Origin: Adlercreutzia sp. ZJ304
GTDB taxonomy: Bacteria > Actinomycetota > Coriobacteriia > Coriobacteriales > Eggerthellaceae
Assembly: GCF_011039075.1 (NCBI RefSeq)
Contig: NZ_JAAKEG010000005.1
Span: 62,001-126,000, forward strand
Reading direction: 5' to 3'
DNA: 64,000 nt
The first letter of the stretch is position 1; each line of letters begins with the position of its first letter. Of this stretch, positions 1-64,000 are shown piece by piece. A program made the position numbers and the translations under genes. The notes beneath the pieces were generated by a model. It worked only from the letters and a program-made list of their open reading frames with translations, ran no database searches and was not told where the DNA came from.

Positions 1-1
1 T

Positions 2-283
2 CTATCTTCTAAGCATCTGCCACAGAGCAAAGCCAATTGCAGCAGCACTAAGAGCCAATACTTCAGCTAACAAAAATGCAATGCCTCTGTCGTGGTCGTA
101 TCCGAAGAACAAAGCTGCAAAAGCGAAAAGAAGCGCAAACGAAACCACTAATCCCAGCATGAGCACAATCATAGAAGCTGCGGTGCCTCCATGCGTCGTG
201 CGCTTGGTTAATTTGAGCCCAATAACTAATGGGACAAATCCCACAAGTCCGGCTAAAACGCCAAGCAAGATTGCTAGAACCAT
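2..283 (-). CDS. Small integral membrane protein, about 93 aa
   Basis: A complete ORF with an ATG at 281-283 and a TAG stop at 2-4. Three strongly hydrophobic segments lie near residues 1-23, 36-62 and 69-90, separated by a short basic loop (KLTKRTTHGG) and a short acidic/basic loop (YDHDRG). I do not recognise a named family. The neighbouring order rpiB-glyA-dCMP deaminase commonly leads into the F-type ATP synthase operon, so it could be an AtpI-like protein or another small membrane protein at the head of that operon. The ATP synthase genes would lie outside the window, so this is inference from context only. Confidence 0.65.
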   Translation of the reverse strand: MVLAILLGVLAGLVGFVPLVIGLKLTKRTTHGGTAASMIVLMLGLVVSFALLFAFAALFFGYDHDRGIAFLLAEVLALSAAAIGFALWQMLRR

Positions 284-306
284 TCACGCTACCTCGTTTG
301 CGTGCC

Positions 307-322
307 TTGCGCATAAGCGCAA
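307..322 (-). promoter_or_regulatory. Short perfect hairpin upstream of the membrane protein gene
   Basis: TTGCGC (307-312) and GCGCAA (317-322) form a perfect 6-bp stem around a 4-base loop. It sits 24 bases upstream of the membrane protein start, just before its GAGG ribosome-binding site. There is no T-tract, so it is not a classical terminator. Function unknown. Confidence 0.3.
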
Positions 323-483
323 CTTGTCTCCAAACGTTACAGAATGATAAACGGATTCGGATAACTACGTTACCTTTCTGAAATAATTAAAGGTGAACGG
401 TGCCACGAATCCCGGTCAAATCGCATGAAATAGGGTGAAGCAGGAAATTCTATTGCGCAATTATGGCAAACTTCATTCTTTTT

Positions 484-954
484 TTAATCTTGAGGGCGGA
501 ATTCACGCATCAAAATTCCCGACTCTTTAAGAAGCTGCATGGCTAGTTCGTCTGGATAAGGATTCTGATAAACAATTTCTTTTATACCGGCATTTATTAT
601 CATCTTTGCGCACACGACACAGGGTTGCGTGTTTACATATATACTTGCGCCGTCTATATCGGTGCCGAAGCGAGCCGCCTGTATTATTGCGTTCTGTTCA
701 GCGTGAAGACCACGACATATTTCGTGACGCTGACCTGATGGCACCCCAAGCTGTTGGCGTAAACAGCCAGTTTCAGCACAATGCGCAAGTCCAGAGGGAA
801 CGCCGTTGTAGCCTGTAGCCAAAATGCGACGATCTTTCACTATGACCGCACCCACGCCTCTGCGCAAACACGTAGTGCGCGTAGCAACCTGATTTGCAAG
901 AGTCATAAAATATTCGTCCCAGCTAGGACGTGCATCTTGTACTGCGCTGTTCAT
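484..954 (-). CDS. dCMP deaminase (deoxycytidylate deaminase family)
   Basis: Zinc-dependent cytoplasmic deaminase that converts dCMP to dUMP, the precursor for thymidylate. The 156-residue protein has the two family signatures: HAE at residues 84-86 (zinc ligand His plus catalytic Glu) and PCVVC at 111-115 (two zinc-ligand Cys). Additional Cys and His residues at 30, 59, 64, 77 and 80 fit the extra metal site of the ComEB/dCMP deaminase group. The start codon directly follows the glyA stop with no gap, so it is translated from the glyA transcript. GlyA supplies methylene-tetrahydrofolate and this enzyme supplies the dUMP route for thymidylate synthesis. Length is normal. Confidence 0.92.
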
Positions 955-2211
955 TTAGTATTCCAATCCGGGATATAAAGGATGTGCTTCCAAAAGAGAT
1001 TCAGCCCGCTTGTGCACCTGTGCTTTCACCTGTTCGTCGGTAGAATTAAACAATGTAGTTGCGATTAGCGCACCCACTTCGCGAAATTCTGTAGCATTCA
1101 GACCGCGTGTGGTAGCAGCCGCGCTGCCTACGCGAATGCCGCTAGTAACAAACGGACTGCGCGTTTCATTGGGAATGGTGTTCTTATTCACGGTGAAGCC
1201 AACTGTTTCCAGCAGCTGCTCTGCCTGTTTGCCGGTAACACCAGATGCCGTAAGATCGACTAGACATAGATGATTGTCGGTACCGCCGGACACAAGGCGC
1301 AAGCCGCCTTCTATCATGCCGGCGCCCAGTTCGGTGCAATTGCGGACAACGTTTTCCATATACGTCTTATATTCAGGGCGCTGCGCTTCGCCAAAAGCTA
1401 CAGCCTTGCCAGCAATAACATGCATAAGCGGTCCGCCCTGAGCACCGGGGAACATCGCCTTATCAATTTTCTTCGCTATTTCTTCGCTATTTGACAAAAT
1501 GAATCCACCGCGAGGTCCGCGCAATGTTTTATGGCTAGTTGACGTTACAACATCGGCATGCGGAACGGGGCTTGGATGCAAACCGGCAGCCACTAATCCT
1601 GCGATATGTGCCATGTCTACCATTAGATATGCGCCTACACTGTGCGCTATATCGGCTAAGCGTTCGAAATCTATTATGCGCGGATAAGCGCTTGCGCCGG
1701 CTACTATCATCTTTGGGCGCACGTCGTTGGCTTGGCGCTCTAGCGCATCGTAGTCGATCATCTCGGTTTCGGGGCTAACGCCGTAACTGACCATGTTGTA
1801 TAACAAGCCAGAAAAATTCACTGGACTTCCATGCGTAAGATGCCCGCCATGTTGCAGGCTCATTCCCATAACGGTGCTGCCCGGCTCTACTAGCGCTAGG
1901 TATGCGCCAAAATTTGCCTGCGCTCCGGAATGCGGCTGAACGTTGGCGAATGTAGAACCAAATAGTTCGCAAGCCCGCTGGCAAGCTAAGGTTTCGACCA
2001 TGTCAACTTTTTCGCAACCACCGTAGTAACGCTTTCCGGGATAACCTTCAGCATATTTATTAGTTAAGACGCTGCCCACAGCTTGCATAACAGCCAGACT
2101 GGTGAAATTTTCACTAGCGATTAGCTCTATGGTGCCACGTTCGCGCACAAGTTCTTCGCGCAATATGCTTGCTACCTGCGGGTCGGTTTGCTCTAGAGCC
2201 TCGATGGGCAT
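955..2211 (-). CDS. glyA: Serine hydroxymethyltransferase
   Basis: PLP enzyme interconverting serine and glycine while charging tetrahydrofolate with a one-carbon unit. The 418-residue length is typical for bacterial GlyA. The PLP-binding lysine is K228 in [13 protein letters not shown] (residues 224-236). The N-terminal motifs [10 protein letters not shown] and [11 protein letters not shown] are intact. It lies between rpiB and the dCMP deaminase on the same strand, and its stop codon abuts the deaminase start. The leader upstream contains a 13-copy octamer repeat, which could affect expression. Confidence 0.98.
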
Positions 2212-2283
2212 TGTCCACTCCTTTGGCTAGTTACTTGCTAGTCTTTGGGTAATTCGCAATTTCGTGAATCTGCCATTTTTTGT

Positions 2284-2387
2284 TTCGCGAGTTCGCGAGT
2301 TTGCGAGTTCGCGAGTTTGCGGTTTTGCGAGTTCGCCATTTCGCGAGTTCGCCATTTCGCGAGTTCGCCATTTCGCCATTTCGCCAT
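2284..2387. repeat. Tandem array of 13 eight-base repeats between rpiB and glyA
   Basis: Thirteen contiguous 8-bp units fill 2284-2387. There are two main variants, TTCGCGAG and TTCGCCAT, plus the relatives TTTGCGAG and TTTGCGGT. The first six units are mostly TTCGCGAG or TTTGCGAG; then TTCGCCAT alternates with TTCGCGAG, ending in three TTCGCCAT in a row. Three degenerate copies lie at 2253-2276. The array begins one base after the rpiB stop codon and ends about 70 bases before the glyA start. The unit length is not a multiple of three and no real gene covers it. Such arrays change copy number by slippage. Confidence 0.9.
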
Positions 2388-2388
2388 T

Positions 2389-2826
2389 CTAGCTTTCTAT
2401 ACAGTTAATTTTCTGCACACGCCCGGCATGACGACCCTCGCCAAACTGCGTGTTCAAAAATGCATCTAATATGAGCTTATTGGTTTCTATGTCGATAAAA
2501 CGCCCCGACAGCGCCACTACATTTGCGTCGTTGTGTTCGCGCGCCAGTTCAGCAAATTGCGGATTTATTGCATTTGCCGCCCGTATGCCGTGCACCTTGT
2601 TGGCAGCTATTGCCATTCCGATGCCAGTTCCGCACACCAACACGCCGAAACGAGAGCTATCATCAGCCACGCTGCGCGCTACAGCTTCAGCGAAATCGGG
2701 GTAGTCTACTCTGTCGTCGTTTTCTGGTCCCAAGTCTGCCACATCGTGACCTTTATCGCGTAGATACTGCGTTAGTTGCTGTTTTTGCTCAAATCCCGCG
2801 TGATCGCTTGCAATGCTTATACGCAT
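2389..2826 (-). CDS. rpiB: Ribose-5-phosphate isomerase B
   Basis: RpiB/LacA-family sugar-phosphate isomerase that interconverts ribose 5-phosphate and ribulose 5-phosphate in the pentose phosphate pathway. The 145-residue length is typical. SDHAG (residues 7-11) is the N-terminal substrate-binding motif, and CGTGIGM starting at Cys65 carries the catalytic cysteine. It lies directly downstream of a TsaC/Sua5 domain, a neighbourhood also seen in Bacillus (ywlC to rpiB to glyA). The gene ends at the edge of the octamer repeat array. Confidence 0.96.
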   Translation of the reverse strand: MRISIASDHAGFEQKQQLTQYLRDKGHDVADLGPENDDRVDYPDFAEAVARSVADDSSRFGVLVCGTGIGMAIAANKVHGIRAANAINPQFAELAREHNDANVVALSGRFIDIETNKLILDAFLNTQFGEGRHAGRVQKINCIES

Positions 2827-2839
2827 GATAGCCTTCCGC

Positions 2840-5659
2840 TCAATTCGTTATGTCTTTGGCTGCACGGCTAGAGTATAGCAGCGCATCGTTAATATCGGCG
2901 GCTGTTATGCAGCCTTCTCGGACAATCTTCGGCGTAGCGCTTGTGCAGTCAATCACAGTTGACGCAATGCCGAAAGATTGCAAGTCGGACATGGCATTGG
3001 AAAGTCCGGATTGCGAATATGTAGCTTCAACTTTAGCCTTAGAATTGCTGTCTTTGCCTTCGTTTTCGGCAGCAGGGTCTAAAACGCACCCAGCTTGCAC
3101 TACAAGCTGCGAGTCAACCTGATATACATTTGCGGGCGCTGGATGCCCGGAAACATTTGCCGACGTAGCAGCCAAAGGACCACAAGCCTTTATTAACGAA
3201 AGAACCTGCACGCTGTTTGGCATGCGCAAGCCCAGCGTGTGGGAGCTAGGCATAAAAGCCGCAGGTACATGCGAATTTGCGTTCGCTATTAAAGTGAGGG
3301 GTCCGGGCCAGAAATGCTTAGCAAGCAAGTGCGCATATTCAGGCACGTCTTCACCGTACTTGCACAGCGCATCAGGCGAGGCAACAAGCCACGATATAGG
3401 CTTATTGTAGCTTCTATTCTTCAATTGATATAAAACTTGCGGCGATTGTGCAGCCTGCACCGCAATACCCAAACCAGCCACGGTTTCAGTATTAAACACT
3501 AGTGCGCCACCTGTACGAAGGTGAGCAACAGCTTGCGGGAAATTCGCCTTAGTGGTCTGTAGAGCAATACGGCGCATTACGGCAAGTGCCACACGAATAC
3601 CATCGGTGGCGGCACTAGTTATTCCGCCGGCATAGCCCGCACCTTCTCCGGCGGGAAATAGACCTTCCAAACTAACAGACTGCAAGGTTATCTTATCTCG
3701 CAATATTCTTATTGGACTAGAACTGCGCGCTTCAACTGCGGTCATAACCGCATCGGGGTTCGCGAAGCCATGAAGTTTCTTGTCCATTTTCGGAATAGCT
3801 TCAGCAATGCTGTCTGCCACGAACTCTGGCAGACATTCGCGAAGATTAGCCCAAACAACACCACGCGAATACGTAGGACGTACAAATGTTTCACGTGAAA
3901 CATTTTTTATCGAATTTGCGCCATCCAAATCATTTTCAGGAGAAACAATTGCCTGTTCAGAATTATATTTACAAGAGGATAAATTATCCGATGCAGTCTG
4001 GGTGGCGCGAAATACCTGTTCAGGATTATGCTCAAATGAGTTATGTACAAATGTTTCACGTGAAACATTTTTTGACAAGGATGTCGCACGTGAATTTGAA
4101 GACTTCGACAAAGCTACATTAGAGTCGGCGAGAAACGACCCTACTGTTTGAGCAGGAGCAGAATAAGGCAGCGCTTGATCGGCAGAAGCAGAATAAGGCA
4201 GCGCTTGATGGGCGGACGAAGAACAAAGTAGACCTCGGTCAGCAGGAGCAGAATAGGGTGGCACTTGGTCGGCGGGAGCAGAATAAGGTAGCGCTCGGTC
4301 GGCTGATACGGCTTCCGAATTTGCCTTTGTAGTCTTTAGCGCCAAATTGTACGCAGCACATTCCAAATTCCGCTGAAAACGAACTCCTTCCATCACGTCT
4401 TCGCCCGGAAAGTCGCTTGGATGCACCTCAACCAAAAGTGCGCTGTTTGCATTTTCACCATCGCGCGCATGAGTGCTCATGCCGTTTACGCACACACCAC
4501 CATTTTCGCTAGCAGCAGCCACAACTTCTCCCCCGGGACACATACAAAACGTGTAAACACCCCGGTCGTCTTTTGTGCGCACCGCTAACTTGTAGTCGGC
4601 TGGCGGAAGCGCCGCATGCCCCGCAGCTTTTCCATACTGCGCCTTATTTACAAGTTTTTGCGGGTGCTCTATTCGCACACCAACCGCAAAGGGCTTGCGC
4701 TGCATAGCTGCCCCCGCATCTAGCAGCATCTGGAAAGTGTCGCGCGCAGAATGCCCAATGGCTAAAACTATAGAACTAGCACAGCGCTCTTTTTTATTAC
4801 CGGTTTCTAAATTTAGAAGTTCGGCAGTCCAGCTTGTATAGCCCTCATCTGGGGAAACATTACTCTTGCTGGTAGGGCGTATGCCGATCAACTGCGTGTT
4901 GAACAGAAATTCACCACCACTTTGTTGTATAGCGCTGCGAATTCCCTGCACTGTTTTTGGAAGATAGTCGGTCCCAATATGAGGTTTTGCGTCTACCAAA
5001 ATGTCGTCAGGTGCGCCCGCTAAAACAAATTCGTGCAAGACAGCGCGAATGTAGGGGTCGTTCTTTCCGCATGTAAGTTTGCCGTCGGAAAAAGTGCCGG
5101 CACCGCCTTCCCCAAACTGTATATTACTGTTTGTGTTTAAAGCGCCACCCGCGGCAAATTCCTGCACCGTTTTTTCGCGCTGGTCTACAGCTTGTCCGCG
5201 CTCTATTACAACAGGGCGCAAGCCGGCGCGAGCAAGCCACAGCGCACAGAAAAGCCCAGCCGGTCCAGCGCCTACTACTAAAGGACGATCTATTTCGGCT
5301 TTAGCAAACACATCTGACATATCGGGAATAGGAGGCGGACAAAACGGCTTGAATGCGCGTACAGTTACGCCTTTTGCAGTTTTGTATGGCCATTCAGAAA
5401 TGCTAGATTCACTGTTGTCAGCCAACGGCGCGGCGAATGCATTCTGCCCCGCATTTTGCACGAATTTAAACGTGCACGAAATAACGTAGTGAACGTTGTT
5501 TTTCTTTCTGGCATCTACACTTTTTCGCGCAATACGCAAATCGTGAAGATTAGCTGCATCAACCCCTATGGCGCTAGCAACTTCGCGCCTAAGCAACTTA
5601 CGCTTGCGCGGCAGCATAGCGTTTAGCGAAACTGGTATATTCGACGCAACATATTTCAC
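2840..5659 (-). CDS. Fusion: FAD-dependent dehydrogenase (COG2509-like) plus TsaC/Sua5 domain
   Basis: A 939-residue protein with a GTG start overlapping the stop of the upstream flavoprotein by one base (TAGTG). Residues 1-110 resemble the N-terminal domain of the COG2509 FAD-dependent proteins. A Rossmann FAD motif, VVGAGPAG, lies at about 128-135, with further flavoprotein motifs (FGEGGAGTFSDGKL, MCPGGEVV). Residues about 450-600 are a low-complexity insert with five 10-residue repeats and two NVSRETF peptides encoded by parS sites. The flavoprotein C-terminal part then resumes (FPAGEGAGYAGGITSAATDG). From about residue 712 a TsaC/YrdC/Sua5 domain follows: NTETVAGLG, KNRSYNKPIS, WPGPLT, LRMP, AATSANVSG and STVID are all present. 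That domain should make threonylcarbamoyl-AMP for the t6A modification of tRNA. The substrate of the flavoprotein half is unknown. A split into two genes by an undetected frameshift is excluded because the frame is continuous. Confidence 0.85.
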   Translation of the reverse strand: MKYVASNIPVSLNAMLPRKRKLLRREVASAIGVDAANLHDLRIARKSVDARKKNNVHYVISCTFKFVQNAGQNAFAAPLADNSESSISEWPYKTAKGVTVRAFKPFCPPPIPDMSDVFAKAEIDRPLVVGAGPAGLFCALWLARAGLRPVVIERGQAVDQREKTVQEFAAGGALNTNSNIQFGEGGAGTFSDGKLTCGKNDPYIRAVLHEFVLAGAPDDILVDAKPHIGTDYLPKTVQGIRSAIQQSGGEFLFNTQLIGIRPTSKSNVSPDEGYTSWTAELLNLETGNKKERCASSIVLAIGHSARDTFQMLLDAGAAMQRKPFAVGVRIEHPQKLVNKAQYGKAAGHAALPPADYKLAVRTKDDRGVYTFCMCPGGEVVAAASENGGVCVNGMSTHARDGENANSALLVEVHPSDFPGEDVMEGVRFQRNLECAAYNLALKTTKANSEAVSADRALPYSAPADQVPPYSAPADRGLLCSSSAHQALPYSASADQALPYSAPAQTVGSFLADSNVALSKSSNSRATSLSKNVSRETFVHNSFEHNPEQVFRATQTASDNLSSCKYNSEQAIVSPENDLDGANSIKNVSRETFVRPTYSRGVVWANLRECLPEFVADSIAEAIPKMDKKLHGFANPDAVMTAVEARSSSPIRILRDKITLQSVSLEGLFPAGEGAGYAGGITSAATDGIRVALAVMRRIALQTTKANFPQAVAHLRTGGALVFNTETVAGLGIAVQAAQSPQVLYQLKNRSYNKPISWLVASPDALCKYGEDVPEYAHLLAKHFWPGPLTLIANANSHVPAAFMPSSHTLGLRMPNSVQVLSLIKACGPLAATSANVSGHPAPANVYQVDSQLVVQAGCVLDPAAENEGKDSNSKAKVEATYSQSGLSNAMSDLQSFGIASTVIDCTSATPKIVREGCITAADINDALLYSSRAAKDITN
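3887..3902. promoter_or_regulatory. parS: parS centromere site, copy 1 (ParB/Spo0J binding)
   Basis: TGTTTCACGTGAAACA is a perfect match to the 16-bp palindromic parS consensus bound by chromosomal ParB/Spo0J. It lies inside the linker of the flavoprotein-TsaC fusion and is read on the coding strand as the peptide NVSRETF. The flanking bases are also shared with the second copy, so the conserved block is close to 30 bp. Confidence 0.93.
4052..4067. promoter_or_regulatory. parS: parS centromere site, copy 2 (ParB/Spo0J binding)
   Basis: A second perfect copy of TGTTTCACGTGAAACA lies exactly 165 bp (55 codons) from the first, so both are read in the same frame as NVSRETF. A weaker look-alike (TGTCGCACGTGAATTT, 11 of 16 matches) lies 30 bp further on at 4082-4097. 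Clustered parS sites usually mark the origin-proximal part of a chromosome. Confidence 0.93.
4150..4299 (-). repeat. Five 30-bp in-frame repeats encoding a 10-residue repeat
   Basis: Five consecutive 30-bp units at 4150, 4180, 4210, 4240 and 4270 encode variants of ALPYSAPADQ inside the flavoprotein-TsaC fusion (about residues 454-503). The third unit is the most diverged (GLLCSSSAHQ). The repeat is rich in Pro, Ser, Ala and Tyr and is likely disordered. With the parS peptides it forms an insert that the flavoprotein family does not need. Confidence 0.85.
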
Positions 5660-6930
5660 TAGCTGCGCACCGCCGAAACGCCAGCTAGTATGCCACTAGC
5701 AAATGCCCAATGAAGGTTATAACCGCCGCACGGACCGTCTACATCTATAGCCTCGCCCGTTATGTGTAATTTGCGCACATCTCGCACCTGCATTGTGCAC
5801 GCATCTATTGCCTCGGGCAAAAACCCACCGCGATGCACTTGGCAGTTTTTTACATCCCCTATGCCTCTATATTCAAGAGTGAATGATTTTAGCTGTTCTG
5901 CCAACTTATCAAGCAACGCTAAACTGCATTTGTCTTCCGCGCGAAAGCCAGCACGCCCTAGCACTACATCAGCCACCGATGGCAGCAACATGCCCGACAA
6001 AAAATTGCTCCACGAAACGCTGCCAAATGTGTTCGCCAATTCCCGCGCCCGATCGCACAAAAATTGATGTATTTCAGCCTTAGGAATTTCCGGTAGAAAA
6101 TCAATAGAAATGTTGTCACCCATCTGCGCCAAACGAGACAAGTTAAACATCATTATTCCTGACACACCATATTTACGGAAAAGTAATTCGCCCCGCTCTG
6201 TGTGCATAATTTGCCCGCTGCGAATAAGACTGGCGCTGCATCTTACGCGAATATTGTCTAGCGGCTTTGTATATTGCGTATCGGTGGCTATAGGTCCAAG
6301 CATGGGTGTAGGCCGCTCGTATGGAATGTTGTGTGCCACTATATTAGACGCGCCGCCTCCGCAAGCCAGCACCACCGCATCGGCGCGTTCAAGCGCCCCA
6401 CCACGCAGACGCATCGTGAAACGCGCGCCACGCTTGCGCGGTGGCTCCACCGATTCCACAACGCAACCCAAGCGAATTTGGACATCGAATGTTTCCAAAG
6501 CGCGCCGCAAAACATCTAGGACTGAAGATGCTTTATTCGCTTTCGGGTACAGCCTGCCATCGTCTTCGCAGCGCCACATAAGACCGTGCGCTTCAAAAAA
6601 CTTGACCACACCATTATGTGTCAGCGTAGATGAACTAGAAGCAGATGCGGACGAACATCTATCGCCATATAGACTAGCAACACATTGTTCAAAAGCTTCT
6701 AGCGCTGCCGAGGCAAAATTGGCACTGTGATATTTGCGCACATCTATGCTGGCATTCGAAAAATTACACCGCCCATTTCCGCTTGCCAAAATTGGACGCC
6801 CTATCTTGTCGGTAGCTTCATAAACAACCACCCGCACATGCCGCCCAGTTGCACGCGCACTTTCAACAGCAGCCACCGCAGCCGCTAACCCAGATGCACC
6901 CGCCCCTATTATCGATATAACGTATTCCAT
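5659..6930 (-). CDS. HI0933-like FAD-dependent oxidoreductase
   Basis: Flavoprotein of 423 residues related to the HI0933/YhiN group. The FAD-binding motif GAGASGLAAA is at residues 9-18, followed by the family signature SGNGRCNFSN near residue 52, and a C-terminal GEAIDVDGPCGGYNLHWAFASG block. It is probably cytosolic with bound FAD; the physiological substrate is not established for this family. It is co-directional and overlaps the following flavoprotein-TsaC fusion by one base, so the two flavoproteins form a translationally coupled pair. The start is only 13 bp from the divergent ECF ATPase gene. No ribosome-binding site is visible, and a TATGAT box ends six bases before the ATG. Confidence 0.88.
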   Translation of the reverse strand: MEYVISIIGAGASGLAAAVAAVESARATGRHVRVVVYEATDKIGRPILASGNGRCNFSNASIDVRKYHSANFASAALEAFEQCVASLYGDRCSSASASSSSTLTHNGVVKFFEAHGLMWRCEDDGRLYPKANKASSVLDVLRRALETFDVQIRLGCVVESVEPPRKRGARFTMRLRGGALERADAVVLACGGGASNIVAHNIPYERPTPMLGPIATDTQYTKPLDNIRVRCSASLIRSGQIMHTERGELLFRKYGVSGIMMFNLSRLAQMGDNISIDFLPEIPKAEIHQFLCDRARELANTFGSVSWSNFLSGMLLPSVADVVLGRAGFRAEDKCSLALLDKLAEQLKSFTLEYRGIGDVKNCQVHRGGFLPEAIDACTMQVRDVRKLHITGEAIDVDGPCGGYNLHWAFASGILAGVSAVRS

Positions 6931-6943
6931 GTAAAATCATATT
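6931..6943. promoter_or_regulatory. 13-bp divergent intergenic region with facing -10 boxes
   Basis: The gap between the divergent flavoprotein and ECF ATPase genes is 13 bp. On the plus strand TAAAAT lies at 6932-6937, six bases before the ATG at 6944. On the minus strand TATGAT lies at 6941-6936, five bases before the ATG at 6930. Both would start transcription at or next to the start codon, giving leaderless messages. The -35 regions would lie inside the opposite gene and are weak. AT-rich sequence can mimic -10 boxes. Confidence 0.4.
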
Positions 6944-8365
6944 ATGGCTGAATTGAGCGCTATATGTTTCGAGAATGTAGTGTTCTCGTATGGCAACCGC
7001 CGAATAATCGACGGGCTAACGCTGCGCGTGCACGCCGGAGAATTTGTAGCGCTAGTAGGCGAAAACGGATGCGGGAAAAGCACTTTGCTGCATCTGACTT
7101 GTGGGCTTTTGCAGCCATCGTCAGGTACGGTTCGCATATTTGGCTGCAGCACATCAAAAAATAAAGGGTTTGATACTAGGCAGTTATGCGCAATAGTTTT
7201 TCAAAACCCAGACGATCAACTAGTAGCTTCCATAGTGGAAAATGAAGTTGCATTCGGTCCGGAAAACATAGGATTGGCGCGCGAAGAAATACGCCGCCGC
7301 GTAACTTATGCATTGAAAGCCACTGGTTTGGAAGGATTTGAACATCGGCAAACCAATTCGCTTTCAGGGGGTCAAAAGCAACGATTAGCTTTAGCGGGAG
7401 CGCTTGCAATGAAGCCCCGTGTGTTGCTGCTAGACGAAGCATCAAGCATGCTAGACCCCGAAGGCAGAGCCGACTTCATGCGCAATATTCACAAACTTGT
7501 TGCAAACGGCATGACCGTTTTAATGGCAACGCATTCAATGGAGGAAGCTGCGCAAACCGACCGCATAGTGCAAATACATAACGGAAAAGTATCAGAGTGC
7601 CAAAAAGATATCTTAAAAAAAGATGCGCCGAATAGCCCCGTGTTTTTTCGAAAAAAAGAGGCAGACAATACAATCATGGATTTTTCCAAATTACCGCTTC
7701 TGCTTGATTTCGACAATGTGTCGTACACCTACGACCAAGACGGCGATTCGCGCCAAGCTTTGAAAGATATAGTTGCAAACCTGTACGAAGGTGAATTTGT
7801 AGCCGTTATAGGTCGCACTGGAAGCGGCAAAAGCACGCTTATTCAGCACGCTAACGGATTGTTGCACCCGACTAAAGGGCGTGTTTTATTCCGCGAAGAA
7901 GATATTGCCGATAAACTTGCCTCAAACAAGGCTCGTCGCAGCGTAGGGCTAGTTATGCAGTATCCCGAAAAGCAACTTTTTGCCCCAACAGTATATGAGG
8001 ATGTGGCGTTCGGTCCCCGCAATTTAGGGCTTAGCTTGGAAGACATAGATTCGCGCGTATGCGCTGCGCTGGCACAAGTCGGGCTAGATATGCGCGATTT
8101 CGCCAATAGAAACCCATTTCAACTGTCGGGTGGGCAAAAACGCCGAGTAGCCATTGCGGGTGTTTTGGCAATGAAGCCCGATGTGTTGGTTTTAGACGAG
8201 CCGTGCGCTGGCTTAGACCCACATATGCACGCCGAAATAACCCAGCTTCTAAAACAGTTGCACAATGAAGGGCAAACAATATTAATGGTTACTCACAATA
8301 TGGAAGATGTTGAAGCGCTTGCTACCAGAGTTATACAGATGCGCGACGGTCGAATAGTCGAATAG
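6944..8365 (+). CDS. Fused ECF-type ABC ATPase (two EcfA/CbiO domains)
   Basis: A 473-residue protein made of two complete ABC ATPase domains. Domain 1 has Walker A GENGCGKST (39-47), signature LSGGQKQR and Walker B VLLLDEAS. Domain 2, from about residue 250, has Walker A GRTGSGKST, signature LSGGQKRR and Walker B VLVLDEP. The QNPDDQ and QYPEKQ Q-loops are typical of energy-coupling-factor ATPases (EcfA1 and EcfA2), which here form one polypeptide. The module would power vitamin or metal S-components such as BioY, encoded at 44.7 kb. No EcfT transmembrane coupling gene is adjacent. The gene lacks an obvious ribosome-binding site. Confidence 0.93.
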   Translation: MAELSAICFENVVFSYGNRRIIDGLTLRVHAGEFVALVGENGCGKSTLLHLTCGLLQPSSGTVRIFGCSTSKNKGFDTRQLCAIVFQNPDDQLVASIVENEVAFGPENIGLAREEIRRRVTYALKATGLEGFEHRQTNSLSGGQKQRLALAGALAMKPRVLLLDEASSMLDPEGRADFMRNIHKLVANGMTVLMATHSMEEAAQTDRIVQIHNGKVSECQKDILKKDAPNSPVFFRKKEADNTIMDFSKLPLLLDFDNVSYTYDQDGDSRQALKDIVANLYEGEFVAVIGRTGSGKSTLIQHANGLLHPTKGRVLFREEDIADKLASNKARRSVGLVMQYPEKQLFAPTVYEDVAFGPRNLGLSLEDIDSRVCAALAQVGLDMRDFANRNPFQLSGGQKRRVAIAGVLAMKPDVLVLDEPCAGLDPHMHAEITQLLKQLHNEGQTILMVTHNMEDVEALATRVIQMRDGRIVE

Positions 8366-8366
8366 C

Positions 8367-8699
8367 CTATTCGAATTGATACAAATCGCGTGTAGCTACT
8401 TTGAATTCTTCGTACACATCGCGCACAACAGCTTCATCTTCTATAAATTCAAAGGAATAGGGCTGTCCGTCTTCATCTAGTTCGGTTACTTCCAACACGA
8501 TAACCTCGCCAGATGATAAAGCAGGAGAGTAGTCATCAATTTGGAAAAAGAAACCATAACGGGCATCCCCGTGCAGCAAGAGCCCTAAAAACTCTAGCTG
8601 CACGAGATCGCCATTTGAATCTTCAAACGTAAAAGTTATACCCTCTTCTGCAGGTGGACAGAAATTTGGTGCGCTACCTGTACGTATTGCGTCTGCCAT
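8367..8699 (-). CDS. DUF1292-like small acidic protein
   Basis: Acidic protein of about 110 residues resembling the DUF1292 (YrzB-like) family: an ITFTFEDSNGDLVQLEFLG strand pattern, then VIVLEVTELDEDG and a C-terminal acidic EDEAVVRDVYEEF segment. Function of the family is unknown. I place the start at the ATG at 8699, one base after the secDF stop. A GTG five codons upstream would overlap secDF and has a poorly placed ribosome-binding site. It is co-transcribed with secDF and converges tail to tail with the ECF ATPase, with one base between the two genes. Confidence 0.75.
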   Translation of the reverse strand: MADAIRTGSAPNFCPPAEEGITFTFEDSNGDLVQLEFLGLLLHGDARYGFFFQIDDYSPALSSGEVIVLEVTELDEDGQPYSFEFIEDEAVVRDVYEEFKVATRDLYQFE

Positions 8700-8700
8700 A

Positions 8701-11580
8701 TTATTCGTCAGCACCTTCAGAATCGTCTTTCACGAAGCGGATGCCTTCTATGCCGGTATCGCTTTGCATTTCTGCGTCTTTTTGAGGCGCGCTCTTTTGC
8801 TGATGATTCTTTTGACCTTTAGGTTTATCGGGACGCTTTCCCCTCTTTTGCGATGCTGTATTTTTTGCATCATTGGTGGCAGGCTTACTTTCAGCCTTAT
8901 GTTCCTGCGCAGCATTATTGGCAGCTTGGCTGGCAGCCCCACTACCAACCCCACCAACCGGCGCAACACCCGCACCTGCATCAGTGGCAATTTTATCCAT
9001 CTTTTTCTTGGCTTTCTTTTCCGCCTCTAGGCGAGCCACCGGCACCTGCTCTATCTCGGGAGAATTTGCGCTATCAAACTGGAACAGACCGATTTGATTG
9101 CCGTACTTCTTCTGCAGTTTCTGGAATTTCGGCTCGCGCGATTTCCACATGCTATACAGAGGCATAGCTACAGCAAACGACGAATACGAACCAGCCAACA
9201 AGCCGATAGACATAGCAAACGCAAAGTCTTTCAGTGTTTCACCACCGAACAAAAGCATTGCAAAAACCGGCACGAACGAAGTTAACGTGGTGTTTATGGT
9301 ACGCACAAACACTTGGTTAATAGAGTGGTTTGCCATTGTCATAAAGGTGCAGCGTATAGCCTCGCCTTTCATATTGTCGTTCACGCGGTGGAATACAACC
9401 ACCGTGTCGTACAAAGAGTAACCAAGAATAGTAAGTAGCGCAGCAATGGTGTTGGGGTTAACTTCGCGACCAACCAGCGCATAAATTCCCAGCACTAATA
9501 TAAGGTCGTGCAGAAGCGCTACAACTGCAATAACGCCCATTTTGTATTCGAAGCGAATAGCAATATAGACAATAATTAGCAGCATGGAAACCACAAATGC
9601 AATAAGCGACGACTGAATAACGCTAGCACCCCAGTCGGGACCTATGGTGTCTACGCTTATTTCACTTGCCGGAATGCCCAGCGATTCTGCCACCGTATGT
9701 CCAGTAGCAGCGGCAGCTTCAGCATCGGTTGTGGCAATGCGCACAAGGAAGCCATCTACACCATTTGCGGTAGTGGTTTGGATAACCGCATCAGGTTCCC
9801 CAGCTTCCGTGAAAGCACTGCGCAATTCTTCAGTTTGTAAATCGCCCGTGTTGGTGTAAGTAATAGACGAACCACCAACAAATTCAATACCGAAATTGAA
9901 CCCGCGTATTCCCATAATTGCAAAACATGCAACCATGGCAACAGCGGCTACTGTAAGGAATATCTTTCTGTAACCCAAGAAATTAATATCGTGCTTGATG
10001 AAGCGCCCGCGCACCTTACGCGCCGTATTCACCACAACAGATTCTGCCTGTTCGCCGCCGCGTGCACGTGCCATTTCGTCAGATTCGTCGGCATTCATCT
10101 GCATAGCCGTTTCAGCATCGGACACAGACACACCTTCAGCCTGCGCGATAGCTTCGTAACTCTTTGCGGCATCTTGGCTGTCTTTAATGCCCCAGAAACC
10201 CGGATGATGCGCAATAGACTTTGGCGCAAGCAAGCGAATAAGCGGTGCCTTAAACACAAGCATCATAACGATGTCGCACACAATGCCAAGCGCCAGTGTA
10301 AGACCGAAGCCCTTGACTGATGCACTAGCCAAGAAGAACAGAGAAAGCGCCGACACCATAGAAACAAGGTCGGCATCGATAGATGTAAGAATGGCATGAC
10401 GAACACCTGTAATAGAGGCTGCACGCACACTTCTGCCCATGCGAATCTCTTCACGGAAACGCTCTAGCGTCAGAATTGACGAGTCGGCAGCCATACCAAT
10501 TGTAAGCACGATACCGGCAAGACCAGCAAGCGATAAGCTGAACAGTCCAAATGCGGAAAGACCTGCCAAAATTCCAAGGTATAGGCATGCAAACACCAGC
10601 ATAGCACCAGCGGTAATAAGACCAAGACCCTTGTAGAAAACAAGCAGATACAGCATAACAAGCGCAAGACCAATAAGCACAACAATAAGACCAGCATATA
10701 GCGCATCTTGACCGAGTGTAGGTCCTACAACTTGGCTTTGTGAGTACTCAAAACTAACAGGAAGCGAGCCAGACTCTAGAACCGTCTGCAGCGCCTTAGC
10801 TTCTTCAAGCGTGTAATTGCCGGTAATAGAAACGTTTCCATCGGGAATCTCGGACTGTACTGCAGGGGCACTTTCCACCTGATTATCAAGAATGATTACT
10901 ATCTTGCCCTTACTTGAAGCAAGCTCAGATGTAGCTTCAGCAAATGCCTGTTTCCCTTCAGCATTAAGGGTTAAGTTAACGGCATAATAGGCGCTGGTTT
11001 CGCTAGCGCGATCGACAGTAACATTCGTTATCTGGTCGCCTGTGATAAGAGGAGTATATGTACCCTCTGGCACTTCTAGCGGCACTTCTTCTTCAGTGCG
11101 GAAACTGTTGCCATAATCGTCTTCAATGGTGGCATATTGCCCGAAGTCGCCATTTTCAATCTTTTGCTTTACCTCGGCATCGGTAAAGCTGTCCAATCTA
11201 GAAAACACCAGCTGACCAGTACGACCAATAGTAGACAAAGCCGTTTGCGTATCTTCCAAACCGGGAATCTGTACAAGAATTTGGTCGGTACCCTGTACCT
11301 GTACGGTAGCTTCGGATGCGCCAAGCGCATTAACGCGGTTTTCAATAATAGCACGACTGGTTTCCATATCTTCTGTAGTTATGGCGCTGCCGTCGTCAGT
11401 CTTCGCCGTAAGTACAACCGATAATCCGCCGCGTATATCAAGACCCTGATTAATTTTCTCAGAAGGCGGCATGAACAACACTACCGAAACAACTACTAAC
11501 AGTATTGTTAAAACCATTAACCAAACATTACGCCTATTTTTGTTGTGCGTATTCTTCTTAACATTTCGCTGCAATGCCAT
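8701..11580 (-). CDS. secDF: Fused protein translocase subunit SecDF
   Basis: A 959-residue membrane protein joining SecD and SecF, the proton-driven accessory that pulls proteins through SecYEG. After an N-terminal transmembrane segment (about 19-38) comes the SecD motif INQGLDIRGGLSVVL, the periplasmic P1 domain, and five membrane segments ending near LIRLLAPKSIAHH. A roughly 60-residue charged linker leads into SecF (GIRGFNFGIEFVGGSSITY) and its five membrane segments. The last 100 residues form a lysine-, glutamine- and alanine-rich cytosolic tail absent from many homologues. No yajC is adjacent. SecDF fusion is known from Bacillus and others. Confidence 0.96.
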   Translation of the reverse strand: MALQRNVKKNTHNKNRRNVWLMVLTILLVVVSVVLFMPPSEKINQGLDIRGGLSVVLTAKTDDGSAITTEDMETSRAIIENRVNALGASEATVQVQGTDQILVQIPGLEDTQTALSTIGRTGQLVFSRLDSFTDAEVKQKIENGDFGQYATIEDDYGNSFRTEEEVPLEVPEGTYTPLITGDQITNVTVDRASETSAYYAVNLTLNAEGKQAFAEATSELASSKGKIVIILDNQVESAPAVQSEIPDGNVSITGNYTLEEAKALQTVLESGSLPVSFEYSQSQVVGPTLGQDALYAGLIVVLIGLALVMLYLLVFYKGLGLITAGAMLVFACLYLGILAGLSAFGLFSLSLAGLAGIVLTIGMAADSSILTLERFREEIRMGRSVRAASITGVRHAILTSIDADLVSMVSALSLFFLASASVKGFGLTLALGIVCDIVMMLVFKAPLIRLLAPKSIAHHPGFWGIKDSQDAAKSYEAIAQAEGVSVSDAETAMQMNADESDEMARARGGEQAESVVVNTARKVRGRFIKHDINFLGYRKIFLTVAAVAMVACFAIMGIRGFNFGIEFVGGSSITYTNTGDLQTEELRSAFTEAGEPDAVIQTTTANGVDGFLVRIATTDAEAAAATGHTVAESLGIPASEISVDTIGPDWGASVIQSSLIAFVVSMLLIIVYIAIRFEYKMGVIAVVALLHDLILVLGIYALVGREVNPNTIAALLTILGYSLYDTVVVFHRVNDNMKGEAIRCTFMTMANHSINQVFVRTINTTLTSFVPVFAMLLFGGETLKDFAFAMSIGLLAGSYSSFAVAMPLYSMWKSREPKFQKLQKKYGNQIGLFQFDSANSPEIEQVPVARLEAEKKAKKKMDKIATDAGAGVAPVGGVGSGAASQAANNAAQEHKAESKPATNDAKNTASQKRGKRPDKPKGQKNHQQKSAPQKDAEMQSDTGIEGIRFVKDDSEGADE

Positions 11581-11800
11581 TTGCTAGTCTCCCGTAAATA
11601 CGTAAAACACTTCCTGCGCCCGTTCAAGCGCTAACTTTCATATTTTGCCACAACAAGCAAGCAATCAGACAAAATATGGAGAAATGACAAGAATATAATC
11701 AAATGTGCTCATTTAATGCGTGATAGATTGCTTGTGTGATAGCTCCTTGGCTAACATTATGAAGTCATCTCGTGAAACAACCACTTGCGCCCAAACTTAT
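11581..11800. other. Intergenic spacer between secDF and the AlbA regulator
   Basis: The region is AT-rich and holds the divergent control regions of secDF and the regulator. I see no ORF with coding character and no RNA-gene signature. The regulator-side operator starts just after it. Confidence 0.5.
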
Positions 11801-11857
11801 GCCAAACTTGCGCCACCAACATATATTGGCGCAAGTTTGGCGTAGCATTGGCGCAAG
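11783..11857. promoter_or_regulatory. Nested dyad operator upstream of the AlbA/Schlafen-type regulator
   Basis: A perfect 15-bp inverted repeat, GCCAAACTTGCGCCA (11801-11815) and TGGCGCAAGTTTGGC (11827-11841), with an 11-bp loop. Outer half-sites CTTGCGCC (11784-11791) and GGCGCAAG (11850-11857) are centred on almost the same point (about 11821). The core TTGGCGCAAG thus appears four times in symmetric array, ending 21 bp before the ATG at 11879. This looks like an autoregulatory site for the DNA-binding protein encoded next. A hairpin role in the mRNA is the alternative. Confidence 0.75.
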
Positions 11858-11878
11858 CTGGAAACAGAAAGGATCGAT

Positions 11879-13270
11879 ATGTCACCTTCCGAGTTCGAAA
11901 GTCAGCTCGCACAGGGCGAAGGGCAGACCATCGAGTTCAAGCGATGTAGCACGTTCCCACATGCAGACACATTCGAAACCGTATGCTCATTTGCAAACAG
12001 AATCGGTGGCAACATATACCTAGGAGTCGAAAACGACGGCAGTATAAGAGGAGTCGACCCACTCTCGATCCTCGACATAGAGCGCAACATAGTAAACGTG
12101 ACGGGGAATCCCGCCGTATTCACACCCTCACCCGCACTGGAGTTCGAGAAGATAGAATACAATAACAAGCTCGTTATCAGGATCTGGGTTCCCATGGGTC
12201 CCTCAGTCTACCGATACAAGAATGTAATCTACGATCGTATCGCAGACGTGGATGCCAAAGTTACAAACGACGATCAGATATCTCTCATGTACATACGAAA
12301 GAAGTCCTATTACTCGGAGCAGAAAGTCTTTCCCTACATAGAGTTCTCGGATCTCAGACCCGACCTTATAGACCGCGCAAGGAGCATGGCAGCGACCAAT
12401 CGACGCGACCATCCATGGACTAACCTCGACGACAAGCAACTCCTACACGCCGCGGGGCTATACACCCACGACAGAGAAAGGGGTCTAAGCGGATACACGC
12501 TCGCGGCAGCCCTCCTTCTAGGCACCGACGAGCTTATTAGGTCCGTATGCCCCGCATATCTTACCGATGCCATAGTACGAATAGAGAACAAAGACCGCTA
12601 CGACGACCGTCTGATGGTTAGGACCAACCTCATGGAAGCATATGCCCAATTGAGCAGCTTCTGCCGCAGACACCTACCGGACCGATTCCTGCTTGAAAAC
12701 GATCAGCGCGTAAGTGCACGAGACGTGATTGTGCGAGAACTCATCTCCAACGTGCTTATCCACCGCGAGTTCCTTAGCGCCGTGCCAGCTCAGGTGACAA
12801 TTGACGAGCAGGGAATACACACGAGAAACGCAAGCAAGTCCGTGTTCAACGGACAGATAACACTCGCCGATTTCTCCCCGCGCCCGAAAAATCCCCTAAT
12901 AGCCGACTTCTTCACACAAGTTGGTCTAGCGGAGGAAATGGGTAGCGGTACGCGAAACCTTTACAAGTACTCGTTAGCATACACCGGCACAGAGCCAATC
13001 CTGATCGACGGCGACATGTTCAAGGCCGACATTGCAACAAGCACTGCACCCAGAGCTGTGATCGAGAAGACCCAAGATATCGTACTGCGCACCCTTGATG
13101 AACTGCTGAAAGAAACCGATTCCGCAACAGCCGTGCAGATAGCCGAAAGAGCGAACATAAGCCTGAGAAGCACTCAGAGACACCTTAGCAACCTGATCAA
13201 ATCAGAGGAAGTGGAAGCGCTGGGCTCTACGAACTCGCGTGCATATAGAAGAGCTCGACGTTGTGAATGA
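11879..13270 (+). CDS. AlbA/Schlafen-domain ATP-binding transcriptional regulator
   Basis: A 463-residue protein in the COG2865-like class. Residues 1-130 form an AlbA_2 (Schlafen-type) domain: EGQTIEFKR at 14-22 and FANRIGGNIYLGVENDGSIRGVD downstream, read in two pieces around residues 38-60. A GHKL-type ATPase domain follows (RELISNVLIHRE near 286-297 and MGSGTRN near 352-358). The C-terminus (about 400-460) looks like a winged helix (AVQIAERANISLRSTQRHLSNL). The ribosome-binding site AGAAAGGA precedes the ATG. Codon use is visibly different from neighbours (more AGG, CTC and ATC codons), suggesting recent transfer. It stands alone behind a dyad operator and is probably a DNA-binding sensor of an unknown signal. 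Confidence 0.85.
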   Translation: MSPSEFESQLAQGEGQTIEFKRCSTFPHADTFETVCSFANRIGGNIYLGVENDGSIRGVDPLSILDIERNIVNVTGNPAVFTPSPALEFEKIEYNNKLVIRIWVPMGPSVYRYKNVIYDRIADVDAKVTNDDQISLMYIRKKSYYSEQKVFPYIEFSDLRPDLIDRARSMAATNRRDHPWTNLDDKQLLHAAGLYTHDRERGLSGYTLAAALLLGTDELIRSVCPAYLTDAIVRIENKDRYDDRLMVRTNLMEAYAQLSSFCRRHLPDRFLLENDQRVSARDVIVRELISNVLIHREFLSAVPAQVTIDEQGIHTRNASKSVFNGQITLADFSPRPKNPLIADFFTQVGLAEEMGSGTRNLYKYSLAYTGTEPILIDGDMFKADIATSTAPRAVIEKTQDIVLRTLDELLKETDSATAVQIAERANISLRSTQRHLSNLIKSEEVEALGSTNSRAYRRARRCE

Positions 13271-13572
13271 GCGATGGTGATAAGCACACAATCGCAAACG
13301 CTTAACATACAGAAAGCTCATATCGCTTTCGATATGGACCCCTGTCGTATCGCTGGAGTGCGTTACAAAATTAAAGTTAGACTTATTCAATCCATCGAGC
13401 GGATGGATAGCAAAATGCGCTTTTACAGGCATTTCTGAAAAATGAAAAAGGAGAAAAGGTCGTTTTTTTAGAAGTTGAAAACGTCTACCTTTTTAGAGCG
13501 TAAGAAACAAATAAAAAGTTTTATAAATGTTCCATTTCCCTTGGTAAGCGGTTTAACAAACGACTCTTAGTA
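13271..13572. other. Intergenic spacer between convergent accessory genes
   Basis: This AT-rich stretch lies between the AlbA-type regulator and the serine recombinase, which point toward each other. It contains one hairpin (listed separately). I see no gene, no repeat array and no RNA signature in the remainder. Confidence 0.5.
13454..13493. terminator. Possible bidirectional terminator hairpin
   Basis: AAAAGGT followed by CGTTTT (13454-13466) can pair with AAAACG and ACCTTTT (13478-13493), with a three-base bulge and T-runs on both sides. It lies between convergent genes, as expected for a shared terminator. The stem is AT-rich, so the strength is uncertain. Confidence 0.4.
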
Positions 13573-14178
13573 TTATCTAATTCCATCTTGTCTAAGCCAT
13601 AAATCAAATGTAGATGGACTTACCTTCAGACGCGCTGCTGCTTCTTTTCGAGTAATATTTCCCGCAATATAAACTTGCTTTATCTTGCCGTATATCTCGG
13701 GGCGTTCAATTTTCGGACGACCAAAACGCACTCCGCGCGCCTTGGCAGCAGCTATGCCTTCTGCCTGACGCTTATGCGTGTTCTCTCGCTCAAGCTGCGC
13801 TACATAAGAAAGCAACTGTAAAACAATATCGGTTATTAATACACCCGTTAAGCCGCCCATGCTTCTTCGAGTATCGAGTAAAGGCATATCCAGCACCACT
13901 ATATCTGCGCCTTTTTCCTTGGTGATATGCCGCCATTCACTCAGTATTTCCTCATAATTGCGGCCCAAGCGATCGATGCTCTTTACATAAAGCACATCTT
14001 TTTCTTTTAGCTTTCTAAGCAAACGCTTATATTCCGGTCGCTCAAAGTCTTTCCCACTAGCTTTATCTGCATAGATTTTATTCTTATCTAACCCAACCTT
14101 CGCAAATGCATCGAATTGCCTTGCAAGATTTTGATCTTTCGCAGATACCCGCGCATAACCATAGTTTCTCTTATTCAT
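13573..14178 (-). CDS. Serine recombinase (resolvase/invertase family)
   Basis: Small serine recombinase of 201 residues. The catalytic serine is S12 in YARVSAKDQN, with the downstream SIDRLGRNYEEIL and GVLITDIVLQLLSYVAQLERE motifs of the resolvase/invertase catalytic domain. The C-terminal helix-turn-helix lies at about 165-198 (TRKEAAARLKVSPSTFDLWLRQ). It catalyses site-specific strand exchange between short recombination sites. No transposase is nearby, so it may be a plasmid- or transposon-derived resolvase left behind, or an invertase. An inverted repeat lies just upstream of its start at 14224-14264. Confidence 0.92.
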   Translation of the reverse strand: MNKRNYGYARVSAKDQNLARQFDAFAKVGLDKNKIYADKASGKDFERPEYKRLLRKLKEKDVLYVKSIDRLGRNYEEILSEWRHITKEKGADIVVLDMPLLDTRRSMGGLTGVLITDIVLQLLSYVAQLERENTHKRQAEGIAAAKARGVRFGRPKIERPEIYGKIKQVYIAGNITRKEAAARLKVSPSTFDLWLRQDGIR

Positions 14179-14223
14179 AATTAACCTCCCATTATCTAAA
14201 CTCCTTCCCTATTAAAATGCTGT

Positions 14224-14264
14224 GTCACAAAAAGACAGTTTTAGAAGCAGCACCATTTTGTGAC
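14224..14264. repeat. Inverted repeat upstream of the serine recombinase
   Basis: GTCACAAAA (14224-14232) and TTTTGTGAC (14256-14264) form a perfect 9-bp inverted repeat with a 23-bp spacer, starting 46 bp upstream of the recombinase start codon. This arrangement could be a binding or crossover site for the recombinase, or an operator. The rest of the spacer to 14447 shows no gene. Confidence 0.55.
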
Positions 14265-14447
14265 TTTCTTAGACGTGCCTAATTGTAGAAAGCGGAAAGC
14301 CAGCCGGCAAATTTCGAATGGCGCAGTATCGCCTAGACGAGTATAGGCTGCGCCTTGTTGCGGCAACATGCCCTACGCCGTAAAACATGCGCCTTGCTGC
14401 ACACGCTACCCCACGCCTCAAAAGCGTGTATGCCTGCACTTGATGAA

Positions 14448-15740
14448 TTATTTCTTAGATTGAGCAGCTATGGTGTAGGTAGTAGTAACGCCGCGACGCA
14501 ATATGCGCATACATAAAAGTGCAGTTACCGGCACCGCCAGCGCCAGCACAGCACCAAAATCGAAACTAGCAGCGGCACCAAAATTGTCAACAATAATGCC
14601 GCTTACAGATGGTCCAAATGCCATACCGCACGTAGCGCCCGCATTCATCCAAGTTATAGCTTCTGTAATGCGGCTGCCCGGTACCGCACGTTCGCATGTA
14701 GCATTCGCCGTTATTAACATAGGCGCATAAAATAGCGCCGCTATTGTAGACATTATGAAAAGCGAAAGCGCCGAATTGACCAAAAACATGCTGCCATACG
14801 CCAAGCCAATAGCCACAGACGCGCCCACCAATTGTGCGTATTGCGGAATTCGTATATGTATCATGCCGAACAAAATTCCCGTTAACATAGAAACGCAAGA
14901 TGCCACAATAAGCACTATGCTGGCTATATTGGGATTGCCAAGCTCTTCTGCCAAGGCAACAGTAGTAGCGTCGAACACACCAAAAAATGCACCCGTAAAA
15001 AACATTAGCGCAAACAGTACGCGCACAACTGAAGAAGTGCGCAGCACGCTTTTTTGCCGTACTGGCTGATCGGTCTGCGCCCGCTGCAATTTCTCAGATG
15101 TATCACTTGTGCCCCAACCGGGCGTTGGCTCGGTTGCGCGCGACATCGTAAGAAGCAAGACCCCAATCACAAACGAGACACCGCCTGCAAATAGACCCGC
15201 AATAGGTGTAATAGCTGAAGCTAACGCAATCGAAATAGACGGGCTGAACATAAATCCTACATCGTCTAGTACGCCTTCATATGAAAACATGGTACGCAAA
15301 TCGGGTGCAGCGCTACCCAGCCGCCCCGACCTTATCAAAAATGTCCAGCGCGCACGCGCCAATGCTTGCGGATTTGGCATAAAACCCATAGGAATTGCTG
15401 CCACAAACAGCACCCATTCCGGACCATGCATCACCACGTTCGCAAGCATAATTGCAAGACCAGCTATTGTTATAGCTGCGGCAGCGGGCACTACTTTATG
15501 CTGCCCAAACTGATCGACCAATTTTGATACGCGCGGCGATATAAAAAACGTAGACAACGCAATAACTGAAGATGTAAGCCCCGCAATAAAAAACGAATAT
15601 CCAGCAAGCGTAACCATAGTTACAGTGCCGATATTCATCATGTAGGCATAAAAGCGCATAAGAAAACAGCCTATCTCGAAAGCGTAGGCTTGACGCACGC
15701 GCAGAAGTCCTGCATAAATTTTCGGATCAAACTTACCCAT
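14448..15740 (-). CDS. MFS transporter
   Basis: Major facilitator superfamily carrier of about 430 residues with roughly twelve hydrophobic segments and a central cytosolic loop (about 200-240, with EPTPGWGTSDTSEKLQRAQ). An efflux role is likely but the substrate cannot be read from the sequence. I chose the ATG at 15740, giving MGKFDPKIYAG, because an AGGTAGG ribosome-binding site lies just upstream. A longer version starting at 15782 would overlap tgt. It follows tgt by eight bases and is probably co-transcribed with it. Confidence 0.85.
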   Translation of the reverse strand: MGKFDPKIYAGLLRVRQAYAFEIGCFLMRFYAYMMNIGTVTMVTLAGYSFFIAGLTSSVIALSTFFISPRVSKLVDQFGQHKVVPAAAAITIAGLAIMLANVVMHGPEWVLFVAAIPMGFMPNPQALARARWTFLIRSGRLGSAAPDLRTMFSYEGVLDDVGFMFSPSISIALASAITPIAGLFAGGVSFVIGVLLLTMSRATEPTPGWGTSDTSEKLQRAQTDQPVRQKSVLRTSSVVRVLFALMFFTGAFFGVFDATTVALAEELGNPNIASIVLIVASCVSMLTGILFGMIHIRIPQYAQLVGASVAIGLAYGSMFLVNSALSLFIMSTIAALFYAPMLITANATCERAVPGSRITEAITWMNAGATCGMAFGPSVSGIIVDNFGAAASFDFGAVLALAVPVTALLCMRILRRGVTTTYTIAAQSKK

Positions 15741-15748
15741 TCGCCTAC

Positions 15749-17819
<2,071 letters not shown>

Positions 17820-17879
17820 ATATGCCTTCCCGAGTACTCCCGCGAAATGTATGCGGATTATTTGCAGTGATTTACATGG

Positions 17880-17885
17880 TAGTAT
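17880..17885 (+). promoter_or_regulatory. Extended -10 promoter element for queH
   Basis: TG at 17877-17878, one base, then TAGTAT form an extended -10 element ending six bases before the queH GTG. No ribosome-binding site is visible. If used, the message would be leaderless. No good -35 box is seen. Confidence 0.35.
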
Positions 17886-17891
17886 AGCGTC

Positions 17892-18614
17892 GTGATTTCT
17901 TTCAAAGAAAAACCCGCGAAATTACTACTGCATGCGTGCTGTGGTCCGTGCTCGATGGAGCCGGTTCGCCTGTTGCGCGAGCGTGGCGTAGAGCCGCATA
18001 TTTATTACGCAAATTCCAACATAGCGCCCGCCGAAGAATACGAACACAGGCGCGACACTATAGTCAAATGGGCAAATGAGAAAAAGTTGGAATTTACCGA
18101 GGGCGAATACGCACCCGAAATATGGAAGCAAGCAGTTGCCAATAGTAAAAGTCGAGAAGCGCGGTGTCGCGCATGTTACAGAATGCGATTTGAAGAGTCG
18201 GCAGCGTATGCAAAAAAGCACGGGTTTGACGCGCTAGGCACAACGCTTTCCGTGAGCCCCTATCAGTACACGCAAATAATTCGTGAAGAACTTGAACGCG
18301 CCTGTAAAAATGAAGGCATTGCATGCTTGTTCGAGGATTACTCGCCTTACTACAGCGAGGCTACTCGTCGCAGCAAAGAAGCTGGAATGTATAGGCAGAA
18401 TTATTGCGGATGCCTTCCGTCGAAAGCTGAGGCTGACAAGCAGCGAGCGCAGCACAAAGCAGAGCGCGAAGCCAAGAAGGCGGCGCGGGCAAAAATAAGA
18501 CAAGCCCAAGAACAAGAATTGCAGGCTAAACGACAGCAACGCGCCGAATACGACGCGAAGCAAGTTCGTAAGCGGGCAATATTAAAAGAGCTGCGCAGGA
18601 ACAGCAATGGATAA
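17892..18614 (+). CDS. queH: Epoxyqueuosine reductase QueH
   Basis: Metal-dependent enzyme for the last step of queuosine synthesis, reducing epoxyqueuosine in tRNA, a non-homologous replacement for QueG. Its cysteine signatures are all present: HACCGPC at 14-20, RCRACYRMR at 91-99 and YCGC at 171-174. The catalytic core ends near residue 180. The last 60 residues are an Arg/Lys/Glu/Ala-rich helical tail that may bind tRNA. The start is GTG with no clear ribosome-binding site. queA follows 45 bases downstream. Confidence 0.94.
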   Translation: MISFKEKPAKLLLHACCGPCSMEPVRLLRERGVEPHIYYANSNIAPAEEYEHRRDTIVKWANEKKLEFTEGEYAPEIWKQAVANSKSREARCRACYRMRFEESAAYAKKHGFDALGTTLSVSPYQYTQIIREELERACKNEGIACLFEDYSPYYSEATRRSKEAGMYRQNYCGCLPSKAEADKQRAQHKAEREAKKAARAKIRQAQEQELQAKRQQRAEYDAKQVRKRAILKELRRNSNG

Positions 18615-18659
18615 TTTAGAAAACTTCAATGCTAGACATATATAAAGGTACAAACTGCT

Positions 18660-19745
18660 ATGAAAACCGCCGATTTTGATTACGAGCTTCCTCCTGAACT
18701 TATTGCGCAAGCGCCGGCACCGGTGCGCGATAAATGCCGCATGCTTGTCCTTCATCGCGAAAACGGCAATTTGGAAGACAAAATTTTTCGCAACATAATT
18801 GATTACCTGCAACCGGGCGATTTACTTGTAGCCAACGAAACGCGAGTATTGCCCGCACGCTTATTGGGCACAAAACGTGGAACTGGAGGAGCAGCAGAGG
18901 TGTTTTTGCTGCGCGAAGCAGCCGGACCCGAACCGCGCACTAACAAATTGGCTTTTTGGGAAGTGTTGGTAAAGCCCGGGAAGCGCCTAAAGCCCAACAG
19001 TGGTGCTGTGGTAGATTTCCACGACGCAAATGGCAAAGTTGCGCTTTCTGCAGAAATAATCAACTGGGCACCAAATGCGCAAAAAGGCGAGCGCATTGCG
19101 CGGCTTTCTACAGAATTGCCATCGCTAGACGAGGCACTACATGCAGTAGGCAACACCCCCCTGCCGCCCTATATCAAAGATTACACGGGCGATAAAGAGA
19201 TGTACCAGACTGTTTATTCCAAACGAGAAAGTTCAGCCGCCGCACCCACCGCCGGTCTGCATTTCACGCCTGAATTAATTGAAAGCTGCAAGCAAAAAGG
19301 TATTGGTTGGGAAACTGTGGAATTAGAAGTAGGTTTAGACACGTTTCGCGTGGTAGATGAAGAAAACGCCGAAGACCACGCTATGCACACCGAATTCTAC
19401 ACAGTACCAAAACGCACTGCATGCGCTATTGAAGACACAAAGGCGCGCGGTGGGCGAGTAGTTGCAGTAGGAACTACAAGCGTAAGATCGCTTGAGAGTG
19501 CTTGGAATGCCAGTGCGGAAAAACTTGAAGTGCGCAATCGTGAAGCCACGTCACTTTTTTTGCTTCCGGGCAGTAAATTCAATGTGGTAGACGCGCTAAT
19601 AACAAATTTTCATGTACCGCGCTCTACATTAATGATGCTAGTTTCCGCTTTTGCCACTCGCGACCAAATAATGACTGCCTATGCCCATGCCATAGCTAAG
19701 CGTTATCGCATGTTAAGTTTCGGCGATGCTATGCTAATAATTTGA
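18660..19745 (+). CDS. queA: S-adenosylmethionine:tRNA ribosyltransferase-isomerase QueA
   Basis: Transfers and isomerises the ribosyl group of S-adenosylmethionine onto preQ1-modified tRNA, making epoxyqueuosine, the substrate of QueH. The 361-residue length is typical. The family motifs FDYELPPELIAQ, NETRVLPARLLG, TAGLHFTPELIES and NFHVPRSTLMMLVSAFA are all present. It forms an operon with queH and functionally follows Tgt, encoded nearby on the other strand. Confidence 0.97.
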   Translation: MKTADFDYELPPELIAQAPAPVRDKCRMLVLHRENGNLEDKIFRNIIDYLQPGDLLVANETRVLPARLLGTKRGTGGAAEVFLLREAAGPEPRTNKLAFWEVLVKPGKRLKPNSGAVVDFHDANGKVALSAEIINWAPNAQKGERIARLSTELPSLDEALHAVGNTPLPPYIKDYTGDKEMYQTVYSKRESSAAAPTAGLHFTPELIESCKQKGIGWETVELEVGLDTFRVVDEENAEDHAMHTEFYTVPKRTACAIEDTKARGGRVVAVGTTSVRSLESAWNASAEKLEVRNREATSLFLLPGSKFNVVDALITNFHVPRSTLMMLVSAFATRDQIMTAYAHAIAKRYRMLSFGDAMLII

Positions 19746-19794
19746 CTGCGACTTACTAACGCGCAAATGCCCGTCTGTTTAGGCTTGAATTGAT

Positions 19795-19823
19795 AAAAAA
19801 TGGTCCGCTCAGAGGCGGACCAT
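19795..19823 (-). terminator. Intrinsic terminator downstream of the cold-shock gene
   Basis: ATGGTCCGC (19800-19808) pairs with GCGGACCAT (19815-19823) in a perfect 9-bp stem with a 6-base loop. On the minus strand it is followed by a six-T run (19800-19795). It terminates the cold-shock gene and may also stop queA transcription from the other side. Confidence 0.9.
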
Positions 19824-19845
19824 TCGGATTTCACATTCAGCTTAC

Positions 19846-20049
19846 TTATTTCTTTACAACATTGCTGGCTTGCAGTTTGCCGTTCTGACCAGTAGTAATG
19901 TCGAAAACGACAGCAGCTCCCTCATCAAGAGTCTTAAATCCGTCCATCTGAATTTCAGAGAAGTGGACAAATAAGTCTTCGCCATCTTCCTGAGAGATGA
20001 AGCCATATCCCTTGTCAGGGTTGAACCATTTCACAGTACCTTCAGCCAT
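19846..20049 (-). CDS. Cold-shock protein, CspA family
   Basis: Single-domain RNA/DNA-binding chaperone of 67 residues. The RNP1 motif KGYGFIS and RNP2 motif DLFVHFS are intact. I chose the ATG at 20049 ([14 protein letters not shown]), preceded by a GGAAAG ribosome-binding site; an ORF extending to 20088 adds 13 non-homologous residues. A possible promoter lies about 90 bases upstream (TATAGT at 20142-20137 on the minus strand), giving a long leader, as is usual for csp genes. It ends in a strong terminator. Confidence 0.95.
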
Positions 20050-20210
20050 GCTCTTTCCTCTTTCTTCCCCCCACCGTGGGAGATTCAATACCGACGCGCA
20101 CCTCGCACGCCTCTGCTCTGTATTCAGCGCAATACAACTATACGCTACTTAAGACTGTTTTATGCAATGGATTTTTACAGTAGTCGAAAAATTTACGAAC
20201 TGTTACTTTT

Positions 20211-20642
20211 CTATTCTTCATCGGCAAGAAAATCTTTTACAGCAGCATCTGCAAAATCGGCTTCAGGTATGTCTTCAGCTGAAGTCATATCGCTGATATC
20301 ATGCCCGTAAGCTGCCGCAATAGCCCGTGCCTGATCTGCGCGAAGTTTTGCCATATCGGTTTCTCCAGCATCTTCTCTATACGAAGCTGCAAGCATAAGC
20401 GAGCGCGCAACATATTCTGTTATTGCAGGATCGGTTCCCGATATCTGCATAATAGATGCAATAGATTCAGGTGCAAGCGAAAGTAGCATATCGCCATCCA
20501 TGTCGACCGACTCACCTATAGCCGTCTCAAGCATCTCTGCCGCACCTTTAGGGTCGCGATCTTCGGTACGTCTTTGCATAGCGCGCATTATTCCCGCTGC
20601 AAAATCGACCAGCATACGTACCAAATAATCTTGTGTAAGCAA
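20211..20642 (-). CDS. Conserved hypothetical protein, DUF6483-like
   Basis: A 143-residue acidic, mostly helical protein that begins MLTQDYLVRMLVDFAAGIMRAM, resembling the start of DUF6483-type proteins. The middle carries regularly spaced Ala/Leu helices like TPR helices (ARSLMLAASYREDAG). No catalytic motif or membrane segment is visible. It follows ruvB by 53 bp on the same strand and could be read from the ruv transcript. The family name is from memory and is tentative. Confidence 0.7.
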   Translation of the reverse strand: MLTQDYLVRMLVDFAAGIMRAMQRRTEDRDPKGAAEMLETAIGESVDMDGDMLLSLAPESIASIMQISGTDPAITEYVARSLMLAASYREDAGETDMAKLRADQARAIAAAYGHDISDMTSAEDIPEADFADAAVKDFLADEE

Positions 20643-20695
20643 TTTATTCCTTCCTTCAACTTATGTAACAGTACATTGTTACATAGAAAACTAGT

Positions 20696-21763
20696 CTATA
20701 CATCTTTTGGCGGCGCAATGCCAATGTGTTCCCAAGCGCGCGCTGTAGCCACGCGCCCTTTCGGAGTGCGCACAAGAAGACCTTGTTGCATCAAATATGG
20801 CTCGTAAACATCTTCAAGCGTGTCGGTTTCCTCAGAGAGCGCCGAAGCTAACGTGGTAAGCCCTACAGGTGCTCCGGAAAACTGTACGCACAATGTGTGA
20901 AGAATGCGATTATCCATAGCGTCTAATCCCAAATCATCCACTTCAAAAAAGCTAAGTGCTTGCGCTGCAACATCTTCAGTAATGTGCCCGTCGCTTCGCA
21001 CCTGCGCCCAATCGCGCACGCGCTTTAACATACGATTAGCTAAACGTGGAGTACCGCGTGATCTGCGCGCTATTTCCAAAGCGCCCTCTTCATCTATATG
21101 CACATCTAAAATATGAGCCGAGCGCGTGATGATAGCAGCTAACTCTTGTGGTGTGTAATATTCAAGCCTGTAAGCTATACCGAATCTGTCGCGCAACGGA
21201 CCTGTTAAAAGACCTGTGCGAGTTGTTGCCCCTATCATAGTAAATCGCGGAATGTCTAACCTGATAGAGCGTGCAGCAGGCCCCTTTCCCACCATTATGT
21301 CCAAAGAATAGTCTTCCATGGCAGGATACAAAACTTCTTCAACCATGCGATTCAGGCGATGAATTTCGTCAATAAATAGCACATCGCCTTCTTCAAGGTT
21401 TGTGAGTATAGCCGCTAAATCGCCCGTTCGCTCTATGGCTGGTCCGCTTGTGGTACGAATATGCGCGCCTAATTCACTTGCCACAACAGATGCTAATGTA
21501 GTTTTCCCTAAGCCCGGAGGTCCACTAAAAAGAATATGATCCAATACATCATCTCGCGACTTAGCCGCCTCTATCATAATTTGCAGCGACTCTTTAACTT
21601 TCGATTGCCCCAAATAGTCGTCAAAATATTTCGGACGAAGCGATCTATCGAAGGCGATATCTTCTTCTAGCAATTCAGGCGCAACGCTGCGCCCGCGCCC
21701 TGTTGTAGAAGCATTCGCTCCAGCCTCGAAAACAATTCCTTCTATTTCAATTTCGTTAGCCAA
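20696..21763 (-). CDS. ruvB: Holliday junction branch migration ATPase RuvB
   Basis: AAA+ motor of the RuvABC resolvasome. Walker A GPPGLGKT and Walker B FIDEIHR are present, as are the N-terminal [12 protein letters not shown] and sensor motif IGATTRTG. The C-terminal winged helix is intact ([18 protein letters not shown]). The 355-residue length is normal with a short N-terminal extension. It directly follows ruvA with one base between them. Confidence 0.98.
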
Positions 21764-21764
21764 A

Positions 21765-22355
21765 TCAACTTCCTAGTCGTTTCAGCGCATATTTTACCAG
21801 TGAACTTTCCGTAGCTCCTTCAGGTGCCCCGTTCATTGCAAGTTCTATTTCGGAAGACGTGAATCCCATAGAAAGCAATGCCTCTACAGCGCCAGACATA
21901 CGCTGGTCTACAACAGACCCAGAATCGTCTTGGTTGAATAAACTGCCAGAAAAATCGTCAAGCGAACCTTTTAATTCAAGAATTATACGCTGAGCGGTTT
22001 TCTTACCAACTCCGGGAATTTTTGAGACAAGCGCGCTATCTTGTGCTGCCACCGCATCGGCTAATTTTCGCGAGCTAAATGTAGAAAGTGCTGCCAAAGC
22101 TACTTTTGGACCCACACCAGATACCCCTATAAGCTTTTCGAACATAGCCTTTTCATCATCTGCCAGAAAACCGTATAGTGTAATCCCATTATCGCTGACA
22201 TGCATATATGTACGCACATAAACAGATGAGCCTATCTCAGGTAGTTTAGATAGCGCAGTCTGCGACATAAAGACCTCATATCCAATACCTCCAACATCAA
22301 TGAAAGCGCTGTTCAATAGTTTGCCAGCCAATTGTCCGTTCAGAAAAGCTATCAT
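21765..22355 (-). CDS. ruvA: Holliday junction DNA-binding protein RuvA
   Basis: Tetrameric protein that holds the Holliday junction and loads RuvB. The 196-residue protein has the OB-fold N-terminus ([12 protein letters not shown]), two helix-hairpin-helix motifs ([16 protein letters not shown] and [20 protein letters not shown]), and the C-terminal RuvB-binding domain. It lies between ruvC and ruvB, the classical order. Confidence 0.97.
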
Positions 22356-22375
22356 GCGCTACACCTATCTTCACT

Positions 22376-22912
22376 TTAAGCACAGCTACAGGCAGTAAAA
22401 GCCTGCGACACCAATGGCGATTCATGCGTTGTATAGCAAATAGCTGCAGCTAACGCATCAGATGCATGATCAGGTTTTGGAGCATTGCTAAGAGCTAGCA
22501 ATTTTTGCACCATATACTGCACCTGCTCTTTTTCAGCACCACCTGTTCCAACCACAGCCAACTTTATCTGCCTCGGAGTGAATTCGCCAACGCTTAGCCC
22601 ACCTTCAGCACATGCAACAAGCGCCGCACCACGAGCCTGCCCCGTAGCAAATGCAGCAGTTATATTTTGCCCAAACCAAACCGTTTCTATGCCCACACAT
22701 ATTGGATGAAACCGCTGCACCACAGCACTTATCTGATCGTGTATCTTCAAGAGACGCTTCGATAAATCAACCCCAGAAGGAGTAGAAACACACCCGTAAG
22801 CCATGCATTCTAAGTGCGCACCTGTCTGCCGAACAACGCCCCATCCGGTATTTGCCAACCCGGGATCTATCCCCAATATGATGCGCTCAACAGCCAAAAC
22901 GCCTCGTTTCAT
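22376..22912 (-). CDS. ruvC: Holliday junction endonuclease RuvC
   Basis: RNase H-fold nuclease that resolves Holliday junctions. The first catalytic Asp lies in ILGIDPGLANTGWG, the Glu in VGIETVWFGQN, and the C-terminal acidic pair in KPDHASDALAAAIC. The ATG at 22912 gives 178 residues. A TTG five codons in, behind a GAGG sequence, is an alternative start that fits the usual beginning of the family better. It heads the ruvCAB operon and has a good promoter just upstream. Confidence 0.96.
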   Translation of the reverse strand: MKRGVLAVERIILGIDPGLANTGWGVVRQTGAHLECMAYGCVSTPSGVDLSKRLLKIHDQISAVVQRFHPICVGIETVWFGQNITAAFATGQARGAALVACAEGGLSVGEFTPRQIKLAVVGTGGAEKEQVQYMVQKLLALSNAPKPDHASDALAAAICYTTHESPLVSQAFTACSCA

Positions 22913-22931
22913 CTATATTACCGATTCGCAA

Positions 22932-22960
22932 ATTATAGAACATGTGTTTGTATATCGCAA
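22932..22960 (-). promoter_or_regulatory. Promoter of the ruvCAB operon
   Basis: On the minus strand TTGCGA (22960-22955) and a perfect TATAAT (22937-22932) are separated by 17 bp. The predicted start leaves a leader of about 13 bases before the ruvC ATG. No LexA-type site was recognised beside it. Confidence 0.7.
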
Positions 22961-23158
22961 TACCTTATACTACAAAAAAGCTCCCCTCAGGAAACATTTT
23001 ATAAGAGAAACTTTGCAACTTAACCGCAACACTAGGAATACGCTAGGAGCCATGCGCAAAGAGCAAGATGCGCACTAGGGGCAGACGGATTGACTGCAGT
23101 CCAAACTTTCATCACTGAAAAATCATTCCCTAGGTCAAAGCGCCTTCAAATCTAGTAT
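22961..23158. other. Gene-free spacer upstream of ruvC
   Basis: The start of an AT-rich, gene-poor patch. It contains one copy of an 18-bp sequence (23007-23024) repeated at 23684-23701. No ORF with coding character and no RNA gene is recognised. Confidence 0.45.
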
Positions 23159-23404
23159 TTAGAAAAAAGATTTGAGACATTCACGAACATGTTCAATAAA
23201 CGACGGATCGTCACTTTGTTTCACCGATTCTACAAAGCGCGGATTGCGCGCTTCCAGATCAAAGGCTCTCACCTGCTCAACAGCAACAACACCATATATC
23301 GTAAGTCCACTTGGCATATCAAGATGAAGAGGAAATTTATCCCGTCTTGTTGTAATAGGACAAACTAAAAAAGAGATGTTGGCAACCTCGCAACTCAACT
23401 GCAA
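23159..23404 (-). pseudogene. Truncated MazF/PemK-type toxin remnant
   Basis: The 81-codon frame matches the C-terminal two thirds of MazF endoribonucleases: ISFLVCPITTRRDKFPLH, then GVVAVEQVRAFDLEARNPRFVESV, and a final helix. The N-terminal strand with the GDIV/GRRPALV-type motif is missing. The first seven residues come from unrelated sequence containing a repeated CAACTCAACTGCAAT, and the only start is a TTG. No antitoxin gene is adjacent. It is probably an inactive relic of a MazEF module destroyed by rearrangement. Confidence 0.8.
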
Positions 23405-23507
23405 TCAACTCAACTGCAATCTAATGAAATGTCCACGCCCCCTTACCGCCGCAGAAATACAAATACAAAGCAGGTTGAAGCTTCCTAGTTCAAAAAAGTT
23501 AGAAAAA

Positions 23508-23650
23508 TGGTCAAAACTTCCGACTTTCCACTGTGAAAAGCACAGAATAGCGCCTATAGATGCATCACCAAATGCTGTTTGCCCAGTGTTCTCCACAATT
23601 CAAGCCAGCCATACGGCAATCCGACCATGGAAAGTCGGAAGTTTTGACCA
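23508..23650. mobile_element. MITE-like element, copy 1 (143 bp)
   Basis: A 143-bp non-coding element bounded by perfect 23-bp terminal inverted repeats (23508-23530 and 23628-23650) that begin TGGTCAAAACTTCC. A second element of exactly the same length lies at 60372-60514 in the opposite orientation; the interiors are diverged but alignable. Flanks are A- and T-rich. It has no transposase and would need one in trans. It sits beside the truncated mazF. Confidence 0.85.
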
Positions 23651-24026
23651 CTTTTGTCAATTTATTTCTCTCGCCACGTATTTGAAACTTTGCAACTTAA
23701 CGAGGTTGATTGCAATCGCAATATGGACATGTACAATCTTAATGTGAACGGGTGCTCAGATTAAGAATTCAATCAACATTCAACTAGCAACCGCAACACT
23801 GCAAAGTTTGTATAGCAGATAACTCCCGACACATTTCTGCAAGATTTGCACTCATTAAAAGTTGCAACTATGGGAACTTGCGATGTCAATAGGTGTTGCA
23901 AACAGTTGGTTTTGACATGAAATCTATATGTCACTTGATATCGCATTTTTGATACACAGATATAAGGTTTGCAATCTAGTCTTGATTAGAAGATTTATAA
24001 GTCTTCTAGAGAAAGAATAGATTGCT
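23651..24026. other. Gene-free AT-rich spacer upstream of the Rpn-family gene
   Basis: No coding ORF is recognised. Notable short structures are TGACAT (23913-23918) with ATGTCA (23928-23933), and TAGAAGA (23987-23993) with TCTTCTA (24002-24008). The second dyad spans a TTTATA box and probably belongs to the promoter of the next gene. Confidence 0.5.
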
Positions 24027-24878
24027 ATGGATAAAGAAAAACTTGTTTCTATTACTAATCAATTTATGTTTAATCGTGTAATGATTCAAAAAGATATATG
24101 TAAAGAATTCTTAGAGTGTGTATTAGGTAAGCAAATTGATGATCTGATTTATAAAAACGCTGAACAAGCAATAGAACCTAGACTAGATTTTAAGAGTGTT
24201 AGATTAGATTTGTTTGCTAAGACAAAACATGAAGTTTTTGACATAGAACTACAGGTTCAACAAAGAGCAGATATCGCTAGGAGATATAGATACTATCAAG
24301 CATCTATTGATACTACATCGCTTGATAAAGGGGCAGACTACGATAAGCTAGACACAAGCTATATTATCTTTGTTTGTAATCACGATCCTTTCAAAGCAGG
24401 ACTTCCTGTATATGAGATAGAACCAATATGTAGACAAGACACATCTTTAGATATAGACAGCGGCATACACTGGATTGCTCTTAACTGCAAAGACTATGCA
24501 AAGACAAAAGATAAGCATCTACTTTCTTTTATGGAGTATGTCTTCACTGGTAAAATAGATAAACAAGACAAGCTAGTTACATCTATTGCTAGTGCAGTAG
24601 ATAAAGCCAATAAAGATAGAGAGTGGGTGAATAAGGTGTTTTCTGTAAGTACAATAGGAGAAGATTGGGAGCGAGAAGTACGTATAGCCCGCAGAGCTGC
24701 TCTAAAAGAGGGAGAAGAACGAGGACTAGAGCGAGGAATCTTGCAAGGACGCGCTGAAGCCGCACGCTACGACTCTCTTATCGAACACCTATTTGCCGCC
24801 GGACGTGAGGGCGATGTTCTTAAAGCCTCTAAAGACCCAGCCTATCGTGAGCGGCTTTTTGCTGAGTTTAATATTTAG
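24027..24878 (+). CDS. Rpn family recombination-promoting nuclease (PD-(D/E)XK transposase-like)
   Basis: A 283-residue protein of the Rpn/PD-(D/E)XK nuclease family. The nuclease motif appears as RLDLFAKT (D61) followed by FDIELQVQ (E74, Q76). Family features MFNRVM and RYRYYQASIDTTSLDKG are also clear. Such proteins are DNA endonucleases linked to RecA-independent recombination and often occur in multiple copies. The first 650 bp are strongly AT-rich. The last 200 bp have higher GC and encode an Arg/Glu-rich tail (EGEERGLERGILQGRAEAARYD), suggesting a mosaic gene. The ribosome-binding site AGAAAG precedes the ATG. Confidence 0.9.
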   Translation: MDKEKLVSITNQFMFNRVMIQKDICKEFLECVLGKQIDDLIYKNAEQAIEPRLDFKSVRLDLFAKTKHEVFDIELQVQQRADIARRYRYYQASIDTTSLDKGADYDKLDTSYIIFVCNHDPFKAGLPVYEIEPICRQDTSLDIDSGIHWIALNCKDYAKTKDKHLLSFMEYVFTGKIDKQDKLVTSIASAVDKANKDREWVNKVFSVSTIGEDWEREVRIARRAALKEGEERGLERGILQGRAEAARYDSLIEHLFAAGREGDVLKASKDPAYRERLFAEFNI

Positions 24879-24970
24879 AGTCAAGCATCAACCAAGTTAT
24901 AAGTACTTCATTAATTACGCTTGAATGTAACTCTTTGGTACGATTCTTCTGGGCACAATACCTGCAAAAG

Positions 24971-25007
24971 AAAAACTCCCGCACCTGTAAGGTTCACGGG
25001 AGTTTTT
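24971..25007. terminator. Bidirectional intrinsic terminator after secY
   Basis: AAAAACTCCCG (24971-24981) pairs with CGGGAGTTTTT (24997-25007) around a 15-base loop, with T-runs in both directions. It ends the ribosomal protein-secY transcript on the minus strand and can also stop the Rpn transcript. Confidence 0.9.
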
Positions 25008-25025
25008 TGCACTATATAAACGGGT

Positions 25026-26306
25026 TTACTTAAAGAAACCGTCGTAGTTGTGCATCTTAAGTTGGCTTTCTACCTTGCTCATAGTGTCTAGCGCAACGCC
25101 AATCATAATCAGAATAGACGTGCCGCCAAACGACTGAATAAGTTGATTACCAGTGAAGTAGAAAATAATTGTAGGCACTACCGCAATAAGCGCAATAAAA
25201 ATACCACCGGGTAACGTTATTCGCTTCAGCGTATTCCTGATATACGCAACCGTAGCCGAACCCGGACGTACTCCGGGAATAAATCCACCTTGCTTGCGAA
25301 TGTTATCTGCCGTTTCCTCCGGATTAAACACCATAGAAGTGTAGAAATACGCAAAGAATACAATCAGAACAAGCGTTAGGATCCAGTTAAGCCAACCAGT
25401 TGAGCACCAATCAGCAAAAGTGGTTAGCCAGTCTACATTGAAAATGGCAGCCAACTGTGCTGGCAAGTACAAAATACAGCTAGCAAAGATGATAGGTATA
25501 ACACCAGCAGCATTCACCTTTAACGGAATGTATGTATTCTGCCCGCCCATCATTTTACGACCAGAAACGCGCTTAGCATAATTTACCGGTATGCGGCGCT
25601 GCGCACGTTCGATAAAGATAATAAGCGGTATGCAAGCCAAAACGACAATAAGAATAAGTACGGTTATGGCAATGCCCATGCCTAAATCGGCAGTCAGATT
25701 AATTGAACTGAAAATAGCGGACGGAACGCGGCTAACAATGCTAATGAAAATGATTAGCGACATGCCGTTGCCAATACCGCGCTGAGTAATAAGCTCGCCC
25801 ATCCACATTATGAATGCGGTGCCTGCCACCAATGTAAATACAATTATTACGCAGGTAAGCCAATATGGAACTTCATTAGAGAAAGTTACTCCGTATGCCG
25901 GCGACTGGAAAAGTAGCAAATAACCAACAGCATTAATTAAGCCAAGTGCCAGTGTAAGATAACGCGTAACCTGCGTAATCTTCTTACGACCAGAATCGCC
26001 CTCTTTTGCCCAGCGCCCAACAGCTGGTATAACACCTTGCATTAGCTGCATAATAATTGATGCAGTAATGTAGGGCATAATGCCCAGCGAAAACACGCTG
26101 AAGTTAGACAGAGCGCCACCAGTGAACAAGTCAAGCATACTCATGGCAACGCCCGAATCCTGATACGCCGTTGCAAACTCGTTAAACGGAATACCAGGAA
26201 CAGGTACATATGCGCCAAAGCGATAGAGCGCAAGAATGGCAAGAGTAAACAGAATCTTCTTCCGCAGCTCTGGTACTTTGAACGCGTCGACTATGGAGCT
26301 TAGCAA
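25026..26306 (-). CDS. secY: Protein translocase subunit SecY
   Basis: Channel-forming subunit of the SecYEG translocon, 426 residues with ten membrane segments. SecY motifs PGIPF near residue 38, the [28 protein letters not shown] block (given here as one region near 245-272) and a C-terminal basic tail are visible. The start appears to be a TTG inside the last codons of rplO, overlapping it by seven bases. It is the last gene of the operon. adk, map and infA, which usually follow, are absent here. Confidence 0.97.
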
Positions 26307-26749
26307 GGCTCTTCGACCTTTCCTCCGGCTGCTTCTATCTTTGCCTTAGCGGAAGCAGAAATCTTATCAACCTTCACAGTAAGAGCCTTTGTAATCTGAC
26401 CATCTCCTAGAACCTTTACGGGATCGCAGGAATGCTTAATTACGCCCTTGGTCTTCAAAGTGTCGCAGTCAACCGTTTCGCCTGCTTCGTATATACGATC
26501 AAGCTTACTGACGTTAACAGCGATGTATTCAACACGATTCGGATTACGGAATCCGGGAAGCTTTGGAAGCCTACGTGCCAGAGGAGTCTGACCACCTTCA
26601 AAGCCTGCACCTTTACCGCCACCAGCGCGAGACTTCTGACCGTTCATGCCGCGACCGGCAGTTTTACCTTTACCGGACGCAGGACCGCGACCAACACGCT
26701 TACGCTTGTGGGTAGAACCCTCAGCAGGCTTCAAATCTTTAAGTTCCAT
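26300..26749 (-). CDS. rplO: 50S ribosomal protein L15
   Basis: The 149-residue protein begins [20 protein letters not shown] and has the Gly-rich [19 protein letters not shown] segment typical of L15. It binds 23S rRNA. A GGAG-type ribosome-binding site precedes the ATG. The 114-bp gap to rpmD upstream holds two hairpins and may carry an internal promoter. Confidence 0.98.
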
Positions 26750-26765
26750 TCAAATCTCCTTTTTT

Positions 26766-26860
26766 CGCGTCTTTCGACGCTCGCTTTCACTATAAAAAGT
26801 CTTTTGTAAAGTTAGCATACGACTGGATAAACTTTTGACCGCCTTTGTAAGACGGTCAAA
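26766..26860 (-). promoter_or_regulatory. Two hairpins in the rpmD-rplO gap
   Basis: A hairpin at 26834-26860 (TTTGACCG with CGGTCAAA, extended by CTT/AAG) lies just after the rpmD stop. A second, GCGTC-GAAA-GACGC on the minus strand (26780-26767), lies just before the rplO ribosome-binding site. A TATAGT box (about 26795) lies between them. This could be an attenuator or RNA-processing site with a secondary promoter for rplO-secY. Confidence 0.4.
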
Positions 26861-26863
26861 TTT

Positions 26864-27055
26864 TTACAGTTCTTCCACTTCTATCAAATGCTTTACCTTA
26901 AATATCATACCGCGAACGGACTCGTTATCTACCACATCGTGGCTTTTGCCAATACGACCAAGACCCAACGCGCGCAGCGTGCGATCCTGATCATACTTGC
27001 GACCAATCTGGCTTTTTACTTGCGTAAGGCGCAGAGTTTTCTTTGCATCAGCCAT
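26864..27055 (-). CDS. rpmD: 50S ribosomal protein L30
   Basis: The 63-residue protein contains the L30 pattern LRLTQVKSQIGRKYDQDRTLRALGL, split here around residues 8-32, and NESVRGMIFKVKHLIEVEE at the C-terminus. Its start overlaps the rpsE stop by one base (TAATG), so translation is coupled. Confidence 0.97.
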   Translation of the reverse strand: MADAKKTLRLTQVKSQIGRKYDQDRTLRALGLGRIGKSHDVVDNESVRGMIFKVKHLIEVEEL

Positions 27056-27579
27056 TACTTCTGCTCCTTCCTGCCAAACATCTTGTCAACAGTAGTTCCG
27101 CGACGCGCAGCCACTGTTTCGGGGCTTTCCATAACCTTCAAACCTTCTGCAGCCGCCTTCACGATGTTCATAGCATTGCTAGTGCCAAGGCTCTTGGTTA
27201 TAACGTTCTTAACACCAGCCAATTCCATGATGGCGCGAACTGGACCACCAGCCATAACACCAGTACCGGGAACAGCCGGCTTAATAAGCACGCGACCAGC
27301 GCCATATTCGCCAATAACTTCGTGCGGAATGGAGCCTTCCTCAGTCAGCGGCACGGTGAACATGTTTTTCTTCGCGTCCTCTACGCCTTTCTTGATGGCG
27401 TTGGGAACCTCTTGGGATTTACCCAAACCAAGACCAACCTTGCCATTTCCGTCACCAACGACAACCAATGCAGTAAGCTGCATACGACGACCGCCCTTGA
27501 CGGTCTTGGAGACGCGGTTAATGCTAACTACGCGCTCTTCCAGTTCTGGAACAGCGTTTTCCTGTTGTTTACGGGCCAT
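27055..27579 (-). CDS. rpsE: 30S ribosomal protein S5
   Basis: The 174-residue protein has the S5 signature ([21 protein letters not shown] and [15 protein letters not shown]), with the double-stranded RNA-binding fold at the N-terminus. S5 acts in decoding fidelity. It sits in the standard spc-type order between rplR and rpmD. Confidence 0.98.
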
Positions 27580-27591
27580 ATACGTCTCCTC

Positions 27592-27963
27592 CTAGAACTT
27601 CAGGCCGGCTTCGCGAGCTGCGTCAGCCAGAGCCTTCACGCGCCCGTGATACAGATTTCCGCCACGGTCGAACACGACTTCGTTAATACCCTTATCCTGT
27701 GCCATTTTGCCTATGATAGTGCCCAGTTCAGCTGCACCAGCAACCGTTGAGGCTTTAGCGCCAGTCTTCTTGAACTCAGGACCCATTGTAGACACGCCAC
27801 AAATGGTCTTACGGCTAACATCGTCGATAACCTGAACATACATATTATTGTTAGAGCGGGTAACGCACATGCGCGGACGAGTTGCAGTACCCGACACTTT
27901 ACCGCGAACGCGACGATGGCGACGCGCAAGACCGGATTGACGCTTGAGTATTGATTTCTGCAT
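27592..27963 (-). CDS. rplR: 50S ribosomal protein L18
   Basis: The 123-residue protein binds 5S rRNA. The N-terminal basic segment ([18 protein letters not shown]) and the C-terminal [21 protein letters not shown] motif are typical of L18. It lies between rplF and rpsE with short spacings. Confidence 0.98.
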
Positions 27964-27978
27964 TTTCCGATCTCCTTC

Positions 27979-28518
27979 TTATTCCTTACCAGCTTTGCCG
28001 GCTTTACGACGCACATATTCGCCTTCATAGCGAATACCCTTGCCCTTATACGGCTCGGGCTTACGCCACTTGCGAATATCGGCTGCAACTTGACCAACCT
28101 GCTCTTTTGATGCGCCAGAAACAGTAATTTCGTTTTGCGAGGGAACTTCAAATGTAATTCCTTCAGGCGCTTTCACTAACACAGGATGCGAAAAGCCCAG
28201 CTGCATCTCTAGGTCGCGCCCCTTTAGCGCTGCACGATAACCAACGCCGACAAGCTCGAGCTTTTTGGTGTAGCCCTCGGACACGCCAATAATCATGTTG
28301 TGAAGCAAGCTGCGGGTAAGACCCCAGTATGCATTCGTCTGACGCTCGTCGTTAACAGGGCTAACTACTACAGAATCGCCCTCTTGCTTGATAACCATGG
28401 TAGGCTGGAAAGTACGAGTTAGTTCGCCCTTCTTGCCTTTGACGGTAACAGTGGTGCCGTCAATATTCACTTCCACACCCGATGGTACAGAAATTGGCAT
28501 CTTTCCGATACGAGACAT
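27979..28518 (-). CDS. rplF: 50S ribosomal protein L6
   Basis: The true start is most likely the ATG at 28518, giving MSRIGKMPISVPSGV and 179 residues, the usual L6 length. A longer frame to 28578 would overlap rpsH and adds 20 residues without homology. The C-terminal motif PEPYKGKGIRYEGEYVRRKAG is intact (positions near 150-172). Confidence 0.97.
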   Translation of the reverse strand: MSRIGKMPISVPSGVEVNIDGTTVTVKGKKGELTRTFQPTMVIKQEGDSVVVSPVNDERQTNAYWGLTRSLLHNMIIGVSEGYTKKLELVGVGYRAALKGRDLEMQLGFSHPVLVKAPEGITFEVPSQNEITVSGASKEQVGQVAADIRKWRKPEPYKGKGIRYEGEYVRRKAGKAGKE

Positions 28519-28528
28519 TGCGCACCCC

Positions 28529-28927
28529 CTACCAGATATAGGCGATAACCTCGCCGCCAATACCCTTCTTGCGGGCATCGCGGTCGGTCATAACGCCAGC
28601 CGAGGTTGATATGATTGCAGTACCAAGACCGCCGAGAACACGCGGCAGTTCGTCTTTACCTGCATAAATACGAAGACCCGGCTTGCTGATGCGCTTAATG
28701 CCGCGAATGGTCTTCTGTTTTTTTGGACCATATTTCAGCGTAATGGTGAGGGTGCCACGGGGTTCGCCGTCTTCAACCTCATATCCGCCGATGTAGCCCT
28801 CTTCGTCCATTATTCGGGCGATCTCTACCAGCTTTTTACTGGTGGGCATAGACACAGAGTCCTTAGCCGCAGACTGTGCGTTACGCACGCGCGTTAGCAT
28901 GTCTGCTATGGGATCGGTCATTGTCAT
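28529..28927 (-). CDS. rpsH: 30S ribosomal protein S8
   Basis: The 132-residue protein begins with [18 protein letters not shown] and ends with GGEVIAYIW, both standard for S8. It contains the conserved [20 protein letters not shown] block. S8 binds 16S rRNA and is the translational repressor of the spc operon in Escherichia coli; whether that holds here is unknown. AGGAG precedes the start. Confidence 0.98.
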
Positions 28928-29033
28928 TTCAGGTTTCTCCTTTGGTTAGTGATGAGCCTCACATCTGGTTCGCATACCGCCCCTAGCGGCTGCGCCTTCT
29001 ATGCGGGCACACCCGTACTCCAAGACATCCGGT

Positions 29034-29219
29034 TTACCAAGATGACTTAGTTACGCCGGGCAGCTTGCCTTCATTAGCCAGTTCGCGCAAGCATATGCGG
29101 CATAAGCCAAACTTGCGATAGTAAGAGCGAGGACGCCCACAACGCATGCAGCGATTGTGCTGGCGCGTAGAATATTTCGGCTCTCGCTTGGCCTTGGCAA
29201 TCATCGATTTCTTAGCCAT
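29034..29219 (-). CDS. rpsZ: 30S ribosomal protein S14, zinc-binding type Z
   Basis: The 61-residue short form of S14 with a four-cysteine zinc site: CMRCGRP (two Cys) and CRIC (two Cys). This C+ type needs zinc. A zinc-independent paralogue, if present, would be elsewhere. A 106-bp gap separates it from rpsH downstream. Confidence 0.97.
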
Positions 29220-29291
29220 GCATTCCTTCTTTCTTGCGAGTCAAATGACTCTGGTCGAGGTTACACGAAAGGACCGTATGGTCCTATCGCT

Positions 29292-29843
29292 TTACTTGCT
29301 CTTGAACGGGAAACCGAGGTCGGCTAGCAATGCTAGAGCGCCCTCGTCGTTTGCCGCGCTCGTTACGAATGTTATGTCCATACCGCGCGTATGGTCTATT
29401 TTGTCGTAGTCCACTTCGGGGAAGATGAGCTGCTCGGTAACACCCATGGAATAGTTGCCGCGCCCATCAAAGCTGGTGCGAGACATACCACGGAAGTCGC
29501 GAATACGCGGAATAGCAGTTGCTACCAAGCGATCGAAGAACTCCCACATACGATCGCCGCGCAGAGTAACCTTGCAGCCAATCGCCTGACCTTCGCGCAG
29601 TTTGAAACCTGCGATAGATTTCTTTGCGCGGCAAACCATCGGTTGCTGACCTGTGATAACGCGCAAATCGCTAATGGCGCCTTCTAGCTGCTTGCTGTCT
29701 TGAGCAGCTTCACCAACGCCCATGTTTACAACGATCTTTTTCAATGTAGGGATCTCGTTTACATTATCAAGTCCCAGTTCGTCCTTTAATTTAGGACGTA
29801 TTTCGTCTAAATACTTTTTCTTTAAACGAGGCATATCTGCCAT
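29292..29843 (-). CDS. rplE: 50S ribosomal protein L5
   Basis: The 183-residue protein shows the L5 motifs [20 protein letters not shown] and [14 protein letters not shown]-like [19 protein letters not shown]. It binds 5S rRNA. A GGAGA ribosome-binding site precedes the ATG. The gap to rplX upstream is 226 bp, unusually long for this operon. Confidence 0.98.
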
Positions 29844-30069
29844 TTTCTTACTCTCCTTCGTTTTTTCTTGACAGGAGATTTCCGACCCCCTGCCCTTAAA
29901 GGCATTTACTCCAAGCGATTGCCGATATTGCCTAGCGCTTGGCTTCGCGCGTCGAAAAAAAAGCGATTTTATATCACATTTTTCTAGCGCTGCAGAATCG
30001 CGCTACGGCAACATCCGCAATCGCCATTCTGTCCATCTAGAGCTTTTACAGCGGGGTGCTGCGGAAGCC
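29844..30069. other. Long intra-operon gap between rplX and rplE
   Basis: This 226-bp stretch has no coding ORF. It includes an A/T-rich patch near 29955-29985 and several GCG-rich words. I see no clear terminator. It may contain a secondary promoter or an RNA control element for rplE. Confidence 0.4.
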
Positions 30070-30411
30070 CTAATCGATATCCTTGCCGCACTTCTTGCAA
30101 ACTCGAATTTTCTTGCCGTTATCATCGCGACGACGAGCTGCACGTGTAGGTTTCTTGCAGCTAGGACAGATAAGCATAACATTGCTTACTGCTAGCGGAG
30201 CTTCTATCGTAGAGATTCCACCCTGAGGATTAGCCTGCGTAGGACGCATAGCTTTCTTTATGGTGTTAATTTTCTCAACTACTACACGCTCGGTTTCAGG
30301 AATGGTGCGCAGAACCTTACCTTCTTTGCCCTTATCCTTACCAGCAAGAATGGTTACAGTGTCACCCTTCTTTATGGGAAGAATATTGCGCTCGGTTTTC
30401 TTAGTTGCCAT
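30070..30411 (-). CDS. rplX: 50S ribosomal protein L24
   Basis: I place the start at the ATG at 30411 (MATKKTERNILPIKKGDTV), eight bases after AGGAGG; a GTG at 30420 is too close to that site. The KOW motif lies at the N-terminus. The C-terminus carries a four-cysteine zinc ribbon (CPSCKKPTRA and CKKCGKD), a form seen in actinobacterial and other L24 proteins. Confidence 0.96.
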   Translation of the reverse strand: MATKKTERNILPIKKGDTVTILAGKDKGKEGKVLRTIPETERVVVEKINTIKKAMRPTQANPQGGISTIEAPLAVSNVMLICPSCKKPTRAARRRDDNGKKIRVCKKCGKDID

Positions 30412-30423
30412 CTTTAGCACCTC

Positions 30424-30792
30424 CTAGAGCGTTTCCGGTGCCAAAGACACGATCTTCATGTACTTCTTATCGCGCAGCTCACGAGCAACAGGCCCAAAGA
30501 TACGCGTACCGCGCGGAGTGCCATCGTTGTTGATTAGCACGCACGCATTCTGGTCAAACTTGATATAGCTGCCGTCGGCGCGACGAACCTCTTTCTTAAC
30601 GCGCACGATAACGCAACGAACAACCTCGCCCTTTTTGACGGCGCCATTTGGTTGTGCTTCCTTAACAGAGCACACAATAACGTCGCCCAAGCCGGCGTAA
30701 CGACGCTTGCTTCCGCCCAGTACCTTTATGCACTGAACCCTGCGCGCGCCGGAGTTGTCAGCCACATTGAGCATGGATTGCATCTGGATCAT
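30424..30792 (-). CDS. rplN: 50S ribosomal protein L14
   Basis: The 122-residue protein begins [20 protein letters not shown] and ends with IVSLAPETL, both invariant features of L14. It forms an intersubunit bridge. It precedes rplX by twelve bases. Confidence 0.98.
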
Positions 30793-30831
30793 GCTTTTCC
30801 TCCTACTTCACATAGCAGTGCAAGCGCGCCG

Positions 30832-31092
30832 CTATTTGGCTTTCTCGACGATCTTCGACAGGCGCCAGCGCTTCATTTTGGAAAGCGGGCGTGTCTCCAT
30901 TATTTGAACAGTGTCGCCTTTGCCGGCTTCATTGTTTTCATCGTGGGCATGAAACTTTTTAGTGGTAGTAATCATTTTGCCGTAGATAGGATGCGGTTTG
31001 CGCTCTTCCACGGACACCACAATAGTCTTATCGTTCGCATCGCTTATAACGACGCCCTGACGAACTTTGCGTAGATTCCTTGTTTCTGACAT
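30832..31092 (-). CDS. rpsQ: 30S ribosomal protein S17
   Basis: The 86-residue protein shows the S17 OB-fold pattern: [27 protein letters not shown] and the terminal [19 protein letters not shown] motif (near 60-78). It binds 16S rRNA and lies in the canonical order rpmC-rpsQ-rplN. Confidence 0.98.
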
Positions 31093-31103
31093 CTTCTGCT
31101 CCT

Positions 31104-31298
31104 TTACGCGCTCAACTCGCGGGCACGCTGCTCGGTGAGGATGCGCGCGATGTCTTTCTTGACCTGCTGCACACGAGCCGTGTTATCCAACTGGCTAGTA
31201 GCCATTTGGAAGCGCAGGTTAAAAAGTTCTGCGCGGGCGTCTTTGAGCTTCTCGGTCAAGTCTTCTGCAGAAAGCTCGCGAATCTCTGATGCTTTCAT
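31104..31298 (-). CDS. rpmC: 50S ribosomal protein L29
   Basis: The 64-residue helical hairpin protein has [15 protein letters not shown], the L29 signature, and starts one base before the rplP stop. It lines the exit tunnel and docks trigger factor, encoded upstream at 34.2 kb. Confidence 0.97.
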
Positions 31299-31724
31299 TT
31301 AGTCCTCCTGCTTCTGGCTCTCGCGAGAGACGATCTTGCACTTAATGGGTAACTTCATTATTGCTAAGCGAAGTGCCTCATGCGCAGTTTCTTCGTCCAC
31401 GCCATCTATCTCAAACATAATGCGTCCGGGCTTTACAACAGCTACCCAAGCCTCGGGTGCGCCCTTGCCCTTACCCATGCGGGTTTCAGCGGGTTTCTTA
31501 GAGATGGGCTTATCGGGGAAGATGGTGATCCAAACTTTACCACCACGCTTCATATGACGAGTCATAGCAACACGGGCAGCCTCTATTTGACGGTTGGTAA
31601 TCCAGTGGCGCTCGAGCGCTTGAATACCATAGGTGCCATGATTCAGACGTGTACCACCCTTAGCGTTGCCCTTCATGGAGCCGCGCTGCACCTTGCGGTG
31701 CTTGACACGTTTAGGCATTAACAT
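31299..31724 (-). CDS. rplP: 50S ribosomal protein L16
   Basis: The 141-residue protein begins [15 protein letters not shown] and contains [19 protein letters not shown]-like [18 protein letters not shown] and the [10 protein letters not shown] motif. L16 organises the A site and peptidyl transferase region. Its start directly abuts the rpsC stop. Confidence 0.98.
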
Positions 31725-32447
31725 TTATCTGCGACCTCCTTCATTGCGGCCGCCACGATCGCCGCGACGTCCACGCTGCGGACGGCTTGAACCCTCAAGC
31801 GCAGGCTCTGGAGCTTTCTGTCCGGGCAGTACGTCGCCGTGATATACCCAAACTTGTACGCCAATGGCACCCATCTGAGTGTTCGCAGTAGCGAAGCCGT
31901 AGTCTATCTTTGCACGCAGAGTTTGCAGCGGCACACGACCTTCGCGATACCATTCACGACGGCTCATTTCAGCGCCACCTAAACGACCAGAGCATTGAAC
32001 GCGAATGCCCTTTGCGCCAGATTTACGAGCGCTTTGCACTGCCTTGCGCATTGCGCGACGGAATGCGACACGACCCTCAAGTTGCTCAGCAACCGACTGC
32101 GCTATAAGCTCTGCATCTAGTTCAGGACGGCGGATTTCCACTACATTAATGGCAACCGTACCGTTCGCAACTTTCTCTAACTTTTTGCTAAGAGCATCAA
32201 TTTCGGCACCTTTTTTGCCGATAACGATGCCGGGACGCGCAGTGGTTATGGTGACGGTTATTTTGTCGCCCGCGCGCTCAATTTCTGTCTTCGAAACAGC
32301 GGCACGCGCCAGCTGCTTGTCAAGGAACTTGCGAATAGCAAGATCGTTTTCCAGAGTTTCCTTATAGTCTTTGTCGGCATACCAACGGCTGCGCCAATCT
32401 TCGGTGATGCCTAGGCGGAACCCTGTAGGGCTGACTTTCTGACCCAT
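31725..32447 (-). CDS. rpsC: 30S ribosomal protein S3
   Basis: The 240-residue protein begins [14 protein letters not shown], has the KH domain motif [12 protein letters not shown], and the C-terminal [20 protein letters not shown] block (near 154-173). The C-terminus is a basic Arg/Gly tail. S3 helps unwind mRNA at the entry channel. Confidence 0.98.
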
Positions 32448-32450
32448 GCT

Positions 32451-32792
32451 TTAAGCCTCCTCTCGCGGTGCGACGATGATCGTGATGTGGCTAGTGCGCT
32501 TATTGATGCGACTAGCTGAACCTTTAGCGCGTGGACGAATACGCTTCAGCGTTGGTCCTTCGTTCACAAACGCCGTCTTCACGACCAGATTGTCGGTGCG
32601 AAGGTGGTTGTTGTGTTCTGCATTCGCTACAGCCGAATTCAGCGTTTTCAGCACAGTCTCGGCAATTGCGCGCTCGGAAAACGCAAGAATCTCACGGGCA
32701 CTCTCTATGCCTTTACCACGGATAAGGTCCACAACGACGCGGGCCTTGCGCGGCGACACGCGAACGTACTTGGAAACAGCTTTAACTTCCAT
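32451..32792 (-). CDS. rplV: 50S ribosomal protein L22
   Basis: The 113-residue protein has the L22 motifs [19 protein letters not shown] and [20 protein letters not shown]. Its beta-hairpin lines the exit tunnel. It lies between rpsS and rpsC with short gaps. Confidence 0.98.
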
Positions 32793-32804
32793 TGTGCGCG
32801 CCTC

Positions 32805-33077
32805 CTATCGCTTTCCCTTGTCGGCGGAATGACCGCGGAATGTGCGGGTGGGAGAAAATTCGCCCAGCTTGTGGCCGACCATAGATTCAGTAATGTATAC
32901 GGGCACATGCTTGCGACCATCGTAAACAGCTATGGTGTGACCTACCATTTCCGGGAAGATGGTGCTAGCACGGCTCCATGTTTTTATAACATTCTTCTCG
33001 CCCGCTTCGTTCATCGCCTGTATTCGACCGAGAAGGCGCGGCTCAACGAATGGGCCCTTTTTTAAACTTCTGCTCAA
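32805..33077 (-). CDS. rpsS: 30S ribosomal protein S19
   Basis: The 90-residue protein begins [16 protein letters not shown] and ends [19 protein letters not shown], standard for S19. It is the second gene of this truncated S10-type operon. Confidence 0.98.
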
Positions 33078-33095
33078 CTTTTACTCCTTGCTCGG

Positions 33096-33926
33096 TTACT
33101 TCTTACGACGTCTGATAATCAGGCGGCTTGAAGCCTTCTTCTTGTTGCGAGTGCGATGACCCTTAGTTGGAACACCCCACGGAGTTACAGGATGACGACC
33201 AGAAGTCTTGTTCTTGCCTTCACCGCCACCATGAGGATGGTCAACCGGGTTCATAACAGTACCGCGAACGGTTGGGCGAATGCCCTTCCAGCGATTACGA
33301 CCAGCTTTGCCAACTTTGATGTTGGAATGCTCGGCGTTGCCAACCTCGCCCACGGTTGCGCGGCAGGTAAGCAAAACGCGGCGCATTTCGGAAGACGGCA
33401 TACGCAGAATTGCATATTTGCCCTCTTTACCCATCAGCTGAATGCTAGTGCCAGCTGAACGTGCCATGCTAGCGCCTTTGCCGGGCTGTAATTCCACGCA
33501 ATGTACCAAAGTACCTACAGGGATATTTTCAAGCGGTAAAGAATTGCCGGGCTTAATGTCAGCCTCGGTGCCGCTCATTACCACGTCGCCCACTTTCAGA
33601 CCCTTTGGATGAATGATGTAGCGCTTTTCGCCATCAACATAATGCAGAAGTGCGATGCGCGCTGTGCGATTAGGATCGTATTCAATGGTTGCAACCTTAG
33701 CAGGAATACCATCTTTATCGCGCTTGAAATCGATAATACGATAGCGACGCTTCACTCCGCCACCCTTATGGCGACAAGTGATGCGACCGTTGTTATTGCG
33801 ACCCGCCTTGTTAGGCTTCTTCGCTAACAGAGATTTTTCCGGCGTCGAGGTTGTTATTTCCTCGAAGTCGGAAACAGTCTGAAAGCGACGCCCGGGGCTG
33901 GTCGGCTTGTACTGCTTAACGCCCAC
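33096..33926 (-). CDS. rplB: 50S ribosomal protein L2
   Basis: The 276-residue protein begins [15 protein letters not shown] and carries the essential [17 protein letters not shown] motif with its peptidyl-transferase-proximal histidine. It is the first gene of the operon here: the usual upstream genes rpsJ, rplC, rplD and rplW are absent, and trigger factor lies upstream instead. Confidence 0.98.
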
Positions 33927-34183
33927 GTTGTTCCCTTCTTCTATGAAGCTGCTGTTCGCGCGCCTCTACGCACACCAGCGGCTTCTTCCTACTTACGATG
34001 TAAAACCATTGCCGCTGCATAGATTAGAGGCTCTATACTGCGACTCGGTCTTACAACGCGCCCGGGTGTGTCCATACACCTATAGACGCAAACGAAGATT
34101 TTAGCACAGATTCTACATTTTTCACAGAAAAATCTGCTGAATATAGACGAAAGAATGCCCGGGCTAAAAACTACTATTCAACA
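33927..34183. other. Control region upstream of rplB
   Basis: This 257-bp stretch separates rplB from tig. It has no remnant of rplW that I can recognise. A small hairpin (ATTTTTC at about 34110 with GAAAAAT) lies toward tig and may help terminate that gene. The rplB promoter is probably here, but no convincing -35/-10 pair was identified. Confidence 0.45.
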
Positions 34184-35494
34184 CTATTCAGCGCTTTGAT
34201 ATTCAATATTGGCAGTTTCAACCAACCACTTATTAGCTTTTAGACGCTCGGCGCTTTCTCGCATAGCGAAACCGCGACCAGATTTTTCCATCTGTTCGCG
34301 CATAGCCTTTGGGTCAGCCTGCGGATTCATAGCACGGCAAGCCTCCAGAACATCATCATCGGTAAGCGTCATTTTCTGATGGCGGAAAATGGCATCTAAC
34401 ACAAAACCAGTCACCAACATTTGACGAACCTGAAGCATCATCATCATGCCAATTTGCTGATCCCCGCCGTTTTCTTCCACAAACTCTTCCCATGTTTTAC
34501 CTTGCTGCTTCAGCCCTTGACGATACTGCGCAAGCAAGTTCTCGCGCATAGCCTCGTAAGCCTCATCGGGAATTTTGCCTTGAAAACGCTTCGCTGCTTC
34601 TTCAGCAGCTATCTGACGTACATAATCGTCGTACTGATCGCGCCCTTGCTTGGTTAGATTGCGCTTGATATCGGCGCGCAATTCGGCAAGTCCTCTATAA
34701 ATAGGCATGTTTTTTTGCACCCAAGCATCATCTATGATGGGCTTTTCTTCCTTTTGAAACTCCAACACAGTAACGGTTGCGTCAACTTTTTTCGTTATTG
34801 GATTGAAGTCTTTATCGAAGTCGGGTCCATCAAATGTAAATTCCTTGGTTTCGCCAGCCTCCATGCCTAAAACTTCGTTTTCGAAACCTTCTGGCATATA
34901 ACCTTCACCAGCAGTATAAGTGCGACCATCGGTGCTTAACTGCGTCATTTCTTCGCCATCTTCAAATGCCTTCATGGCTATGCGCACATGGTCGCCCTTT
35001 TGCACCTTGCGACCTTCTGGACTATCAGAATCGGCGATGAATGCCTTGTAATTGTCAGCCATCTTATCTATTTCTGCATCAACCACAGATTCATCAAGTT
35101 GGAATTCGGGAATTTTGATGCTTATAGGATCGTATGATGTTAGCTCGTATTCCGGCTTGGGCTCTACCTCTAGTTCGAAGCGGAATTCTTGACCACGCTT
35201 AAATGCCGATTTCGGACTAGGAGTCGGCGGATACAGGGGCACCAAATTTTTTGCATCTAATGCCAAGGGAACAAGCGCTTCTTGCGCGCCTGCTTGCACA
35301 ATAGAATCTAGGTCTTTTACACCCATCTGCTCTTCTACTAGCTGCGGTACACTTTTGCCCTGCTCTGGTCGAATGCCCATACTCTGGGCAAATGCTATCT
35401 GTGCGGCATCTAGCGCATTGATTACTTCTGCAGCTGTTGCAGTTGCTTGCAAAAGTATTTTGCCATCTGCAGTGTTTTTCTTGCTAACCTTCAT
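34184..35494 (-). CDS. tig: Trigger factor (ribosome-associated chaperone, peptidyl-prolyl isomerase)
   Basis: A 436-residue chaperone that meets nascent chains at the exit tunnel. The ribosome-binding N-terminal domain, a central FKBP-type domain (VQKGDHVRIAMKAFEDGEEM near 165-184, and GFENEVLGMEAGETKEFTF) and a long helical C-terminal arm are visible. The Tig tunnel-docking loop near residue 40-55 is less recognisable than in Escherichia coli. It stands upstream of the ribosomal gene cluster on the same strand. Confidence 0.95.
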   Translation of the reverse strand: MKVSKKNTADGKILLQATATAAEVINALDAAQIAFAQSMGIRPEQGKSVPQLVEEQMGVKDLDSIVQAGAQEALVPLALDAKNLVPLYPPTPSPKSAFKRGQEFRFELEVEPKPEYELTSYDPISIKIPEFQLDESVVDAEIDKMADNYKAFIADSDSPEGRKVQKGDHVRIAMKAFEDGEEMTQLSTDGRTYTAGEGYMPEGFENEVLGMEAGETKEFTFDGPDFDKDFNPITKKVDATVTVLEFQKEEKPIIDDAWVQKNMPIYRGLAELRADIKRNLTKQGRDQYDDYVRQIAAEEAAKRFQGKIPDEAYEAMRENLLAQYRQGLKQQGKTWEEFVEENGGDQQIGMMMMLQVRQMLVTGFVLDAIFRHQKMTLTDDDVLEACRAMNPQADPKAMREQMEKSGRGFAMRESAERLKANKWLVETANIEYQSAE

Positions 35495-35616
35495 TACTGA
35501 ACCTCAATTTCTAATTGGTTTTTCTTACTTGAAATTGTAGCAGCAAGATATAACCGTAAAACACTACATTCGCAAGGTATTTACGTTCTATAAACTATGT
35601 TCTTGTTTGGCTTTAT

Positions 35617-36240
35617 TTAATTTTTCAGCATAATTGTGCTAACTATGTCAGCTGCATGTTCGGTGGCATCGCAGCATCTCTCCATGCGCTCGTAAATGCG
35701 CGACCATACCAGCACATGCATAACAGCTTCGTTATCTTCTACGTGAAGACGACGCATAGCCTGCTTGTACAGCGCATCGGCCTCTTCTTCGTAAGAATTA
35801 ATGTCTACAACAAGCTGCTTGAACTTCTTATTCTTCTTGAAAGTATGGAATTCTGCCATCATGCGGTCTAGCGCCTTAACCGACTTTTTGATTAGCTCGG
35901 CGAATTGCAGAGCATCTTCTGGCATAGTGCGAATGTCGTACACATACATGTGTCCAAGCACATCGTCTATATAATCAAGCACGTTATCAAGCGCTTGCGC
36001 CAGATTCACAACATCTTCGCGATCGAAAGGCGGCATGAAATCGATAGCGGCTGCGGTAAAAATGTCGTGATTAATACTGTCTCCGCGATTCTCAAATTCA
36101 TGCATTTCAACCATTGTGTCGGAGTACCCGCTGGCATCGGTAAAAGAGCGCATAGCTTCTATTAGCAGGTCTGCCTCTTCAACAGCTAAACCAGTAAGCT
36201 TCTCGTATGCCTTAAAGTAGTTCAGCTTAACCTTTGCCAT
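35617..36240 (-). CDS. DUF47/PhoU-like phosphate transport accessory protein
   Basis: A 207-residue all-helical protein of the DUF47 family, related to PhoU. Acidic metal-binding-type motifs EFENRGDSINHDI (near 44-56) and DINSYEEEADALY (near 146-158) are present. It lies 12 bp downstream of the Pit-type carrier and probably regulates it, as is common for DUF47-Pit pairs. A cytosolic location is expected. Confidence 0.92.
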   Translation of the reverse strand: MAKVKLNYFKAYEKLTGLAVEEADLLIEAMRSFTDASGYSDTMVEMHEFENRGDSINHDIFTAAAIDFMPPFDREDVVNLAQALDNVLDYIDDVLGHMYVYDIRTMPEDALQFAELIKKSVKALDRMMAEFHTFKKNKKFKQLVVDINSYEEEADALYKQAMRRLHVEDNEAVMHVLVWSRIYERMERCCDATEHAADIVSTIMLKN

Positions 36241-36252
36241 GACGAGTCCCTT

Positions 36253-37308
36253 CTAAAGTAGGAATAAGAATAGTTTTGCAAACACAAATCCCATTATGCC
36301 GCAGCCGGGGAAAGTAAGCACCCACGTTTTCACCATGTCTATGGCAATGGACCATTTCACAGCCTTTGGGCTTTTGGCTGCGCCAACTCCCATAATAGCT
36401 GTAGTATTTGTATGTGTAGTAGACACAGGCAAGCCACCAAACGTGGCTACTATTAAGCTAACGAATGTTGATGCGCTGGCGGCAAAACCCTGAAATGCCT
36501 CAAGTTTTACCATATCGACCCCGACGCTTTTAATGATGCGCTCGCCGCCTACCCCGGTGCCAACACCCATAGAAAGCGCGCATAGAAGCATAAGCCAAAC
36601 GGGCAAAGTAAGCGAACCTGAACCGGTGCCCATACCGGCAGCCATCAAGATTGCCAGAATAAAAATGCTCATAAATTTTTGACCATCTTGCGCGCCATGC
36701 ATAAAGGCAACGCCCGCACCAGAAAAAATTTGCGCCCACCTGAAAAAAGTGTTTGCGTTCTGGCGGTTAACGTTGCGGAATAGCCTCTTTATAATGTTAT
36801 AGAAGACCCAACCAAGACCAAAACCCATAAGTGTAGACAGCAAAATGCCATATATAACTTTTATCCATTCATTCCAGTTTATGGCATCAAAACTGCCCAT
36901 TAGAGCAATTGCGGCACCAGTTAGCCCCGCAATTAGCGAATGTGATTGCGAGGTAGGTATGCCAAACCACCATGCGACGCTACCCCATACAATAATGGCT
37001 ACCATAGCAGCCATAAGTGTTACCAGAGCTTTGTAAGAATCGCCACCAAAATCGACCATTCCGAAAATTGTTTGCGCTACAGCAGGTGATATGGCAGAAA
37101 TTACAAGTAGCCCTACGAAGTTGCATGCTGCAGCCATCATTATGGCGCGGCGCGGCTTCATTGCCCTAGTAGACACTACTGTCGCAATTGCATTAGGTGC
37201 ATCAGTTGCACCATTCACGATTATGACACCAATGTTCAATATCGTTACAGCCAGCAAGAGCGGATTGCTGATAAGCTCAGTAATAAAAAGCGACCAGTCG
37301 ATCGTCAC
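36253..37308 (-). CDS. Inorganic phosphate transporter, PiT family
   Basis: A 351-residue integral membrane carrier with about ten membrane segments. The two PiT signatures are seen as NGATDAPNAIATVVSTRAM (near 32-50) and FMHGAQDGQKFMSIF (near 208-222), and a GLPVSTTHTNTTAIMGVG block near 293. It imports phosphate with a cation. It is followed by its DUF47 partner and shares its transcript. Confidence 0.95.
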   Translation of the reverse strand: MTIDWSLFITELISNPLLLAVTILNIGVIIVNGATDAPNAIATVVSTRAMKPRRAIMMAAACNFVGLLVISAISPAVAQTIFGMVDFGGDSYKALVTLMAAMVAIIVWGSVAWWFGIPTSQSHSLIAGLTGAAIALMGSFDAINWNEWIKVIYGILLSTLMGFGLGWVFYNIIKRLFRNVNRQNANTFFRWAQIFSGAGVAFMHGAQDGQKFMSIFILAILMAAGMGTGSGSLTLPVWLMLLCALSMGVGTGVGGERIIKSVGVDMVKLEAFQGFAASASTFVSLIVATFGGLPVSTTHTNTTAIMGVGAAKSPKAVKWSIAIDMVKTWVLTFPGCGIMGFVFAKLFLFLL

Positions 37309-37350
37309 AAATAGCCTTTCGCTAAGACCTAAACTGGATATATTATTACA

Positions 37351-38028
37351 TTAAATTTCGTCGGGTTCATCTCCGAATAGAGAGAAGGTGCGACGCTCGT
37401 TGCCGATGGTAGTAAAACTGTTATGCCCGGGAAGAACCGCAGTATCGTCGGGCAGGGCGGCAAGCTTCTTCATAGATGCCGCCATATCGACCACAGACCC
37501 GCCTTCAAAATCGGTTCTGCCAGTTGTACCAGCAAATAACGTGTCGCCCGATATAAGCACAGCTAGACCATCGGCGTGATTACCGAATTGCGGAATACAG
37601 AATAGACATATTGAGCCTTTGCTGTGACCGGGAGTTTCTATAACTTTCCACTCCATATTGCCCACGCAGACCACATCGCCATTTGCAACCACGCGATCCA
37701 CTTTGCAAGGTGCAGCTTTGCGCGAAGTGCCTATGTCTTGCGGATTTTCAATAAACGGCGCATCGGCAATGCTAGCTATTACGGGCGCACCGGTAGCTTT
37801 CCGCAGTTCAGCCGCAGCACCCATATGATCCCAGTGTGCATGTGTTATAACTATTGCATCAAGCTTTGCGCCGCCTAGCGCTTCTAATATTATTTCGGCA
37901 TCTTGCGAAGGGTCTACAACAAAAGTGCCCAACCCATCAGAGATGATATACACATTATTCTGCAGAGGCCCCATAACTAAGAATTTAACATCTACGCACA
38001 AACCATTTACGGTAACAACGTCAGCCAT
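37351..38028 (-). CDS. MBL-fold metallo-hydrolase (glyoxalase II-like)
   Basis: A 225-residue hydrolase of the glyoxalase II/RNase Z superfamily. The zinc motif THAHWDH (H63, H65, D67, H68) is intact, as are ETPGHSKGS and SGDTLFAGTTGRTDFEGG, with a final PGHNSFTT motif. The likely substrates are thioesters, but the exact one is unknown. No clear operon partner. Confidence 0.9.
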   Translation of the reverse strand: MADVVTVNGLCVDVKFLVMGPLQNNVYIISDGLGTFVVDPSQDAEIILEALGGAKLDAIVITHAHWDHMGAAAELRKATGAPVIASIADAPFIENPQDIGTSRKAAPCKVDRVVANGDVVCVGNMEWKVIETPGHSKGSICLFCIPQFGNHADGLAVLISGDTLFAGTTGRTDFEGGSVVDMAASMKKLAALPDDTAVLPGHNSFTTIGNERRTFSLFGDEPDEI

Positions 38029-38155
38029 AGCACACTTCTTTCTGCGTCAACACACGACAACGTTTTTATGTTTATCAGTCAACCAAGTAGCAGAGCATTA
38101 ACGCACAGCGACACAAACGTAATTATCTACTGTTACGTATGCTGTTAACTTTTTA

Positions 38156-38491
38156 TTAAACACCTGCAACTACAAGTTTCATAGGCTTAATCGCATCTAT
38201 TTCGCTACGATATTGAATCATTGATTCCCACAAATCTAACTTTTGTTGCATTTCCATCCAGACAGCCGCATCCATGCCAAAAAGATTCTGCAATCGAAGA
38301 GCCATATTTGGACTTATTGCACGCCGCTCATGCACAAGCTCGTTTACGGTTTGCCTAGAAACTCCAAGCCTGTTAGCCAATTCGGCCACACTTAGACCGT
38401 ACTCAGACATAAACTCTTCGCGCAACATTTCTCCGGGATGCGTAGGGCGCCGCTTCATATATTTCATATCGTCACGCCTTGCGTAGCTCAT
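38156..38491 (-). CDS. higA: HigA-family antitoxin (XRE helix-turn-helix)
   Basis: A 111-residue antitoxin with the HigA opening RRPTHPGEMLREEFM and a helix-turn-helix (SVAELANRLGVSRQTVNELVHERRAIS). The start is set at the ATG at 38491, behind AGGGG; a longer frame overlaps the toxin gene. It neutralises HigB and should repress the shared promoter. The gene order is toxin first, as is usual for HigBA. Confidence 0.92.
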   Translation of the reverse strand: MSYARRDDMKYMKRRPTHPGEMLREEFMSEYGLSVAELANRLGVSRQTVNELVHERRAISPNMALRLQNLFGMDAAVWMEMQQKLDLWESMIQYRSEIDAIKPMKLVVAGV

Positions 38492-38502
38492 AATTACCCC
38501 TA

Positions 38503-38784
38503 TCAATGATAATCGCAAATTTCAACGTCTAATGCATTGCCGTCTTCAAATCGAAAGCAAATTCGCCACTGCATGTTTAAGCTTATAGAATATTGACCCT
38601 CTCTATTGCCACGCAGTTTGTGTAGGCGATTACTTGGCGGAAGCTCAAGTGCCTCAACCGTGCTAGAAGCATCAATCTGATCTAACTTACGCAACGCTTT
38701 CGCTTGAATGTCCAAGCTGATCTTTTTCGATTTCCCAGTTTCATAGAACTTTCTAGTTTCTTTGTCGGCAAATGTTTTAATCAA
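38503..38784 (-). CDS. higB: HigB-family toxin (RelE superfamily mRNA interferase)
   Basis: A 93-residue toxin: IKTFADKETRKFYETGK at the start, then RLHKLRGNREGQYSISLNMQWRICFRF with the basic and aromatic residues of the RelE/HigB fold. It cleaves mRNA in ribosomes. It is translated just before higA. The promoter carries a dyad over the -10 box. Confidence 0.92.
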   Translation of the reverse strand: MIKTFADKETRKFYETGKSKKISLDIQAKALRKLDQIDASSTVEALELPPSNRLHKLRGNREGQYSISLNMQWRICFRFEDGNALDVEICDYH

Positions 38785-38800
38785 TCGCGCTCCTTTATTG

Positions 38801-38834
38801 GAACAATTGTAACGCGAAACGTGACTAATTACAA
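38801..38834 (-). promoter_or_regulatory. higBA promoter with overlapping dyad
   Basis: On the minus strand TTGTAA (38834-38829) and TACAAT (38811-38806) are spaced by 17 bp, a good sigma-70-type promoter. The palindrome ACAATTGT (38803-38810) overlaps the -10 box and is a likely HigA operator. Confidence 0.65.
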
Positions 38835-38913
38835 ATTGCTATCCATTTTGATTTAGCTCACGCAGACTGGAAGTCCTACGAGTTAATGAACAGCCATATA
38901 AAAGAAACGCTTT

Positions 38914-38944
38914 AAAATTGCCCCTAATTTGTAGGGGCAATTTT
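38914..38944 (-). terminator. Intrinsic terminator embedded in the 3-prime end of rel
   Basis: AAAATTGCCCC (38914-38924) pairs with GGGGCAATTTT (38934-38944), extended by one A-T pair, around a short loop. The rel stop codon (38926-38924) and its last seven codons lie within this hairpin. T-runs flank both sides, so it may serve both directions. Confidence 0.85.
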
Positions 38945-41206
38945 TTGACCGGGCATCATGCGGCGAGCATCAAAAACACCTTCAACCGCAGCAAGTTCAC
39001 GAATCGCTAAATCGATCATAGACAAATCGCCCACTTGAAATAAAAAGCGCATTTCAACCAAGCCGTCCCGATGTGTATTCGTCGTACATGAGATAACGTT
39101 CGCGCCTACATCCGACAAAACGCGCGTTACGTCCAAAAGCAAATTCATGCGATCTAGCGCTTCAACGTATATTTCCACCTTAAACGTTGATTCGCGCGGA
39201 GCATCGCCTGCCCACGATACATCAATTATTCGCTCGGGATTGCGGCGCAAATCTTGCGCATTCGGGCAATCTGCCCTGTGTACGCTAACCCCACGCCCGC
39301 GAGTAACAAAACCGATTATTTCATCACCCGGCACCGGATTACAACAACGCGACAAGCGCACCAATACATCGTCTATCCCCTTCACCACAACACCGTGGCT
39401 GGAATGCGCCTCGTGTTTCTTGGGGCGCTTCACGCTGGTTATCATGGGTGCCATAACACCGGTAGAGCCAGCCCCAACACCGGGTGCGGGTGTCTTAGCG
39501 GCTTCATTTGCGCTATCGACCAGTATTTTCAACAGACGATTCGCCACATGCTGCGCGCTTTCTTTGCCGCGCGCAAGTTGGACAAACATATCGTCGGCAT
39601 CGTTGAAGCCCATAGCCTCAGCCACGCTCTTTAGCGCTTTCACGCTGCGCGCGCTGGAAAGCCCTAAACCGTGCTTGCGCATTTCGCGCATAAGCATGTC
39701 ATGACCTTCCTGCCTATCGCTTGAACGTGTCTGCTTGCTGAAATAGCCGCGTATTTTGTTGCGAGCCGAAGGTGTTGCCACCATGCCCAGCCAATCGCGT
39801 GAAGGACTTGCATTTTTCGATGTTAGCACCTCTACGCGGTCGCCTACTTTCAACTTGTACGACAGCGGCACTATTTGCCCATTCACTTTAGCGCCTACAC
39901 AATGATTGCCCACTTCGGTATGCACCGAATACGCAAAATCAATTGGCGTGGCACCGGCACGTAGCGTCTTTACATCGCCGTTTGGCGTGAACACATACAC
40001 ATCGGCATTATCGAGATCCATCTTCAGGTTCTTGAGAAATTCGCGCGAATCGTCCGCTTCATCCGACCAGTCAATCATTTCGCGCAGCCAAGCCAACTGC
40101 GAATCAAGTTCGTCACGACTTACGCGACCGCCGCCTTCCTTATAGCGCCAGTGAGCCGCCACGCCATATTCGCTTGCACGATGCATCTCTTCGGTGCGAA
40201 TTTGCACTTCCAACGGACGACCCGTAGGTCCCATAACTGTAGTATGCAAACTTTGGTACATATTGTATTTCGGCATTGCAATGTAGTCTTTAAAGCGCCC
40301 GGGCATCGGGTGCCATAGCGTGTGCACAGCGCCAAGCGCCGAATAGCAATCTTTCACCGACTGGACAATTATGCGCACCGCAATAAGGTCGTAAATCTCA
40401 GAGAAACCTTTGCCCTTTTTCGACATTTTCTGATAAATGGAATACAGGTGTTTCGGGCGCCCCATTATGCGCGCCTCTATGCCCACTTTGTCCATTTCCT
40501 CATGCAAAATATCAACAACGTTGTTCAGGTATTCCTCGCGCTCGGTACGCGTGTCAGTTACCATGCGGCTTACCTGTTTATACTTGTTCGGCTCTAGATA
40601 GAAAAACGATAAGTCTTCAAGTTCCCACTTCACCGAATTTATGCCCAAACGATGCGCAATTGGCGCATATATCTCAAGTGTTTCGCGGCTTTTGAATATG
40701 CGGCGATCTTCGCGAAGACTGCTTAGCGTGCGCATATTGTGAAGCCGGTCAGCCAGCTTAATAACAATAACGCGAATGTCTTTACCCATAGCTACAAGCA
40801 TCTTGCGAATAGTAGCCGCCTGTTCGTCGGACAAAGAACCTACCTCGATACGCGTTATTTTTGTAACTCCCTCTACCAGCTGACGCACATCTGGACCAAA
40901 TTCCCGCTCTACGTCTTCAGCAGTTACCGAGGTGTCTTCTACCGTATCGTGCAAAATGGCTGCACACAAAGTTTCGGTGTCCATGCGTAAATCCGCCAGA
41001 ATTTTTGCCACTTCTAGCGGATGGTTTATGAATGGCTCACCCGATTTGCGCAACTGTCCGTTATGGGCTTCACGCGCAAAGCGGAATGCACGCAAAAGAG
41101 TAGCCTGCTCATCGGCGCTCATGTATTCGCTAGTTAAGTTTTCAAGTTCGGCGAATACTTCTTCAGGAGTAAGCATCTTAGTTGTTTGCTCTGTCAATGT
41201 TGCCAT
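38924..41206 (-). CDS. rel: Bifunctional (p)ppGpp synthetase/hydrolase, RelA/SpoT family
   Basis: A 760-residue long RSH enzyme. The N-terminal HD hydrolase domain has HDTVEDT near residue 88 and is intact. The synthetase domain contains YQSLHTTVMGP. The regulatory half has a TGS domain (VYVFTPNGDVKTLRAGATPIDFAY near 405-428), a zinc-finger-like CCNPVPGDEI and a C-terminal ACT domain. It makes and breaks the alarmone (p)ppGpp. The start is set at the ATG at 41206 behind GAAGGA; a GTG at 41221 would overlap recJ. It is read from the recJ-recQ transcript. Confidence 0.96.
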   Translation of the reverse strand: MATLTEQTTKMLTPEEVFAELENLTSEYMSADEQATLLRAFRFAREAHNGQLRKSGEPFINHPLEVAKILADLRMDTETLCAAILHDTVEDTSVTAEDVEREFGPDVRQLVEGVTKITRIEVGSLSDEQAATIRKMLVAMGKDIRVIVIKLADRLHNMRTLSSLREDRRIFKSRETLEIYAPIAHRLGINSVKWELEDLSFFYLEPNKYKQVSRMVTDTRTEREEYLNNVVDILHEEMDKVGIEARIMGRPKHLYSIYQKMSKKGKGFSEIYDLIAVRIIVQSVKDCYSALGAVHTLWHPMPGRFKDYIAMPKYNMYQSLHTTVMGPTGRPLEVQIRTEEMHRASEYGVAAHWRYKEGGGRVSRDELDSQLAWLREMIDWSDEADDSREFLKNLKMDLDNADVYVFTPNGDVKTLRAGATPIDFAYSVHTEVGNHCVGAKVNGQIVPLSYKLKVGDRVEVLTSKNASPSRDWLGMVATPSARNKIRGYFSKQTRSSDRQEGHDMLMREMRKHGLGLSSARSVKALKSVAEAMGFNDADDMFVQLARGKESAQHVANRLLKILVDSANEAAKTPAPGVGAGSTGVMAPMITSVKRPKKHEAHSSHGVVVKGIDDVLVRLSRCCNPVPGDEIIGFVTRGRGVSVHRADCPNAQDLRRNPERIIDVSWAGDAPRESTFKVEIYVEALDRMNLLLDVTRVLSDVGANVISCTTNTHRDGLVEMRFLFQVGDLSMIDLAIRELAAVEGVFDARRMMPGQKIAPTN

Positions 41207-41207
41207 A

Positions 41208-44200
41208 CTAGCGTCCTTCACGCTTCATATCAGGTGTTATGGGGTGCGTAACCCGCACGGATAGATGATCTAAATCGCTACGCATAGCCCACTTGCGAAA
41301 TGCGCGGAAAATACTCAGTTCATCCAACCCTTCACGATAGCGCACCGAATCGGTTAATTCACATTTGGGCGCACCAATATTAACGCGTATTTTGTGCTGC
41401 GTCACCCCGTTATTGTATGTTTCCTGAGTCTCAATAAGCCCCAGCTCGCGAAATACAGATATGCCACATGCAGCAGCGGTAGGCGAAACTATACATATAT
41501 TATTGCTGGCTTCCCTAGCCAAATCTTCAAAACTAATGCAAAGAAAACCGTCGGTTGCTTGCTTTTGCAGCGCGCATAAACAGCGATAAACTTGCGCCAT
41601 AACATCGCGATTAGGAGTAAGGTCTGCCAAAATGCTCTCGTTTATTGACACATCGGCGCTGCCGTACAGAAGATGAATCCACGCATCTTTTCCATCACGC
41701 CCCGCACGACCTGCCATCTGATTAAATTCAACCTCGTTAAAAGGCATATGATATAAAACCACATTTCGAATATCGGGAATATCGATACCCTCGCCAAACG
41801 CCGACGTAGCAACAAGCACCTGCACCGCGCCCGCGCGGAATAAATCTTCTATGCGCTTGCGTTCAGCACGCGTTAAGCCCGCATTGTAGAAACCTATCAT
41901 GGGTGCCAGCTGCGGAACACGACGACGCAGCCTGCGCGCCACGCCCACCGACTGTTCGCGTGAATTTACATATATGACAGTTTTGTCGCCAGCAGCAACT
42001 AAATATGCCAGATAATCGTCGCGATTACGTATGTTACGCTGGTCGTTCACATGTAGGTTATCGCGCGCACAATCGTCTACCACGCTGCCATCTACAGGAA
42101 TGCTGTCGCTTATATCTTCTGCCACTTCAGCGGGTGCTGTAGCAGTTACTGCAAGCACGACCGGACCGCCCAAACGACTTACAACGCTACCCAGTTGCGT
42201 ATACGCCATGCGCTGCCCAGCTTTAGCCATTCCAATATGGTGCGCCTCGTCTACAACCATAAAACCAATGCGCCCACTTGCAGCTAATCTGTCGGCATGA
42301 AAACTTAGATATTCAGGCGTTGTAAGAACTATGTCTATACCGCCATCGGTCAATCCTGCGTAGACCGCTTCGCGCTCACTCTGGGAACATTCGCCATTTA
42401 GCACAGCACAATTTAGCCCAAAACTACTGAATTGTTGAGCCATATGAAAAGCTTGATCAGCCATAAGCGCGCGAAGCGGATACACAAACAAGCTGGCTTT
42501 ATGACACACTAATGCCTGCATAGCGGCATACACTTGGAAAATTAGCGATTTGCCGCGCCCTGTAGCCATAACGCCAAGCGTAGACTTGCCCTCTGTTAAG
42601 CGATCGAGGATTTGTCGTTGTGCCGGGTGAAGCGTTCTCTTGCCAATAATGGCTTCAATTATTTGCGCCTCTAGTGCTTTCGGATCGCGTTTTCCGAGTT
42701 CCTCCCAAGCGGCGCGCTTGCTTACTACCTTCCAAGTGCGCTGTTCTGAATTCGCAGAAGGTGCGGCTGCGCATGTTAAAGCCGCACTTATAAGTTTGCT
42801 TTCTTGCCCAAATAGCTTCTCGAACAATTCGGGCACGGAAGGATCTATACACGCGCATAAAGCGCCGCACACATGCGCTGGAGCCAGTGTGTCTAGCATA
42901 GCTTTTACGCTGCGCCGCCCACGCCATTCGTCAATTTGTACGCTGAACGCAGCATCAACTACAGAATCGTTATGCAGCAAATCTTGGATATTTTCGCAAT
43001 GGAACAAAATTGCGCCTATGCTAGTTCGCCCATTCGTAAGGTTGCACGAAAAATGATTTTTGTCGGCACCTACAGCGCGACAATTCTCAAGCGTTACGTT
43101 GCGCGCCAAAAAATGTGGTACAGGATTTTCTTGCCCGAATGGCGCGAGTGCATCCATCATCTGCACCGATTGCAACGTAAGTTCATCTAGGCTAACGATT
43201 GCATCCACTTCCGTTATGGGTTTGAATTCGCTTTCGGGCAGCATCTGCATATATTCCTGCAAGCGCCGCGTAAATTCCGGAAGGTTTTTTGCGGGAAGAG
43301 TAACACCAACCGCTGCTTCATGTCCACCAAAGCGCGTTAGTAAATCTTCCACGTTTTCTATGGCAGCAAACAGATTCACATTGCCCACTGAGCGCCCACT
43401 TCCGCGCGCTTCATCACCATCTATGGTGAACAATATAGCCGGCACGCCATACATTCCAACCAGCCGACTAGCCACTATGCCTTTTACGCCCTCGTGCCAG
43501 CCTGCGCCAGCAACCACCAATATGCGCTGACCGGCATAAATTTCGCTAGCTTGCGCTTTTGCCACTTCAGAAAGCTGCGCCTCTATTGCACGGCGTTCGT
43601 CATTTACCTGTTCTAATCGTTGCGCCAATTCGAAAGCTTCAGGATAAGAGTCGCACATTAGCAAATCTAGTGCCAGTTGCGCATCTCCCATACGACCAGC
43701 CGCATTCAGGCGCGGCACCAATGTAAAACTAAGCGATGTAGAAGTTATGGGCTTTCCGCTAGAACCGCTAGCTTCAATTAGCGCGGCAATGCACGGGCGC
43801 ACTTCATTATTCATATGTGCAAGCCCATCAGCTACAAGCGCGCGATTCTCATCACGCATCGGCATAAGATCGGCTACGGTACCAAGAGCCGCAAAATCGG
43901 TATAACTGCGCCAAAGATACGGAAAACCGCGGCGGCTGCCCAGCATTTGCACAAGCTTCAGAGCAACTCCGACACCGGCTAAAATGTTGCTTGGGCAACC
44001 ATCTACTGTTTTCGGATCGCATACAGGGATTCCCACAGGAACACTAGAGCCCGCTTCGTGGTGATCGGTTACGGCAACAGAAACGCCATCGGCAATTATT
44101 GCCGCCACTTCTTTAGCGCAAGCTATGCCGCAATCTACCGTGACTATAAGATCGGGTTGTAGCTGCTTCATGCGTTCATACGCTGCAAGCGATAACCCAT

Positions 44201-44561
44201 AGCCTTCTTCGAAACGCTTTGGAATGAACGGGGTTGCCTTTCCGCCCAACGCCCGTATGCCACGAGTAAGCACTGTAGTAGCCGATATGCCATCTAAGTC
44301 GAAGTCGCCAAATACTACTATATGCTTATGCGCATCTATTGCCTGTTCAACCGAATTGGCGACATCTGCCATGCCGGGAAGATCGTAGGGGTTAAGCCAA
44401 TCGCGCTCTAGCGATGGCGACATAAAGCTGCGCGCCGCAAACGGCGTATCAAAACCGCGCGCCACAAGTGTAGCGGCGAGAAAATGCGGCATATTCAATT
44501 CGCGCTGCAAGCACGCCACAGCATCAGGCGCTGCGGCGCTTACTTTGAATTGAGTTGACAT
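41208..44561 (-). CDS. Fusion: RecJ exonuclease plus RecQ-like DNA helicase
   Basis: A 1117-residue protein. Residues 1-560 are a DHH-family RecJ single-strand exonuclease: VFGDFDLDGISATTVL (near 81-96), VTVDCG, VTDHHEAG and the C-terminal DHHA1 region GRSVGNVNLFAAIE and RFGGHEAAVGVTL. Residues about 640-1010 form a RecQ-like superfamily 2 helicase: Walker A MATGRGKS, DEAH in VVDEAHHIG, TATAP, and motif VI QMAGRAGRDG. RecJ and RecQ act together in end resection, so the fusion is functionally sensible. A C-terminal tail of about 100 residues is unassigned. rel follows immediately. Confidence 0.93.
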   Translation of the reverse strand: MSTQFKVSAAAPDAVACLQRELNMPHFLAATLVARGFDTPFAARSFMSPSLERDWLNPYDLPGMADVANSVEQAIDAHKHIVVFGDFDLDGISATTVLTRGIRALGGKATPFIPKRFEEGYGLSLAAYERMKQLQPDLIVTVDCGIACAKEVAAIIADGVSVAVTDHHEAGSSVPVGIPVCDPKTVDGCPSNILAGVGVALKLVQMLGSRRGFPYLWRSYTDFAALGTVADLMPMRDENRALVADGLAHMNNEVRPCIAALIEASGSSGKPITSTSLSFTLVPRLNAAGRMGDAQLALDLLMCDSYPEAFELAQRLEQVNDERRAIEAQLSEVAKAQASEIYAGQRILVVAGAGWHEGVKGIVASRLVGMYGVPAILFTIDGDEARGSGRSVGNVNLFAAIENVEDLLTRFGGHEAAVGVTLPAKNLPEFTRRLQEYMQMLPESEFKPITEVDAIVSLDELTLQSVQMMDALAPFGQENPVPHFLARNVTLENCRAVGADKNHFSCNLTNGRTSIGAILFHCENIQDLLHNDSVVDAAFSVQIDEWRGRRSVKAMLDTLAPAHVCGALCACIDPSVPELFEKLFGQESKLISAALTCAAAPSANSEQRTWKVVSKRAAWEELGKRDPKALEAQIIEAIIGKRTLHPAQRQILDRLTEGKSTLGVMATGRGKSLIFQVYAAMQALVCHKASLFVYPLRALMADQAFHMAQQFSSFGLNCAVLNGECSQSEREAVYAGLTDGGIDIVLTTPEYLSFHADRLAASGRIGFMVVDEAHHIGMAKAGQRMAYTQLGSVVSRLGGPVVLAVTATAPAEVAEDISDSIPVDGSVVDDCARDNLHVNDQRNIRNRDDYLAYLVAAGDKTVIYVNSREQSVGVARRLRRRVPQLAPMIGFYNAGLTRAERKRIEDLFRAGAVQVLVATSAFGEGIDIPDIRNVVLYHMPFNEVEFNQMAGRAGRDGKDAWIHLLYGSADVSINESILADLTPNRDVMAQVYRCLCALQKQATDGFLCISFEDLAREASNNICIVSPTAAACGISVFRELGLIETQETYNNGVTQHKIRVNIGAPKCELTDSVRYREGLDELSIFRAFRKWAMRSDLDHLSVRVTHPITPDMKREGR

Positions 44562-44669
44562 TCATTACCTATCGTGCAAGTTTTTCTTGCATAAGATTGT
44601 CGCATATTCCGAGCGTAAATTTACACCACGTTAGCGCGGTCATTAAAAAAACTGATACTAAATATTTAA

Positions 44670-45347
44670 CTATCGGGAAATGGCAAGACGAATTGGCTGT
44701 GCCACTACTACAGCCGCAATTAACTTAATTGTATCTAGCAAAATAAACGGCGCTACGCACGCCGCAAATGCAGCTTCTGGACCAACACTTGCCACCAACA
44801 TAAATTGCGCCCAACCCGTAACGTATGAAACAAACGTGAAAATAATTCCCGCCACAAGCTGAAATATACACCCAAGTAAATTTGCGCGTATACGCTGCCA
44901 CGCACTAGGTCTTACTTGGTCTGCTTGCGCTTGTTCCATGCGTTTGGCGCAGTATTTATCCGCCACAGGCATTGTTATATACAAGAAAAGCGCAGCTAAT
45001 ATTACGCCCGGTAGATAGCCCAAAAGAAAGCCGCCTGTTGGTCCCATAATAACCCCAATGCCGCCCCGCATTCCCGAAAAGAGCGGCAACCCTACAGCGC
45101 CTAATACTAAATACCCCGCTATAGCGGCTATCGATTCGCTTGGACGCAATATGCAAACAATAAGCGGAATAGCAAACATTTGAAGTGTAAAAGGAATAGG
45201 ACCCATTGGAATTGTGACCCAAGCACATACAGCAATAATCGCAATTGACAACCCGACAACAGCCACCGATCTGGCGCGACTTGTCCCGGTAGACTTAGAA
45301 GACTCGGCAGACATTTCATCTAGTTTTTTATAGTCGGTCTGAGGCAT
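44670..45347 (-). CDS. bioY: Biotin transporter S-component BioY
   Basis: A 225-residue membrane protein with six hydrophobic segments. BioY motifs include PFTLQMFAIPLI and the GGIGVIMGPTGGFLLGYLPG stretch (near 95-115). It binds biotin and needs an ECF module for uptake; the fused EcfA gene at 6.9 kb is a candidate partner, though no EcfT is in the window. BirA lies next in the same direction, linking uptake with use. Confidence 0.94.
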   Translation of the reverse strand: MPQTDYKKLDEMSAESSKSTGTSRARSVAVVGLSIAIIAVCAWVTIPMGPIPFTLQMFAIPLIVCILRPSESIAAIAGYLVLGAVGLPLFSGMRGGIGVIMGPTGGFLLGYLPGVILAALFLYITMPVADKYCAKRMEQAQADQVRPSAWQRIRANLLGCIFQLVAGIIFTFVSYVTGWAQFMLVASVGPEAAFAACVAPFILLDTIKLIAAVVVAQPIRLAISR

Positions 45348-45480
45348 TCAAACACCCCCAACACTAAATCCTGCTCTACTTGAGCCCCGAGCAAACATTT
45401 GAAAAGTAATTAAGCATTTGAAAAAGCAATTATAAGTGAACTGGTAATAATTACAATATCTAAATTAGAAATCGCGGCAA

Positions 45481-46266
45481 TCAAAGTGCAATATGCGCTT
45501 CGCCTGATAAAACTTTTCGCTTGGCACCTTCCGCATCTCTGACAACAAGCGCGCCCGTAGAATCTATGCCACACACAATGCCTTCAGCAATTAGCGAACC
45601 GTCGGCACGCTGCACGCGAACCTCTCTGCCTGTTAAAGCTGAATTCGCATTATATTCTTCCAAGAACGTAGCGAATCCGGTTTGTATCCACTCGGTATAA
45701 CAATTGAGAAAATTTTGCAGAATGGTCCTGCATACTAAATCAATTGAAGGCGCATTAGAGCGCACTATATCTGATACATAAGCGGCTACATTTTTGCCAC
45801 CTACATCGTTTGATGAATGCGGTTTTTGCACATTCACACCAATACCTATACATATAGCGCCGCTATGCTGCTCGTTAGATATACCGCACATTTTCTGAAA
45901 AGCACCGCTGTTTTTGTCGGCTGACATGCAAAGCACAATATCGTTTGGCCACTTCACCAAAACGTTGTTGGTGCTGCTAAGTTCCGCCAGTCCAGCAATA
46001 GCACGACGCACAGCTATGCCCACCACTAAACTAAGTGTTGGAAGTTGCGCAGGCTCCACCGCAGGACGCAGCAATACCGACATGTAAAGACCACCCTCTG
46101 GGCTTTTCCATACTCTGCCCTGCCTGCCATAACCTGCAGCTTGCACACGCGCACAAACCACTTCACCTTCGGGCGCACCTTTATCAATGCTCTGCTTTAT
46201 AAGGTCGTTAGTAGACGACACTTCATCAAAGTAAGTTATACGGAAGAAGCTCAAGCTATCTTGCAC
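45481..46266 (-). CDS. birA: Biotin--[acetyl-CoA-carboxylase] ligase, class I
   Basis: A 261-residue biotin protein ligase. GYGRQGRVWKSPEGGLYMSV (residues near 48-67) is the biotinyl-AMP loop, followed by VKWPNDI. There is no N-terminal DNA-binding domain, so it cannot act as a repressor of biotin genes. It activates biotin and attaches it to carboxyl-carrier proteins. Its start overlaps the end of folP-folK by 16 bases. Confidence 0.94.
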   Translation of the reverse strand: MQDSLSFFRITYFDEVSSTNDLIKQSIDKGAPEGEVVCARVQAAGYGRQGRVWKSPEGGLYMSVLLRPAVEPAQLPTLSLVVGIAVRRAIAGLAELSSTNNVLVKWPNDIVLCMSADKNSGAFQKMCGISNEQHSGAICIGIGVNVQKPHSSNDVGGKNVAAYVSDIVRSNAPSIDLVCRTILQNFLNCYTEWIQTGFATFLEEYNANSALTGREVRVQRADGSLIAEGIVCGIDSTGALVVRDAEGAKRKVLSGEAHIAL

Positions 46267-47573
46267 GCCCGACCCAATCTATCCTGTTCGGGAATTTCCT
46301 CTAATGCCACGCCATTAGCTAACACATGCCCGGGAAGCATTTCGGACACGGGCTTTACCACAAAATCGCGCTCGGTTGCACGCGGATGAGGAAGCGTAAG
46401 ATCGTCTGTAGAATAGTTGTACATCTGATAATCAACAATATCTATATCTATGGTTCGGGGACCATTTTCGCGTTCGCGCACGCGACCCAAACTATTTTCT
46501 ACAGAATGTAAGTAATCAAGGAGCTCTTTAGGTGCTATGCCTGAACGCAGCAAAATTGCTGTATTTACAAACTTATCTTGATTTTCATAATATGCCGGTT
46601 CGCTTTCGTAAAACGAAGCCATGTCTATTATCTGCGAATCGGGAAGTTGGCATAGCTGCCCAACTGCATAGTTAATTTGCGCAATTTTAGCTTCCTGCTC
46701 TTCACCAGATTCTGCCACAAGAGCCACATTCGACCCAAGCGACAGCACCACATAAGGTCGCAATTGCGAAAGCGCTGCAGCTGTTTCGGCAACATTATGG
46801 GTGCGCACCACACTGGCACCCAATTCGCAAGCCATAAGCGCCTCTACCGCCGATGCCGTATCGCGCGCTTTAGGATCGGGGTCATCTATGTGATAAGCAT
46901 AAGCAATGTAGCTTTTGCGCGATGGAGCAGCCATAACCGGATACCCAAGTCGAACAAACTCGTGAATGTTGCGCATTAGTTCTATTGTCTGCTTTGCGGT
47001 CTTTCCAAACCCCGGGCCCGGATCTATGCAAATGCGTTCATGCGCAATTCCCAAATTTTCAAGCTGTGCGGTGCGCTGGCGCAGCCAATCGCGAACTTCT
47101 GCAACCACATCGGTGTACTCCGTGTTGCTTTGCATAGTTTCGGGGGTGCCGCGCATGTGCATAACGACTAACCCCGCTTCGCAAGAAAGCGCAACTTCTT
47201 GCATAGCAGGATCGGTAAAACCAGATACATCATTTATGATGCTAGCACCCGCCTCTACAGCAAGCCGCGCCACGTCAGCATGACGAGTGTCCACTGAAAC
47301 ACACATGCCTTCCGCACATAACTGCTCCACCACAGAACCTATGCGTTGCCATTCTTCATCTGCGGAAACCTCAGATGCGCCGGGGCGCGTAGATTCGCCA
47401 CCCACATCTATTATGGAAGCACCCGCTTCTATTAATTCCTTCGCATGCGCTACAGCGTCGTCTGGGCAAATGAAATTACCCCCGTCCGAAAAAGAATCGG
47501 GCGTAACGTTGAGCACGCCCATGATTATGGGCGTGCTGATGTTAAATTCAAATTCTCTGCAATGCCAGCGCAT
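46251..47573 (-). CDS. folP-folK: Fused dihydropteroate synthase-HPPK (FolP-FolK)
   Basis: A 440-residue fusion. The N-terminal DHPS half has MGVLNVTPDSFSDGG (18-32), GGESTRPGA and PGPGFGKTAKQ. From about residue 278 the HPPK half follows: VLSLGSNV, then SFYESEPAYYENQDKFVNTAI, RVRERENGPRTIDIDI and LPHPRATERDFV. It catalyses two consecutive folate steps. The start abuts the ftsH stop, and it overlaps birA, so the whole run is a single operon. Confidence 0.95.
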   Translation of the reverse strand: MRWHCREFEFNISTPIIMGVLNVTPDSFSDGGNFICPDDAVAHAKELIEAGASIIDVGGESTRPGASEVSADEEWQRIGSVVEQLCAEGMCVSVDTRHADVARLAVEAGASIINDVSGFTDPAMQEVALSCEAGLVVMHMRGTPETMQSNTEYTDVVAEVRDWLRQRTAQLENLGIAHERICIDPGPGFGKTAKQTIELMRNIHEFVRLGYPVMAAPSRKSYIAYAYHIDDPDPKARDTASAVEALMACELGASVVRTHNVAETAAALSQLRPYVVLSLGSNVALVAESGEEQEAKIAQINYAVGQLCQLPDSQIIDMASFYESEPAYYENQDKFVNTAILLRSGIAPKELLDYLHSVENSLGRVRERENGPRTIDIDIVDYQMYNYSTDDLTLPHPRATERDFVVKPVSEMLPGHVLANGVALEEIPEQDRLGRACKIA

Positions 47574-49823
47574 TTATTCCTTCTTGTCGTTTAGACCATA
47601 CGGGTCTGCATATGGATCGTTTTGATTGTTTTGCTCGGCGGGCGGCAAATCAACATGCACTTCGCCGGGAAGCGGCTCTTGTTCGTTGGCAGCGTTAGCA
47701 TCCACAGTGGTTGCATCCACAAGTTCAGGGTGCTCAGTGGCATCTTTTGCCCGCGCAGCAGCCTCTTCAGCTTCTTTAGCAGCAATTATCTCGTCTTCGC
47801 GATCTAGATACTCTTGCCATTTATTATCTAGCAAAGCTTGACACGCTTCGCCTTCTACCGTCTCGCGCTCTAGCAAAACGCTAGCCATTAAATCCATCTG
47901 ATCGGCATGCGCGCTAAGGATAGCATGCGCCCTATCATGCGCCTCACGCATTATCTTCGACACCTCATCGTCTATGCGGCGCGCCGTCTCGTCTGAATAA
48001 TCCTGCGTATTGCCATAGTCGCGCCCGAGGAATACCTCATGATTAGGCTGCCCGAAAACTTGCGTACCAAGCGGGCTCATGCCGTATTGTGTAACTATAG
48101 CGCGCGCCATCTTCGACGCACGCTCTAAGTCGTTGCTGGCACCTGTGGTTATATCGTCACAGAAAATTTCCTCCGCTACACGTCCACCCATGAATACAGC
48201 CAATTCGTCCTTCATCCCGGAAAGAGAATTAAGAACTTTGTCTTCATCGGGAATAGAAAGCGTGTAACCCAGCGCCCTACCTCGGCTAATAATAGAAATC
48301 TTATGCACCGGGTCGGCGTGGTCAAGCAGGTGCCCCACTAGCGCATGCCCGCTCTCGTGATAAGCAATTATATGCTTCGTGTCTTCATTCATAACGCGAC
48401 CCTTGCGCTCCGGTCCCGCTATCACGCGCTCAAGCGACTCATTCACTTCACGCATAGTTATTATCTTCTTGTCTTTGCGCGCGGTAAGAAGTGCTGCTTC
48501 GTTCATCAAATTTGCAAGGTCGGCACCGGTAAAGCCCGGAGTTATTTTGGCTATCGCAGCCAAATCAACATCGCTTCCAATGGGCTTATCCTTCGAATGA
48601 ACTTCAAGAATGCGCTGCCGTCCGCGCACATCAGGCGTATCTACAACTATTTGGCGATCGAAACGACCGGGACGCAGCAGAGCTGGGTCTAAAACATCGG
48701 CGCGGTTCGTAGCGGCTATTAGCACCACCGACTCTGTGGCATCGAAGCCATCCATCTCTACTAACAATTGGTTTAGCGTCTGTTCGCGCTCGTCATGCCC
48801 ACCGCCAAGACCGGTTCCGCGCTGGCGACCTACAGCGTCTATCTCGTCAATAAATATTATGGAAGGAGCAGCTTCCTTTGCATCCTTGAACAAATCGCGC
48901 ACACGACTTGCGCCCACGCCTACAAACATTTCCACAAAGTCGGAACCAGATATGCTGAAAAACGGCACGCCCGCTTCGCCAGCAACTGCCCGGGCAAGTA
49001 AAGTTTTACCAGTACCCGGAGGTCCAACCAACAAGCATCCGCGCGGAATTTTAGCTCCTATAGATTGGTATTTCTCAGGATTTGCCAAGAAATCCTTCAC
49101 TTCGCGCATTTCCTCAACCGCTTCATCCACACCCGCAACGTCTTCAAATTTCACATCGGGGCGTTCTTCGGTAGTCTTTTTAGCCTTGTTCTTACCAAAA
49201 CTCATCTGAGAATTGTTTGCTTTCTGCATTTGGCTAAAGAAGAAGAACAGCAAAGCGCCTATAAGCAAAATTGGCAGCAATGTTGTAAGAATAGAAAGCC
49301 ACCCGCTTGGAAGGGTTATTTGGTATTGAATTTCAGGGTGTTCCGCCAAAATATTGCCAAGCGAATCGGCACCCACATAAACGCTGGAATAATTGCGAGC
49401 CGTACCCAGTTTCTGCACTTCCAGCGTGCGTGTACCAACACCGCCTAGCTTTTGCCCGTCCGGATCATGCTGCTGCGCCATAAGCGCATTCATGGAACCA
49501 AACGCTTCATTGAAAGCATCCAAAATGCCCGCACCCGCGGTGCTAGCTGGATAATATTTACCGGTTACAGTGTAGTCGCTTGCAGCGTATACAACACTTT
49601 CAACGCGATTTTGATCGAGCGCTTGCACAAATTCACTAGTTTCAAGCGAATCTGTAGCGTTTCTGTTGCCCATGTTCATAAACTGGCTGCTAATGAACGC
49701 AACCACCAACAACATTACAACAACAAGTATGATGGTAGTGCGCTGCTGATTCGGCTTGCCATCTTTCTGACCGCCGGGCTTGCGTTGATTTTGTCCACTT
49801 TGTTTGTTTGGTTTATCTGACAT
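47574..49823 (-). CDS. ftsH: ATP-dependent zinc metalloprotease FtsH
   Basis: A 749-residue AAA+ membrane protease. Two membrane segments lie near residues 29-48 and 178-197. The AAA module has Walker A GPPGTGKT, Walker [12 protein letters not shown] and the SRH motif [20 protein letters not shown]; the protease has HESGH. It degrades misassembled membrane proteins. The N-terminal part is rich in Gln/Lys/Gly and the C-terminal 100 residues are acidic and disordered, longer than in Escherichia coli. It follows hpt, a common pairing. Confidence 0.97.
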
Positions 49824-49838
49824 ACTGAAATATATTCC

Positions 49839-50405
49839 TTAACTGTATATCTCTGACTTTAAAATACCTAGATATGGAAGGTTTCTATAGCGCTCGGCGT
49901 AATCTAGCCCGTAGCCAACGATGAATTCATCGGGGCATTCGAACCCGATATAGCGACAATCTAGCTGTGCCTGACCTTCGTGCTGTTTGTGTAAAAATGC
50001 AGCAATTTGCACGGAAGCCGGCCCGCGCGACATTAGATTTTTGCGCAAATATTTCAGGGTAAGACCCGTATCTACCACGTCTTCCACAATGATGACATGG
50101 CGACCTTTTATGTTAGTGCTTAGGTCTTTTTGGATACGCACTGTGCCTGAACTTGTAGCGCTATCGCCGTAAGAAGATACACACATGTAATCCATTTCAA
50201 CCGGCAATTTCACGGCGCGCGCAAGATCGGCTGCAAACACAGCCGCACCACGCAACACGCACACCATAACTATTTGGTCGTGCGCGGCAATTAAGGGCTG
50301 ATAGTCAGCCGTTATGGTGGCACCTAATTCGCTAACACGCTGCGCTATTCGCTGTTCATCGAAAAGCTGTCGTGAGATATCATCATGCACTACAGTTCCC
50401 TTCAC
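49839..50405 (-). CDS. hpt: Hypoxanthine phosphoribosyltransferase
   Basis: A 188-residue purine salvage enzyme that makes IMP/GMP from hypoxanthine/guanine and PRPP. The PRPP motif VIIVEDVVDTGLTL and the C-terminal IGFECPDEFIVGYGLDYAERYRNLPYLG region (two pieces, near 153-180) are typical. It lies upstream of ftsH on the same strand; tilS, often the preceding gene, is not here. Confidence 0.96.
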   Translation of the reverse strand: MKGTVVHDDISRQLFDEQRIAQRVSELGATITADYQPLIAAHDQIVMVCVLRGAAVFAADLARAVKLPVEMDYMCVSSYGDSATSSGTVRIQKDLSTNIKGRHVIIVEDVVDTGLTLKYLRKNLMSRGPASVQIAAFLHKQHEGQAQLDCRYIGFECPDEFIVGYGLDYAERYRNLPYLGILKSEIYS

Positions 50406-50520
50406 AAATGTTATAAGTGTTCAGTTTATCATTTCAAAGGCACTATTTAATAACAGCTAGATTACGAACACACTTGCAACATTTCGAAAGCACATAAATA
50501 GACGCATCGAAACACAATAG

Positions 50521-50976
50521 CTAAATACTTATGTCGTCATAAACAAGCCCATGCTCGGTTTCCAAGTACTTCACAAAATTATGCGCAGTCATTGCCTTTA
50601 TGGGGCACTTCGAAGACATATCTGCATCGCGAGTTATCATATAGTCAGCCCCAATATGTTTCGGCGAAAAAGCTATCAAATAATCTTCCACATCGTGCCA
50701 TTCAGATTCTAACGCCGCCTTAATATCGGCAGCATAAGTGCCACACGGCAACACGAATTCCAAAACCGATAGAAGCGCCTGTTTGACTTGTTTTTCCGTG
50801 GCGCTTTTGCGCAAAACATAATAAGCATCAGCAAAAGATTGCGTGCTTACCCATAGTTGCACATCTCCAAATGTAGAAGCGATACAAAGTTTACGAATAT
50901 CAAAAACATAGGGCTCTCTGCACGCAATAAGATCTATCAAAGCATTTGTATCAAGCAAGAGTTTCATATTTTCCAC
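50521..50976 (-). CDS. PIN-domain toxin of a toxin-antitoxin pair
   Basis: A 151-residue PIN ribonuclease-like protein. LLLDTNALIDLI carries the first Asp, DVEDYLIAFSPKHIGADYMITRDADM the later acidic residues (near 107-132). VapC-type toxins cut tRNA or rRNA. It overlaps the antitoxin by 26 bases; the GTG at 50976 follows GAGGT, while an ATG nine bases further in (MKLLLDTN) is an alternative start. Confidence 0.85.
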   Translation of the reverse strand: MENMKLLLDTNALIDLIACREPYVFDIRKLCIASTFGDVQLWVSTQSFADAYYVLRKSATEKQVKQALLSVLEFVLPCGTYAADIKAALESEWHDVEDYLIAFSPKHIGADYMITRDADMSSKCPIKAMTAHNFVKYLETEHGLVYDDISI

Positions 50977-51265
50977 GTCTTACCTCATGTGCCAAATTTT
51001 TATCGTAGGCAACACTGCTAGGAATATCTATATTAAGACTACAAGCCTGAAACGCAGCCTTTAACCGGGCTGTTTCTTTTTTCGAAAGAGTGCGCTTTTT
51101 ATTAACTTTACCTTTGTGCCCACTAAGTGGAAGCGAATGCTCAGCAACCAAATATTCAAATGCAGCATTAACTAATGCGCTAGGACTAGACCCCAGCTTT
51201 TCAAGTTGAATGCTTCCTTGTTCATAAAGCGCATCAGGAATGCGTGCCGAAACCATTTTGCTCAT
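50951..51265 (-). CDS. Ribbon-helix-helix antitoxin (RelB/DinJ-like)
   Basis: A 104-residue protein whose first 50 residues (MVSARIPDALYEQGSIQLEKLGSSPSALVNAAFEYLV, read near 4-40) look like a RelB/DinJ ribbon-helix-helix. The remaining charged tail would bind the PIN toxin. It should repress its own promoter. A RelB-like antitoxin paired with a PIN toxin is a mixed pairing. Confidence 0.8.
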   Translation of the reverse strand: MSKMVSARIPDALYEQGSIQLEKLGSSPSALVNAAFEYLVAEHSLPLSGHKGKVNKKRTLSKKETARLKAAFQACSLNIDIPSSVAYDKNLAHEVRRGKYETLA

Positions 51266-51284
51266 AATGCCACCTCATAAACTG

Positions 51285-51326
51285 TATGACGTATGACATT
51301 TTCTTACTATTATTCCTAATTGTCAA
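51285..51326 (-). promoter_or_regulatory. Promoter and tandem operator of the PIN toxin-antitoxin pair
   Basis: On the minus strand a perfect TTGACA (51326-51321) is followed at about 17 bp by an A-rich -10 region (AAAATG or GAAAAT). Directly downstream lie two adjacent copies of GTATGAC (51285-51291 and 51292-51298, plus strand), a likely site for the ribbon-helix-helix antitoxin. Confidence 0.55.
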
Positions 51327-51385
51327 CCAAGGCAATATGCGTTTTTAATAAATGCATAGTTTGGTGCTGCATCTTCTCTGCATTG

Positions 51386-52033
51386 TTAGCTGGCGAAATC
51401 GGGAAATTCGCGCAACAGACGTTCTACGGGAAGCCCTATTATGTTGTCTAGCGCACCTTCGTAGCTTTCCACCAGCGCACGACCTTCGCCCTGTATGGCA
51501 TAGGCACCCGCTTTGTCGAACGATTCACCTTTGCGTAAATAAGCAACTATTTCATCTTCGGTAAGTTGACGAAATGTAACACTACTGGCTTCAGCAAATG
51601 TACGATAAGCCATTGAAATATTTTCAGCTTCCGGTGCAGCCATCATCCAAACCGATACAGCGGTTATAACCTGATGGGTGCAACCCGATAATTCGCGCAG
51701 CATGCCTTTTGCATCTTCCAAATTTCGCGGCTTGCCAAAAATGCGCGAGCCTTTCACCACCATGGTGTCTGCCCCTATAACCGCAAACATACCCACCGGC
51801 GATTCCGCCAAAAGCTCTTGCATTACCGCACCCGCTTTACGCTCTGCCAGTTTCTTGGCAGCCTCTGCCGGCATAATAAGCTGATCGGGCTCTAGCTGCT
51901 CATCTACCGCCTTATGCGGCGTGCGCACAGTGAATTTCACACCGGCATCGCGCAGCAAATCGCGCCTGCGCGGGCTACCGCTAGCCAAGATAATATTCAA
52001 AGGCGCATTTAAAGGCGCATCTGTAGCATCCAT
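51386..52033 (-). CDS. maf: Maf family nucleotide pyrophosphatase
   Basis: A Maf/YhdE-type protein of 215 residues, removing non-canonical nucleotides. The motif LASGSPRRRDLL (near 15-26), the GADTMVV segment and the AYAIQGEGRALVESYEGALDNIIGLP block (two pieces, near 171-196) are intact. I chose the ATG at 52033, preceded by AGGAG, rather than the frame reaching to 52060. Two copies of TTTAAAGGCGCAT lie in its early coding part. Confidence 0.92.
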   Translation of the reverse strand: MDATDAPLNAPLNIILASGSPRRRDLLRDAGVKFTVRTPHKAVDEQLEPDQLIMPAEAAKKLAERKAGAVMQELLAESPVGMFAVIGADTMVVKGSRIFGKPRNLEDAKGMLRELSGCTHQVITAVSVWMMAAPEAENISMAYRTFAEASSVTFRQLTEDEIVAYLRKGESFDKAGAYAIQGEGRALVESYEGALDNIIGLPVERLLREFPDFAS

Positions 52034-52183
52034 AACAACTCCTATTCGCACACCATTCAAAGCCGCACAATCGCTAGCAAGTTTACTGCACTTGTTACCT
52101 GCGCATGCTGCCGCTTCAAGGTAGTATTATTCAAATCTGCATCGCTAATTATCTATCAAGAAGCTACGACCGGAAAGGCGCAA

Positions 52184-52837
52184 ATGGCAAGCAAATATTT
52201 CGAATACAGCAACGAAGCCGTGGAATTTCTAAAAGCCAAAGATGCCAAACTGGGTGCCGCGATTGATGCTGTCGGGCACGTGTATCGCGAACTTGATAAC
52301 GATTTATTTTCTGCCGTTGTTCACACGATAATAGGGCAGCAAATTTCCACCGCCGCCCAACAGACCGTATGGCGACGCATGCAAGAAAAGCTAGGCGAAA
52401 TTACGCCGGAAAGCATCAATGATGCCAGTGTAGATAGCCTTCAGTCGTGCGGAATGACGTTTCGAAAAGCTGAATATATCAAAGATTTTGCCGCCAAAAT
52501 AAAAGCCGGCGAATTCGATTTGGACGCAGTAGAACACATGAGCGATGCCGAAGCTATAGAAGCACTATGCTCGCTAAAAGGTATAGGAAAGTGGACCGCC
52601 GAAATGCTTTTGCTGTTCTGCCTAAACCGCATGGACATATTAAGTTTTGGCGATTTGGGCATTCATCGCGGAATGCGCATGGTTTACCACCACAGAAAAG
52701 TAACACGCCAGCTGTTTGAGAAATATAGACGGCGCTACAGCCCCTACGGAAGCGTGGCTAGCCTGTATTTATGGGCGATATCGCACATGAATGTGCCCGG
52801 CTATAGCCGCGACTATGCGCCCAAAAAAGCCAGATAA
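52184..52837 (+). CDS. DNA-3-methyladenine glycosylase II (AlkA-like, HhH-GPD)
   Basis: A 217-residue base-excision glycosylase. The helix-hairpin-helix motif LKGIGKWTAEMLLLF and the catalytic Asp (D157 in SFGDLGIHRGM) are present. It lacks the N-terminal domain of Escherichia coli AlkA. It would release alkylated bases such as 3-methyladenine. It is transcribed away from maf, with its own leader. Confidence 0.93.
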   Translation: MASKYFEYSNEAVEFLKAKDAKLGAAIDAVGHVYRELDNDLFSAVVHTIIGQQISTAAQQTVWRRMQEKLGEITPESINDASVDSLQSCGMTFRKAEYIKDFAAKIKAGEFDLDAVEHMSDAEAIEALCSLKGIGKWTAEMLLLFCLNRMDILSFGDLGIHRGMRMVYHHRKVTRQLFEKYRRRYSPYGSVASLYLWAISHMNVPGYSRDYAPKKAR

Positions 52838-52881
52838 TGCGGTTAGCTTATGCAACCAAAGTTCGCAATAGTTCTTAATGC

Positions 52882-52887
52882 TAGAAT
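52882..52887 (+). promoter_or_regulatory. Extended -10 element for mntP
   Basis: TGC followed by TAGAAT (52882-52887) forms an extended -10 box seven bases before the mntP ATG. With no ribosome-binding site in between, the message would be leaderless. No manganese riboswitch (yybP-ykoY) is possible in the 56-bp gap. Confidence 0.4.
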
Positions 52888-52893
52888 TAAAAA

Positions 52894-53472
52894 ATGGGAA
52901 TAGTTGAATTATTTATAGTAGCAGTTGGTCTTTCGATGGATGCTTTCGCTGCATCTGTTTGCAAAGGGCTCTGCATGCGGAAAGTGAACTGGCATCACGC
53001 CGCAATTGTTGCCTTATTCTTTGGCGGGTTCCAAGCAATTATGCCTGTTATCGGGTGGCTTTTAGGCGTATCGTTCGCCGGCGTAATAGAGCCTGTCGAT
53101 CATTGGATTGCCTTTATTTTGCTTGCATTCATAGGTGCCAAAATGCTAATTGAAGCTGCGCACGAAAAGCCCGAAAGCATAGACTGCTCTACTACCGTAC
53201 CAAAACTAGATATGAAAGAGCTGCTTGCACTTGCAATAGCCACAAGCATAGATGCTTTAGCTGTGGGTGTATCGTTCGCGTTTCTGGGTGTAAACATTGC
53301 GTTGGCGGCAGTTGTTATAGGGCTAACAACATTCGCGCTTTCGCTTATAGGTGTTGCAATTGGCAGCAAATTTGGTTCACGCTTCGAGCGCACCGCCACC
53401 ATAGCCGGAGGCATTATCCTAATACTTATTGGCGTGAAAATACTGCTAGAACACTTAGGTTTGCTTGCGTAA
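52894..53472 (+). CDS. mntP: Manganese efflux protein MntP
   Basis: A 192-residue membrane protein with six hydrophobic segments. MntP signatures GLSMDAFAASVCKGL (13-27) and TSIDALAVGVSFAFLG (near 115-130) each carry a membrane Asp of the metal path. It exports Mn2+. The start lacks a ribosome-binding site. Confidence 0.94.
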   Translation: MGIVELFIVAVGLSMDAFAASVCKGLCMRKVNWHHAAIVALFFGGFQAIMPVIGWLLGVSFAGVIEPVDHWIAFILLAFIGAKMLIEAAHEKPESIDCSTTVPKLDMKELLALAIATSIDALAVGVSFAFLGVNIALAAVVIGLTTFALSLIGVAIGSKFGSRFERTATIAGGIILILIGVKILLEHLGLLA

Positions 53473-53632
53473 AACCGGCAAGAAGCGCCATCGCAAATAT
53501 CGCGAATGAACCACCTTGCCGGGTCTTCTTCTTTGGGCTCATCGCGCAAAATTGGGCTTCTGCGCGATGAACGGCATTCTCCTATTTTTCAGTTGTTTTC
53601 GCCGTTTTGCGCGACGATGCGACTGTTCTAAT

Positions 53633-53682
53633 TTGACAGCATTCCTAGAGAATGTATATACTGTGCATATAGGGTATATACA
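53633..53682 (+). promoter_or_regulatory. Promoter and operator of the gntR-ABC operon
   Basis: TTGACA (53633-53638) and TATACT or TATATA (about 53655-53662) form a strong promoter. A perfect dyad TGTATATAC (53653-53661) and GTATATACA (53674-53682) with a 12-bp spacer overlaps the -10 box, as expected for an autorepressing YtrA-type GntR regulator. Confidence 0.8.
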
Positions 53683-53689
53683 CTATTCC

Positions 53690-53723
53690 GCTTTATCCGA
53701 CGGGGACGCCCCGACGATAAAGC
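53690..53723 (+). promoter_or_regulatory. Hairpin in the gntR leader
   Basis: GCTTTATC (53690-53697) pairs with GATAAAGC (53716-53723), enclosing an inner CGGGG/CCCCG stem. It lies between the operator and the ribosome-binding site AAGGAG. It could stabilise the mRNA or act as an attenuator; there is no T-run after it. Confidence 0.6.
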
Positions 53724-53743
53724 GCCGAAGGACAAGGAGTAGC

Positions 53744-54118
53744 TTGGAAATTATCATTTCTAATTCGAGCGATCTGCCAATCTATGAGCAAATAGCGCGG
53801 CAAATCAAAGATGCAATTCTTGTGGGTACGTTGCGCGAAGGTCAATCGCTGCCATCAATTAGATCGCTTGCGAACGACCTAAGAGTAAGCGTAATAACCA
53901 CAAAACGTGCATATGCAGAACTGGAGCAACTTGGTTTTATAGACACAGTACAGGGCAAGGGAAGTTTTGTATCCGGCGGAAATATGGAACTGCTGCGCGA
54001 AGAGCAATTGCGCAACATAGAGCAGTTACTGGAGAAAGTGTACGCCGAAGCAAAAACCGCCAACCTTAGCATCCAAGACATTCATGAAATGATAGATGTA
54101 ATAGCCAGCGAAAACTGA
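53744..54118 (+). CDS. GntR-family regulator, YtrA subfamily
   Basis: A 124-residue repressor with an N-terminal winged helix (LPIYEQIARQIKDAILVG and SIRSLANDLRVSVITTKRAYAELEQLGFI) and a short helical dimerisation tail, matching YtrA-type proteins. I place the start at the TTG at 53744, four bases after AAGGAG; the open frame extends further upstream into the promoter and cannot be coding. It precedes an ABC ATPase and permease, the standard YtrA arrangement, and probably senses cell-envelope stress. Confidence 0.9.
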   Translation: MEIIISNSSDLPIYEQIARQIKDAILVGTLREGQSLPSIRSLANDLRVSVITTKRAYAELEQLGFIDTVQGKGSFVSGGNMELLREEQLRNIEQLLEKVYAEAKTANLSIQDIHEMIDVIASEN

Positions 54119-54198
54119 CAATTTACACAGTTGTCACCTTCACAACCAACTATAGAAACAAACTCGAACAACGCCCGAGAAAAGAAAGGTGCACCCAG

Positions 54199-55101
54199 AT
54201 GCACGAAATTGTACATAACATGATTGAAGTAAGAGGGCTTACAAAGCACTACGACAACTTCACTTTAGACGGCGTAAATCTTAGCGTGGAGTCAGGCTGC
54301 GTAGTGGGACTAATAGGCGGCAACGGTGCCGGGAAAACCACCACCTTGAAAGCGCTGCTTGGAATTATCGACATAGATGCGGGCACAATTGAAGTGTTGG
54401 GGCACAAATTGCCGTTAAAAAGTTCGCAAAACACAAACATCAAAAGTCGCATCGGAGTAGTATTCGACACGTGCGCATTTCCTAAAGAAGGGCGCGTTAG
54501 TGACGTAGAGCTAATTGGGCGCATGGCGTACAGTAATTGGGACAGCAACAATTTCTGGGAGCTTTGCTCGCGCTTTCAACTTGATAAAAACAAGAAAGTG
54601 GACGATTTGTCGCGCGGTATGGGAATGAAATTAACGCTTGCGTTTGCCATGTCGCATAATCCGTCGCTGCTAATATTGGATGAAGCTACCGCCGGGCTAG
54701 ACCCGATTGCACGAGCCGACGTGCTAGAAATTCTGCGCAAATACATGGAAAAGGGAGACAAAAGCATACTGCTATCTACTCATATAACTACCGATTTAGA
54801 CAAAATAGCCGACAGAGTTGTATGCCTAGACAACGGGCGTGTCGTATTCGATGTGGATAAAGATGCAATTTGCGATATAGCAGGAATAGTTCGATGTCGC
54901 ACCGCAGATTTTGAAGCAATAAAAAGTTCAGACGCGCTAAGCCCCGATGCACAACCAATACGCATAATGCGCAACCAATACGAAATTGACTTACTTGTGC
55001 CAGATCGCACAGCTTTCAAGCAAGCCTACCCAAATATAGTGTGCGACAAAGTAGATATAGAAACCTACATGACGCTTTTCTTGAAAGGAGAACGCATATG
55101 A
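54199..55101 (+). CDS. ABC transporter ATP-binding protein
   Basis: A 300-residue ATPase with Walker A GGNGAGKTT, a degenerate signature DLSRGMGMKL, Walker B LLILDEATAGLDP and the switch histidine in LLSTHITTD. It belongs to the YtrB/CcmA-like class that serves ABC-2 permeases. It is the second gene of the gntR operon; its stop overlaps the permease start (ATGA). A ribosome-binding site AAAGGTG precedes the ATG. Confidence 0.94.
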   Translation: MHEIVHNMIEVRGLTKHYDNFTLDGVNLSVESGCVVGLIGGNGAGKTTTLKALLGIIDIDAGTIEVLGHKLPLKSSQNTNIKSRIGVVFDTCAFPKEGRVSDVELIGRMAYSNWDSNNFWELCSRFQLDKNKKVDDLSRGMGMKLTLAFAMSHNPSLLILDEATAGLDPIARADVLEILRKYMEKGDKSILLSTHITTDLDKIADRVVCLDNGRVVFDVDKDAICDIAGIVRCRTADFEAIKSSDALSPDAQPIRIMRNQYEIDLLVPDRTAFKQAYPNIVCDKVDIETYMTLFLKGERI

Positions 55102-55793
55102 AAGCAATGATTTTCTCCGACTTGATAACCATGAAAAATGCCTTCGTGCAAACGATTGTAATGATGCTGATTGTAGGCGTATTTATAATGATATCTACGC
55201 AGTCGGCAATTGTCGGCGTTGCTGCTATTTCAATGGGTATGTCGTGCATGTATTTCTACAGTATTGCAGCCTATGATGAAATGAATAATTGGGAACAATT
55301 CCGTCTTACGCTTCCAATAACACGCCATCAAGTAGCTTATGGCAGATATGCAAGCATAGCAATAGTGGCTCTGCTTAACTTTTTGCTAGCAATAATTATT
55401 GGATTTGCTTTTACGGGTGTGGCAGAAATGTTAGTTGGAAGCATAGAGGTTCCAGAGAAAATGCTTCTTACAAACACAGATCCGCTGTATGTAGTGGCAA
55501 GCGGCGGAGTATCTTTACTAATAATGCTGATAGCGGCTGCAATAGGGCTTCCTCTTATTATGCGTTTCGGAATGACAAAAGGGATAAGAATAGTGCCAGT
55601 TATTATTATAATGATACTGGCTATAGGAATGGTTTTCGTGGATGGTACGCCAATTATGGAAACGGTTGAAACTGCGCTTTTCAACACGTCTGCAGTAGCA
55701 ATTTTATGGACGGTGGGAATTGTGGTTTCTGTAACTTTATATATTGCTAGCGCCGCACTTGCAGCAAAGTTGTACGAGGGTCGCAATTTGTAA
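55098..55793 (+). CDS. ABC-2 type permease
   Basis: A 231-residue membrane protein with six hydrophobic segments, beginning MKAMIFSDLITMKNAFVQT. The start is the ATG at 55098, overlapping the ATPase stop by four bases (ATGA) and preceded by AAGGAG. It completes the gntR-ATPase-permease unit. Substrate unknown; peptide antibiotic resistance is a common role for this type. Confidence 0.88.
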   Translation: MKAMIFSDLITMKNAFVQTIVMMLIVGVFIMISTQSAIVGVAAISMGMSCMYFYSIAAYDEMNNWEQFRLTLPITRHQVAYGRYASIAIVALLNFLLAIIIGFAFTGVAEMLVGSIEVPEKMLLTNTDPLYVVASGGVSLLIMLIAAAIGLPLIMRFGMTKGIRIVPVIIIMILAIGMVFVDGTPIMETVETALFNTSAVAILWTVGIVVSVTLYIASAALAAKLYEGRNL

Positions 55794-55963
55794 CACAGCT
55801 TGAGTCAAAAGCAAGTCCGGCAATTATTGGCAATACATACAGCGCAACATTGTCGTTTATAATTGGCAGCTACGGAAACGTCTGAAACGCTAGAGCGGCT
55901 GCTGGCGCAGGCTGTTGGTGCAGCAAGCACACTTCGATAAACCTTACTAAGAAAGTGGCAACC

Positions 55964-56599
55964 ATGGCGTTTGATTTCAAGAAAGAATACAAGGACATAT
56001 ACCAACCATCGAAAAAGCCTTCCATAATTGAAATGCCTAGCATTACCTATGTTGCCGTCAGGGGTCAGGGCGACCCAAATGTCGAAGGGGGACAATATCA
56101 AAGGGCTATGCAGATGCTCTATGGAATTTCTTTCACTATAAAAATGTCGCCGAAAGCAGGGCACAATATAGACGGATACTTTCCCTATGTGGTGCCGCCA
56201 CTGGAAGGTTTTTGGTCGCTAGATGAAAGTAACGGCGAATTCGACCCCGCCCGTAAATCGGAATTCAAATGGATAAGCTGCATAAGACTTCCAGATTTTG
56301 TAACGCCCGATGTATTTACGTGGGCAGCAGAAGAAGCCAGCAAAAAGAAAGGTGCCGACTTTTCTGCCGCCGAAATGCTAACCATAAACGAAGGCATGTG
56401 TGTGCAATGCATGCACATTGGTCCTTACGACGACGAACCGCCAACCATAGAAAGTATGCATAAATTTGCAGCCGAGCAGGGCTTTTGCGTGAACTTGACG
56501 GACGAGCGCCTGCACCATGAAATATATTTGTCCGATCCGCGTCGCTGCGCCCCAGAAAGGCTACGAACCGTAATTCGCCTGCCCATTGCAAGAATGTAA
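55964..56599 (+). CDS. GyrI-like small-molecule-binding protein
   Basis: A 211-residue protein of the GyrI-like superfamily (COG4832 type): MPSITYVAVRGQGDPN near the start, GFWSLDES in the middle, and MCVQCMHIGPYDDEPPTI near 145-162. It lacks a helix-turn-helix, so it likely binds a compound without acting as a regulator itself. The ATG at 55964 is preferred over a GTG at 55955. Its 3-prime end overlaps the convergent SSS symporter gene by 39 bases. Confidence 0.82.
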   Translation: MAFDFKKEYKDIYQPSKKPSIIEMPSITYVAVRGQGDPNVEGGQYQRAMQMLYGISFTIKMSPKAGHNIDGYFPYVVPPLEGFWSLDESNGEFDPARKSEFKWISCIRLPDFVTPDVFTWAAEEASKKKGADFSAAEMLTINEGMCVQCMHIGPYDDEPPTIESMHKFAAEQGFCVNLTDERLHHEIYLSDPRRCAPERLRTVIRLPIARM

Positions 56600-58102
56600 G
56601 CTGGGTACATCTCCCGTGCCCGCAGCTTCCAATTCGCGCTCTTTTTCCTCGTTGGCACGTATTTCTTCGCGAGAAAGTCCTTTCCAAGTAGGCTCAATAC
56701 CACGCGCTTTGTCTTGCATCATTCCCACAACGCCCGGAATAATGTAAGCCAGCCAGCAAATAATAGCGCCCCAGAGATTAACACCTAGGAAATTCGCATA
56801 CTTGCCAGCGCCTATATTCATAAACGAGAGCGATGCCGCATCAACAACATCCCAAATGCCCAAAACCATGCCAATCCAGAAGGCTAGGAAGAAACCTACT
56901 TTAGTCGGCTTCACTACGCCATGCATTAAGAAGATGGGACCTAAGCCCATTATCATGGTGCCGGAAATTGTGGTAGCTAGAATAATGTCGGCGCCCATAA
57001 TCATAGGCAGGTTGCCCACAATTGCAAAAGCAATCATAAACAAAATGCCCGCACGGCGAACATGATCTAGATTCTTACCCAAAATGCCCGGCAAATCGCG
57101 CGCGGTCAGCTTCGAAAGCGCTGTAAAAGTTGAGTCCAGCGTAGAGCCAGCCGTCATTATCATTATGACTGCCATGCAGAAGAACGCCAGTATACCGAAC
57201 GATTCCGCAACAACCACAGGCGCGTCTGAGCCACTAATGCTCATTCCCTCAAGATAGGCGTACACGCCGATGAACGAAAACAGCACAATAGCTACAAAAC
57301 CCAGCAAGCCAGCCACGATAAATGCTTTCAGCATTTTCTTGGCTTCACATAGAAAGCCGCGGTCGGTTAGCACCGCATCGTGAAAACCGTAGCTTAAGCA
57401 TTGCAAGCCAGCACCTATTATGAAGTCAACGCCGCCTTCCAGTGTCCATACGCCGGTTGACATGAATTCACCAACACCATGTGTGGGCACAACAAAGCAC
57501 AACACTGCAATAAGCAACGCTGCGAATAGTATTGCTTGCACCATGTCGGTAATAAGAGAGCCGCGCATGCCCGAGCGACAACAATATGCCAGCGTAAGTA
57601 GAGTGAACAAAATTGCTGCAATAATAAACGGTGCAGTACCCGAATTGCCATAGTAGGCACCTACAACAGATGTGTTCGACCAAATTTCGTTAAACAGACG
57701 TACAAGAATAGCTGCCGAAAAACAAAATGCCGCTGCAACCCCATAATGCTCGGTTAGGAAGCTGACAAGCGACGTTGCGCGAAACTTCACGCGAAGCCTA
57801 TAAAGCGCCCAACCGGTTAGCGGAATACACAGCCAATATACTGCGTATCCAACACCGCCTACAATACCGAAATTGGCGCCCATATTAGCCGCGTTTGTAA
57901 CCGACTTCGCAAAAATCCATGCAATGAAGACGGACGCCATGACAAGCCAAGGATTGGCATCGCGTCCCTTGCGATCTTCACCTCTAAAGAAGCCGCCTAC
58001 AGTCACAGTCTTCGGGGCTATGGCAAACATCACAATGCCATATACGATCATAAAGCCCCAGAAGAATATACCGGTGGTCATATCCATCGTCATGCCTTTC
58101 AA
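56561..58102 (-). CDS. Sodium:solute symporter family (SSS) transporter
   Basis: A 513-residue carrier with about 13 membrane segments. SSS features include the first-helix pattern with NAANMGANFG and the GSTLDSTFTALSKLTARDL block (near 328-346). The substrate is unknown. Its promoter region carries two dyads, indicating regulated expression. The metallophosphoesterase-radical SAM gene lies directly upstream in the same direction. The last 13 codons overlap the convergent GyrI-like gene. Confidence 0.9.
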   Translation of the reverse strand: MKGMTMDMTTGIFFWGFMIVYGIVMFAIAPKTVTVGGFFRGEDRKGRDANPWLVMASVFIAWIFAKSVTNAANMGANFGIVGGVGYAVYWLCIPLTGWALYRLRVKFRATSLVSFLTEHYGVAAAFCFSAAILVRLFNEIWSNTSVVGAYYGNSGTAPFIIAAILFTLLTLAYCCRSGMRGSLITDMVQAILFAALLIAVLCFVVPTHGVGEFMSTGVWTLEGGVDFIIGAGLQCLSYGFHDAVLTDRGFLCEAKKMLKAFIVAGLLGFVAIVLFSFIGVYAYLEGMSISGSDAPVVVAESFGILAFFCMAVIMIMTAGSTLDSTFTALSKLTARDLPGILGKNLDHVRRAGILFMIAFAIVGNLPMIMGADIILATTISGTMIMGLGPIFLMHGVVKPTKVGFFLAFWIGMVLGIWDVVDAASLSFMNIGAGKYANFLGVNLWGAIICWLAYIIPGVVGMMQDKARGIEPTWKGLSREEIRANEEKERELEAAGTGDVPSLHSCNGQANYGS

Positions 58103-58130
58103 CCTCCTTTTTGCGTGGGCATGATGTTAA

Positions 58131-58185
58131 ACATAGTTTGTCTATGTCTAATATTGGACATTAACCAATATATATAATTTGTCAA
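58131..58185 (-). promoter_or_regulatory. Promoter region of the SSS symporter with two dyads
   Basis: On the minus strand TTGACA (58185-58180) is followed by a weak -10 region (TAATGT, 58163-58158, 16-bp spacer). The dyad ATATTGG (58151-58157)/CCAATAT (58165-58171) overlaps the -10, and a second dyad ACATAG (58131-58136)/CTATGT (58142-58147) lies just downstream. These look like operator sites for a dimeric regulator not identified here. Confidence 0.55.
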
Positions 58186-58231
58186 CTTTAGAATCGGCAG
58201 ACGCACACATGTGCCACCCAAGCGCCCTATT

Positions 58232-60256
58232 CTAGCTGGCTTCGCCCTGCACTAATGTGCCACCGCAGCTAGACCCAAACCCAGCGGTACACGCATAACA
58301 ATGGTTCCCAAACTTAATGCTGCGCTGAAGCGAACGAGCAGCATTGTTAGCGTAATCGGCAATGTTTATAGGTCCGTTTTCATCCTCGGCAGCAAGCCCC
58401 AATGCTAAATTGAAGTCGCAGTCATACACCGTGCCATCCCACCCTACGGAAAGCTGATGGCGGCACATCATGTTTTCGCATGTATCAGGGTTGAAACTGT
58501 CTATTAGCAAATCCATATAATTCTGGAATGCGCCGGAATCTATAAGACTTGCACCATATTTACCAATAGGGTTATTTGCGACAGCAAATAGATTATTAAA
58601 ATCAATGCCTACCTGCCCCAAACGTCGCCTATACATCTGTTCAAGTTCATTCTGCTCTGGCGGCATAATTGGCTCTTGCGGGTTAAACACTAAATCTAAT
58701 ACACAAGAAGAATCGCGCCCATAACCTAAGTCGTTCAGCGATTTCAATATCTTTATCGACCTGTCATATGTTTTGTGCCCGCGCTGCATATCGGCCTGCG
58801 CACCAAACACATTAGGAAGCGACGCCGCAAGTTCTATACCCAAACGTGCATACACATCCAAAAGATGGGAATACTCAGGCAAATCTAGCACTGTCAAATT
58901 TGTACGCACCATTACATTAGACACAGCATTGGCAGCCTCGCGCAAAAACCACTCGAATTCCGGATGCATTTCAGGCGCGCCACCCGTTATGTCTATAGTC
59001 TGCATTTGTCTATCGCGCGCCACTTTCAAAATGGCTTCCAACGTTTCATGATTCATATGTTCGTCACGCTTAGGATTACAACCGTGATGGCAATGCGTGC
59101 AAGCCATATTGCATTTAGCCGTTAAATTCACTTGCAAAGTATTAGGAAACGGATCGGTTATCGTACACGATTCATCGTCTAACACATCTTCGAAGTACAA
59201 CAGCTTGGCTAATTCCAAATTCACATCGCGCACTGTAGCCCGAGTGCCGCTTCTTCGAACGCCCGCAGCAGAAGGTCCACAACTAAACCCACCCAGCAAA
59301 GAGTCGATCAAATAGTCTTCCGGACCGTTAAGTATGCGGTCCCTGTACGATACAGCCGCAGGACTAGTTTCACTCCACAACGCATCAAACCACTTCACAT
59401 ACGCATTATGATCGTAGCGAACAGGCACAGCCTGAATGAACAAATCATCAAGCTGCGTGCCAAACGACCATTCTTCACTAGAATTGCACGCAATGCGAAT
59501 GCATAACCCGAAATTCTCGCCCGCAAAATTCGGAAGGCCAGCGGCACCGTTATTTATAATGGCGCCACGCGCCAACGTTAGAGCCACAGGCGCGCACGTA
59601 TGCGTTGTGACAAAAACATCAATGCTGTTTGCCGCCATGAAACCATCTAATTCGTCTTGCCGCATTATGTCTTGCAGGGTTTCGCGCGAGCAATCCCATC
59701 CACCTATCAGCTTCTCGTCGCCATGGGTTATTCCCACCTTAAAGCCAGCTACATCTACAGTAAGCGTAGCTGGACGCCCAACAAGACGCTGCTTTAATTC
59801 GGGATGCTTATCTACCGCTATAGACAGCATCTTATGTATTCTGTTCGAACGCGAAACCGCCTCGTCAGTCGTACATTCCGGATAGGCGCAGCCGCACCCC
59901 ACCCCCACATCGGTCTGACGACGCAGTTCAGCTTCAACATTGCCTACCAGCGGCACATATTTCTGAATACGATCTTCAATAGCGGCGAAATTTTCGGCAG
60001 TTTTGTCAAACCAGTGCGCGTCGCCGTTAAATACCACAAGTGTTTTCTTGCTGCTGTCTTCCGCCTGAACCATAGCCTCTATAGCATCGAGCGCGAAAGG
60101 ATTGCCGTACAAACCACCTACCACATACAAAACATCGCAACTTTCCTGCGGCGTACCGCTGAATGCATCTTTAGCAATCTTGTAGTCAATAGGACAAGCG
60201 CGCCCGGCATCTTTGAACAAACGGCGCTTCACGCTATGAGACTGGCAAGTTGACAT
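58232..60256 (-). CDS. Fusion: metallophosphoesterase plus ArsS-like radical SAM protein
   Basis: A 674-residue protein. The N-terminal half resembles calcineurin-type phosphoesterases: VVGGLYGN (near 45), FNGDAHWFD (near 76), LVGNVEAE, THGDE (near 177) and THTCAP (near 218) supply Asp, Asn and His ligands. An extra cysteine cluster CGCAYPEC lies near 119-126. The C-terminal half (about 345-674) is a radical SAM enzyme: CNMACTHC (near 380-387) gives the CxxxCxxC cluster motif, and ITGGAPEMHPEF is the second motif. A cysteine-rich end (CYACTAGFGSSCGG) matches the ArsS/rSAM-SeCys family, some members of which use selenocysteine; here cysteines are encoded. GGAGG precedes the ATG. The reaction is unknown; an organoarsenic or other phosphorylated product is possible. 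No arsM is nearby. Confidence 0.88.
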   Translation of the reverse strand: MSTCQSHSVKRRLFKDAGRACPIDYKIAKDAFSGTPQESCDVLYVVGGLYGNPFALDAIEAMVQAEDSSKKTLVVFNGDAHWFDKTAENFAAIEDRIQKYVPLVGNVEAELRRQTDVGVGCGCAYPECTTDEAVSRSNRIHKMLSIAVDKHPELKQRLVGRPATLTVDVAGFKVGITHGDEKLIGGWDCSRETLQDIMRQDELDGFMAANSIDVFVTTHTCAPVALTLARGAIINNGAAGLPNFAGENFGLCIRIACNSSEEWSFGTQLDDLFIQAVPVRYDHNAYVKWFDALWSETSPAAVSYRDRILNGPEDYLIDSLLGGFSCGPSAAGVRRSGTRATVRDVNLELAKLLYFEDVLDDESCTITDPFPNTLQVNLTAKCNMACTHCHHGCNPKRDEHMNHETLEAILKVARDRQMQTIDITGGAPEMHPEFEWFLREAANAVSNVMVRTNLTVLDLPEYSHLLDVYARLGIELAASLPNVFGAQADMQRGHKTYDRSIKILKSLNDLGYGRDSSCVLDLVFNPQEPIMPPEQNELEQMYRRRLGQVGIDFNNLFAVANNPIGKYGASLIDSGAFQNYMDLLIDSFNPDTCENMMCRHQLSVGWDGTVYDCDFNLALGLAAEDENGPINIADYANNAARSLQRSIKFGNHCYACTAGFGSSCGGTLVQGEAS

Positions 60257-60293
60257 ACACCCCTCCGTTATTTAAGTGCATAAAACACATTGG

Positions 60294-60312
60294 ATTATAT
60301 CTAATACTAGAT
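60294..60312 (-). promoter_or_regulatory. -10 box and dyad upstream of the phosphoesterase-radical SAM gene
   Basis: On the minus strand a perfect TATAAT lies at 60299-60294. The dyad ATCTA (60299-60303)/TAGAT (60308-60312) overlaps its upstream edge. No good -35 box was recognised, so activation by a regulator is possible. Confidence 0.5.
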
Positions 60313-60371
60313 GCACGACTAGCGATTTTCGCTAAACAGAATTGCACGCATATCAACTTTTGCAGAAAAAA

Positions 60372-60514
60372 TGGTCAAAACTTCCGGCTTTCCACGGTGG
60401 AAGTGCCATATAGCCCGCTTGAAATGTGGAGGACACTAGGCAAACAGTGTTCAATGGTGTCTCGGCGGGTGCTATTAGGTGTGTTTGAGTGTGGAAAGTC
60501 GGAAGTTTTGACCA
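60372..60514. mobile_element. MITE-like element, copy 2 (143 bp, inverted relative to copy 1)
   Basis: Terminal inverted repeats of 23 bp (60372-60394 and 60492-60514) differ at one position (GGC for GAC in the left end). The length is exactly 143 bp as in copy 1. When reverse-complemented its interior aligns with copy 1, sharing words such as CTGTTTGCC and CTCCACA. It lies between the radical SAM gene and the AGCS symporter, ten bases from the stop of the latter. An A-run and a T-run flank it. Confidence 0.85.
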
Positions 60515-60524
60515 TTTTTCCGAA

Positions 60525-62075
60525 TTAAAGTTCCCGCAATCCGTCAGACACCAAACTTGCCGCACCATTTTGCTGCATTATTGGAAATTTACTTTCGTCG
60601 GTGGTTATGCGCCCGGTTGTGCGCCGATTGTCGGTGTTGTTCCAGCACTCACACGCAGGCATTCCCGGAATTGACGACACATTAAACACAGGATTTACAC
60701 CCGCTTTGCGCTGACGCGCGTAATCATCCAGACAACGAATAGCCCACTTCCCCAGCAGCAAAATGCCAACAAGATTAATGATGCACATAATGCCCATCAG
60801 AATATCGGCTATGTTCCATGCCAAATCGAAACTGCTTAAACAACCTGCAAAAATTACGACTAAACAAGCAATCCTAAACCAAAAAATGAGGCGTTTCTTT
60901 TCGCCGAAAATGAATTTCAAGTTTGACTCTGCGTAAAAGTAGTTGCCGATAAGACTGGTATAAGCAAATAGAAAAACAGCTACCGTAATGAAGGCTATGC
61001 CAATATTGCCCGCGAATTGATAGACAGCCATTTGTACCAACGGCATCCCGTTTAAGCCAGACGCAGCTTGAGGGTTTTGCACCATAAACACCAGCACCAA
61101 CATAGCCGAGCAGGTGCAGATAAACATAGTGTCAATATAAACAGACAGCGTTTGCACCAATCCCTGCTTCACCGGATGCGACACCGATGCCGTTGCGGCG
61201 GCATTAGGCGCCGAACCCATGCCAGCCTCGTTAGAGAAAAGACCGCGCTTAATTCCCAGCATAACCGCTGAGCCGGCAAATCCGCCGAATATAGCCTGAA
61301 AATCGAAGGCGGAACTAAACATCAGAGAGAAAGCCTGCGGCAGCAGACCAACATTGCTTAAAGTTACCCAAATGCCAAGCGCGATATAAGCCAAAGCCAT
61401 AATGGGCACAACTACGGAGTTGATAACTGAAATGCGCTTAGCGCCACCAAAAATAACAACCGCCGTTAGTGTAGTAAGTACAACGCCCATAATTACAGCC
61501 GCGCCGTTGGTGGAGTAATCAGGAATGTAGTATTCCAGTGCCGAAGCCGCATTATAAGCTTGAAGCTCATTAAAACCTATGGCATAGCAAGCTATAAGCG
61601 AGACAGCAAACATTACGCCCATCCATCTCTTGCCTAAACCTTGCTGCATATAGTACGCCGGACCGCCGCGAAATTCTCCATCGCCAACTTTGACTTTCCA
61701 GATTTGCGCAAGCGTAGACTCCACAAAAGCCGAAGCGGCACCAATAAGCGCCATTGCCCACATCCAAAACAACGCACCCGGACCACCTATAGCCAAAGCG
61801 GTCGCAATACCGGCTATATTGCCCGTGCCTACGCGCGACCCGGTTGATACCATCATAGCTTGAAACGACGAAATAGCTTTGCCGCCCGCGTCAACGCGCT
61901 TTTCGGAAAGCTGGGTAAGCATATCTTTAATGTATCGCAGCTGTACGAACCGCGTGCGAATGGTGAAATACACCCCGGTAAACACCAACAGGATTACCAA
62001 AATATAGGTGTACATAAAACTATTGATATCGCCCGTTAACGAAACAAGAAAGCTACTTACGCTTGCCGTATCCAT
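60525..62075 (-). CDS. Sodium:alanine/glycine symporter, AGCS family
   Basis: A 516-residue amino acid carrier. The AGCS hallmarks GTGNIAGIATALAIGGPGALFWMW (near 79-102, in two parts) and GIKRGLFSNEAGMGSAPNAAA (near 272-292) are present. Ten to eleven membrane segments are visible. The last 50 residues are hydrophilic and end next to the MITE, so the tail could have been altered by its insertion. It is divergent from the two-component genes across a region with a perfect palindrome. Confidence 0.94.
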   Translation of the reverse strand: MDTASVSSFLVSLTGDINSFMYTYILVILLVFTGVYFTIRTRFVQLRYIKDMLTQLSEKRVDAGGKAISSFQAMMVSTGSRVGTGNIAGIATALAIGGPGALFWMWAMALIGAASAFVESTLAQIWKVKVGDGEFRGGPAYYMQQGLGKRWMGVMFAVSLIACYAIGFNELQAYNAASALEYYIPDYSTNGAAVIMGVVLTTLTAVVIFGGAKRISVINSVVVPIMALAYIALGIWVTLSNVGLLPQAFSLMFSSAFDFQAIFGGFAGSAVMLGIKRGLFSNEAGMGSAPNAAATASVSHPVKQGLVQTLSVYIDTMFICTCSAMLVLVFMVQNPQAASGLNGMPLVQMAVYQFAGNIGIAFITVAVFLFAYTSLIGNYFYAESNLKFIFGEKKRLIFWFRIACLVVIFAGCLSSFDLAWNIADILMGIMCIINLVGILLLGKWAIRCLDDYARQRKAGVNPVFNVSSIPGMPACECWNNTDNRRTTGRITTDESKFPIMQQNGAASLVSDGLREL

Positions 62076-62160
62076 TGCGACACTCCCTCTCTGTAAAGCT
62101 GCCGCCTTTCTGTCGCCTCCATAAGCGTTTAGTTGAAGATGGCTTCTCCAAAGTAAGAAT

Positions 62161-62181
62161 GAGAATGTAAATTACATTCTC
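62161..62181. promoter_or_regulatory. Perfect 21-bp palindrome between the AGCS and two-component genes
   Basis: The arms GAGAATGTAA (62161-62170) and TTACATTCTC (62172-62181) are perfect inverted repeats around a central A. It lies 86 bp upstream of the AGCS start and about 190 bp upstream of the response regulator. The size and symmetry fit a dimeric repressor such as a Fur-family protein, but the factor cannot be assigned. Confidence 0.8.
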
Positions 62182-62368
62182 AAGCAGCCCAAATACAGCA
62201 CAGCCAAGATTTCCTATTTGATAAAAAGCTGTTATTACCTTTTAACCAAGATGTTGGCAAAATTGCCCAAGAACGATAACGATGCCATAATGGCGCTTGC
62301 TTTTAATGAAAGTAATGAAAGCGCAAAATTCAGTGCGCCCTTTATTGTGTCATTTGTACTGTAGATGA
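62182..62368. other. Spacer upstream of the two-component genes
   Basis: No ORF is recognised. It contains a tandem pair of TAATGAAAG words near 62304-62325. The promoter of the response regulator is probably here but was not identified with confidence. Confidence 0.4.
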
Positions 62369-63130
62369 ATGCGAGATATGGAAATGCCGCAAACAAACAG
62401 AGTACGACGCGTACTTATTGTTGAAGATGATAAAGATTTAGCCAAGATAATAAAACGTTTCTTAGAAGCAAATGAATTTTGCGTACATGCGGCTGTAAGT
62501 GCCGAAGCAGCCTACGAACTGCTAGAAAGCAAAACGTTTGACTGTTTGGTAGTAGACGTGAATTTACCGGGCGACGATGGATTTACCCTATGCAGACAAC
62601 TGCGCCGCAAAAGCGGTGTACCCTTGCTGTTCGTTTCGGCACGCATTGAAGCAGATGCCCGCATAAAAGCGTTAGAAGAAGGGGGAGATGTATACCTTCC
62701 AAAACCATTTAGCCTAAAAGAGTTATTAGCTCAGATAAAAGCGCTTATGAGGCGCAATAGCGGCACCATGACTGGAGGCAGCAGCCGAAATAGGTCTACC
62801 GAGCCAGAGGCGCCGATAACAATAGGTCCATTCACGCTTGATATTTCAAGTGGTCGGATACTTAAAAATGGCATTCAAGTTGAACTGTCGCCCAAAGAAT
62901 TTGCGCTTGCCGCATTTTTGATGGGTAACTGCAATAAAGCCTTTTCAAAAGAAGCCCTGTTAAGCGAGATATGGGGAGCATTCTGCAGCGTAGAGGCACA
63001 AACTGTGGCGGTGCATATAAGCTGGCTGCGCGCCAAACTAGAAGACGATCCCGCCAACCCCGTTTTCTTTAAGACTGTCCGCGGAAAGGGCTATCTATTT
63101 GACGCACCAAAGGAAACAGATTCGCAATGA
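62369..63130 (+). CDS. Response regulator, OmpR/PhoB family
   Basis: A 253-residue regulator with an N-terminal receiver domain (VEDD acidic pocket at 18-21, phosphoacceptor D63 in VVDVNLP, K in YLPKPF) and a C-terminal winged helix (KEFALAAFLMGNCNKAFSKEALLSEIW and VAVHISWLRAKLEDDP...GKGYLF). The first of three ATG codons is used; either of the others, within 15 bases, is possible. It is translationally coupled to the sensor kinase (ATGA overlap). Confidence 0.93.
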   Translation: MRDMEMPQTNRVRRVLIVEDDKDLAKIIKRFLEANEFCVHAAVSAEAAYELLESKTFDCLVVDVNLPGDDGFTLCRQLRRKSGVPLLFVSARIEADARIKALEEGGDVYLPKPFSLKELLAQIKALMRRNSGTMTGGSSRNRSTEPEAPITIGPFTLDISSGRILKNGIQVELSPKEFALAAFLMGNCNKAFSKEALLSEIWGAFCSVEAQTVAVHISWLRAKLEDDPANPVFFKTVRGKGYLFDAPKETDSQ

Positions 63131-64000
63131 CAAACGAGAGCAATAGAATACAAAAGCGACTTATTGCGTATACGACAATTGCGATTGCTGCCATAGTTGC
63201 AATCGCAATATGCGCTGCAGCGTTTTGTATAGGCGATTCCGGTTCAAATAAATTGCGCGAAGAAATTTTGCATTTGAACGAGGCGCGCACCAGCTTACTA
63301 GACACAAATGCCGCAGGAAATGATGCAGGTAAAAGCGAAGCGGGCGAAAGCGCAATAGCAAGTATCGAATTGGCTGACGATGCCCTTGCATCCACGCAAG
63401 ATATCCTACGCAGCGCTGCCTCTGAACAAGATTTTCGCATACTCGCAGCAATTCTAACCTTATCCGCTGCATCAATTGTCGCCGTGTTAGTCCTGTCTTT
63501 ATATATGTATTTCAGCGTTATTCGCCCTTTTATACGCTTGGAAGATTTCGCGGGGCAAGTAGCAAATGGAAATTTAGATGCGCCTCTTGCATATGAGCGC
63601 TCTAATCCGTTTGGACGCTTCGCGTGGGCGTTCGATCATCTACGTGCAGAATTGAAGCGCTCGCGCGAAAAGGAACAAGCTGCTGCACTTGCCTACAAAA
63701 CAGCATTAGCATCGCTTTCGCACGATTTGCGCACCCCACTTGCATCGCTTCGTACTTATGCCGAAGCGCTAGAACTTCAGTTAGACCAAACTCCCGAAGA
63801 GCGCCTAGCCTACGAACGCATAATAATGTCAAAATGCGATGAAGCTGCAGAGCTTGTAGAAGATTTGTTGGTACACGCGCTAGCCGACATGGATCGCATA
63901 GATGTAACATGCACGGCAACACCCGTTGCTCCCATTCTGCACCAGTGCGCAAGCAACTTTGCCGAAGCCGTACACGTTACGTGCGTGCGTGCCGATCAAG
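63127..64000 (+). CDS. Sensor histidine kinase, partial at the window end
   Basis: The frame starts with the ATG at 63127, overlapping the response regulator stop (ATGA), and runs off the window at 64000 after 291 codons. It has a membrane segment near residues 13-36, an extracytoplasmic region of about 80 residues, a second membrane segment near 116-142, a HAMP-like segment, and the H-box SLSHDLRTPLASLRTYAEAL with phosphoacceptor H199. The ATPase domain lies outside the window. The signal is unknown. The extracytoplasmic part is rich in Ala, Glu and Ser. Confidence 0.92.
   Translation, partial: MTNESNRIQKRLIAYTTIAIAAIVAIAICAAAFCIGDSGSNKLREEILHLNEARTSLLDTNAAGNDAGKSEAGESAIASIELADDALASTQDILRSAASEQDFRILAAILTLSAASIVAVLVLSLYMYFSVIRPFIRLEDFAGQVANGNLDAPLAYERSNPFGRFAWAFDHLRAELKRSREKEQAAALAYKTALASLSHDLRTPLASLRTYAEALELQLDQTPEERLAYERIIMSKCDEAAELVEDLLVHALADMDRIDVTCTATPVAPILHQCASNFAEAVHVTCVRADQ

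Follow-up and report, generated by a model that had tools for sequence, protein, structure and literature searches.

A predicted metallophosphoesterase-fold domain fused to an ArsS-family radical SAM domain, and the transporter-linked module to which it belongs

Why should a radical SAM domain of the ArsS type be joined in one protein to a domain resembling a phosphoesterase? The ArsS proteins known so far stand alone, at about 320 aa, and act after ArsM. We know of little that has been established about the steps of arsenosugar-type biosynthesis after ArsS. A joined protein of this kind is encoded in the window, i.e. the whole 64,000-nucleotide stretch of Adlercreutzia DNA that was analysed. 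Modest in itself, the fusion leads to a three-part module that has no name yet, to a changed metal site and to a role, open to testing, in a pathway known only in part.

The fusion gene and its ArsS-family half

The reading frame runs from an ATG at 60256 to a stop codon ending at 58232, with no internal stops in the window sequence and with a GGAGG ribosome site 5' of the ATG (Table 1). The coordinates of the original prediction are correct, with the gene on the minus strand. Its central observation, a phosphoesterase and a radical SAM domain joined in one protein, also holds: the 674-aa frame is intact and the fusion is conserved among relatives. Homologues matching the whole fusion at 57-68% identity were found in 7 of 99 relatives, and full-length fusions are also known from further genera, Bacillota among them. 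An artefact of assembly or chance was therefore rejected. The model of the full-length fusion from structure prediction has a pTM of 0.61, and because of this value the relative placement of the two halves was left uninterpreted.

Two elements of ~150 bp, at window positions 60367-60519 and about 23503-23655, have nearly identical 29-base inverted arms and diverged interiors. One such element sits just upstream of the fusion gene.

Table 1. Positions of the fusion gene, its domains and motifs, and associated genes (window coordinates unless a locus is named)
Feature	Position	Strand	Basis
Fusion gene, MPE-fold plus ArsS-family radical SAM, 674 aa	58232..60256	-	Open frame; full-length homologues; single clade of fused ArsS domains
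N-terminal metallophosphoesterase (MPE)-fold domain (predicted), residues 1-330	59267..60256	-	AlphaFold2 and structural alignment
GGLYGN, residues 47-52, where canonical MPEs have the DxHGN metal motif	60101..60118	-	Aligned to SDIHGN of SapH
CGCAYPEC, residues 121-128	59873..59896	-	Conservation in 81 sequences
THTC, residues 218-221, in place of GHTH	59594..59605	-	Alignments to SapH and Vps29; conservation
ArsS domain (TIGR04167), residues 372-668; DUF3641 at 531-667	58253..59143	-	373.6 bits vs cut-off 300; DUF3641 156.7 bits
Radical SAM CxxxCxxC, C382, C386, C389	59090..59113	-	Invariant in 103 ArsS domains
C-terminal Cys motif HCYACTAGFGSSC, C653, C656, C664	58265..58303	-	Kept in fused, ArsM-fused and standalone ArsS
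Putative SSS-type (sodium:solute symporter-like) transporter, next gene downstream of the fusion	56561..58102	-	Module linkage; homologue passes Pfam SSF
ArsM-ArsS fusion, 725 aa	L036:6816-8993, contig C28	-	Own genome

Judged from its profile matches, the C-terminal half belongs to the ArsS family, as had been proposed. The suggested search was run: the match to TIGR04167, a curated NCBIfam equivalog, lies well above cut-off and covers model positions 8-303 of 303, both Pfam Radical_SAM and DUF3641 were found in this part, and the half does not group with a different radical SAM family. The CxxxCxxC expected near residue 380 corresponds to C382-C386-C389, and the cysteine-rich end, described earlier as CxxC...GSSCGG, reads HC653YAC656TAGFGSSC664GG. 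Its three cysteines, with C598 and C613, are the auxiliary cysteines conserved in 103 ArsS domains. The likeness to known ArsS (TIGR04167; Synechocystis ArsS) thus extends over the whole radical SAM plus DUF3641 region, CxxxCxxC and all auxiliary cysteines. The differences are that the ArsS of the window is joined to an MPE-fold domain, is linked to an SSS-type transporter and falls in its own clade. ArsS domains fused to the MPE domain form one clade (support 100/96), inside which the Bacillota and Actinomycetota fusions are sisters. Methyltransferase-fused ArsS domains form another clade, except for one row truncated by the end of a contig. This tree would be explained by one fusion that was then inherited vertically and also spread laterally to some extent.

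Fold and metal ligands of the N-terminal half

The N-terminal half is predicted to have an MPE fold. Using an alignment of 50 relatives as input, AlphaFold2 gave a model with pLDDT 93.4 and pTM 0.91, in which, by comparison with solved MPEs, the fold spans residues ~40-312 of the fusion protein. Four MPE-fold entries match this model at Z 19-21 across 213-239 residues, with Foldseek E down to 3e-10; the VIA-align Z values are 20.9 for 2gju (PH1004), 20.6 for 1nnw (Pfu-1218608), 20.2 for SapH (3qfn) and 19.3 for 3rqz. PP5 and calcineurin rank after these with Z about 15 (Foldseek/VIA-align). The best structural matches, PH1004 and Pfu-1218608, have degenerate metal motifs (LANIAGN, LGN, no GHxH); in the window domain, by contrast, one site is complete and invariant cysteines are added. 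We know of no function for either protein. The nearest characterised protein by fold is SapH (Spr1479; PDB 3qfm, 3qfn), an asymmetric Ap4A hydrolase and phosphodiesterase, with 237 residues aligned at 19% identity. The original prediction had called this half a calcineurin-type phosphoesterase. Structure prediction, the check proposed there, did return the MPE fold, with Z 20 to solved MPEs, but the domain is not of the normal calcineurin type, having GGLYGN for DxH and Cys for the last metal His.

Sequence searches recognise the domain less readily. The MPE half of the window does not reach the Pfam cut-off (Metallophos_2, E=0.053, 14 vs 27 bits); a Campylobacter concisus homologue (L107:7995-8915) exceeds it (29.2 vs 27). 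The half alone matched no NCBIfam family at E 10 and therefore is not among the named NCBIfam MPE families. Searches of PDB sequences gave radical SAM matches only, plus one marginal match, with the window protein, and no match with the C. concisus homologue; with the MPE-half profile, PDB matches were weak only (best Vps29, E 0.075). No usable alignment was obtained by hhalign between this profile and the single YfcE-like protein of the genome, and no MPE-half homologue was found in the phages searched.

The active site was aligned to SapH, using a sequence identical to the PDB chain, and conservation was assessed in 81 MPE-half sequences (19 fused and 62 not fused). GD, GN, H and the first H of GHxH are common to SapH and the window domain. 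The corresponding residues, D79 (GD), N106 (GN), H178 (THG) and H219 (first H of GHxH), are invariant in the 81 sequences, as are G78, G105, G179 and the NNG loop. From general knowledge of the MPE superfamily, we take these four ligands to form one metal site (site 2), and the positions of G48, Y50 and C221 to belong to the other (site 1). The site-1 ligands, i.e. D and H of DxH and the last H of GHxH, are lost and replaced by G48, Y50 and C221, all invariant in the 81. In SapH both DIH and GHIH are intact; the window domain has GLY and THTC, and it also carries a GCGCxYP loop as an insertion and is extended at its N-terminus. SDIHGN of SapH aligns with VGGLYGN, in which G47, G51 and N52 are invariant alongside G48 and Y50. 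Since the site-1 ligands are replaced, the domain is named here MPE-fold and is not filed as a canonical MPE. The extra CGCAYPEC cluster to which the original prediction drew attention is present and strongly constrained, with C121 and C123 invariant in the 81 sequences and C128 invariant in fused forms only.

C121, C123 and C221 may make up one site. Any catalysis by the MPE half is putative, since the DxH motif has become GGLYGN and the last metal His has become Cys. The half may be a poor or non-hydrolytic enzyme, because DxH and the last His of the second metal site are missing. Its altered metal site amounts to a sharp structural prediction.

A module of transporter, MPE and ArsS

The transporter gene directly downstream has its probable true start at an ATG at 58093, preceded by AAGGAGG, and no terminator-like site was found between it and the fusion gene. 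Its product scores 21.8 of 184 bits against TIGR00813 and has no Pfam match; a homologue (L107:6610-7998) passes Pfam SSF (28.2 vs 22.8).

A phyletic survey of the fusion and its neighbours, as had been suggested, showed the fusion to be conserved and brought out the linkage to the SSS-type transporter. An N-terminal profile search of genome contigs gave 314 MPE relatives, the best 80 of which were studied as loci. Among these best 80 of 314, 75 loci have a transporter homologue (48-78% identity) that is either fused to the MPE gene or no more than about 2 kb away, and the two genes often overlap by 4 bases; L113, a 76th, shows just a 32% transporter match, 4.3 kb off. ArsS adjoins the MPE or is fused to it at 66 of the 80, and separate MPE genes often pair with the transporter rather than with ArsS. 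All three parts occur in a Eubacteriales MAG as one 1179-aa ORF, in the order transporter, MPE, ArsS (L055:6384-9923). Within the same best 80 of 314, fusions are present in Adlercreutzia, Gordonibacter, Raoultibacter and some Bacillota MAGs, and standalone MPE genes in Pseudomonas, Halopseudomonas, Peptostreptococcus, Parvimonas, Brachyspira, Gemella, Campylobacter concisus and others. On a RefSeq-annotated plasmid (a single record), the MPE homologue is named 'hypothetical protein' and directly adjoins arsS. The fusion is one form of a wider, uncharacterised module of transporter, MPE and ArsS, and the MPE half belongs to a widespread and mostly standalone family.

Across 398 genomes of the class, the MPE and the transporter are each present in 20, with 19 common to both. 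ArsS is present in 80 of the 398 and in all 20 MPE genomes; the hypergeometric values for this (1.4e-15 by genome, 2.5e-6 by genus) are both too small because of shared ancestry. Fourteen module genomes were checked whole, 12 of them without ArsS in the flanks. ArsS was found in 12 of the 14 and not in the genomes of L068 and L115.

Pathway context, arsenic and competing readings

Cheng et al. 2021, as cited in PMC12159101, showed adenosylation of arsenic by ArsS in arsenosugar biosynthesis. Synechocystis ArsM and ArsS work together (PMC8552651). Standalone clusters encode TIGR04282 and TIGR04283, whose family names both read arsenosugar biosynthesis glycosyltransferase, as well as VTT-domain membrane proteins, a VTT/FAD oxidoreductase, a TIGR04169 peroxidase-like protein, and Fe-S and C-GCAxxG-C-C redox proteins. 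An APH-type kinase is fused to or beside TIGR04282 in related clusters. The compact cluster of Campylobacter concisus (L107:63-8915) comprises a TIGR04282-APH-type kinase fusion, two VTT proteins, TIGR04283, DUF6037, an Fe-S protein, ArsS, a C-GCAxxG-C-C protein, the SSS transporter and the MPE. A plasmid island of Burkholderia glumae (L181) bears arsS, an MPE homologue and an MTA phosphorylase, along with both arsenosugar glycosyltransferases and another radical SAM protein, which is related to TrsS. In the genome of the window, no match above cut-off was found for TIGR04283 or TIGR04282. The kinase, phosphorylase and nucleotidyltransferase-like proteins of related clusters point to phosphorylated sugar intermediates, which would fit TIGR04282 and TIGR04283, the APH-type kinase and the B. 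glumae MTA phosphorylase, and which would offer a possible task for a phosphoesterase. The arsQML arsinothricin cluster of Burkholderia gladioli (PMC8552651) is likewise compact, with a transporter and a radical SAM C-As bond-forming enzyme; unlike the window module, it has no phosphoesterase. Limited literature searches for arsenosugar with metallophosphoesterase, and for ArsS with ArsM and radical SAM, found no paper.

The reading preferred here, tentatively and at a little under an even chance, is a two-domain enzyme of one pathway, in which the ArsS half attaches an adenosyl group to an As(III) species, the MPE half hydrolyses a phosphorylated intermediate and the transporter moves substrate or product. 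A [4Fe-4S] cluster in the ArsS half would cleave SAM, and the 5'-deoxyadenosyl radical would be transferred to a trivalent (methyl)arsenical, as in known ArsS, giving a 5'-deoxy-5'-arsinoyl nucleoside. A phosphorylase, such as that suggested by the MTA-phosphorylase-like gene of a related cluster, would remove adenine and leave the arsenic-bearing sugar as a sugar phosphate. The MPE half would then hydrolyse a phosphoester or nucleotide-activated form of this sugar, with its metal held by D79, N106, H178 and H219 and with C121, C123 and C221 possibly supplying a thiol site at the usual place of the second metal. The adjoining transporter would carry substrate inward or product across the membrane. 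What each half catalyses, the order in which the steps occur, the involvement of arsenic, the closeness of the cysteines to one another and the direction of transport are all inferred. The MPE family, fused or adjacent to ArsS and tied to one transporter, becomes a direct candidate for the step that follows ArsS, and the SSS-type transporter one for the missing transport step. An unannotated protein of Pseudomonas, Brachyspira, Peptostreptococcus, Campylobacter concisus and gut Eggerthellaceae is thereby predicted to act in the same pathway. A bolder proposal, somewhat unlikely as it stands, is that the conserved module makes an undescribed adenosylated metabolite, possibly non-arsenical, and that the MPE-fold domain represents a novel type of metalloenzyme, with a three-cysteine thiol site in the place of one of the two classical metal sites.

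The MPE half might instead be a non-hydrolytic binding domain, holding a soft metal or metalloid, e.g. As(III), through C121, C123 and C221 and passing it to the radical SAM half or the transporter. Loss of three second-site ligands beside three invariant cysteines, close structural relatives nearly without metal ligands (Pfu-1218608, 1nnw, has lost almost all), and the frequent pairing of separate MPE with the transporter rather than with ArsS are consistent with such a role. However, the invariance of D79, N106, H178, H219, G78, G105, G179 and the NNG loop would be needless in a mere scaffold, and a binding domain is considered unlikely.

The original prediction stated that ArsM is not in the window. 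None lies within it, but the genome does appear to have ArsM: ~72 kb from the fusion, on the same contig, are the 725-aa ArsM-ArsS fusion, a second ArsM-like methyltransferase and an ArsS that stands alone. The genome holds one MPE-fused, one ArsM-fused and one standalone ArsS, and its ArsM-like domains score 185.8 and 119.6 bits, below the curated cut-off of 263. Both of its fusions have an ArsS family domain with an N-terminal partner; in the ArsM-ArsS fusion, the partner is a methyltransferase and the ArsS domain lies in a different clade from the MPE-fused one. The ArsM-ArsS gene is preceded by genes for a CobW-type GTPase (362 aa) and the ArsM-like methyltransferase (376 aa), with the standalone ArsS on the other strand; ArsM-ArsS fusions occur in other genomes of the order as well.

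A further possibility is that the fused ArsS-like enzyme adenosylates some other substrate, imported by the SSS transporter, and that the ArsS and arsenosugar glycosyltransferase names are over-extended. Surveyed with model NF008823 at a threshold of 1e-25, ArsM was matched in 11 of 26 module genomes and not found in the other 15, by a model that also misses Synechococcus elongatus, an ArsS carrier. Gordonibacter sp. 28C gave no ArsM match, though the same model clearly finds one in two sister Gordonibacter species. Only 2 of the 80 loci (best 80 of 314) have arsM within 8 kb, and in one genome that is 99% complete (G041; contig C2:1603591-1604499) the MPE-ArsS fusion is the only ArsS found. 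Set against this are the high TIGR04167 score with all ArsS cysteines conserved, the ArsM fused to another ArsS in the window's own genome, and a possible external source of methylated arsenicals; ArsM may also have gone undetected, given the miss in S. elongatus. A non-arsenical substrate is regarded as unlikely. If ArsM is truly missing from module carriers, the view that all relatives of ArsS act on arsenic needs revisiting. The product had earlier been proposed to be an organoarsenical or something undescribed; an organoarsenical is no more than plausible, because in several module genomes no ArsM was matched by a model that does find it in near relatives.

That the two halves were joined by coincidence or degeneration, without a shared pathway, a view to which the poor recognition of the N-terminal domain by family models might lend some weight, is strongly disfavoured and very improbable in view of the 57-68% full-length identity, the single clade of fused ArsS, separate genes adjacent in distant phyla, an independent three-gene arrangement and the triple fusion.

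In the ArsM-like frames of Gemella (L177:5974-6555, minus strand) and Parvimonas (L178:6069-6653, minus strand), the full match spans a single in-frame TGA in each case, which would represent either selenocysteine or a broken gene.
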